Below, in pieces: positions 1 to 32,025 of a DNA stretch of 32,025 bases. Source of the DNA: an uncultured delta proteobacterium (lineage in GTDB: Bacteria; RBG-13-61-14; DRUE01); contig CAIYYW010000062.1 of the NCBI GenBank assembly GCA_903930515.1, forward strand, positions 1 to 32,025, in the 5' to 3' direction. Within the stretch, counting starts at the first letter, position 1; each line of letters opens with the position of its first letter. A model generated the notes under the pieces. That model had not been told where the DNA came from, searched no databases, and worked only from the letters and a program-made list of their open reading frames with translations. The position numbers and the translations under genes were made by a program.

Positions 1-298
1 TGCTTTCCTCGGGCCGGGACGGAAGGGACTCCCATCCCGGATCCGGACTCGGGTCAGGTTGGACTAAAAATTCTATCTGTTGCCCGGGCCCGAAATAAAA
101 ATGGATCACTTCCGCCAGCCGGCTGCCGAATTTGTCCTCAATCCATTGCCGGCAGAACTGGTTGGGGACCTGAAGCCGGACCTGGTTCCCGACCCGGCCC
201 AGGAACTGGACCGCGCCGAACCAGTGCTCCGCGCCCTGATCCCCGTATTCCTTTTTTAACTGTTCTAATACTAAATTCCAGACTCCCGGGTCTTCCAT
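1..298 (-). CDS. dnaA: Chromosomal replication initiator DnaA, N-terminal part (gene runs off the left edge)
   Basis: Reading leftward from an ATG at 298, about 99 codons are open to the window edge. The product begins MEDPGVWNLVLEQLKKEYG and continues through HWFGAVQFLGRVGNQVRLQVPNQFC and a WIEDKFGSRLAEVI stretch. This is the DnaA domain I pattern (W, then a hydrophobic beta hairpin, then the 'P..F...WI...Y...L' helix), which handles self-association and helicase recruitment. The proline/serine-rich tail at the edge is the usual variable domain II linker; the AAA+ and box-binding domains lie outside. A strong ribosome site (TAGGAGG, about 303-309 on the minus strand) sits a few bases before the start and fixes it. 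DnaA-type boxes and a promoter lie just upstream, as is common for dnaA next to oriC. Confidence 0.88.
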   Translation of the reverse strand, partial: MEDPGVWNLVLEQLKKEYGDQGAEHWFGAVQFLGRVGNQVRLQVPNQFCRQWIEDKFGSRLAEVIHFYFGPGQQIEFLVQPDPSPDPGWESLPSRPEES

Positions 299-518
299 CC
301 CTGCCTCCTACTCTCCCGAACCGCCGGATGCCATTAAAATAAGCCGTTAAAATTATAAAGGAAAGTCCGAGCCTTTGCCCAAATCTCCCACAAATTTAAA
401 CACAACTTATCCACATCTGTGGAAAACCGTTTTCCAGGGCAAAAAATCCCCTTTTTAAGAGAACTTAAAAACAACTCGGACAAACCCACCCAAAGCAAGA
501 CCCCTTACGATGGACTTG

Positions 519-546
519 ATCTTAGGAATAAATAAAAGCTTGTCAA
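519..546 (-). promoter_or_regulatory. Putative sigma-70 promoter for dnaA
   Basis: On the minus strand a perfect -35 TTGACA (541-546) is followed after 16 bases by TAAGAT (519-524, 4 of 6 to consensus). Transcription would start near 511 and give a leader of about 210 bases that contains the paired DnaA boxes at 407-426, which would suit autoregulation by DnaA. Confidence 0.5.
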
Positions 547-563
547 GGGGAATAATTATCCCC
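547..563. promoter_or_regulatory. Near-palindrome abutting the dnaA -35 element
   Basis: GGGGAATAATTATCCCC is a palindrome except for one extra A in the left half. It lies immediately upstream of the -35 hexamer, a position suited to an operator or activator site. No known regulator is assigned. Confidence 0.25.
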
Positions 564-949
564 AAATCGGCTTGCTGGCAAACTAACAAAGGGGAGTTGC
601 CCGGGCGACGGCCTAACTTGCTGAAACTAAAAAAGCTTCTGCGAGCGAATGTAAGCGGGCGCACAATCTAATCTTTTGAGAAAAAAATTTTGTAACCCGC
701 TTTTCCACAGGTGTTTCCACCCGGCATTTTCATTAGAGCAATTTTTATGATCCCGGCCCGAACCGCTCCGATCCGCATAAATAAAGGGGATGACGGGCTT
801 GAGCGCAGGATTGAAAGCGGTTTCCAATCTCTCTCTCGCAGGCGCAGACCGGACCAACTGTTTAAAACTTTGCTAACGAGGCGGTCTTCTTTCCGGGTCT
901 TTTAGGGCGGGATCCGGGCTTAAATTTTAAAATTGAGGGCCGCTATTTT

Positions 950-3652
950 TTACTCCTTGAGCCGGTTCCGCCACTTCCAGATCAAATTCAACGCCTCCAG
1001 CGGAGAAAGCGTTTCCAACTCCAACTTCAACAGCTCCCGCTCCATTTCGGCCAAGGCGGGGTTATCATCCCTGGAAAATAAAACCATCTGATCCTTTCGG
1101 TCCTTAAGAATATCGGTTTTGCTCTTGCTCCAGACCGGTTTTCCGCTCTGGTCGTATTCGGCCAGTTCCAAATTTTTTAAAATCTCGCGCGCCCTTTCAA
1201 TCACCGGGTCCGGGATACCGGCCAGCTTGGACACCTGGATCCCGTAGCTCCGGCTGGTGCCGCCCTTGACCAGCTTGCGTAAAAAGATGATCTGGTCCTG
1301 CCATTCCTTGACCGCGATGTGATAGTTCTTGACCCGGCTCTTGGTCCCTTCCAGGTCCACCAGTTCGTGGTAGTGGGTGGCGAATAAAGTTTTGGCCTGA
1401 TGCTCGGGCTGGTCGTGGAGGTATTCCACCACCGCCCAGGCGATGCTCAACCCGTCATAGGTGCTGGTGCCCCTCCCGATCTCGTCCAGCAGAACCAGAC
1501 TGCGCTTGGTGGCGTAGCGGAGGATTTGCGCGGTCTCAATCATCTCCACCATAAAAGTTGACAGGCCGCGAACCAGGACATCGCTCGCGCCCACCCGGGT
1601 GAAAATCCGGTCCACGATCCCGATCCTAGCGCTGTCAGCTGGCACGAACGACCCGATCTGGGCCATCAGCGCGATCACCGCGGTCTGTCGCAAAACCGTG
1701 CTCTTGCCCGCCATATTCGGACCGGTGATGATCAAAATCTGATGGTCGGTTGAGTCAAGATAGATATCGTTCGGGATGAATTGCTCGCCCGGCCGGAGCG
1801 CCTCAATCACCGGATGCCTTCCCGCCTTGATCTCAATCACCTCTCCCTCGTCCACGGTCGGCCGCTGGTATCCCTTGCGCGCGGCCAGTTCGGCCAGCGA
1901 CAAAATCGCGTCCAGCCTCCCAATCTCCCGCGCGTTCTTCTTGATCCCCTCGGCCTGTCCCGCCACCTGCTCCCGCACCTGGCAGAACAGTTCATAGTTC
2001 AACTGCACCAGCCGGTCCTCAGCCGTCAGGATCTTCGCCTCCAGCTCCTTAAGTTCCGGGGTGATGAACCGCTCGGCGTTGACCAAGGTCTGTCGCCGCT
2101 GAAAATATTCAGGAACTAAATGCAGGTGCGGACGGGTAACCTCTATATAATATCCGAACACCTGGTTATACCCGACCTTCAAAACACCGATCCCGGTCTT
2201 TTGCTTCTCCTCCGTCTCGATCCGAGCCAAATATTTACGCGCGTCCCTCTGTAGCGCGGTCAGCTCGTCAACCTCCGGGTGGAAGCCGCTCTTGATCAAC
2301 CTCCCCTCGTGCAGGACCGATGGCGCCTCATTAGACAGCGCCCGTTCCAGGAGCAACGCCAGCTCAAGCATCGGGTCCAGGTTGCCGTTGATCTCTTCCA
2401 CCAGAACCGCCTTGAGCGCGGCCAGTAATTCCTTGAGCGCCGGGATAACCTTAAGGCTCTCCCGGATCCCGATCAAATCCCGCGCGTTCGCGCTCTTCAT
2501 GGACACCCGGGAAGAAAGCCGCTCCAGGTCCGAAATCCGCGCCAGTAAATTGCGCAGATCCAACCTGGCGATATGGGTGTCCTTTAATAGCTCAATCGCG
2601 TCCAGGCGCCGGTTGATTTTGGGAACCTCCAAAAGGGGATAGTTGAGCCAGTCCAGGATGGTCCGGCTGCCCATGGAGGTGATGCAGAGGTTGATCAGGT
2701 TGAAGAGCGATCCCAATTCCTTGCCCTCCCGCAAGGTCTTGACCAGTTCCAAATTACGCTTGGTCGCCTCGTCCAGGATCATATATTCCTGGAACTGGTA
2801 ATAGAGCAAATCAGTGATATGGCTTAAGGGAGCTTCCAATCGCGCCGGCTCCCCTCCCCCGACCTCGATCGCGGGCGCTTCCGCGCAAACCTGGGTATGC
2901 TCCAGATACCCGAGCAAAACCCCGCTCGCCTTGACCGCCTCTTCCCTGGAATCCAGCCCGAACCCGGACAAACTCTCCACCCCAAAATGCCGGCACAGCC
3001 TCTTTAAGTTCCGCTCATAGTCAAACTCCGTCTCCTCCAGCTTGTTCAGAAAGGGCGCCTCCCCTAGTTGGTTCAGATAGTCGTCCCAAGCCGGCTTGAA
3101 CTCCGGCGCGGCCAGGAGCCGCTCCAGGATAATCAACTCCTTCGGCTCCAATCTCCCCAACTCGTCAAAAAGCGAGTCCAGATTATTCAGCTCCGTGCAT
3201 TTGAATTCTCCGGTGGAAAAATCCAGTTGGGCCAGTCCGTAATTCCCCTGAAAATCAGTGGAAACCGCAACCAGAAATAAATGCAAATTATTTCCCAGAC
3301 TCTCCGGGTCCAGGACCGTCCCCGGAGTGATCACCCGGGTCACCGCCCTTCTCACAATCCCCTTGGCCTGCTTCGGGTCCTCCACCTGCTCGCAGATCGC
3401 AACCTTGAAACCCCGGCTAACCAGCCGCGCGAGATAGCCGTCCGCGCTATGATAGGGAACCCCGCAGAGCGGGACATCCTCTCCCCGGTGCCGGCCCCGG
3501 GTGGTCAGCGCGATCTCCAGCGCCTTGCTCGCGGTCTTGGCGTCTTCAAAAAACATTTCGTAGAAATCCCCCATCCGGAAAAACAAAATGCAGTCCGGAT
3601 ACTCCGCCTTCACCCGCAAATACTGCTCAATCGCCGGGGTAACCTTGTTCAT
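950..3652 (-). CDS. mutS: DNA mismatch repair protein MutS
   Basis: 900 residues, slightly longer than the roughly 850-residue norm. The N-terminus has the mismatch-recognition segment with the Phe-x-Glu wedge (GDFYEMFFEDA, F30-Y-E32). The ATPase domain has Walker A TGPNMAGKST (about 640-650), Walker B LVLLDEIGRGTSTYDG (about 715-730) and the FATHYHEL motif. The C-terminus ends in the typical 'LSPLEALNLIWKW' helix. MutS binds mispaired bases and recruits MutL. The start at 3652 fits the family (TPAIEQYLRVK...FFRMGDFYE) but has no Shine-Dalgarno sequence; a -10-like TATGTT ends only 8 bases before the ATG, so the message may be leaderless. The gene follows the TetR-type gene on the same strand after a gap of about 146 bases. 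Confidence 0.97.
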   Translation of the reverse strand: MNKVTPAIEQYLRVKAEYPDCILFFRMGDFYEMFFEDAKTASKALEIALTTRGRHRGEDVPLCGVPYHSADGYLARLVSRGFKVAICEQVEDPKQAKGIVRRAVTRVITPGTVLDPESLGNNLHLFLVAVSTDFQGNYGLAQLDFSTGEFKCTELNNLDSLFDELGRLEPKELIILERLLAAPEFKPAWDDYLNQLGEAPFLNKLEETEFDYERNLKRLCRHFGVESLSGFGLDSREEAVKASGVLLGYLEHTQVCAEAPAIEVGGGEPARLEAPLSHITDLLYYQFQEYMILDEATKRNLELVKTLREGKELGSLFNLINLCITSMGSRTILDWLNYPLLEVPKINRRLDAIELLKDTHIARLDLRNLLARISDLERLSSRVSMKSANARDLIGIRESLKVIPALKELLAALKAVLVEEINGNLDPMLELALLLERALSNEAPSVLHEGRLIKSGFHPEVDELTALQRDARKYLARIETEEKQKTGIGVLKVGYNQVFGYYIEVTRPHLHLVPEYFQRRQTLVNAERFITPELKELEAKILTAEDRLVQLNYELFCQVREQVAGQAEGIKKNAREIGRLDAILSLAELAARKGYQRPTVDEGEVIEIKAGRHPVIEALRPGEQFIPNDIYLDSTDHQILIITGPNMAGKSTVLRQTAVIALMAQIGSFVPADSARIGIVDRIFTRVGASDVLVRGLSTFMVEMIETAQILRYATKRSLVLLDEIGRGTSTYDGLSIAWAVVEYLHDQPEHQAKTLFATHYHELVDLEGTKSRVKNYHIAVKEWQDQIIFLRKLVKGGTSRSYGIQVSKLAGIPDPVIERAREILKNLELAEYDQSGKPVWSKSKTDILKDRKDQMVLFSRDDNPALAEMERELLKLELETLSPLEALNLIWKWRNRLKE

Positions 3653-3660
3653 CGCGGATT

Positions 3661-3689
3661 AACATACCAAAGGCGGCCTGAATTTTCCA
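3661..3689 (-). promoter_or_regulatory. Possible mutS promoter giving a leaderless message
   Basis: On the minus strand TGGAAA (3684-3689) and TATGTT (3661-3666) are 17 bases apart; each matches consensus at 4 of 6 positions or better. The predicted start point (about 3654) is 2 bases from the mutS ATG. Confidence 0.3.
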
Positions 3690-3798
3690 GTGGAAGATAC
3701 GGGTTGCTCATCGCGTTGGCCAGGAAATGGAACTGGGGCCTCCCGTTCAGCTGAAGAACCGGATGGGATGGCCGCGATCTCCACCAGTTGCTTTTTCC

Positions 3799-4398
3799 TT
3801 AAACCCCCAACTCCCGCGCGCGCAGCCCCTCAATGATCATCCCCAAAAGATCCTCAGTTTTCCTCTTCATTTCCTTCAGGCCGATCCCGCGCGAGAGCGC
3901 CATGTCCAGAGCGGCGATCAGATCGGCCAGGTTCCGGGCGATCTTGCCCGCGTCTTCAAACGCGAACAGCCCCTGGTCCTTCCCCTGTTCCAGGATCTCC
4001 GCGAGCAATTCCTGTTCCCGCCGGGCAAGTCTTCGCTCCTCCTTCTCCAGGCCCTCCCACCGGACCACGCCCGGATAAACCTTCAGTCGGCGGAGGTTCA
4101 ATAGCTCGCCCAACCCCCGCACCCGCTCCAGGAACAGAGCCTGCAACTTCAGAGCCGGGTTCTCGCATTCCGAAATCGCCCGGCTGATCCGGTTGAGCAA
4201 CTCGTTGGTCTCCCCCCGGATCACTGCTAAAAAAATGTCCCGCTTGTCCTCAAAATAATAATAGACCGTGCCCTTCCCAACCCCGGCCTGGAGCGCAATC
4301 TCGTCCATCGTGGTCTTCTTCGGGCCGAATCTTCCGAACAGTCCCCGGGCCGACTCCAGAATGTTTTCTTTCAACTCCTTTTCCCTTTTCCGCGCCAT
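3799..4398 (-). CDS. TetR/AcrR-family transcriptional regulator
   Basis: 199 residues from the ATG at 4398, chosen because AGGAGG stands 8 bases before it on the minus strand and because TetR proteins normally start with a short basic segment like MARKREKELKENI. The reading frame stays open upstream, but that part contains the promoter and operators. The N-terminal helix-turn-helix is clear (about residues 27-60: TTMDEIALQAGVGKGTVYYYFEDKRDIFLAVI); the rest is an all-helical ligand/dimer domain with no recognisable specificity. Two similar palindromes overlap its promoter, so autorepression is likely. Nearest potential targets are itself, mutS downstream and the divergent dksA cluster. The ligand is unknown. 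Confidence 0.9.
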   Translation of the reverse strand: MARKREKELKENILESARGLFGRFGPKKTTMDEIALQAGVGKGTVYYYFEDKRDIFLAVIRGETNELLNRISRAISECENPALKLQALFLERVRGLGELLNLRRLKVYPGVVRWEGLEKEERRLARREQELLAEILEQGKDQGLFAFEDAGKIARNLADLIAALDMALSRGIGLKEMKRKTEDLLGMIIEGLRARELGV

Positions 4399-4416
4399 TT
4401 GCCGATCCTCCTGATT

Positions 4417-4476
4417 TTCGACCAATTTAGTCAAATCGTCAAAATATAGTTTATCGCTTTTAGACCAGTTGGTCAA
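4417..4476 (-). promoter_or_regulatory. Promoter of the TetR-type gene with two operator palindromes
   Basis: On the minus strand TTGACC (4471-4476), a 17-base spacer and TAAACT (4448-4453) form a promoter. One palindrome, GACCA-AC-TGGTC with TTGAC...GTCtAA flanks (4460-4476), covers the -35. A similar site, GACTA-AAT-TGGTC (4417-4434), lies between the -10 and the ribosome site. The centres are about 42 bases apart, close to four helical turns, so two dimers could bind the same face. This is the typical layout of TetR-family autorepression. Confidence 0.6.
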
Positions 4477-4600
4477 GCGCAAAGCTTTTCTTGCCCCCGC
4501 CCTCAATGACGGGTCGGGCAGGATCGGAACCCAAGGCCGGTGAACCGGCCTGGAAAAGTGGAGGCGGGAGGGCAAAGTTTTTTCCGGGACGGTCGGGAAC

Positions 4601-4628
4601 TTGAAAGTTTCCGGAGATATGATATTTT
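4601..4628 (+). promoter_or_regulatory. Possible promoter for the dksA cluster
   Basis: TTGAAA (4601-4606), a 16-base spacer and TATTTT (4623-4628) precede the dksA ribosome site by about 20 bases. Upstream, a perfect inverted repeat GGCCGGT-GA-ACCGGCC (4535-4550) could form a hairpin; it has no T tract. Confidence 0.35.
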
Positions 4629-4659
4629 TAAAAGCTACTCTGGCAGAAGGAGGTTGTTG

Positions 4660-5034
4660 ATGCCGCAGAAAATGAACAAGAAGGATTTGGAAAATTTTCG
4701 GAAACTGTTGCTGCAACAGTTGCGCGAGTTGAAAGACAAACTGGGCGGGGCGGTGGACGAGCTTTCCGAGGAGCCGGAAATGATGGCGGACCTTTCGGAC
4801 CGGGCCACTGCGGAGACCGAGCTTCATTTTGACTTGCGGGTGAAAGACCGGGAGCAGAAGCTGATTGATAAAATCACCGAGGCGCTCGCCCGGATCGAGG
4901 AAGGCGGTTTCGGGGTTTGCGAGCGGTGCGGGGATCTGATCGAGCTGGAGCGGCTGAAAGCGCGTCCGATCGCCACGCTCTGCATTGATTGCAAGACCGA
5001 GCAGGAGCGGGACGAGAAGAGCCGGGGCGAATGA
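4660..5034 (+). CDS. dksA: DksA/TraR-family RNA polymerase-binding zinc-finger protein
   Basis: 124 residues, close to the size of short DksA proteins. The coiled-coil tip carries the DxxDxA motif (D44-L-S-D47-R-A49) that DksA inserts into the polymerase secondary channel, followed by the conserved LRVKDREQKLIDKI helix and a C4 zinc finger (C87, C90, C108, C111). In well-studied bacteria DksA acts with ppGpp to tune rRNA and amino-acid promoters. The start at 4660 is fixed by AGAAGGAGG six bases upstream; the frame is open further 5' but unlike the family. The stop overlaps the next start (ATGA at 5031-5034), indicating translational coupling with the BamD-like gene. Retention of the acidic tip and all four cysteines suggests an active DksA rather than a degenerate TraR-like copy. 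Confidence 0.92.
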   Translation: MPQKMNKKDLENFRKLLLQQLRELKDKLGGAVDELSEEPEMMADLSDRATAETELHFDLRVKDREQKLIDKITEALARIEEGGFGVCERCGDLIELERLKARPIATLCIDCKTEQERDEKSRGE

Positions 5035-5954
5035 AAAGACCCATCCTGCTTTTGCTCTTGCTCTGCCTGTTGCCGGGGGCGCGGGTCCTAAGCCAGCCGG
5101 AACCGCAATCGCCTTTTTACGAGCCGGGCGAGGGCGGGGGTCTTCGGAATTTGTTCAATCAAAAGGCCAAGGCGCCGGAGGCGGAAGAAGATTTATATCG
5201 GGAGGCCCTGGCGGACTTTGAAGGGAAACCGACCTGGCTGGCCCGGCAGAATCCGGAATCGGCGGAAAAGGCCAAGTCCGATAAAAACCTGCGCTGGCTC
5301 TATTACCGGACCAACTATCAGAGGAGCATAGAACTTTTTCAGAAACTGATCTACGAGTATCCCTTTACCAAGCATCTGGCCGAGGCGGAATTGGATATTG
5401 CGGAGGCCTATTATAAAACCAAGGACTATGAGATCGCGCTCCAGGCGTATCAGGATTTCCTGACCCGCCATCCCCGTCATCCCCAGGCCGAATACGCGCA
5501 TTTCCGGATCGGGTTGTGCCATTTCCAGGGGCGGCAGAAAAACCCGCTCCGCGACCAGAGCGAAACCGAGGCGGCCCGGGAGGCGTTCCAGACCTTGCTC
5601 CTGATGTACCCGGAAACCGGGTACCGGGCGGAGGCGGAAAAATATTCGGGGCAATGCGAGGAATTGCTGGCCACCCGGGAGATCAAGGTCGGGGATTTCT
5701 ATTATCAGGGCAAGGAATACTGGTCGGCCAGCCTGAGATACCGCCGCGCCTGGGTTGAATATCAGAACAGCAGCCGGACCGAGTATGCCTTGTTCCGGAC
5801 CGGGCTGTGCTTTCAGAAACTGGGCCGGACCGCGGACGCGCTCCGGACTTTTGGTGAATTCCAGGGCCGGTATCCGACCAGCAAATACCTGAATCAAACC
5901 GATCAATTGGTTAAGAAGTTGAATGAAAAGACCAAAAGTCCAGCGACCCCTTGA
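5031..5954 (+). CDS. BamD-like outer-membrane assembly TPR protein
   Basis: 307 residues with an N-terminal export signal (MKRPILLLLLLCLLPGARVLS) and several helical TPR-type repeats: YQRSIELFQKLIYEYPFTKHLAEAELDIAEAYY, YEIALQAYQDFLTRHPRHPQAEYAHFRIGLCHF, and a third near the C-terminus. The segment RDQSETEAAREAFQTLLLMYP followed by Y.AEAEK is very like the BamD signature (RDQT.T..A...F..L...YP.S.Y...A). BamD is a periplasmic lipoprotein of the BAM complex that inserts outer-membrane beta-barrels. Odd here: the signal has a cysteine inside its hydrophobic core but no good lipobox, so membrane anchoring is uncertain. It overlaps dksA by 4 bases and the next gene by 32 bases. A more general TPR (YbgF/CpoB-like) role is the main alternative. 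Confidence 0.75.
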   Translation: MKRPILLLLLLCLLPGARVLSQPEPQSPFYEPGEGGGLRNLFNQKAKAPEAEEDLYREALADFEGKPTWLARQNPESAEKAKSDKNLRWLYYRTNYQRSIELFQKLIYEYPFTKHLAEAELDIAEAYYKTKDYEIALQAYQDFLTRHPRHPQAEYAHFRIGLCHFQGRQKNPLRDQSETEAAREAFQTLLLMYPETGYRAEAEKYSGQCEELLATREIKVGDFYYQGKEYWSASLRYRRAWVEYQNSSRTEYALFRTGLCFQKLGRTADALRTFGEFQGRYPTSKYLNQTDQLVKKLNEKTKSPATP

Positions 5955-6714
5955 ATTTTTCCTGGTTTTTTGCCTGTTCCCGGTTATTTTAAGCTCCTGC
6001 TCATCCCATCGCCGGGAGGTTCAGGAACTGATGAATCGCTACCGGTCTTCAATCAATGACCAAAAGGCGGAAGCCTTCCTGGGTTGTTTCAGCCCGGCCT
6101 ATCCGGATTCCTTCCTGTTCGGCGAGCCTGCGGAAAAGCAGATCCGGATGGAGCTGAGCGGGTCCCATCCGCCCGGGCTTAAGATTTCCGATCAGAAGAT
6201 TGAGTTCGGCTCCGGTCAGGCCCGAGTCAGCCTCCGATATTTTTTAAGCCGGATTTCCGCGGGGCAGGGCAGGCAGGACCAGGGCCGGGAAGAGTTGATC
6301 CTGAAGCGGGGACCGGAGGGATGGCGGATTGAATCCGGCAGCGCGATTTACCAGATCCTGGCCGGCCGGGACCGGGAAGAGGATGAGATCCGGGCCTTGC
6401 TCCAGAAAAGGGTGCAGGCGCTCCGGGAGAAGGACCTGGAATTGTTCCGCGGCCTGGTTGACCCGCAATATAATTTCTCGGGCAAAAATTTTGAGCTGGT
6501 GGTCGCCGGGATGGAAAATACCTTCAATAATTACCAGCGGATAGAGTTGACCCTGGACCCGCCCAAACTCACCTTCTTTCCAGGCCGGGCCGACCTGGTG
6601 GAAGGGTTCCGGCTCCGGGCCTGGTCCCAAGAGAAACCGGTGGAATTCAACGACACCGAGAAGCTGGGCCTGACCAGGACCGGCCAGGGATGGAAAATCA
6701 GCAAGGGCCTGTAA
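5923..6714 (+). CDS. Predicted lipoprotein with two NTF2/SnoaL-like repeats, function unknown
   Basis: 263 residues. The N-terminus is a lipoprotein signal (hydrophobic core FFLVFCLFPVILSSC with an LSSC lipobox). The mature part seems to hold two similar halves: each begins with a helical 'V/I..LL..Y/R...I..K..E.F..C/LV.P.Y' pattern (about 30-60 and 155-185) and ends with a 'G.W.I..G' strand (GPEGWRIESGSA near 130; TGQGWKISKGL at the C-terminus). This is the pattern of NTF2/SnoaL-like cone folds, seen in tandem here. No catalytic residues are evident. It overlaps the BamD-like gene by 32 bases in another frame, so the two are surely co-transcribed, and an envelope role is likely. Confidence 0.78.
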   Translation: MKRPKVQRPLEFFLVFCLFPVILSSCSSHRREVQELMNRYRSSINDQKAEAFLGCFSPAYPDSFLFGEPAEKQIRMELSGSHPPGLKISDQKIEFGSGQARVSLRYFLSRISAGQGRQDQGREELILKRGPEGWRIESGSAIYQILAGRDREEDEIRALLQKRVQALREKDLELFRGLVDPQYNFSGKNFELVVAGMENTFNNYQRIELTLDPPKLTFFPGRADLVEGFRLRAWSQEKPVEFNDTEKLGLTRTGQGWKISKGL

Positions 6715-6721
6715 GCCCGAA

Positions 6722-6737
6722 TGTTTCACGGGAAACA
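6722..6737. promoter_or_regulatory. parS-like ParB-binding site 1
   Basis: TGTTTCACGGGAAACA matches the bacterial parS consensus TGTTTCACGTGAAACA at 15 of 16 positions. It lies 8 bases after the lipoprotein stop codon and about 6.4 kb from dnaA. Chromosomal parS sites cluster near the origin and load ParB for chromosome segregation. Confidence 0.75.
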
Positions 6738-6783
6738 TTCTTCCCGGGAAAAAGATCGCCCGGGAAAATTTTCTTGAGCCCCT

Positions 6784-7983
6784 TCATTGCCGGCAGGGGA
6801 ACAGGCTCCCCCCCGAGATGGCATAAACCGGAACGATCCTTTGGGTCCCCGTCCGTTTTTCCCCCCAGCAGTCGTCAAAGATAAATTCCCCCGCTTCCAG
6901 CCGGAACAGGGTCAGTTCCGCGGGCTTGCCCGGGGCGAGAGCGCGTTCCAGCCCCAGCCATTCAGCCGGCTTTATGCTCGCGGCTGCAATCACCTTTTCC
7001 AGCCCCATCCCCGAGTTCAAAAACTTGCTTAGCACATTGGCAAAGCTCCTGGCCCGGAAGGGACGGCTCAAGAGGTAGAGGTCGGAGCTGATGGTGAAGT
7101 CGTCAAACCCCTGCAAGAGGGCCTGTTCCAGGACCGGGAAGCTGAAGCTGCGCACGCCGTGGCCGAGATCAAACCCGACCCCGCGGTCCCGGGCCGCGAG
7201 AATGGAGGGGCGGAGCCTGCCCCGGGAATCAAAGATGGTATGACCGGCATTGCGGAAACAGTGGGTGAGCAGGTCTTTGCTCCGCAGCATCGGCAAAATC
7301 TGCTCCAGTTCCGGAGGGGTGAGGCCGAAATGGACCATCACCGGCAGGCTGAATTCATTCCCGGCGTCAATCGCCCGGCGCACATAATAGAGGGGGTCGG
7401 ATGCGGCCATATGCTCCCTGCTGGCGGTGACCTTGATCCCCTTGATCAGACCCCGGTGTTTGCTCAAGACCTCCGAGATCATCCGGAAATCGTCCTCGCC
7501 GGTCCGGACCCGGCCTAACTGCCAGAACCTGATCCCCAGAGACTTGATGTTGAGCAGGGCGAAAATTTTTGTCTCCGCCCGGTCAATCACCCGTTCCTTA
7601 AAGCCCTCAAAATTTTTCGCCCCGGTGGTTCCCGCGTCCAGCAGGCAGGTCACCCCGGTCCTCACTCCGAGGTTCTTCTCCCGGCTGCCCACCCCCCCGA
7701 ACCGGAGCGGGTATAGATGCGTATGCAAATCCACCCAGCCCGGACCGGCATAGAGTCCCTCCCCGTCCAGCTCCCTGGCGCCGGGCGTGTCAATCAAGGA
7801 CTTCACTTCCCTGATCCGGCCGCCTTCCACCAAGAGGTCGGTTTCCACGAACGAGCCTTGGACCAAAACCTTGGCCTTCCTCACCAGCAGCAGCCCTATT
7901 TTTTCTCCAGCCATCAGCCGGAATCTTAGGCTTTTCCGCAAAAAGATCAATCCCAATAGTTCCGCGGGGATCGGCCCCATCAT
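6784..7983 (-). CDS. Amidohydrolase-superfamily metal-dependent hydrolase (amidohydrolase/deacetylase family)
   Basis: Up to 399 residues. After the short N-terminal beta sandwich, GWVDLHTHLYP gives the HxH metal motif. GIKVTAS supplies the probable carboxylated lysine, VMVHFG and LLTHCFRNAGHTIFD the two further histidines, and FTISSDLY the catalytic aspartate. The HxHxYP and 'C..NG/AG...D' patterns are those of the dihydroorotase-like amidohydrolase/deacetylase group, whose substrates are mostly unknown (some act on N-acyl amino acids). The start is uncertain. ATG at 7983 or 7980 gives an unusual extension (PAELLGLIFLRKSLRF); ATG at 7914 (MAGEKIGLLLVRKAKVL) fits the family better, but neither has a good ribosome site. 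The gene stands alone, opposite to both neighbours, with a parS-like site just beyond each end. Confidence 0.82.
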   Translation of the reverse strand: MMGPIPAELLGLIFLRKSLRFRLMAGEKIGLLLVRKAKVLVQGSFVETDLLVEGGRIREVKSLIDTPGARELDGEGLYAGPGWVDLHTHLYPLRFGGVGSREKNLGVRTGVTCLLDAGTTGAKNFEGFKERVIDRAETKIFALLNIKSLGIRFWQLGRVRTGEDDFRMISEVLSKHRGLIKGIKVTASREHMAASDPLYYVRRAIDAGNEFSLPVMVHFGLTPPELEQILPMLRSKDLLTHCFRNAGHTIFDSRGRLRPSILAARDRGVGFDLGHGVRSFSFPVLEQALLQGFDDFTISSDLYLLSRPFRARSFANVLSKFLNSGMGLEKVIAAASIKPAEWLGLERALAPGKPAELTLFRLEAGEFIFDDCWGEKRTGTQRIVPVYAISGGSLFPCRQ

Positions 7984-7985
7984 CC

Positions 7986-8001
7986 TGTTTCATGTGAAAC
8001 A
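7986..8001. promoter_or_regulatory. parS-like ParB-binding site 2
   Basis: TGTTTCATGTGAAACA matches the parS consensus at 15 of 16 positions, with the change at a different position from site 1. It lies 2 bases upstream of the longest possible amidohydrolase start and 1.26 kb from site 1. Confidence 0.78.
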
Positions 8002-8122
8002 TCAGCGGGATCCGAGATTCCGCAACCGGGTTTTAATCTTGCCGGTTGGGTCCGGATCGGCCGGAAACCCCGGTAACTTTGCTATTTTTCAGGATTTTTT
8101 GACCCTGCGTGGAAATAAAGGC

Positions 8123-8150
8123 TTGACAATTTCTAACTTTTGACTATCTT
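8123..8150 (+). promoter_or_regulatory. Sigma-70 promoter for rpsU-dnaG-rpoD
   Basis: A perfect -35 TTGACA (8123-8128), 16-base spacer and TATCTT (8145-8150) lie in an AT-rich patch about 57 bases before rpsU. No other good promoter is seen before dnaG, so this may serve all three genes. Confidence 0.6.
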
Positions 8151-8207
8151 CCATTTTTAATAATTCTTAATTTAACTTCCGGTGAGGAAGGGGGGTGTAA
8201 CAGAAAA

Positions 8208-8414
8208 GTGCCAGCAATCAAGGTCAAAGAAGGAGAATTTTTCGAAAATGTGCTTCGCCGCTTTAAAAAGCAGTGCGAAAAGGGCGGTGTTTTTTCCGAA
8301 ATCCGGAAGAGGGAGCATTACGAAAAACCGAGCGTCAAGAAAAAGAAAAAGGCGCTCGCGGCCAAAAAACGGATGATGAAGCGGATGCGGAAAAATACCC
8401 GGATGACTGGATAG
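8208..8414 (+). CDS. rpsU: 30S ribosomal protein S21
   Basis: 68 residues starting at GTG. The sequence has the S21 core ([19 protein letters not shown], then REHYEKPS) and a lysine/arginine-rich tail ([19 protein letters not shown]) that binds the 16S rRNA 3' region near the anti-Shine-Dalgarno. Family alignment (MP.IKVKE) supports the GTG. The G-rich ribosome site GGAAGGGGGG sits unusually far (about 12 bases) upstream, so initiation may be modest or regulated. First gene of the macromolecular-synthesis operon with dnaG and rpoD. Confidence 0.95.
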
Positions 8415-8539
8415 ACGATGAGGATCACCCCCGGGAGGCAGGCGGAACCGAGGCCGGCGATCGGGGACAACCATCCGGGAAAAGCGGGCGGCCGGGAGAT
8501 CGGCGAAGGATTTAGGCCCCGGCGGTTCTATCCGGGGGG

Positions 8540-8568
8540 AGCCTGACGCGCAATGGCTGAGGCTTTTT
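8540..8568 (+). terminator. Weak hairpin with T run between rpsU and dnaG (attenuator-like)
   Basis: AGCCT (8540-8544) pairs with AGGCT (8560-8564), followed by TTTTT (8564-8568). A second possible stem, CCCCGG/CCGGGG, lies just upstream (about 8518-8538). In E. coli a partial terminator at this place lowers dnaG relative to rpsU; a similar role is inferred here. Confidence 0.4.
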
Positions 8569-8621
8569 GGCCGGGCGTTTTGAAATTGAACATCTCAAAA
8601 GAAGGGCGGAAGCGGTCCTAA

Positions 8622-10415
8622 ATGGCAAGACAGTTTCCCCAGGAGCTGATTGAAGAGATCAAAGCCAGGGTCAGCATCCGGGAAGTGGTGGCGGACTATC
8701 TCACCCTGACCAAGGATGGCGCCAACTGGAAAGCGCTCTGCCCGTTCCACCGCGAAAAAACCCCGTCTTTTAAAGTCCACGAGGGCAAAGGGATTTTCCA
8801 TTGCTTCGGCTGCGGAGAAAGCGGGAACGCCTTCACCTTCCTGATGAAAAAGGAAGGGCTGAATTTTCCCGAGGCGCTGGAGCGGCTGGCCAAGCGGGCC
8901 GGGGTTGAGCTTCCCAAGGACGATCGGCAGGGGCCGGTGGAGCCGGATGAGCATGCCCTGCTTTACCGGGTCAACGATCTGGCCGGCAAGTTTTACCAGA
9001 GCCAGTTGTTCACTCCCGCGGGCTCCCACGCCTTGGGCTATCTGCAATCACGCGGTCTTTCCAAGCCGGACCTGGAAAAATTCGGCTTGGGCTACGCCCC
9101 GGCCGGATGGGAGAACCTGATCCAGCACCTGGAGGGAAGGGGGGTATCCGCGCAAAAAGCCCAAGAGGCCGGGCTGGCCATCCCGCGCGAGAGCGGCGAA
9201 GGATTTTACGACCGGTTCCGGGACCGGGTGATCTTCCCGATCCGGGACCTGGTGGGAAGGATCCACGGGTTCGGGGCGAGGGTGATGGATGGGAGCCTTC
9301 CCAAATACATCAACTCCCCGGAAACCGCGATCTACAAGAAAGGCGAAATGCTTTACGGCCTGGACCTGGCCAAGGAAGCGATCCGCAAGAAAGACCGGGT
9401 GATCGTGGTGGAAGGATATTTCGACCGGATCAGCCTGGATTTATCCGGGTTTCCGGAAGCGGTGGCCACCCTGGGAACCGCCTTCACCGAGTACCAGGCG
9501 CGGGTGACCGGGCGCTACAGCCGGAATGTATTTCTGGTGTTTGACCCGGACGAGGCGGGAAGGAAAGCGAGCTTCCGGGCCTTGCCGGTTTTTCTCTCAG
9601 CCGGTCTGCTCCCCTCCCTGGCGCTGATGCCGGAGGGATTTGACCCGGACGACCTGGTCCGGAAACAGGGCGCCGAGGCTTTGGAAAAATTGATCCAGAG
9701 CGCGCCCCGTCTTTTGGATTATTACCTGGAGACCCAGTTGGCCTCGGCCGGAACCGACCTGACCCGCAAGAGCGAGCGGGTCCGGGAGCTGGTCAAAACC
9801 GTCTCCCTGATCCAGGCCGGGTTGGAGCGGGAGTTGTATCTGAAGAAACTATCGGAGCTGAGCGGGGTGAGTTTGGACCGGCTGGAGCGGACTATTTTGC
9901 GCGAACGGATCCCGGCTTCGGATTCCGCCCAAAAAACCGACGGGGAAAAGGTCTCCTTTAACTGCCTCGGTTCCGAGGAGTTGATCCTGGCCTGCCTGAT
10001 CAACCGTCCGATCCCGGCATTGGCCCAGACCCTGCTGGACCAGAAAGTGCCGGAATTTATTTCAGATTCGGTCCTCTCCCAATACTTGTCCACCCTGAGC
10101 CGGGACATCATCAAGAAGGGCAGGGGGGAACCCGCGGATTATTTTCATCTCCTGGTCAATTCCTGCTGGGAGAGCCTGGCCGGAAGGGTGATGAGCGAAA
10201 AATTCCCTTACCAGGACGAGCAGGTGTTTGAGGTGGTGAAGGACGCCATCGGGGAATTGGAGAAGAGACGGGGGGAGGAGATGGACCAGGAGCTGACCCG
10301 CCGGCTGAATTCCGCCAAGAAGGAAGGGGACAGCCAACTGGTTCTGGAACTGCTTTCGGAAAAAAATCGGCTGATCCAGCTCAAGCGCAAGCAAGCCCTG
10401 GAACGGGCAGGGTAG
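8622..10415 (+). CDS. dnaG: DNA primase DnaG
   Basis: 597 residues, normal for the family. The N-terminal zinc-binding domain has the CHC2 arrangement (C40-x2-H43 ... C61-x2-C64: [14 protein letters not shown]...[15 protein letters not shown]). The catalytic core includes [12 protein letters not shown] and the TOPRIM motifs [12 protein letters not shown] (about 264-275) and [11 protein letters not shown] (about 306-316), whose acidic residues bind the metal ions for primer synthesis. The C-terminal third is divergent and helical, as expected of the helicase-interaction domain. Start at 8622 fits the family ([19 protein letters not shown]), but there is no close Shine-Dalgarno sequence, consistent with low translation of primase. 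It lies between rpsU and rpoD, the classic order. Confidence 0.96.
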
Positions 10416-10441
10416 GGCAGGGGAAAAATTGGAGGAATAAA

Positions 10442-12244
10442 ATGCCGAAGAAGAAAAAGCTGGTGGAACTGGATGAGATGATCAAGAAGGGCAAGCGTCA
10501 GGGATTCCTCACCTACAACGATATCAATGACCACTTGCCCGACGAGTTGATCAATCCCGACCAGCTTGACGATCTGATGACGATGTTCGGCGAGATGGAC
10601 ATCAAGATCGTGAACACCCCTTCGGAAGTCAGCCCGGCCGAGGAAAAGGCCCCCGCGGCGTTTGAGGCCGTGGTGGAAGCGGAATTGGAACCGAAACCGG
10701 CCCCGGAGCGGGCGGTGGCCTTTGAAGATTCCTACCCGGAAGTGGACCCGGTCCGGATGTATCTCAAGGAAATGGGATCCTATGATCTGTTGAACCGGGA
10801 AGGCGAAGTGGAAATCGCCAGCCGGATTGAGGAGGGTCGGAGGAAAGTCTTGTCTGCGATGATCAGTTGTCCGATCTCAATCAGGGAAGTGATCCAGTGG
10901 GGAGAGAAGTTCAAGCTGGAAGAAATTATGATGCAGAACGAGGAGGTTGAGCCGGAAGAGTTTGAGGAGCTGGAGGGAGACGACGATTTTGAGTTGGAGC
11001 CAGGGCAGAGCCGGAGGGAAGTGGTCAGGCTCATTGATAAAATCACCCACGAGGATGTCAAGCTCCGGGAAACCCAAAAAGGGCTGTGCCAGAAAAGATT
11101 GCGCAGGGACAGAAAAAGGAAAATTGAGCATAAGATCAACAAACGGCTGGAGAACCTCCTGCAACTGATGAAAGCGATCAACCTCAGCGACCGACAGCGC
11201 TCCCAGATCGTGGCCAAAATCAGGGAGCAGATGTGCCGGGCGGAAAAATCCGAGGACGGCATAAAAAGGATTGAGCATAAATTCAAGATGAGCGAGGCCG
11301 AAATCAAGGACCTGTCCTCCCGCGGAAAGGACAGCGCCCGGGTCCGCGCCCGGATTGAGGAACAGACCAAGGCGACCTTTGAGGAACTATATCAGGCCCA
11401 TAAAAATATCCGGGAATGCCGCGACGGGATCCGGGCGGTCTTGAAGGAAACCCAGATCGGGAGCGTCCCCGAACTCCGCGGCCTGATCAGGCAGATTGAA
11501 GCGGGGGAAGTGGAAATCCGGAGGGCCAAGGACGAATTGATCCGGGCCAACCTCCGGCTGGTGGTCAATATTGCAAAAAAGTATACTAATCGCGGACTAC
11601 AATTCCTTGACTTAATACAAGAGGGCAACATCGGGTTGATGAAGGCGGTGGAAAAATTTGAGTATCAGCGCGGCTACAAATTTTCCACCTACGCCACCTG
11701 GTGGATCCGGCAGGCGATCACCCGGGCGATCGCGGACCAGGCCCGGACCATTCGGATCCCGGTGCATATGATTGAGACCATCAACAAGCTGATCCGGACC
11801 AGCCGCTACCTGGTCCAGAAGCTGGGGAGAGAGCCGTACCCGGAGGAGATCGCGGCGAAGATGGAGATGCCGATCGAGAAGGTGCGCAAGGTCTTGAAGA
11901 TCGCCAAGGAGCCGGTCAGTCTGGAGATGCAGATCGGCGAGGAAGACGATTCCCGGCTCGGGGATTTGATCAAGGACGAGACCATCCCCGGACCGCTTGA
12001 CAAAGTGATCACGCAAGACCTGGTGAACCATACCCGGGATGTCCTAAGCTCGCTCACCCCCAGAGAGGAACGCGTGGTCCGACTCCGGTTCGGGATCAGC
12101 GAAAAATCCGACCATACCCTGGAGGAAGTCGGAATGGACTTTGATGTCACCCGTGAGCGCATCCGCCAGATTGAGGCCAAGGCCCTGCGCAAACTCAAAC
12201 ATATCAGCCGGATGAAGAAGCTCAAGACGTTTATTGAACACTGA
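10442..12244 (+). CDS. rpoD: Primary RNA polymerase sigma factor (sigma-70)
   Basis: 600 residues, preceded by a good ribosome site (GGAGGAATAAA-ATG). Region 1.1 covers about 1-60, region 1.2 begins [16 protein letters not shown] (about 101), then a long charged non-conserved region. Region 2 is [18 protein letters not shown]...[16 protein letters not shown]...[17 protein letters not shown] (about 365-440, -10 recognition and melting). Region 3 is [17 protein letters not shown], and region 4 is [14 protein letters not shown]...[29 protein letters not shown] (-35 recognition). The final 84 bases (12161-12244) have a diverged second copy at 14204-14287 beyond a restriction-modification cassette, so the present C-terminus may have been brought in by that insertion; it remains intact and family-like. 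Confidence 0.98.
12161..12244 (+). repeat. 3' end of rpoD, copy A of the direct repeat flanking the restriction-modification cassette
   Basis: These 84 bases (from ATCCGCCAGATTGA to the TGA stop) match 14204-14287 at 69 of 84 positions by my count, without gaps. Similarity stops abruptly to the left of both copies. The differences are mostly synonymous or conservative (K/R, M/A, T/V in the protein). Confidence 0.9.
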
Positions 12245-12253
12245 TCATTAGCT

Positions 12254-12298
12254 ATGGCGCGCCGCCATTGGGTTCGGGCTTTTGCGCTCCTTAGCGCA
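12254..12298. terminator. Two short hairpins between rpoD and the restriction gene
   Basis: ATGGCG-CGC-CGCCAT (12254-12268) and TGCGCT-CCTT-AGCGCA (12283-12298) are perfect 6-bp hairpins in the small gap between convergent genes. Neither has a strong T tract on either strand, so termination is only a guess. Confidence 0.3.
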
Positions 12299-12301
12299 GA
12301 C

Positions 12302-13072
12302 CTAAAGAGCATCGAAGAATTGGTCAAGCAACAATGCTGAAAGGGCATTGCCGGAAAAATTTTTCAACCGACGGGACATCTGGCCGCTTTCCGGAATCCA
12401 GATAATGCCGTCTAAAATTGCGACTGTGACAGCTTCTTTGAATGAGCTGCTGGCAAGTTTCAGGGCGTCTTAAAAAGCGCGATTTTGGTTGCCGCCTTCG
12501 GCGCCGATAAATTTTCCTTCTCCAACAATATATTTGCCTTTGGCTCTGGCGACAAAATCAGGCTGCTTTTGAATTCCGCATCCGAGCTGATTTGCGAACC
12601 CCCTCAGGTTTTCCCCGGCGCCAGACAAAAAAGCAATTCCGCGCTTCTTTGATTTAAATTCTTCCTCGTCGGTGCAGAAAAAATATTTTTGCTTCAGCCA
12701 GCAGCCGAACATCGCCCCCATTCGCCGGTTAAATTCAATCGGCTTCTGCAACCCATCAACCACTCCATTTGGCCCCATTTCTCTTAAACGGGCGCAAATC
12801 CTTCTGACCGTTTCAGGATTCTTGCGAATCTCCTTGGGACTTTCCCGAAGGAAGCTGACATAGGGGTCATTGAATGGGAATTTATCAAAATCAAGCATAG
12901 TTTCCAGGAGCATAAAATCATCTTGGGATTGGAAAGCCTTATCCACCGCGCTCAGCTCTTTGGGAGACAGGACGCGAGGCTCTTGTTTCGGCGGAGGATA
13001 TATGTTGGTCAACCTATCGAGATAACCGCCCTTTTTGACCAGCGAGAAACTCTTTTCAACCCATGAATACAT
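12302..13072 (-). pseudogene. Type II restriction endonuclease interrupted by an in-frame stop codon
   Basis: The open part runs from ATG 13072 to a TAA at 12470-12472 (200 residues). The same frame then continues without further stops for 55 codons to TAG at 12302-12304, encoding DALKLASSSFKEAV...GQMSRRLKN...LLDQFFDAL, which reads as a natural C-terminus. A PD-(D/E)xK nuclease core is visible: P171-D172 and E185-G-K187, followed by GAEGGNQNRAF, a pattern in which related enzymes continue as 'F.DAL'. So a single nonsense change splits the gene just after the catalytic motif. It starts inside the methyltransferase stop (TAATG overlap), showing co-translation. The cleavage site is unknown; a Tsp45I-like group is possible but not established. 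A truncated but active form cannot be excluded. Confidence 0.8.
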
Positions 13073-14157
13073 TATATGCTTCCGTGAAGCGACGGTTGTT
13101 TGAGCCCACTCAATCGTTCTCTACAGACTTTGATCGCTGATGGAGAATTATCCACCCCAATCCACTGCCTTCCCATTTCTTCCGCAGCAGCCAAAAAACT
13201 TCCAGAACCACAAAATGAATCCAAGACCAAGTCCCCCTCCCTGCTGGAGGCGGAAAGGATGAGCTTTAATAACCCCATATTCTTCTCGGTTGGATAGATT
13301 GGATATTGGGGATCTTTGAAGACCCAAACATCTTGAAGCACTTTTCCTGCTTCGGCGGCTTGCTCAGCATATTTCTTCAAGCGAGGGTTGCCCGTGGATG
13401 ACCGTTCAATAAGCCCCGCCTCATCCATTTCGCTTAAAACGGATGGCGAGTATCGCCAATGTCTGCCGGCCGGCGGATTCAATCCTTTCCATTTTTTCCC
13501 GCTATCTCCATTTTTGGTCTCGCCGGGCGCGTGGAGAGGGGTTGTGGTATATCTTCTTCCATCATCATCAATTCTTGGAAAAAGCCTTTCCAGCTCCTTT
13601 TCCATAAAAGGCATGCGAGGAGAATTCCAGACCAGCTCACTGCTCTTTGAATAGAACAGAATCATATCTTTGATGTTGCTATATCCGTGCCGGTGAAAAT
13701 TTTTAGGATTACATTTGATGCGGGTGATATCATTTCGGAATTGCTTTATTCCGAAAATCTCATCCATCAGAACTTTGACATAATGACCGATCTTGTAATC
13801 AATATGAACATAGATTGAGCCATCATCAGCCATTAACTCATGCAACAGTTCCAATCTAGGCCTCAAAAAATCTAAATATTTGGCTCCGGTCAAGATATCA
13901 TGATAAGCCGTTTGCCCTTCGGAAGATCGGCTTATTGTCGCGGCGCGTCCCGAGGAAATGATAAAGCTCTGGCCCGTTCCATAAGGCGGATCAATATAAA
14001 CCAATCGCACCTTGCCATGCACCGACGAGTCCGATAAGAGTTCCCCCAGCACCTCCATGTTATCACCCAGGTAAAGTTGCGTGACCCAGTTCTTGGGATG
14101 ATTGGATAGGTCCAAAACAAATTTAGCTTCCCTTTCCGACAAGTGTTCCCTCCCCAC
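13072..14157 (-). CDS. Type II DNA methyltransferase (beta class, amino-methylating, DPPY)
   Basis: 361 residues from a GTG at 14157. The catalytic motif IV DPPYGTG (56-62) precedes the AdoMet motif I DSFCGSGSFLAAAEEMGRQWIGVD (about 315-338), the order of beta-class N6-adenine or N4-cytosine methyltransferases; the DPPY tetrapeptide favours N6-adenine. The central part (WKGLNPPAGRHWRYSP) is typical of target-recognition regions in this class. A TTG at 14142 is an attractive alternative start, because GGGGAGGG lies 5-6 bases before it while the GTG has no ribosome site. It is followed by the restriction gene with a one-base overlap. Its base composition appears lower in GC than flanking rpoD and rnhC, consistent with transfer. 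The gene is intact, so it probably still protects DNA. Confidence 0.93.
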   Translation of the reverse strand: MGREHLSEREAKFVLDLSNHPKNWVTQLYLGDNMEVLGELLSDSSVHGKVRLVYIDPPYGTGQSFIISSGRAATISRSSEGQTAYHDILTGAKYLDFLRPRLELLHELMADDGSIYVHIDYKIGHYVKVLMDEIFGIKQFRNDITRIKCNPKNFHRHGYSNIKDMILFYSKSSELVWNSPRMPFMEKELERLFPRIDDDGRRYTTTPLHAPGETKNGDSGKKWKGLNPPAGRHWRYSPSVLSEMDEAGLIERSSTGNPRLKKYAEQAAEAGKVLQDVWVFKDPQYPIYPTEKNMGLLKLILSASSREGDLVLDSFCGSGSFLAAAEEMGRQWIGVDNSPSAIKVCRERLSGLKQPSLHGSI

Positions 14158-14203
14158 TATTCAACCTTTCTTAAATAAATTACCAAATTGGCTTAGAAAG
14201 TCA

Positions 14204-14287
14204 ATCCGCCAGATTGAAGCCAAGGCCCTGCGCAAGCTCCGCCATATCAGCCGGGCCAAGAAGCTGAAAGTTTTTATTGAGCATTGA
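14204..14287 (+). pseudogene. Displaced 3' end of rpoD (copy B), remnant
   Basis: Encodes [27 protein letters not shown] and a TGA stop, the last 27 residues of a sigma-70 region 4.2, without any 5' part. The frame runs open upstream for a short way into unrelated sequence with no credible start. It is in the same orientation as rpoD, 1.96 kb from the functional copy, and only about 82% identical to it at the DNA level. The likeliest reading is the original rpoD terminus pushed aside when the cassette joined rpoD at codon position 12161. Confidence 0.88.
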
Positions 14288-14329
14288 TCCCGCATCGTAA
14301 AGATAATAAGATGATATCTTGACCAGCGT

Positions 14330-14348
14330 GGCGGACGATTGTCCCGCC
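14330..14348 (+). terminator. Possible former rpoD terminator
   Basis: GGCGGAC-GATT-GTCCCGCC forms a stable GC stem (with one bulge) about 43 bases after the displaced rpoD stop. The following sequence is only mildly T-rich (CATTCGACTTTT). It supports copy B as the original 3' end. Confidence 0.4.
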
Positions 14349-14412
14349 GCCGTCATTCGACTTTTCAACCTTTTATCCGCTCAAGTCCTTGCCGCGCTCC
14401 GGAACCGCCTGA

Positions 14413-14440
14413 TTGAGTGTAAGAGAAAAGCCGCTATAAT
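14413..14440 (+). promoter_or_regulatory. Promoter of the CAU tRNA
   Basis: TTGAGT (14413-14418), 16-base spacer and a perfect TATAAT (14435-14440); the predicted start is about 5 bases before the mature tRNA 5' end. Confidence 0.65.
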
Positions 14441-14451
14441 AAGCAGTGGAT

Positions 14452-14524
14452 GGGCCCATAGCTCAGGTGGGAGAGCTGCCGGCTCATAACCGGCGGGTCC
14501 CAGGTTCGAATCCTGGTGGGCCCA
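14452..14524 (+). tRNA. tRNA with CAU anticodon (tRNA-Met or lysidine-modified tRNA-Ile2)
   Basis: Full cloverleaf: acceptor GGGCCCA/TGGGCCC, D arm GCTC/GAGC, anticodon arm GCCGG-CTCATAA-CCGGC with anticodon CAU, 5-base variable loop, T arm CCAGG-TTCGAAT-CCTGG, discriminator A. The 3' CCA is not encoded and must be added by nucleotidyltransferase. The acceptor does not show the initiator C1:A72 mismatch and the anticodon stem lacks the three G:C pairs of initiator tRNA. So it is elongator Met or Ile2; the sequence alone does not settle which. Confidence 0.93.
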
Positions 14525-14684
14525 TTTTTTCCGGGCGGAGGCTTGAGGATCCGGGTTAAATTTTCCGGATCGGCTCCCGGCCTTGAAAAGCGGTTTCAAA
14601 TCTGATATAAAGGAAAGCCGATGAATAATTTTATCTGGAGAAACAATGATCGGGATTAACCGCGGTTATGGAATTGCGAGCCGG

Positions 14685-14718
14685 ACAGGGGCGTTTTCGG
14701 ATGCCCCTGTTTTTATTT
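14685..14718 (+). terminator. Strong Rho-independent terminator between the tRNA and the zinc-ribbon gene
   Basis: ACAGGGGC (14685-14692) and GCCCCTGT (14703-14710) form a perfect 8-bp stem with a 10-base loop, followed by TTTTATTT. It ends 15 bases before the next start, so besides ending the tRNA transcript it could attenuate the downstream operon. Confidence 0.75.
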
Positions 14719-14732
14719 CCGGGGAGAAATGA

Positions 14733-15473
14733 ATGGCGAAGAACCTGGAAATCCTTGAGCAGCTTCAGGAGCTTGACCTCCGCTTGGACCGGCTCCGGAA
14801 TTTTATCGGCCACTACCAGGACTTTATACAAGCGCTGGACGAGGAAAGGGCGGGGATGAAGCTGCGGGCGGAAGAGGAAAAAATCAAGCTGGACGAGTTG
14901 AAGAAGATGAAGGGACGCAAGGAACTGGACCTGAAGGCGGGCGAGGAGCATATCGCCAAATGTTCCACCCGTCTTTACGCGGTCAAGACCAACAAGGAAT
15001 ACGAGGGCACGCTCAAGGAGATTGGGGAGCAGAAGCATAAAAATTCCGAGATTGAAACCGAAATCCTGATCCTCTACGACCAGATTGACCAGGAGGAGCA
15101 AAGCCTGAAGGACGCGAGAAATAAATTTGAGCTGGAAGAAAAAGAGGTTGAGCAAAAAAAATCGGAGTTGGCCAAAAAACTGGAACGGGCCGAAGCCCTC
15201 CTGCCCCGGGAAGAAAAGTCCCGGGAAGGAATCCTCTCCCTGGTTCCCAAGGATTTCCTGGAGAGCTATATCTTCATCCAGGAGCGGCTGGGGGCGCGGG
15301 CGCTGGCGCGGCTGATTGATAAAATCTGCCAGTCCTGCTTCCGGGTGGTTCCGTCCCAGATGTATAACGAGGTGCTGATCGGGGCCAACCTGCTCACCTG
15401 TCCCGGCTGCAACCGGATTTTGGTCCACCGCGAAACCGAGTTCCTGACCGGGAAAGACATTTTCGAGTTCTAG
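14733..15473 (+). CDS. Coiled-coil protein with C4-type zinc ribbon (DUF164/CdsZ-like)
   Basis: 246 residues. Residues 1-160 are a long charged coiled coil (LQELDLRLDRLRNFI..., and the family-typical LYAVKTNKEYEGTLKEI at about 81-97). The C-terminus is a zinc ribbon, C199-x2-C202 and C223-x2-C226 (CQSCFRVV...CPGCNRILV). This is the architecture of the widespread DUF164 zinc-ribbon family, which includes chlamydial CdsZ and Helicobacter HP0958; family roles reported range from secretion/flagellar chaperoning to RNA binding, so function here is open. GGGGAG precedes the ATG. It lies 6 bases before rnhC and is probably co-transcribed with it. Confidence 0.88.
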   Translation: MAKNLEILEQLQELDLRLDRLRNFIGHYQDFIQALDEERAGMKLRAEEEKIKLDELKKMKGRKELDLKAGEEHIAKCSTRLYAVKTNKEYEGTLKEIGEQKHKNSEIETEILILYDQIDQEEQSLKDARNKFELEEKEVEQKKSELAKKLERAEALLPREEKSREGILSLVPKDFLESYIFIQERLGARALARLIDKICQSCFRVVPSQMYNEVLIGANLLTCPGCNRILVHRETEFLTGKDIFEF

Positions 15474-15479
15474 CCGGTT

Positions 15480-16364
15480 GTGAGCCAGGTTACAAATATT
15501 ACTTTATCCCTTTCCGGCGCGGATTTGGAAAAATTAAAAAAGTTCCTGACCGAGCTGGGGGTGGAGCTCAAGGCAACCCCCTACGGGTTCCAGGCCCGGC
15601 ACGGGGACTCCGCGCTCAACTGGTATGATTCGGGCAAGCTGGTGCTCCAGGGCAGGGAGGCCGCGGATTTGGCCGAGGAGCTGTATTTGATGGGGCTGGT
15701 CAAGACCGGCTGGACTTTGAAGTCGGAGCCGAGGATCGGGGTGGACGAGTCGGGCAAGGGGGATTATTTCGGACCCCTGGTCACGGCCGGGGCAGTGGTG
15801 ATCCCGGAGCAGGAGCCGCAACTGATCCGGCTCGGGGTGCGCGACTCCAAGACCATCTCGGATTACACCATCAAGCAAATGTCCGCGGAGCTGGAAAAAA
15901 TCGTTCCTCATTCCAAGGTGGTGATCGGCCCGAAAAAATACAACGAGCTTCATCTCAAGATGAAAAATGTCAACCGGGTCCTGGCCTGGGCCCACAGCCG
16001 GGCGATTGAAAACCTGCTGGAAAAAAACCCGGTCAAGCTCGCGGTCTCGGACCAGTTCGGAGACGAAAGCTATTTGCGCCGGGCGCTTTTGGAAAAGGGA
16101 AAGCGGATTAAATTGATCCAGAGACCCCGGGGAGAAGAAGACCTGGCCGTGGCCTGCGCCAGCATCATCGCCCGCTCGGAATTTTTATTCCGCCTTGACC
16201 AGCTCTCTCGCCAATTTGAAATAGAGCTTCCCAAAGGCGCCTCCGAGCAGGTGATTGAGGCCGGGAAACAACTGGTAAAAAAATCAGGCGCGGAAGCCCT
16301 GGACCAGGCCGCCAAGACCCACTTTAAAACCACGCTCAAAATTATCGGCAGGATGATGGACTGA
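15480..16364 (+). CDS. rnhC: Ribonuclease HIII
   Basis: 294 residues. The N-terminal ~80 residues fit the TBP-like substrate-binding domain that separates RNase HIII from HII. The catalytic domain begins RIGVDESGKGDYFGPLV with D89 and E90; D122 (RDSKTIS) and D191 (VSDQFGD) complete the D-E-D-D metal site, and EEDLAVACASIIAR is also conserved. The enzyme cleaves RNA in RNA-DNA hybrids. The start is a GTG seven bases after the preceding stop with no Shine-Dalgarno sequence, suggesting translational coupling. It ends 6 bases from the convergent membrane-protein gene, with no room for a separate terminator. Confidence 0.94.
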   Translation: MSQVTNITLSLSGADLEKLKKFLTELGVELKATPYGFQARHGDSALNWYDSGKLVLQGREAADLAEELYLMGLVKTGWTLKSEPRIGVDESGKGDYFGPLVTAGAVVIPEQEPQLIRLGVRDSKTISDYTIKQMSAELEKIVPHSKVVIGPKKYNELHLKMKNVNRVLAWAHSRAIENLLEKNPVKLAVSDQFGDESYLRRALLEKGKRIKLIQRPRGEEDLAVACASIIARSEFLFRLDQLSRQFEIELPKGASEQVIEAGKQLVKKSGAEALDQAAKTHFKTTLKIIGRMMD

Positions 16365-16370
16365 CGCGTT

Positions 16371-18596
16371 TTATTTTGAAGACCCCAGCCGCTTGAGCGC
16401 GCCGGAAATTACTTCCATCGGCGGCTTGAACCCGGACTGGTCCAGTTGGGAAATTTCTCGGCATCTTTGCCATTGCGAGAGCGCGAGCTGTTTTTCCCCG
16501 GTCATCTCATACACCTTGGCCAGGTCCATACAGACATAAATCTGGTTTGGGAACCGGTTTAAAATTCCCTGGAAAATACGGATGGCCCGCTCGGTATTTC
16601 CGCTTGACGCCAAGGCCCGCGCCAGTTGAATCTGGTTCATAGCAAAATCGGGCCGCTTGGCCGCGGCTTTCTCCAGATAGGGCAGGGCCTCGCGGGAACG
16701 GCCCAGCAGATTCAAGGTAGCCCCCAGGTAATAATTTAAATCCACATCCTCAGGCGCCAGCCTCACTCCCTGCTCAAACTCTTGCCGGGCATATTCAAAT
16801 TGTTCCAGCATCAAGAGCAATTTGCCCAGGGTAAATCTTTCCCGAGCCAGCAGCGCCGGGCCGACCCCGGCCGGGGCCGGGCTGGAAAAGCCGCGCTGGA
16901 AGTCAATTTGGAAATTTTGGATCGCGGAGGCCGACTCCGGCTTCTTCTTCAAAAAGACCGCGGCCTGGCCATCCAAATATACCAGCGCCCATCCGGGGTC
17001 TTGATTCAGGTCCAGGAACAGGTTTTGGATCTCCGGAAAATGGCTCAGCAGCACGGCGTCAAAATTCCATTTCCGATCTTCTTTTTGGAAATCCGGCCGG
17101 TTTTCCAGCGCCTGGACATAAGTCTTGAAAAAATCCTCCCCGTACAACTCCAGCCGCGGATCAATATAAACCTTCCAGTCCGGGTACCCGGCCCAGATCA
17201 GATATGAGGAGGACGCGTCTGAAAAAATTTTCAAACCCGCCTTCTGACCCGCCCGGTCGCACATCAGCCTCAAAGACCGGGCCGCCCGGATCGGATACTC
17301 GGTTTCCAGGGCGCCGATCCCGAATTGAGCATTAGTCCCGTTCCGGACATAAAAACGGCCGCTGATTACATCCGCCGTCAGCCAGATCATCCCGGCCAGA
17401 ACCGCCAGGCCGAGCATCGGCAGGAATCTGCGCAAACGCATTTTCAGCCCGGGAAACGGCAAAAAAGACTGGTCTTGGTTTTCAGCCAGGATCCGGCTCG
17501 CCAGCGCAACCGTGATGATGGCGAACAAAGCCACATTCCGGAGCGCGGTTATGGAGAGGAAAAGGAAGCAGAGCCAAAGCGCCAGAGAAGCCGGATAGAC
17601 GCGCCGGCGATAAAATAAGACCGCGAAAAAGAGCGCGGATACAACCATCAGGATGATATATATAGAGAGGTCAAACCCGGGCAGATGGGAAAATGGATTC
17701 CGGAACTCGTAAATGACCTTTCCCAGAAAACTTCCCGGATGAGCGATTTCCCGAAACAGGATCCACGGAAAAATCGCGCCCCGAAAGCCGGAAGGGTTAA
17801 CCAAGGTCAGCGGGATGGAGATAGCCAGGGCAAGCCCCAGCCCGAATGCGGATTTGCCGCGATCGGCCCTCGGGGAATTCCTCCGCAACCACCAGTCCGG
17901 GATCAAAAGCAGTTCCTCCAACAGAAACGCAGACAGGATTACAAAATAAATCGGCCACAAGCCCTCGCTGTTCACCCATAATAAAAGCAGCGCCGGCATC
18001 AACGCGACCGCGATTTTTTTGCCCCGCCTGATCCGATCAATCAAAAGGATCTCCAGGGCCGCATAAAAAAAAGTAAGGATTTCCGGCCGGAGCTTTAGTC
18101 GGATGGAAACCGTGAGCAGGGCGATGATCCCGAACAGGATGACGCCGAAATATTTTCTGGGGTTAAAGCCCGGAACCAGGATCAAAATCCAGGTCAAGCC
18201 GGTTAAGAGCGATCCGAACAGTATCATCCCGGCGTATCCGGCTTTTTGGTATAGAAGATATATGATTAGTTGAAAAATCCACTGGGGATCTATCCATTCC
18301 TTGCCCGCGATAGTGAAGGAATAGATGTCCTGATCCGGCACCCGGTGAGTCTCAAAAATAATCTGCCCGGTCTTTAAATGCCAGAAGATGTCCGTGTCAA
18401 TCAGGGTGTGGAAGCTGATCAGGAAGGAGAGTGCGATGATTCCGGCAAGGCAGAGCCATCCGAGAAATCCGTCCCAGGCCGGCGGGACCAAAGCTTTTCC
18501 GGCCGGACCCTGTTTTTGTGCGCGCTTGCTCTCAGGAGCGATTTTTGCAACCTGGCCCGGGGGCTTGCTTTTTGGTTTTGATTTCTTTTGGGACAT
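16371..18596 (-). CDS. Multi-pass membrane protein with C-terminal TPRs (GT-C-like), copy 1
   Basis: 741 residues from ATG 18596. That start is chosen because a strong promoter (18640-18667) lies downstream of the earlier ATG at 18662, and because MSQKKSKPKSK matches the lysine-rich start of the paralog. After this tail come about ten hydrophobic helices. The first outer loop has DTDIFWHLKTGQIIFETHRVPDQDIYSFT, where the early acidic residue after helix 1 resembles GT-C glycosyltransferases. A soluble domain follows (FSDASSSYLIWAGYPDWKVYIDPRLELYG), then two to three TPRs (about 600-720). Transfer of a lipid-linked sugar is a reasonable guess only. The downstream paralog-start region is 84 bases away, and each copy has its own promoter. 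Confidence 0.8.
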   Translation of the reverse strand: MSQKKSKPKSKPPGQVAKIAPESKRAQKQGPAGKALVPPAWDGFLGWLCLAGIIALSFLISFHTLIDTDIFWHLKTGQIIFETHRVPDQDIYSFTIAGKEWIDPQWIFQLIIYLLYQKAGYAGMILFGSLLTGLTWILILVPGFNPRKYFGVILFGIIALLTVSIRLKLRPEILTFFYAALEILLIDRIRRGKKIAVALMPALLLLWVNSEGLWPIYFVILSAFLLEELLLIPDWWLRRNSPRADRGKSAFGLGLALAISIPLTLVNPSGFRGAIFPWILFREIAHPGSFLGKVIYEFRNPFSHLPGFDLSIYIILMVVSALFFAVLFYRRRVYPASLALWLCFLFLSITALRNVALFAIITVALASRILAENQDQSFLPFPGLKMRLRRFLPMLGLAVLAGMIWLTADVISGRFYVRNGTNAQFGIGALETEYPIRAARSLRLMCDRAGQKAGLKIFSDASSSYLIWAGYPDWKVYIDPRLELYGEDFFKTYVQALENRPDFQKEDRKWNFDAVLLSHFPEIQNLFLDLNQDPGWALVYLDGQAAVFLKKKPESASAIQNFQIDFQRGFSSPAPAGVGPALLARERFTLGKLLLMLEQFEYARQEFEQGVRLAPEDVDLNYYLGATLNLLGRSREALPYLEKAAAKRPDFAMNQIQLARALASSGNTERAIRIFQGILNRFPNQIYVCMDLAKVYEMTGEKQLALSQWQRCREISQLDQSGFKPPMEVISGALKRLGSSK

Positions 18597-18639
18597 ACGC
18601 TTCCCGCTTCCGGCAAAAAGATCGGCCGGAGTTGTCCTA

Positions 18640-18667
18640 ATTGTATTTGAGCGAAAGACCAAGTCAA
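18640..18667 (-). promoter_or_regulatory. Promoter of the copy 1 membrane protein
   Basis: On the minus strand TTGACT (18662-18667), 16-base spacer, TACAAT (18640-18645). Both hexamers match at 5 of 6. It places the transcript start near 18633 and so supports ATG 18596 as the gene start. Confidence 0.65.
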
Positions 18668-18679
18668 TCCGGGAAGGAA

Positions 18680-20920
18680 CTATTTTTGCAGACGCTTGAG
18701 CGCCTCGGAGATTTCATATCCCTGACGCTGGAACCTGATCGGGTCCCGCCGGGAAATCTCCTGGCATCTCAGCCATTGCTCATAAGCCCGGTCCTGGTCC
18801 TTGACCATTTCAAAAACCTTGGCCAGGTCTATGCAAGCGGAAATCTGGTTGGGGGATGTGTTCAAGACGCCCCGCAAGATCATAATCGCCCGGTCGGGTT
18901 TGCCGGTGGAAGCCAAAGCCCAGCCTAGTTGAATCTGCCCGGGAAGGTCGTCGGGATAATTTTTCGCGTTCTCTTCCAAATAGGGGAGCGCCTCCGGGTA
19001 GCGGCGCAAATTATTCAGGGTCAACCCCAAGTCATTTATCAGATTCGGGTCCCGGGGATCATACTTGATTCCGTCTTCAAATTCATAAACAGCCAATTCT
19101 TTATGATTGAGCCAAAGCAACTGAATGCCCCGGTTATACCTCTCCTTAACCATTGAGAAAGCATCCTGCTTTTTGGGCAAAGGAGTATCAAGTTTTTCAG
19201 TCAAGTTCATCCGGTAATTTTGAATGGCCCCTGAAAACGAAGGCCGGTTTTTCAAGAAGACCACATTTTTTCCGTCCAGATATATCAAAACCCAGGCCGA
19301 GCTATGCGCAAGATTCCTGACAAAATCGCTTCCGGTTTCCATCCGATATGCGCTCACGACCACAAGATCAAAATCGTATTTCTGGTCTTCATCCGTAAAC
19401 TCCTGCCAGTTAGCCAGCAACGACGAATATTTCTTGATAAACTGATCACCGTATAATTCCATCCGGGGATCCACATAGACCTTCCAGGCCGGATACCCGG
19501 CCCAGATCAAATAGCCCGCGTTGTGGATGTCGGTGAAAATTTTCAAGGGTCCCGCGGATTCCAACTCCGGAATTGATTTCAAGAATTGACCGGCCCGGAT
19601 CGGGTAATCCGTTTCCGAAGCCCCGATCCCGAACCGGCAAAATAACATATTATGGATAAAAAACTTGCTGCTGATGATTTCCCCGCTCAACCAGACCATC
19701 GCGATAATTAAAATTCCCGCGGCCAGGGGCCGAACCCGCAAAAGCGGATCAGAAAAACGCTTGATCCAAGACCATCCCGGTTCTGAAATGTCCAGGATCA
19801 GCCTGCCCCCGAGCATCGCCATTACCACCGCAAACAAGGGCACATTCCGGTTCGCGGTCGCGGAGATATAAAAAACCCCCCCGCAGATGATCAAGTCCGC
19901 CAGGTATAATCTCCGGGAAAAGATCAGGAAAATAAACAGCAGCCCGGAGAAAACGCTGAGAGCAATATACGCCGGCCTCACCACCGGATTATTCAATATA
20001 AACGGACTTTGAAATTCGCCGATATAACCCCCAATAAAACTTCCGGAAGAAGAAATCTCCCAGAGCAGTTTGAGCGGGAAGACCACCCCTTTCCATCCAT
20101 AAGGGTTGATCCAGATCACCAGAGCGGAGACCGCCAGGCAGACCGCAAGTTCCAGGATCGCTTTTTTCCCGCCCGCGCCAGGCGCCAGCTTGAAGTATTT
20201 TTGCAGACCGAACCAGGGCAAAGCCAGAACCTGCTCGGCTAACACCGCCACCAGGATAAAAAGACCCATTGGCCACAAGCCGTGGCTGTTGACCCAGAGC
20301 AGGATCAAAACTGGAATCGGATATAGCGCTTTCCTTTTTCCCTGCCGATATAAATGCAACAAAAACAGCTCCAGGGCCAGGAAGAAAAAGGTGAAGAACT
20401 CGGGTCGGAGACGGAGCCGGCTGGAGACCGCCAACAGCGAAACCAACGCCAGCGGGATGATCCGGAAATATTTCTTGGAGGAATACCCCGGGACCAGGAT
20501 CAAAGTCCAGGTTAATGCCATTAGAATGCCGCCGAAAAAAATCATTCCGGCAAAGCCGCCGATCCGGTAAGCGATGTAAATGGCGAGTTGGAACAGCCAC
20601 TGCGAGTCAATCCATTCCGTGCCGGCCACGGTGAAGGAAAAAATATCCTGATGCGGCACCCGGTGGGTCTCAAAAATAATTTGCCCGGTCTTGAGATGCC
20701 AGAAGATGTCGGTATCTACCAGCGCGTGGAAACTCATCAGGAAAGAAAGCGCGATAATTCCGGCAAAGCAGATTCTGCCCAGCCATTGATCTATGGGAGG
20801 AGGAATTAAAACCGGAATCTTTTCCCAAAAAGCCGGTTCGTGGGACTGAGCCGCGGATTTCTTCTGGCCGCTTTTCTGGTCCTTAGCTTTTACCTTTTCC
20901 TGCTTCTTCTTCTTGCTCAT
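18680..20920 (-). CDS. Multi-pass membrane protein with C-terminal TPRs (GT-C-like), copy 2
   Basis: 746 residues, a full-length paralog of the next gene downstream. It shares the lysine-rich N-terminal tail, FHALVDTDIFWHLKTGQIIFETHRVPHQDIFSFT, the block of transmembrane helices, FRFGIGASETDYPIRAGQFL, YLIWAGYPAWKVYVDPRMELYG and C-terminal TPRs (DPNLINDLGLTLNNLRRYPEALPYLEENAKNYP and following). The two differ along their whole length, so the duplication is not recent. The loop Asp plus WHL motif is reminiscent of GT-C membrane glycosyltransferases, but no donor or acceptor can be named. Its promoter closely matches that of copy 1, suggesting parallel expression. Confidence 0.82.
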   Translation of the reverse strand: MSKKKKQEKVKAKDQKSGQKKSAAQSHEPAFWEKIPVLIPPPIDQWLGRICFAGIIALSFLMSFHALVDTDIFWHLKTGQIIFETHRVPHQDIFSFTVAGTEWIDSQWLFQLAIYIAYRIGGFAGMIFFGGILMALTWTLILVPGYSSKKYFRIIPLALVSLLAVSSRLRLRPEFFTFFFLALELFLLHLYRQGKRKALYPIPVLILLWVNSHGLWPMGLFILVAVLAEQVLALPWFGLQKYFKLAPGAGGKKAILELAVCLAVSALVIWINPYGWKGVVFPLKLLWEISSSGSFIGGYIGEFQSPFILNNPVVRPAYIALSVFSGLLFIFLIFSRRLYLADLIICGGVFYISATANRNVPLFAVVMAMLGGRLILDISEPGWSWIKRFSDPLLRVRPLAAGILIIAMVWLSGEIISSKFFIHNMLFCRFGIGASETDYPIRAGQFLKSIPELESAGPLKIFTDIHNAGYLIWAGYPAWKVYVDPRMELYGDQFIKKYSSLLANWQEFTDEDQKYDFDLVVVSAYRMETGSDFVRNLAHSSAWVLIYLDGKNVVFLKNRPSFSGAIQNYRMNLTEKLDTPLPKKQDAFSMVKERYNRGIQLLWLNHKELAVYEFEDGIKYDPRDPNLINDLGLTLNNLRRYPEALPYLEENAKNYPDDLPGQIQLGWALASTGKPDRAIMILRGVLNTSPNQISACIDLAKVFEMVKDQDRAYEQWLRCQEISRRDPIRFQRQGYEISEALKRLQK

Positions 20921-20967
20921 CCGCTTTTTTCCCGGCTTCTGCCAACATAATTAATCCGCCCGCTTTA

Positions 20968-20995
20968 ATTGTAGCCGGACGGCTTTCCTGGTCAA
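20968..20995 (-). promoter_or_regulatory. Promoter of the copy 2 membrane protein
   Basis: On the minus strand TTGACC (20990-20995), 16-base spacer, TACAAT (20968-20973), about 47 bases before the ATG. Same hexamers and spacing as the copy 1 promoter. Confidence 0.65.
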
Positions 20996-21198
20996 GTGGA
21001 TAATTTAAAAAATCTTTTTCCTTCGCCTGCGGCTCAGGGGGGCAAGCAGGGCAAGGATCAGTCCTCGGAATCGCGCGTAAACGCACTCGCACATTCAATC
21101 GGAATTGCGCTCCCGGATTCAGCAAAAATATATCAGGCGGGAACTTTTGGGTGAAAGTTGTTTCCCAAATAAGAAACCCCAAAGCAAAGGAGGGCACA

Positions 21199-22179
21199 AT
21201 GAATCTGGTAAAGGTTCTTTCAAGGGCATTCGGGATTCTGATCGCGGTTTCAGTATTTGCCGGAACGGCTTTTGCCGGGAGACTGACTTTGAACGACCGG
21301 ATCAGCGCGGGACCCTGGCTGGAAAAATCCGGGATCCAGATCGCGCCGCTCTATCTCTCCCATCCGGACTCTTCCCTTTCTTTTCTCAGCCTGGACGAGG
21401 CGACCAAGTCCGGCTTGATCAATGTGATGGAGACCAGCGATGTCAACCAACTCCTAGTGGAAAACCAGGGCAAGAAGCCGGTCCTGCTCCTGGCCGGAGA
21501 GGTGGTCAAGGGAGGAAAGCAAGACCGGATGGTGGGCAAGGATTTGATTTTAGGAGCGGGCAAGATCCGTAGGATCAGCGTGTTTTGCGTGGAACATGGG
21601 AGGTGGACTTCGGGCGCGGACAAAACCGAATTTAAAAGCGCGTCGGTGATGGCGGACAATGAGATCCGGCAAAAGGCGCAAAAAGGAGGAGGCTCAGAGG
21701 AGAATCAAACCGGGGTCTGGGATGAGGTGTCCCGCAGCCTGGGGGCCTACCGGGTGGCCGCGGCGCCTACCGGCAACTATCAGGAAATACTTAAAAGCGA
21801 TAAATATAAAGAAGGGGAGTCCATCGGGGATTTTTTCCTCGCCGCCTTCAGAAAAGACGACCAGCTCGCCGGGTTCGCCCTCGCTTATAACGGCGAGGTT
21901 CAGTCGGTGGAATATTTCGACAATCCCAATCTCGCCTCCAAATATAAGGAAAAATTGATCAGTTCTTATGTGACCGGCGCGCTCAAGGATTTGCAGGGTT
22001 CCAAAACCGTCTCCTCGGACGCGCTCAAGGATTTTGCCAACCAGGTTCTCAAGGACGAGAGTCATCAATACCAAAGCGATGATGACATTGTGGTTGAGTC
22101 CCGGTCCGGGAGCCTGGAAAGTTTTGAGCTGCAGAATTCCAAGGGCGCCCTGGTTCATTACGCCCGGTATCAGAAATAA
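21199..22179 (+). CDS. Secreted ARPP-1 (DUF6569) family protein
   Basis: 326 residues from ATG 21199, preceded by AAAGGAGG; the frame is open earlier but without a ribosome site. An N-terminal signal peptide (SRAFGILIAVSVFAGTAFAG, AFA cleavage motif) points to export. The body shows the ARPP-1 pattern: a 'GPWLEKSGIQIAPLYL' strand, then SGLINVMETSDVNQLLVENQGKKPVLLLAGEVVKGGKQDRMVGKDLIL, then the RISVFCVEHGRW strand. Related domains occur beside ADP-ribosylglycohydrolase and rhodanese-phosphatase genes and are thought to act in nucleotide or ligand metabolism; the role of exported single-domain versions is unknown. It is a single-gene unit ended by a strong terminator. Confidence 0.82.
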   Translation: MNLVKVLSRAFGILIAVSVFAGTAFAGRLTLNDRISAGPWLEKSGIQIAPLYLSHPDSSLSFLSLDEATKSGLINVMETSDVNQLLVENQGKKPVLLLAGEVVKGGKQDRMVGKDLILGAGKIRRISVFCVEHGRWTSGADKTEFKSASVMADNEIRQKAQKGGGSEENQTGVWDEVSRSLGAYRVAAAPTGNYQEILKSDKYKEGESIGDFFLAAFRKDDQLAGFALAYNGEVQSVEYFDNPNLASKYKEKLISSYVTGALKDLQGSKTVSSDALKDFANQVLKDESHQYQSDDDIVVESRSGSLESFELQNSKGALVHYARYQK

Positions 22180-22197
22180 GTTTTGCCTTGATCGTCC

Positions 22198-22228
22198 AGG
22201 GGCGGAGCCATTCCGCCCCTTTTTATTT
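22198..22228 (+). terminator. Rho-independent terminator after the ARPP-1 gene
   Basis: AGGGGCGGA (22198-22206) and TCCGCCCCT (22212-22220) form a perfect 9-bp stem with a 5-base loop, followed by TTTTATTT. Confidence 0.9.
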
Positions 22229-22254
22229 GACAATAACCTTTTTATTGCTATCCT
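22227..22254 (+). promoter_or_regulatory. Promoter of the Fic gene
   Basis: TTGACA (22227-22232), 16-base spacer, TATCCT (22249-22254). The -35 begins inside the T tract of the preceding terminator, a very compact arrangement. The leader to the ATG is about 80 bases. Confidence 0.55.
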
Positions 22255-22338
22255 CATATTAAGGACAATTTGGTGGACATTTGAAGCGACATTTAGATTG
22301 TTATTCATTGATTTAATTAAGGAAAGCAGGGACAAAAT

Positions 22339-23511
22339 ATGAGGACATATGAAAAGACACATCCCTGGATAAAATTTTCAGTTAACCTGAGCCAGGTGCA
22401 TCCACAGCTTTGGATAAATCTTGGGGAATGCAAATCCAAATGCGAGCATATTACCGGGGTTCCCTTAAGACCGACCACCGCCAAAAAGCTTCATCAGCTT
22501 TATTTGGCAAAGGGCGTGCTGGCTACAACCGCAATTGAAGGAAACACCCTGTCCGAAGAAGAGGTTTTGAAACATCTGGAAGGCAAACTGAAATTGCCCC
22601 CTTCCAGGGAATACCTCGCCCAGGAAATAGACAATATCATTAAGGGATGCAATCAGATCACCGATGCCATTGCTTCCGGCTCGCCGCCCGGCTTATGCCT
22701 GGAAAGAATCAAAGAACTGAATGCAATTGTCCTGGAAAAACTGCAATTTGAGGAAGGGGTCATCCCGGGCCGGATCCGAAAGTATTCGGTGGGGGTTGCT
22801 CGCTACCGAGGCGCTCCCTGGGAAGATTGTGAATATCTGCTGGAAAGACTTTGTGATTGGCTTAACGGGGAAGATTTTAAGTCAAGGCCAGGCGAGGGAA
22901 TTATTTATGCGATCATCAAAGCGGTTGTCGCCCATCTTTATCTTGCCTGGATTCATCCGTTTGGAGACGGGAACGGACGCACCGCCCGGTTGGTTGAATT
23001 TCAAATTCTGATTTCTTCCGGGGTTCCCGCGCCCGCGGCGCACCTGCTGAGCAATCATTATAATTTGACTCGCTCTGAATACTACCGGCAGTTGGAACAG
23101 GCTTCCATCTCGGGCGGAGAATTTCCGCCCTTCATAAGTTATGCGGTCCAAGGATTTTTGGACGGCCTGCGAAGTCAATTGGAAATCATCAGAGACCAGC
23201 AATGGGATATTGTCTGGAGAAATTATGTCCACGAACAATTTAGAGCAAGGACTAAAACCACAAGTCAACGGCGTCAGCGCGAGCTGATCTTGGAACTTTC
23301 CAGAAAGACTGAGCCGGTGCCGATTCCGGAATTAAAACAGATAAGTCCCGCCATGGCGGAAGCGTATGCTCGAAAGACCAACAAAACTATTCAACGGGAT
23401 ATTAACACCCTTATTAAGATGGGTCTGGCGGAAAAAACCACCCAGGGCTTGCGGGCGAAGAAAGAGATTATCCTTTCATACCTGCCGGTAAAAGCTGAGG
23501 ATGCATCCTAA
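22339..23511 (+). CDS. Fic-family protein with N-terminal inhibitory helix and C-terminal winged-helix region
   Basis: 390 residues. The active-site loop is complete: HPFGDGNGRTAR (H206 onward), matching HxFx(D/E)GNGRxxR, so AMP (or other NMP) transfer to a hydroxyl side chain is expected. An inhibitory motif TTAIEGN (about 57-63; pattern S/T-xxx-E-G/N) lies N-terminal, the class II arrangement in which the Glu blocks ATP gamma-phosphate binding. The C-terminal ~90 residues (RRQRELILELSRKTEPVPIPELKQ...KTIQRDINTLIKMGLAEK) look like a winged-helix DNA-binding domain. No antitoxin gene adjoins it, consistent with built-in inhibition. Start at 22339 follows a GCAGGGA ribosome site. The gene seems lower in GC than its neighbours, so transfer is plausible. 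It ends 4 bases from the convergent protease gene. Confidence 0.92.
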   Translation: MRTYEKTHPWIKFSVNLSQVHPQLWINLGECKSKCEHITGVPLRPTTAKKLHQLYLAKGVLATTAIEGNTLSEEEVLKHLEGKLKLPPSREYLAQEIDNIIKGCNQITDAIASGSPPGLCLERIKELNAIVLEKLQFEEGVIPGRIRKYSVGVARYRGAPWEDCEYLLERLCDWLNGEDFKSRPGEGIIYAIIKAVVAHLYLAWIHPFGDGNGRTARLVEFQILISSGVPAPAAHLLSNHYNLTRSEYYRQLEQASISGGEFPPFISYAVQGFLDGLRSQLEIIRDQQWDIVWRNYVHEQFRARTKTTSQRRQRELILELSRKTEPVPIPELKQISPAMAEAYARKTNKTIQRDINTLIKMGLAEKTTQGLRAKKEIILSYLPVKAEDAS

Positions 23512-23515
23512 CCGC

Positions 23516-25591
23516 CTAACCCGCCATTCCGGATAGGACCATGAAGATTCCAGCGATGGTCAGGGCGATGCTGAGGATCAGCTTGATGTGATATACATAA
23601 CAATTGTAGGACTTGCCGTCCACGATCAGCTCCCGCATCTCCAAGTAGGGCATCGGCGACCTCCGGTACCATCCCTTCACGATCACCTTCTTGCCGATGA
23701 TGCCCTGGGTGCGGAACAATCCGAACAAAAACTCCACCAGCCGGAGCGGCTGTCGGTAATCCAAAAAGATAAACCCGGTCTCGTCCTGAAGCACCAGGTC
23801 ATCGCTCCAGATCAATCCGGGGATGCCCTTGCCGATGATCGTCCCGCGCAGGCTGGCCGGGACCGGCCGGACCCCGCTGACCTTGACATTCTTGAACAAG
23901 CCCCCGACCCGGTAGGGCGGGAAATCACCGGAGCGGTAGCTGAACAACACTCGGGCCAGGAACCCGATCCCGACTCCGAGCACTCCCAGCCCCCAAGCAT
24001 AGGAAGGGAATTGACGGTTTAAGATCCCGTCGGCAACCACCGGGAGCAAAAATATAACCGGCGCAATCAGCGGCGCCAGGTAGAACAAAATATCCACCAG
24101 GAATTCGTCCCAATAACTTTCCGGCTTTTTCAGATCAAAATTCACCAGCGGCTTTTGTCCCATTGCCTCGGCCAAATTACCGAGCGCCTGGATCCGCTTG
24201 GCCGGAAGGGGATGAGTGGAATTCAATTCATACCAACCCGCCCAGGGATTCCACAAATCCCATTGCATCGCGCCGATCAAATTTTCCCGGCTGAAATTCT
24301 CCCCGCCCCCGGCCAGAGTGACCGAAGCCAATGCCCGCGCCGCCTCCGGATTGAAAATACCGAGCGCCTGGACCGCGGCGCTTCCCGCGGCCGCGATCGG
24401 ACGGGCCTCTTCCTTGGCGCCCGCGGTCTGGAGCTGCTCGTTCCGGGCCAGGCCGTAAGCCACCTTGACCAGGCCCCGCGCCAGCGCGTTCGGGTTCCCG
24501 GTGGCTTCTCCGGAGAAGCGGTCCGCGTAATACTCGCGGGTGCGGGATAGGAACAGCACAATGTATTGAGAGATGATGTAAAGAACGAACGCGACCACCG
24601 CGACCAGGGCGAAATACCCGCGCGGATCGTTCTTGCCCCTTTTCCCTTTACTGCCCGCGATCCGCATCCCGACCCGAAAGATCAGGTAGAGCACCTCCGG
24701 AACCAGCATCGCCGTGGTCATAACCGCCATATCCCAGTGGAGCGCGTGTCCGAGTTCGTGCGCGGTCACCGCTTCCAGTTCGTCCTCCTGAAGGATGTTG
24801 AGCAAGCCCCGGGTGAGAATGATCCGAGCCGTGTCCGGAGATAATCCATAGGTAAAGGCATTCGGGTTGCCGTCCTCAATGATCCCTATTTTCGGATACG
24901 GGATCGCGTGAATCCCAACCTGGCGGCTGATGAAATCGTTGAGATGCTTGGGAAGGTCCATCGGGCCGACCCAATGCATTGACTGGAACCATTGCAAAGT
25001 CAGGTCCATCACGAACGGGCTGATCAGGAACTGCAACAAGGCGAAAACCACCACGAACAAAAACGCGGCCAGGATCGGCAGTTGCATATATTCAACCATC
25101 AGCACGAAAAAGAAGAAAACCAATCCGTAAAGAATGGACAACACCATCACCGACCGAAGCGCCAGGCTGGGGAGTCGCATCGCCCCCGTAACCGCTCCCG
25201 CCCCTGCGGCTATCCCCGCGGCCCTTCCCGCGCTTTGCCCCATCCGCTCCGCGCCGGGAATTTTCCGCTTGCCGGTCAACTTATTCAACGCGGCCAATTC
25301 CCCCGGATCAAACCAGAGGCCGCCGCAGGTCGGGCAATGGTCTATCTCCAGGGATGGTTCAATCAAGCCGCCCCGGGACATAGGCTTTTCACAGCGCGGG
25401 CAATTTATTTCCGACCGATGCTCCCCGATCAGGGGCTCCTGAAGTTTTTGCGAAACCTCGGACGGGTTCTGGGCAAAATAATTGATCTCCCCTCCGTCCA
25501 TCCACAGACCCTTGCAGGCCGGGCAGAAATCCAACATCACCCCCTGCTGATCCATCTCCTTCATTTCCTGCCGGCAGTGCGGACATTTCAT
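23516..25591 (-). CDS. M48-family membrane metalloprotease fused to two N-terminal TFIIB-type zinc ribbons
   Basis: 691 residues from ATG 25591, fixed by GGAGG 9-10 bases upstream and by the zinc ribbon starting at residue 3. Two ribbons follow one another: CPHC...FCPACKGLWMDGGEI (about 3-38) and CPRC...CPTCGGLWFDPGEL (about 63-100). Transmembrane helices (about 135-185) lead to an HtpX-like M48 domain with the zinc site AHELGHALHWD (about 277-287) and third ligand in REYYADRFSGE (about 352-362), and an STHPLPAKRI motif. The C-terminal third has two or three more helices and a soluble segment (GTIIGKGIPGLIWSDDLVLQDETGFIFLDYRQPL...VIVKGWYRR) that looks like a small OB/beta-barrel. HtpX-like enzymes degrade damaged membrane proteins; the ribbons may recruit partners or sense metal. 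The long open frame upstream of 25591 is not coding. Confidence 0.88.
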   Translation of the reverse strand: MKCPHCRQEMKEMDQQGVMLDFCPACKGLWMDGGEINYFAQNPSEVSQKLQEPLIGEHRSEINCPRCEKPMSRGGLIEPSLEIDHCPTCGGLWFDPGELAALNKLTGKRKIPGAERMGQSAGRAAGIAAGAGAVTGAMRLPSLALRSVMVLSILYGLVFFFFVLMVEYMQLPILAAFLFVVVFALLQFLISPFVMDLTLQWFQSMHWVGPMDLPKHLNDFISRQVGIHAIPYPKIGIIEDGNPNAFTYGLSPDTARIILTRGLLNILQEDELEAVTAHELGHALHWDMAVMTTAMLVPEVLYLIFRVGMRIAGSKGKRGKNDPRGYFALVAVVAFVLYIISQYIVLFLSRTREYYADRFSGEATGNPNALARGLVKVAYGLARNEQLQTAGAKEEARPIAAAGSAAVQALGIFNPEAARALASVTLAGGGENFSRENLIGAMQWDLWNPWAGWYELNSTHPLPAKRIQALGNLAEAMGQKPLVNFDLKKPESYWDEFLVDILFYLAPLIAPVIFLLPVVADGILNRQFPSYAWGLGVLGVGIGFLARVLFSYRSGDFPPYRVGGLFKNVKVSGVRPVPASLRGTIIGKGIPGLIWSDDLVLQDETGFIFLDYRQPLRLVEFLFGLFRTQGIIGKKVIVKGWYRRSPMPYLEMRELIVDGKSYNCYVYHIKLILSIALTIAGIFMVLSGMAG

Positions 25592-25660
25592 AAAATATAT
25601 CCTCCAATTCCCTTTTAAAGCAGATATGATATTCTTACCGCAACTTAAAGGAGATTCAAA

Positions 25661-27166
25661 ATGAGAAAACTTTTGTTGATAAACATTTTGGTTCTGGCCG
25701 GAGCGCTTGCTATTTTTAAATCCGGCCGGGCAGAGGCGATCCAGCCGGAGAAAGGGGTCCGGTTCGCTTCTCCGGAAATGACCCGGCTGGACCAATCGGC
25801 ATCGGCCCGGGAATGGGACCGGGGATTCCAGGCGGTTTATCGCACCCTGCTCAATAACCTGCATTTGCCGACCCGCGCTTTTAAAACCCGGTATGCCTAT
25901 CCCTCCCCGATTTTCCGGGGCGTTTACCTGTGGGACAGCTCGTTCATCGCGCAGGTATGGAAACCCTGGGATGATGAGACCGCGGAAGATGTGCTGAGGG
26001 CGGTGCTGGATAATGCGGCGCCGAACGGGAGGCTCAAGCATTTTGTCAGCCCTTATGACAAGAGCGAATACACCCAGCCGCCGGTGATCGCATGGTCGGT
26101 CTGGGAAATTTACCGGTGGAGCGGAGACCGGGAATTTTTGGCTTACGCCTATCCGATCCTGAAAAAATATCAGCTCTGGCTGTCGGTCCATCGCCGTTTG
26201 CCCGGCGGCCTTTACTTCTGGGCACATTCCTACGAGTCCGGCATTGACAACTCGCCCCGCTTCACCTCCGCGGACGAGAAAATAAAGAAAGATACCACTT
26301 CCCTTGCCGCGATTGACTTGAACTCCTATGTATATAGCCAGAATATACTGCTCGCCAGAATGGCGGAAGTTCTGGGCAAGCCCGAAGAGGCCCGGGTGTT
26401 CCAAAAAAACGCCGCCGACCTGGCCGGGTTGATCAACGAAAAATTATGGGACCCGGGCACCGGCTATTATTACGACCTTGACCTTAAGACCGATCAACTG
26501 GTGAAAATACGCACCATCGCGTCTTTTATTCCGCTCTTTGCCGGAGCCGCGGATGAGCAGAGGGCTGAAATCGCCCGCGGTCATCTGATGGACCCGAAAG
26601 AGTTCAACACCTTTTTCCCGCTCCCGAGCGTGGCGCGCTCCGACCCTGAATTTCAAAAAGACTGCTGGCGCGGTCCGGTCTGGATCAATACCGCGGATAT
26701 GGCAATCATCGGGTTGAAGAATTACGGCTTTGAGAAAGACGCGGCCGAGCTGGCCTGGAAGGTCGTGGACGGCGTATATCGGAACTACGGCCTGACCGGG
26801 AAACTGGTGGAGTTTTACGATCCGGACCAGGACGGGTTTAAGGACTTGCACCGGAAGCGCGGTAATATTTATAAACGGCTGACCCTCGGCGACAAGCCCC
26901 AGCCCAATTTCATCGGATGGACCGGCCTGGTCAACACCATCCTGATTGAAAAACTGATCGGGTTTCATAAAGAGAACGGTAAAAAATATCTCGCGCCTGA
27001 TTTTCCGGATTCCGCAAAGGGCGCCGGCTTCAAGCTCGTTTTGCCCCGGGAAAATATCTCCCTGGAGATAGAAGTCCTGGATCAGGGAAACAGCAGGGGG
27101 AAAATACTCACTGAAAAAGGTTTCCAAAACTTTTCGCTCCGGCCGGGAGAAAAACTGGAGCTGTAA
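25661..27166 (+). CDS. Secreted GH63/GH37 (trehalase-like) glycoside hydrolase
   Basis: 501 residues with a signal peptide (LLLINILVLAGALAIFKSGRAEA) and a good ribosome site (AAAGGAG). The mature part reads as an (alpha/alpha)6 barrel of the GH63/trehalase/mannosylglycerate-hydrolase group: GVYLWDSSFIAQVW (about 87-100), YTQPPVIAWSVWEIY, AHSYESGIDNSPRF (about 187-200, whose Asp is the likely catalytic acid), CWRGPVWINTADMAIIGL (about 340) and LVEFYDPDQDG (about 383). The substrate is probably an alpha-glucoside or mannosylglycerate-type compound; it cannot be named. It is divergent from the M48 gene with only 69 bases between starts. A TATGAT at 25625-25630 could be its -10, but no convincing -35 is seen. 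Confidence 0.83.
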   Translation: MRKLLLINILVLAGALAIFKSGRAEAIQPEKGVRFASPEMTRLDQSASAREWDRGFQAVYRTLLNNLHLPTRAFKTRYAYPSPIFRGVYLWDSSFIAQVWKPWDDETAEDVLRAVLDNAAPNGRLKHFVSPYDKSEYTQPPVIAWSVWEIYRWSGDREFLAYAYPILKKYQLWLSVHRRLPGGLYFWAHSYESGIDNSPRFTSADEKIKKDTTSLAAIDLNSYVYSQNILLARMAEVLGKPEEARVFQKNAADLAGLINEKLWDPGTGYYYDLDLKTDQLVKIRTIASFIPLFAGAADEQRAEIARGHLMDPKEFNTFFPLPSVARSDPEFQKDCWRGPVWINTADMAIIGLKNYGFEKDAAELAWKVVDGVYRNYGLTGKLVEFYDPDQDGFKDLHRKRGNIYKRLTLGDKPQPNFIGWTGLVNTILIEKLIGFHKENGKKYLAPDFPDSAKGAGFKLVLPRENISLEIEVLDQGNSRGKILTEKGFQNFSLRPGEKLEL

Positions 27167-27171
27167 AATTT

Positions 27172-27187
27172 ACGGCTGCCGTTTTTT
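27172..27187 (+). terminator. Short terminator after the glycoside hydrolase gene
   Basis: ACGGC-T-GCCGT followed by TTTTT, six bases after the stop codon. The stem is short, so strength is doubtful. Confidence 0.45.
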
Positions 27188-27193
27188 AGCGGG

Positions 27194-28677
27194 TCATTGC
27201 TTATGGTTCAAAACGCTGTGCCTTCTTCCGTAACTGAAATAAATTACCATCCCGATCAAGAGCCAGATGATCAGGCGCCACCAGTTTTCCGAAGGCAGGG
27301 AGAACATCAGGAGCAAGCAGAAGAGGATGCCCAGGATCGGGAACACGGGAAAGAAAGGGACCTTGAAGGGCCGGTGCGCCTCGGGATGACGGATGCGCAT
27401 CACCAGCACCGCGGCGCAGACGATCACGAACGCGAGCAGGGTGCCGATATTGACCAGCTCCGCCAGGATCCGGAGCGGGATGAACGCTCCCATCAGTCCC
27501 ACGCAAATCCCGGTGACAATGGTTCCCTTCCAGGGGGTCCGGAAACGCTCGTGGACCGCGGCGAAAAAGCTGCGCGGAAGGAGACCGTCTCTGGCCATTG
27601 CCAGGAGCACCCGCGGCTGGGAGAGCATCATCACCAGCAAGACCGAGGTGATCCCGGTGAGCGCTCCAGCGAGACCACGAATTGCGCCCAGGGCAGACCG
27701 ACCTGCTTGAAGGCGTTGGACACCGGCGCGTCAATGTTGATCTTGTCGTAAGGAACCATTCCGGTGAGCACCGCGGACACGGCGATGTATAAAACCGTGC
27801 AGATGATCAGGGAGGCGATGATCCCGATCGGGACATCCCGGCTCGGGTTCTTGGCCTCTTCCGCGTGGGTGGACACCGAGTCAAAGCCGATGTAGGCGAA
27901 AAATACGATCGCGGCGCCCGCCATCATCCCGAGCGGCTCCCCTCCTTTCGCGGTCATCCCGAATATGGTCTTCCCGAAAAAACTGATCCCGGTGTAGCCG
28001 AAGGGCGCGAACGGATGCCAGTTGGCGGGGTTGATGTAAAACACCCCCACCCCGATCACGAGCAGGACAACCGCCAATTTTATCGCCACCATAACCGCGT
28101 TAAACCCGGCGCTTTCGCGGATGCCTTTGACCAGGATCACGGTCAGGATCAGCGCGATGATTACCGCGGGCAGGTCCAACACCGCGCCGGTGGAAACGAT
28201 GGCGCCGGTGACGGTATCGTAATCAAACGGAGCGCGGGAGACGGCCTCCGGAATCTTTAAACCGAAAATGCCGATGAAGTCCTGAAAATAATGGCTCCAG
28301 CCGTGCGAGACGGTTGCGGAGGCCACCGTGTATTCCAGGATCAAATCCCAGCCGATGATCCAGGCGAAAAATTCCCCGAGCGTGGCGTAAGCGTAGGTGT
28401 AGGCGGACCCGGCCACCGGGACCATCGAGGCGAATTCCGCGTAGCAGAACGCGGCGAAGACACAGGCGGTTCCGGAAAGCACGAACGAGCCGATCAGGGC
28501 CGGGCCGGCCTTGTCGTGAGCCGCGATCCCGGTGAGCACGAAAATGCCGGTGCCGATGATGGCGCCGATCCCGAGGCTGGTGAGCGCAATCGGCCCCAGC
28601 ACCCGGCGCAACCGGTTCTCCCCCTTCATCTCCTCCAACAATAAGCTCAACGATTTTCTCGCGAACAGCTTTTTCAC
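27194..28677 (-). pseudogene. APC-family (cationic) amino-acid permease, split by a one-base frameshift
   Basis: The first part (28677 down to about 27667) encodes LTSLGIGAIIGTGIFVLTGIAA..., AEFASMVPVAGSAYTYAYATLGEF, and AYIGFDSVSTHAEEAKNPSRDVPIGI, hallmarks of the YfnA/CAT permeases. It then turns to nonsense (SLERSPGSPRSCW) and stops at 27631. The other frame resumes exactly where the family continues: inserting one G in the CTGG run at about 27666-27667 gives VVSLGALTGITSVLLVMMLSQPRVLLAMARDG and leads on to the normal C-terminus at 27194. The start is GTG 28677, with GGAGG eight bases upstream. The whole would be about 493 residues with roughly 12 membrane helices. It follows the methyltransferase pair by 62 bases on the same strand. 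Either a recent pseudogene or a base-calling error. Confidence 0.85.
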
Positions 28678-28739
28678 TTACCATTCCTCCGATCCAAGAA
28701 TTTGACCCCTGAACGAGCCTGCCCGGTCCGGCTGAAATT

Positions 28740-29546
28740 TTATTTCCAGAGACAGACCAGGCCGGTGTTTTCAATCCGGACCATCCCCTGGAACTCCGGG
28801 GTTTGCGACAGTTCGTTCAATCCCCGGGTAACCCCTTCCCAGTATCCGTAATCGTGCCAGATGATCAGGCCCCGGCCCTCGCGCAAAAGCTTGAGCCCGA
28901 GCCGGGAATCGTTGATCACATATTCATAGCTGTGGGAACCGTCAATAAAAACAAAATCCATTTTGCCGAAGTAAGGCGTGAAATCAAATTGCCCGGAATC
29001 GCCGTAAAGCTGGACGATTTTTTTCTTTTCCGGAAAGTCCTTCTCGTTCAACGCCCTGAATTTCGATCCCGATTCTTGTTTGTCAATAAAAACTTTTTCC
29101 TGAGGCGCCAGCGAAAGCAGGGCCTGATCCATTATCTTCCGGGGCAAATCCAAAGTATAAATCACCGTGTCCGGCCCGGAGTTGAGCGCCATATTAAAGG
29201 TGGATCTCCCGTCAAAAGTGCCGATCTCAAGAATAGCCTTGGGGTCCTGCTTCTTCACCAAAGCCCCGAGCAGGCAGATGTCCTGGAGCGGGGCGTCTCC
29301 TGGATTATCCTTGAGATATCCGATCCGGATCAAAAGCGGCTCCGCGATCAACTCCTTAAGATCCGACCGGGGCAGAAGCTCCGGGATTTTTTGCAGCGCC
29401 CGCGGGTTAAAATGAAGGATAACCTTGAAGAGCAGTTCCCGGTTCTTCTGAAAAATCCAGCCCAGGCTGAACAGATACAGGGTGTAAGCCAGCGCCCTTA
29501 AATAGTTGTAAGCGAAGTTCAAAACTTTATTGAAAAAATTGAACAT
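28740..29546 (-). CDS. Class I SAM-dependent methyltransferase (Methyltransf_24-like), paralog 1
   Basis: 268 residues. AILEIGTFDGRSTFNMALNSG (about 104-124) is the glycine-rich AdoMet loop; TVIYTLDLPRK, VQLYGDSGQFDFTPYFGKMDFVFIDGSHSYEYVINDS and GLIIWHDYGYWEGV are the following strands, with the acidic DGSHSY motif typical of Methyltransf_24/cephalosporin-hydroxylase-like enzymes. The N-terminal ~60 residues form an amphipathic/hydrophobic helix pair (YNYLRALAYTLYLFSLGWIF) that may tie it to the membrane. It closely resembles the gene immediately upstream (62-base gap). Substrate unknown. Confidence 0.85.
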   Translation of the reverse strand: MFNFFNKVLNFAYNYLRALAYTLYLFSLGWIFQKNRELLFKVILHFNPRALQKIPELLPRSDLKELIAEPLLIRIGYLKDNPGDAPLQDICLLGALVKKQDPKAILEIGTFDGRSTFNMALNSGPDTVIYTLDLPRKIMDQALLSLAPQEKVFIDKQESGSKFRALNEKDFPEKKKIVQLYGDSGQFDFTPYFGKMDFVFIDGSHSYEYVINDSRLGLKLLREGRGLIIWHDYGYWEGVTRGLNELSQTPEFQGMVRIENTGLVCLWK

Positions 29547-29608
29547 CTGCTCTTAGTTTCTGATAAAATTTGCGCCAGCGCAAATCCGGCCCGCCCGTCC
29601 CTTCAAAA

Positions 29609-30430
29609 TCATTTCCAGAGGCAGACCAGCGAGGTGTTTTCCATCCGCGCCATCCCCTGGAACTCGGGCTCCCGGAATAGCTGGTTAAGCGCCTGGGTCA
29701 CCCCCGGCCAGGAACCGTAATCGTGCCAGATGATCAGGCCCCGGCCCCGGCGGAGCAGTTTCAGGCCGATCCGCGAGTCGTTGAGCACATAAGGATAACT
29801 GTGCGAGCCGTCAATCAGGACCAAATCCATTTTTCCCAGATACGGGCTGAAGTCAAAGCCCGCGGAATCCCCGTAAAGCTGGACGATCTTGTTTTTCTCC
29901 GGAAATTGATTCGGGTCCAGACTGAGAAACTTAGAGCCGGAACCTGGTTTGTCAATATATTTCCTTTCCGCCCCCTCAATCTCCAGCCGGGTTTGATTAA
30001 GCATCGCCGGCGGCAGGTCCAGGGTATAAATCGTCGCGTCCGGCCCGGAATTGAGCGCCATATTGAAAGTGGTCCGGCCCTCAAAAGTGCCGATCTCAAA
30101 AAGGGCTTGCGGGTTTTGCTTCTTCACCAGGGAAGCGATCAGGCAGAGATGACCGAGCGGCATATCTCCATGCTGGTGTTTGAGATAGCCGATCCGGATC
30201 GGAAGCGGCTCCGCGATCAACCCCGTAAGGTCCGACCGGGGCAGAAGCTCCGGGACTTTTTGCAGCGCCTGCGGGTTGAAATGAAGGATAACCTTGAAGA
30301 GCAGTTCCCGGTTCTTCTGAAAAATCCAGCCCAGGCTGAACAGATACAGGGTATCAGCCAGCGCCCTTAAATAGTTGTATGCGAAGGTCAGAACTTTATT
30401 GGAAAAATCGCCCACCTGCCCTTCGCTCAT
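29609..30430 (-). CDS. Class I SAM-dependent methyltransferase (Methyltransf_24-like), paralog 2
   Basis: 273 residues, a tandem paralog of the following gene along its whole length: shared NYLRALA.TLYLFSLGWIF, LLPRSDL..LIAEPL.IRIGYLK, EIGTF.GR.TFNMALNSGPD, IVQLYGDS and RGRGLIIWHDYG. The segment around PPAMLNQTRLEIEGAERKYIDK is the main divergent part. It begins only 3 bases after the stop of the acyl-CoA dehydrogenase gene with no clear ribosome site of its own, so its translation is likely coupled to that gene. Near-identical N-terminal codons with the second copy suggest a fairly recent duplication or gene conversion. Confidence 0.85.
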   Translation of the reverse strand: MSEGQVGDFSNKVLTFAYNYLRALADTLYLFSLGWIFQKNRELLFKVILHFNPQALQKVPELLPRSDLTGLIAEPLPIRIGYLKHQHGDMPLGHLCLIASLVKKQNPQALFEIGTFEGRTTFNMALNSGPDATIYTLDLPPAMLNQTRLEIEGAERKYIDKPGSGSKFLSLDPNQFPEKNKIVQLYGDSAGFDFSPYLGKMDLVLIDGSHSYPYVLNDSRIGLKLLRRGRGLIIWHDYGSWPGVTQALNQLFREPEFQGMARMENTSLVCLWK

Positions 30431-30433
30431 CCG

Positions 30434-31573
30434 CTAGACCGGAATCCTCCGGCTGATGATCTCTTTCATTATTTCGGTGGTGCCCGCGTAAATGGTCCCG
30501 ACCCGGACATCCCGATACATCCGCGCGATCGGGTATTCCTCCATATACCCGTAACCCCCGAAAAATTGCAGGCAGTCGTCAACCATATCCTTGAGCGTCT
30601 CGGTGGTCCAGTATTTGGCCATACAGGTCTCGGTCACCACATCCTGCTTATTCATATGCTCCTCAATCAGCCGGTCAACAAAGGCCCGCGCCAGCTCGGC
30701 TTGGGTGTACATCTCAGCCATCTTGAACCGGATGTGCTGGAACTTGGATATCGGACGGCCGAACGCGGTCCGCTCGTTGATGTATTTCCGGGTGATCTCC
30801 AGAACCCCGAACATCCCGGACACGCACCCGATCGCGCACACCAGCCGTTCCTGCTGCAGTTTCTGCATCAGATATAAAAATCCCTTGCCCACCTCGCCCA
30901 GCAAATTTCCCTCCGGGATATCGCAATCCTCAAACGCCAGTTCCGCGGTGTCCTGGCTGTGATACCCGATCTTCTCCAGCTTCCGACCCTTGATGTATCC
31001 CTTGGTCCCGTCCTCCACCAAAAACAGGCTCATCCCCTGGCTCCCCTTTTCGGCCTTGAGATCGGTCTTGGCCGCAACGATCACGGTGTTATTGAGGATG
31101 CCGTTGCTGATGAAGGTCTTGCTCCCGTTGATAATAAAGCGGTCGCCCTTTTTCACCGCGGTGGTTTTGATAGCCTGCAAATCCGACCCGGTGAAAGGCT
31201 CGGTCATTGCCACCGCCAGAATATTCTCCCCGGTGCACGCTCCGGGCAGATATTTTTTCCTCTGAGCCTCGCTCCCGTAGGTGTAGATATAGGGAGCGCA
31301 CACATCCGAATGAAGGATGTACATCACCCCCGGATAGGACGCCATTTCTTCCAGGATCACCACCGAGTAAAGGAAATCCGCGCCCGACCCGCCGTATTCC
31401 TCCGGAACCCACGGGCACAGAAAACCCTGCGCCCCGGCCTTCGTGTAAATCTCCCGCGGACAGATCCCGTCCTTTTCCCATTTCTCGTAATTGGGCGTGA
31501 TCTCCTTTTCCACAAACTTCTTCACCTGGCCCCGAAAAATCTCGTGCTCTTCCTTGAAGATCCTTCTCTTCAT
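30434..31573 (-). CDS. Acyl-CoA dehydrogenase
   Basis: 379 residues, standard length. Visible signatures: LAVAMTEPFTGSDLQAIKTTA (flavin and substrate contact), GSKTFISNG, NERTAFGRPISKFQHIRFKMAEM, CLQFFGGYGYMEEYPIARMYRDVRV and a C-terminal YAGTTEIMKEIISR. In medium-chain enzymes the catalytic base is the Glu of YEGT; here that position is Ala. A Glu occurs instead in KLQQERL (E242), as in long-chain and isovaleryl-CoA dehydrogenases, so a long- or branched-chain type is likelier. The enzyme oxidises acyl-CoA to the 2-enoyl form using FAD and passes electrons to ETF. AAGGAGG lies six bases before the ATG. First gene of a run with the two methyltransferases and the permease. Confidence 0.94.
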   Translation of the reverse strand: MKRRIFKEEHEIFRGQVKKFVEKEITPNYEKWEKDGICPREIYTKAGAQGFLCPWVPEEYGGSGADFLYSVVILEEMASYPGVMYILHSDVCAPYIYTYGSEAQRKKYLPGACTGENILAVAMTEPFTGSDLQAIKTTAVKKGDRFIINGSKTFISNGILNNTVIVAAKTDLKAEKGSQGMSLFLVEDGTKGYIKGRKLEKIGYHSQDTAELAFEDCDIPEGNLLGEVGKGFLYLMQKLQQERLVCAIGCVSGMFGVLEITRKYINERTAFGRPISKFQHIRFKMAEMYTQAELARAFVDRLIEEHMNKQDVVTETCMAKYWTTETLKDMVDDCLQFFGGYGYMEEYPIARMYRDVRVGTIYAGTTEIMKEIISRRIPV

Positions 31574-31602
31574 CTAAAGCCTCCTTGTTTCAAAATTGAC
31601 CT

Positions 31603-31631
31603 ATCATACCGAAATCCCTCTCTCTGAGCAA
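31603..31631 (-). promoter_or_regulatory. Promoter of the acyl-CoA dehydrogenase operon
   Basis: On the minus strand TTGCTC (31626-31631), 17-base spacer, TATGAT (31603-31608), about 30 bases before the start codon. Confidence 0.5.
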
Positions 31632-31724
31632 GAACGAATTTTTCGCCGCAAAGAATGCAAAGCGCAAAAAGAAAATTCGGGCCGCAGGCGTCCATCGTAT
31701 CCCGCGGGGTCTGTGAATAAATAT

Positions 31725-31750
31725 GCATATTCAAGTAATGCTGAATATGC
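31725..31750. repeat. Inverted repeat with 10-base loop
   Basis: GCATATTC (31725-31732) and GAATATGC (31743-31750) are perfect complements. The left arm also overlaps an AATATGCATATT palindrome. Confidence 0.6.
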
Positions 31751-31758
31751 CAAACTGC

Positions 31759-31785
31759 TTATCTTTAAACTAAAGCCCTGACCCC
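31759..31785 (-). repeat. Direct repeat copy 1 (starts GGGGTCAGG on the minus strand)
   Basis: 27 bases reading GGGGTCAGGGCT... and ending ...TTTAAAGATAA on the minus strand. It matches 31987-32013 at about 22 of 27 positions, in the same orientation, 228 bases away. Confidence 0.6.
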
Positions 31786-31883
31786 AATTCCGTTCGCCGA
31801 AGGGCAAGGGCTTTCCGGCCTGTCCTGCGTAGCCTTGGCGAAGCAGGATGGAAAGCTCTTTCCTGGCTGCGAACAATACTTTT

Positions 31884-31908
31884 TTGAGGCGCCAATTTGG
31901 CGCCTCAA
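31884..31908. repeat. 25-base perfect palindrome, family member 1
   Basis: Left arm TTGAGGCGCCAA, one central base, then its exact complement. Same TTGA...CAA-N-TTG...TCAA frame as the next two palindromes. Confidence 0.85.
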
Positions 31909-31910
31909 GG

Positions 31911-31935
31911 TTGAAATCACAAATTGTGATCTCAA
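31911..31935. repeat. 25-base palindrome, family member 2 (one mismatch)
   Basis: Left arm TTGAAATCACAA, one central base, right arm TTGTGATCTCAA. It begins 2 bases after member 1; one mismatch between arms. Confidence 0.8.
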
Positions 31936-31958
31936 AGCGGTAAACGCGGTTGGACATT

Positions 31959-31983
31959 TTGAGGTCGCAATTTGCGACCTCAA
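31959..31983. repeat. 25-base perfect palindrome, family member 3
   Basis: Left arm TTGAGGTCGCAA, one central base, then its exact complement. It directly precedes the second direct repeat. Confidence 0.85.
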
Positions 31984-31986
31984 ACA

Positions 31987-32013
31987 TTAACTTTAAATTT
32001 TAGACCTGACCCC
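31987..32013 (-). repeat. Direct repeat copy 2 (starts GGGGTCAGG on the minus strand)
   Basis: 27 bases reading GGGGTCAGGTCT... and ending ...TTTAAAGTTAA on the minus strand, matching 31759-31785. A block of this kind next to palindromes recalls the surroundings of REP-associated transposase elements, though no transposase is present in the window. Confidence 0.6.
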
Positions 32014-32025
32014 GGGGGCTTGAAA

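Follow-up and report, generated by a model that had tools for sequence, protein, structure and literature searches.

How does a restriction-modification pair come to lie between two diverged copies of the end of an essential gene, and which of the two ends is native? The locus that raises the question lies on contig CAIYYW010000062.1 (assembly GCA_903930515.1) of an uncultured delta proteobacterium. We analyzed a stretch of 32,025 nt of this contig, hereafter the window, in which the gene for the primary sigma factor, rpoD, is followed by a cassette of two genes, a second copy of the rpoD end and a tRNA gene. Our reading, drawn from sequence comparison, is that the restriction-modification pair was probably imported from a related bacterium, the donor, whose rpoD end came with it, and that the resident end was kept as a relic. 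The features of the locus are as follows:

10442-12244, plus strand: rpoD, primary sigma factor (PRK05658/RpoD, regions 1.1-4)
12161-12246, plus strand: copy A, the functional rpoD 3′ end, putatively donor-derived
12247-12301: spacer of 55 bases that separates the rpoD end from the stop codon of the endonuclease
12302-13072, minus strand: Tsp45I-family type II restriction endonuclease (PF06300) with an in-frame TAA inside
12470-13072, minus strand: translated part of the endonuclease, 200 aa (PF06300, E = 1.9e-37 for the shortened product)
12470-12472, minus strand: in-frame TAA of the endonuclease, with 55 more codons behind it that are still similar to relatives
13072-14157, minus strand: N4/N6 DNA methyltransferase, 361 aa, GTG start (PF01555, E = 6.8e-41)
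14158-14203: AT-rich leader upstream of the methyltransferase, the right end of the cassette
14204-14289, plus strand: copy B, the orphan rpoD 3′ end, putatively the native end
14290-14450: native rpoD-tRNA spacer, alignable in part to the congener
14451-14525, plus strand: tRNA with anticodon CAT, intact and in the same place in the congener

The rpoD end is present twice

Both copies are read directly from the window. Compared with itself, it returned the direct repeat 12161-12246/14204-14289 (E = 4e-20) with 71/86 nt identical, the common block extending two bases beyond the stop codon. The RpoD reading frame is intact, encodes 600 aa and terminates in copy A; no sigma-factor reading frame runs into copy B. 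The original prediction, that rpoD's final 84 bases are present in two direct copies around a methyltransferase-endonuclease pair, was confirmed, with 69/84 nt of the coding part identical and the same residue encoded at 25 of the 28 codons, stop included. It had also been pointed out that the similarity starts at the same base in both copies. This is true but trivial as evidence, since the start is simply where copy B begins. Because the repeat can start only there, the donor-derived stretch of rpoD may extend upstream of 12161.

The differences between the copies are unevenly placed, only 2 of the 15 falling within the first 35 bases (p 0.015). This scarcity fits a crossover in that region and is partly due to protein conservation. 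The 55-base spacer behind copy A is unlike the congener's sequence downstream of rpoD and contains the inverted repeat TGCGCTccttAGCGCA. A terminator hairpin after copy A was considered as a candidate and rejected, its folding being no better than that of shuffles.

An empty site in a congener suggests which end is native

The comparison set consisted of three genomes of the phylum, the window's own included. The other two were a congener (G001, CAIUDS010000256.1), a lake-sediment metagenome bin of an uncultured delta proteobacterium from the same genus, and an order-level relative (G002). The empty site is directly visible in the congener: behind rpoD come a short spacer, the tRNA-CAT and the same next genes, the cassette is absent, and the window flanks, joined across the cassette, are collinear with this arrangement. 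The Tsp45I profile had no match in the congener's genome. A cassette-free relative joining rpoD to the sequence after 14287 and the tRNA had been anticipated, as had its greater similarity to copy B, and the congener showed both, agreeing with copy B at 28/28 codons and 74 of 84 nt and with copy A at 25/28 codons and 70 of 84 nt. The order of rpoD and then a tRNA with anticodon CAT recurs in several bacteria.

The congener's rpoD end encodes the residues of copy B exactly, and the 10/84 nt that differ are all silent. The silent share of random changes in the rpoD end is ~26%, and without selection 10 of 10 silent changes would arise by chance with a probability of ~2e-6. As these differences are all silent, copy B was a selected, working gene end until recently. 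Copy A is distinct, differing from both copy B and the congener at three residues. It has K and M where copy B, the congener and the order-level relative have R and A, and most of the other bacteria examined likewise have the R (K in copy A). Copy A is apparently derived at two of the three differing residues.

The amount of divergence points the same way as the earlier argument that a simple target duplication is unlikely: copies A and B differ within one genome (15/84 nt) as much as rpoD does between two species (~16%; 84% identity over the last 345 bases). The ending FIEH, common to copy A, copy B and the congener, is missing in the order-level relative, which suggests close kin as the source of copy A. 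Copy A thus most likely came from a congener carrying the cassette, copy B being the displaced native end. The earlier proposal that the end of rpoD was replaced and the old end left behind is well supported by the congener's match to copy B and the derived residues of copy A, while the direction of the replacement is a reconstruction; copy B is closer to the congener than copy A by only 4 nt, and the position of copy A in the tree rests on 84 bases. A pattern covering the rpoD ends of copy A, copy B and the congener, applied in search of an A-type donor end, matched only the congener in a species-level genome collection and had no match in viral contigs.

The restriction-modification pair is not intact

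The match to the Tsp45I profile, over positions 3-259, requires reading through one in-frame TAA, and the homologous frame runs past this TAA to a normal stop at 12302. The TAA comes after a conserved GE-K stretch, which we take to be catalytic. With 55 conserved open codons behind it, the TAA points to a recent inactivation of the endonuclease or to a strain variant. The pair is therefore not intact, the nonsense codon at 12470-12472 having been missed in the original prediction. The methyltransferase contains the motifs DPPYGTG and FCGSGS and its frame is open throughout; it is predicted to be the sole clearly functional part of the cassette, and the locus may now be one of a methyltransferase only.

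The third-position GC content is ~0.50 in the cassette against 0.75 in the neighboring genes, marking the cassette as foreign to the codon usage of its host. Sites of the sequence GTSAC, the putative Tsp45I-type target, are mildly rare in the window (15 observed vs. 24 +/- 5 expected), a deficit too weak to date the cassette, and a GTCAC site at 12146, which starts 15 bases upstream of the joint, carries little weight.

The same Tsp45I-type gene pair was found in loci of four further genomes (G011, G279, G197 and G230; loci L064, L066, L067 and L068). One relative of the methyltransferase (L041, G197:C44:20308-21237) also has an in-frame TAA, and the decay of such systems may be repeated. Two viral contigs, L073 (IMGVR_UViG_3300009373_000160, 4064-5050) and L074, contain genes closely related to the methyltransferase gene (67% and 59%). 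On L073 the gene adjoins terminase- and portal-like genes, as judged by eye; a search for a matching endonuclease on the L073 and L074 loci found none.

A proposed route of import

Our reconstruction proposes a congeneric donor, a direction of replacement, a type of crossover and an order of events. First, a foreign restriction-modification pair would have become established immediately behind rpoD in another member of the genus or family, and DNA of this donor with its rpoD end and the cassette would then have recombined into the present genome. The left crossover would have taken place in rpoD, no later than the opening bases of copy A, and would have given the resident gene the donor end; the right joint would have formed 84 bases short of the end of the resident rpoD, leaving copy B, the spacer and the tRNA downstream. 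This right joint could have arisen by a crossover where the repeat begins and matches best, over 14-32 bases, given a donor with a duplicated end or circular DNA; alternatively, the joint could be illegitimate, only one end having been joined by homology. The nonsense codon of the endonuclease might have been acquired before or after arrival.

No site-specific element is needed for this route, for which a single homologous crossover in rpoD and a right joint that is short or illegitimate are enough. The left side is compatible with homologous incorporation, and the right joint leaves only 14-32 near-identical bases for it. The genome contains comEC and dprA, which allow DNA uptake, though such competence genes are widespread. 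The mirror event, with copy A native and copy B imported, is less likely and needs a crossover within the last five bases of the repeat.

Alternative explanations

Another way to arrive at two diverged ends would be an insertion in this lineage with an ordinary long target duplication, which would give two identical ends, one of them then being overwritten through homologous recombination with the rpoD of a cassette-free congener. We consider this unlikely. The repeat of 86 bases fits the duplications on the "order of 100 bp" that have been reported (PMC3874152), and an integrase is unnecessary. The cassette-free donor, however, must recombine inside the 86-base repeat and yet spare the cassette: a replacement of copy A must have its right end in the last 5 shared bases, and one of copy B its left end in the first 14.

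The original prediction had likened the cassette to an integrative element that carries its own rpoD 3′ end. In such an account a site-specific recombinase would have acted from elsewhere or since been lost, and the layout has the look of it: an intact gene on one side, an orphan end on the other, and the best identity at the inner crossover end. Our searches nevertheless provided no support, and we regard this explanation as distinctly improbable. The cassette consists of two genes only, with no integrase or transposase between copies A and B. Among 386 genomes, a pattern for an orphan rpoD end starting at this codon, strict enough to miss other starts, matched the present locus and none of the 385 others. 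The ~90 viral loci holding rpoD-like ends contained no comparable second rpoD end. The nearest relatives of the methyltransferase do not lie beside rpoD ends, and a search for direct repeats around 30 other methyltransferase homologues found none comparable, the longest being 26 bases (L068). Finally, all of the inspected viral contigs that begin in an rpoD end (15/15) carry a tRNA with anticodon CAT on the same locus, offering an alternative target for integration. A tRNA is the usual kind of phage target.

The neighborhood formed by the rpoD 3′ end and the tRNA-CAT (window 10442-14525; L092, L102, L111, L116, L119 and others) looks like one of provirus integration. When phages and plasmids were searched with the RpoD end, those matches that carry an annotation were rpoD or sigma genes, and many more fell in stretches without an annotated gene. 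In one Klebsiella provirus record, rpoD lies upstream of mug and a tRNA-Met. The orphan-end pattern gave four matches in viral contigs, none of which proved to be an rpoD orphan on inspection.

It is very doubtful that the locus represents an integrase-free mobile restriction-modification unit that habitually travels with the primary sigma-factor 3′ end and re-completes it. If true, such a unit would be tied to an essential gene and doubly hard to lose.

An assembly chimera of two co-occurring metagenome strains has to be weighed in a draft genome of 401 contigs with 2.4% contamination, and we judge it highly improbable. The window contains no Ns, every 21-mer at the four junctions is unique within it, and the longest exact match between copies A and B is 17 bases, so the joints between copy A and the cassette and between the cassette and copy B should stem from spanning reads at the usual k. 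Even if the body of rpoD came from another strain, the succession of copy A, cassette and copy B would stay contiguous.

A duplication in place, with copy A diverging afterwards within the functional gene where it sits and could evolve, needs no donor but is hardly credible: the divergence between the copies is at species level with no excess of changes shared by them (of the 19 variable sites, copies A and B agree against the congener at 4, copy A and the congener at 5, and copy B and the congener at 9), though such shared changes should dominate, and the ~5 changes of an unselected copy B would all have to be silent (p about 0.001).

Implications of the probable import

If the cassette was imported with the donor end, the direction of import can be read at a single locus from the two ends of an essential gene, the functional end being apparently of foreign origin and the native end a relic. 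The locus would then record an event of a known kind with unusual clarity. Should diverged end repeats be common around restriction-modification genes, some of the "long target duplications" would be imports from relatives, and the DNA-binding C terminus of the primary sigma factor would be exchangeable between species as a by-product. Diverged gene-end repeats give a simple search rule for more cases.

Two further observations concern other parts of the window. The adjacent regions 16371-18662 and 18680-20920 on the minus strand each encode a large TPR protein; the two are of similar size and match one and the same gene region of the congener, which suggests a tandem duplication in the present lineage. 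A Fic-domain protein lies downstream of an ARPP-1 domain protein on the same strand (21151-22179 and 22339-23511), and the two possibly form a functional pair.

Comparison with known systems

Integrative elements insert at the 3′ ends of genes, for example as islands at trmE (PMC8409611). As with these, the target appears to be completed by an element-borne end, with an orphan native end beyond, if the direction is as we propose; the present locus differs in that it lacks an integrase and that no further element was found at the site. In its gene content the cassette belongs with the Tsp45I system, a PF06300 endonuclease lying next to a PF01555-type methyltransferase, but an in-frame TAA cuts the endonuclease short.

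Restriction-modification units are known to insert with target duplications of ~100 bases, the repeats being copies of the target (PMC3874152, PMC3031569); such long-target-duplication insertions were described by Nobusato 2000 and Furuta 2010, as summarized in the review PMC3874152. The present locus resembles them in consisting of the pair alone, without an integrase, flanked by direct repeats of ~100 bases, of which the cassette-free congener has a single copy. It differs from them in that its repeats are 82% identical (71/86) and apparently of different ancestry rather than copies of one target.

Homology-facilitated illegitimate recombination combines homology at one end with an illegitimate joint at the other (PMC3240628) and would yield exactly the present layout, although it is a process and not a family. 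The minimal mobile elements of Neisseria are small cassettes, mostly of restriction-modification genes, that lie between conserved genes and are thought to move only via homologous recombination in the flanking genes (PMC3898611; PMC4269198). With the locus compared to one congener and one order-level relative, these elements are the closest in behavior: the cassette likewise lies between the conserved and syntenic rpoD and tRNA-CAT and is absent in the congener. What is new here, and sets the locus apart from the minimal mobile elements, is that the end of the flanking gene would have been exchanged along with the cassette and the displaced resident end retained as a relic.

Follow-up and report, generated by a model that had tools for sequence, protein, structure and literature searches.

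The stretch of DNA analysed here (the window, 32,025 nt) is one whole contig, and close to its right end it carries an array of three palindromes. To its left, a minus-strand gene (30434-31573) encodes an acyl-CoA dehydrogenase. The contig ends at 32025, 42 nt past the third palindrome, and neither a start codon nor a ribosome-binding site was found within these 42 nt. Palindrome 1 (31884-31908, TTGAGGCGCCAA-T-TTGGCGCCTCAA) is perfect, with the half-site CGCC. Palindrome 2 (31911-31935, TTGAAATCACAA-A-TTGTGATCTCAA) has one A.C mismatch and the half-site TCAC. Palindrome 3 (TTTGAGGTCGCAA-T-TTGCGACCTCAAA, half-site TCGC) is again perfect; its 25-base core lies at 31959-31983, and at its full extent it covers 27 bases (13-bp arms, 31958-31984). 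All three are strandless features centred on a single base, and the spacing between centres is 27 and 48 nt. The initial annotation had placed three 25-base palindromes at these core positions with spacers of 2 and 23 nt, and both the positions and the spacers were reproduced. It had also described compensating changes between the arms, which was right for palindromes 1 and 3, while in palindrome 2 the compensation is incomplete because of the mismatch. Translated as codons, the three palindromes read LRRQFGAS, LKSQIVIS, and LRSQFATS.

Under an order-1 Markov model, 0.25 odd palindromes with the score of the array were expected per 32 kb. Four odd-centred palindromes at or above this score were found in the window, namely the three of the array and a 19-mer centred at 4712. 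The dyad symmetry of the three array members is real and far above chance. The 19-mer is a perfect odd palindrome of 19 bp (AACTGTTGCTGCAACAGTT, 4703-4721) within an ORF with a TetR_N domain (3799-4827), and it may have arisen by chance.

The flanks of the array are formed by a dispersed REP-like repeat that is not part of it. On the right, a strandless copy (TTAACTTTAAATTTTAGACCTGACCCC...) of this genome-wide repeat occupies about 31987-32017, and the match stops 8 nt before the contig end. On the left, a second copy with 81% identity lies at 31759-31785, and an imperfect hairpin with 31-nt arms at 31792-31874 belongs to a dispersed repeat in its turn (both without strand). As a pair, the two REP-like copies that enclose the array were placed at 31759-31785 and 31987-32013. 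The repeat (TTTAAAnTnnAGnCCTGACCCC) has dozens of relatives in its own genome and in the congener of that genome. Moreover, a Y1 transposase gene on another contig (G000:C25:11201-12233) is bracketed by copies of it, and the array flanks together with this Y1 gene likely represent a RAYT/REP-type system. The initial annotation had suggested a Y1/RAYT association for the palindromes themselves. This was unsupported, as the copies that bracket the Y1 gene are the array-flanking repeat and not the palindromes. Y1 genes were located on contigs C94, C25, C58, and C22, and the palindromes on C62 only.

The search pattern that had been proposed for further family members, TTGA-N6-CAA-N-TTG-N6-TCAA, was wrong and gave 0 matches even when 2 mismatches were allowed; the correct spacing within the arms is N5. 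With N5, exactly three matches were obtained in the own genome (3.65 Mb, 401 contigs), all of them in the array, and none with the reversed control. A lack of further members in the genome had been named as a reason to abandon the idea of a selected element. Taken literally, the genome has no further members, but the element is explained by homologous loci elsewhere. The N5 pattern was present in 24 of 145 genomes, the own genome included, and the reversed control in one. Outside the own genome, nearly all matches fell inside genes of the ORF6N family (PF10543). The palindrome family was found across phyla in ORF6N coding sequence, where it encodes L[RKIM]xQ[FI]xxS between 'FMFQLTKEE' and 'PYAFTEQG', and often also just before the start codon. 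ORF6N genes have a patchy distribution over phyla, phages, and plasmids, and none was detected in the own MAG.

These distributions bear on the reading of the array as adjacent insertions of a mobile palindromic repeat (REP/RAYT, MITE, or similar to the Rickettsia palindromic element). Such a repeat would account for the tandem copies, and the region does contain true dispersed repeats and the genome Y1 transposases. However, only 3 copies exist in 3.65 Mb, the copies in other genomes are almost wholly confined to ORF6N genes and their leaders, and the link between the palindrome and the ORF6N helix described below is left unexplained. Copy number and distribution mostly refute this reading, which we consider very improbable. 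Two specific candidates were tried and rejected. An identity of the palindromes with REP/RAYT elements was discarded because of the three copies, none of which lies beside a Y1 gene, and an insertion of the Rickettsia type because the matches do not spread over many unrelated genes.

For an unbiased estimate, a motif outside the palindrome was used to pick 80 ORF6N loci in named genomes that represent many phyla, and within the 75 nt preceding 'AFTEQG' the highest-scoring palindrome was assessed against a threshold of at least 10. This score was reached in 65 of the 80 genes, compared with about 0.3% of 5,166 control intervals. A palindrome-only search of viral contigs yielded 4 loci and protein queries were used instead; the viral ORF6N loci behaved in the same way as the 80 loci. 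The arms of the coding palindromes are highly diverse, yet their changes come in pairs (e.g., TTTGCGGTGGAAAATTTCCACCGCAAA, GTTCAAGGTCGAAAATTTCGACCTTGAAC, and TTGATATTCCAAATTGGAATATCAA). A check for an excess of paired changes had been proposed; compensation among family members was massive and extended beyond the three copies of the window. Even wobble positions track the palindrome: a Ser codon that pairs with Val is TCA (56/57), and one that pairs with Ala is TCG (27/28). In addition, the palindrome is read in two frames, as LRSQFATS in some genes and as ELVANCDHL in others (e.g., GTC ACA AAT TGT GAC, VTNCD). Since the same palindromic DNA occurs in another frame, conservation is not at the level of the amino acids.

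The half-sites could be predicted from the encoded proteins. In the putative recognition helix LN-x-xVK-y-N, the residues at positions i and i+4 predict each half-site, with residue i+4 setting base -3 and residue i setting bases -5/-4. In a set of 170 genes, base -3, counted from the centre, was C with a helix Arg (132/132) and A with Asn or Ser (38/38; motif LNxxVK[R/N]N). The residue pair Q,R was associated with TCAC (70/71), E,R with TCGC (37/38), Q,N with TCAA (16/16), E,N with TCGA (9/9), K,R with TTCC (8/8), and R,N with TGCA (7/7). The rarer pairs were K,N with TGGA (4/5), L,R with TTTC (3/3), and R,S with TGCA (1/1). The pair R,R went with TGCC or CGCC in 9 of 12 genes, the other three were hybrids whose right half is TGCC, and CGCC was found with R,R only (2 genes). 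Over 201 genes, the code agreed in both halves in 179, in one half in 19, and in neither in 3. All 20 genes with the second reading frame fit it as well. The code table was frozen before plasmid and phage records were retrieved, and in this out-of-sample set 20 of the 20 genes with a parsable helix obeyed it (18 in both halves, 2 in one half), two more genes that escaped the helix pattern being left uncounted. Of the 201 genes, 198 obey the code in one half or both, as does every unseen gene so counted, and we therefore conclude from sequence that each ORF6N gene carries a coding site predicted to match the helix of its own protein.

The association was also followed on a protein tree from which the helix and palindrome columns had been left out and most branches of which are weakly supported. 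On this tree, the first code residue underwent at least 69 changes, and for Q/CA the independent pairs with good support agreed 8:0 (p = 0.008). In a gene pair that is 95% identical elsewhere, the helix and the palindrome core had switched jointly and the outer arms were kept. In an AlphaFold model (AF2, mean pLDDT 87), both code residues, 32 and 36, lie in helix 27-36 and are separated by one turn, and the palindrome encodes residues 57-64, adjoining a loop with a pLDDT below 50. A Foldseek search against the PDB gave no significant fold match, only weak resemblances to Ski/Dachshund and MarR.

Quasi-palindrome correction (template switching) is an established mutational process that would generate paired changes and might maintain palindromy without selection. 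However, the control intervals do not build up palindromes (0.3%), and the second reading frame, the helix code, and the match of each site to its own type are not predicted by it. The helix code in particular argues strongly against correction as a sufficient cause, and we give this explanation almost no credence.

The initial annotation had further proposed that selection acts on the fold or on the symmetric binding site and not on the sequence. Selection on a symmetric binding site was supported, as the cognate protein's helix predicts which paired changes occur, and selection on the fold was disfavoured. RNA hairpins in the leader and in the ORF6N mRNA with selected pairing would show compensated arm variation; transcripts across the arms can fold, and copies lie near start codons. 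However, on the sense (coding) strand G.T mismatches were not preferred over A.C (24 vs 40 of 1272 pair cells), a comparison that amino-acid constraints partly confound. Furthermore, pairing alone gives no reason why two residues of the helix should predict the core bases, and the innermost AAnTT is mostly complementary although a loop would not require complementarity. A search of Rfam gave no family at the gathering score and only sub-threshold chance matches. The helix code and the absent G.U preference favour DNA over RNA as the selected form, and we regard the hairpin explanation as improbable.

Sites of the same kind were also enriched before the genes. Within 160 nt upstream of ORF6N starts, code-type palindromes occurred at 1.17/kb compared with 0.066/kb, an approximately 18-fold enrichment, with 36 such sites spread over 29 of the 203 genes. 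At least one half matched the type of the gene itself in 20 of the 36 (shuffled mean 14.2, p = 0.012), and the other 16 were of types other than that of their gene. The nearest leader sites of these other genes lie mostly about 29-54 nt before the ATG. Arrays of at least two sites, some of mixed type, precede ORF6N genes in G001 and G002 (same genus and order), and among the loci read, close arrays of this kind were found before ORF6N genes only. Some genomes contain up to 14 ORF6N matches (L094, L092, and L095 of G094, and family relatives), and in several cases a single ORF holds two ORF6N domains, with palindromes that differ in type. Multiple ORF6N types in one genome suggest a diversification of specificity within one cell.

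Solo palindromes of the ORF6N type were observed beside other genes as well. One (GATCACAAATTGTGATC) lies 92 nt upstream of an operon for a BrnT toxin and a CopG antitoxin (L428:229-839), which is a possible target of an ORF6N regulon. Others lie 43 nt (L024) and 196 nt (L418) upstream of DUF1016/YhcG genes. The array of the window might accordingly regulate a gene other than ORF6N past the contig end, such as a DUF1016 nuclease gene or a toxin-antitoxin operon within an ORF6N regulon. The solo sites are in line with such a target, but the confinement of close multi-site arrays to ORF6N genes among the loci read speaks against it. We judge it unlikely and treat it as the main alternative for the array.

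The half-sites CGCC, TCAC, and TCGC of the window correspond to the predicted sites of R,R, Q,R, and E,R proteins, all within the code set, and the array resembles the leaders in G001 and G002 both in mixing predicted specificities and in spacing. The three palindromes are very likely ORF6N sites. We also consider it likely, from comparison of sequences, that together they form predicted operators of mixed specificity for dimeric ORF6N proteins, as in some ORF6N leaders and promoters. Several observations weigh against this reading: the MAG has no detected ORF6N gene, the last 42 nt of the contig offer neither a start codon nor a ribosome-binding site, upstream sites occur in only 29 of 203 ORF6N genes, 16 of these 36 sites are of another type, the PDB search found no significant match, and the protein tree is mostly weak. 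Whether the array is the leader of an ORF6N gene is evenly balanced in our judgement. The regulated gene would probably be an ORF6N gene that either lies past the right end of the contig or has been lost, possibly along with the insertion of the REP-like repeat. In the proposed mechanism, which we regard as the simplest, an ORF6N dimer would place one helix in each half-site. Binding at a leader site may block initiation, and binding at the coding site may act as a roadblock to elongation or loop to the leader, which would make the gene autoregulatory. Leader sites of foreign type would permit cross-regulation by paralogues. Repression is the output that we favour, with some reserve.

Intragenic palindromes were not restricted to ORF6N. 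In DUF1016_N/YhcG genes (L431-L460; e.g., L457, L450, and L455), odd palindromes were observed that fit AATTnTnnnnCA-n-TGnnnnAnAATT and whose arms co-vary strongly, and the best palindrome score was at least 9 in 20 of 30 loci. Bro-N (PF02498) genes (L476-L505; e.g., L482, L497, L481, and L485) contained GGTGACAATTTGTCACC, CAACTGTCC...GGACAGTTC, and GGGTGGGGACAAATTGTCACCCCC, located about 135-160 nt into the domain. Bro-N had been intended as a control family and had palindromes itself, and Rha, the other control, had one true member, which is too few. The palindromes of Bro-N and DUF1016, whose cores differ from those of ORF6N, hint at a broader principle.

In a further reading, the coding palindromes would be an address for gene mobility or recombination, similar to homing, by which the protein marks its own gene for transfer or exchange; the array of the window would then be a landing or remnant site. 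The patchy occurrence of ORF6N across phyla, phages, and plasmids fits this, as do the joint switching of helix and palindrome as a module and the palindromes in DUF1016, a family of PD-(D/E)XK nucleases with ORF6N-type sites beside several loci. However, the ORF6N protein that was scanned has no nuclease or recombinase domain, the upstream sites cluster at operator-like positions, and neither insertion boundaries nor duplications were observed. We hold mobility to be an improbable explanation. Regarding the palindromes as self-matched sites, ORF6N genes, and Bro-N and DUF1016/YhcG genes with their own cores, may form a self-addressed class that must spell the recognition site of its own product. 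A change of specificity would then need a joint change of the helix and of a distant loop-coding segment, the gene would be a portable unit carrying its own address for autoregulation or mobility, and the two-residue code would predict the ORF6N address. We see the arguments for and against such a class as about equal.

ORF6N proteins, which occur commonly in bacteria, plasmids, and phages, now have a candidate site and a testable two-residue code. The predicted targets include the own gene, paralogues, DUF1016 nucleases, and a BrnT toxin-antitoxin operon. Moreover, the coding palindromes represent selection on nucleic acid within coding sequence that is family-wide and linked to the specificity of the protein product. 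In the open literature that was searched, we found neither a described DNA site or recognition code for ORF6N nor a report of family-wide coding palindromes in the own gene. Intragenic operators and autoregulation are already known, whereas a self-cognate, family-wide coding palindrome with a code appears to be undescribed.

Several known systems share parts of this arrangement. The phage repressor and antirepressor regulators of the ORF6N/KilA-N/Bro-N/Rha group are alike in protein family (PF10543, with a weak PF09669 match) and in their occurrence in phages. REP/RAYT systems are alike in their short intergenic palindromes and in the Y1 transposases of the genome; they differ in that the array has 3 copies and the RAYT-associated repeats are its flanks. 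An intragenic operator is described for PurR at purB of Escherichia coli, with repression by a roadblock (He and Zalkin, 1992; reference 8 of PMC4132739), and the likeness is that a repressor site within the transcribed region can block elongation. However, purB does not encode PurR, whereas the ORF6N site lies in the gene of the regulator itself, throughout the family, in two frames, and with a protein-DNA code. The C-proteins of restriction-modification systems are small, horizontally moving autoregulators whose palindromic C-boxes co-vary with the protein. The C-boxes lie in the promoter, whereas the cognate site of ORF6N lies in the coding sequence.
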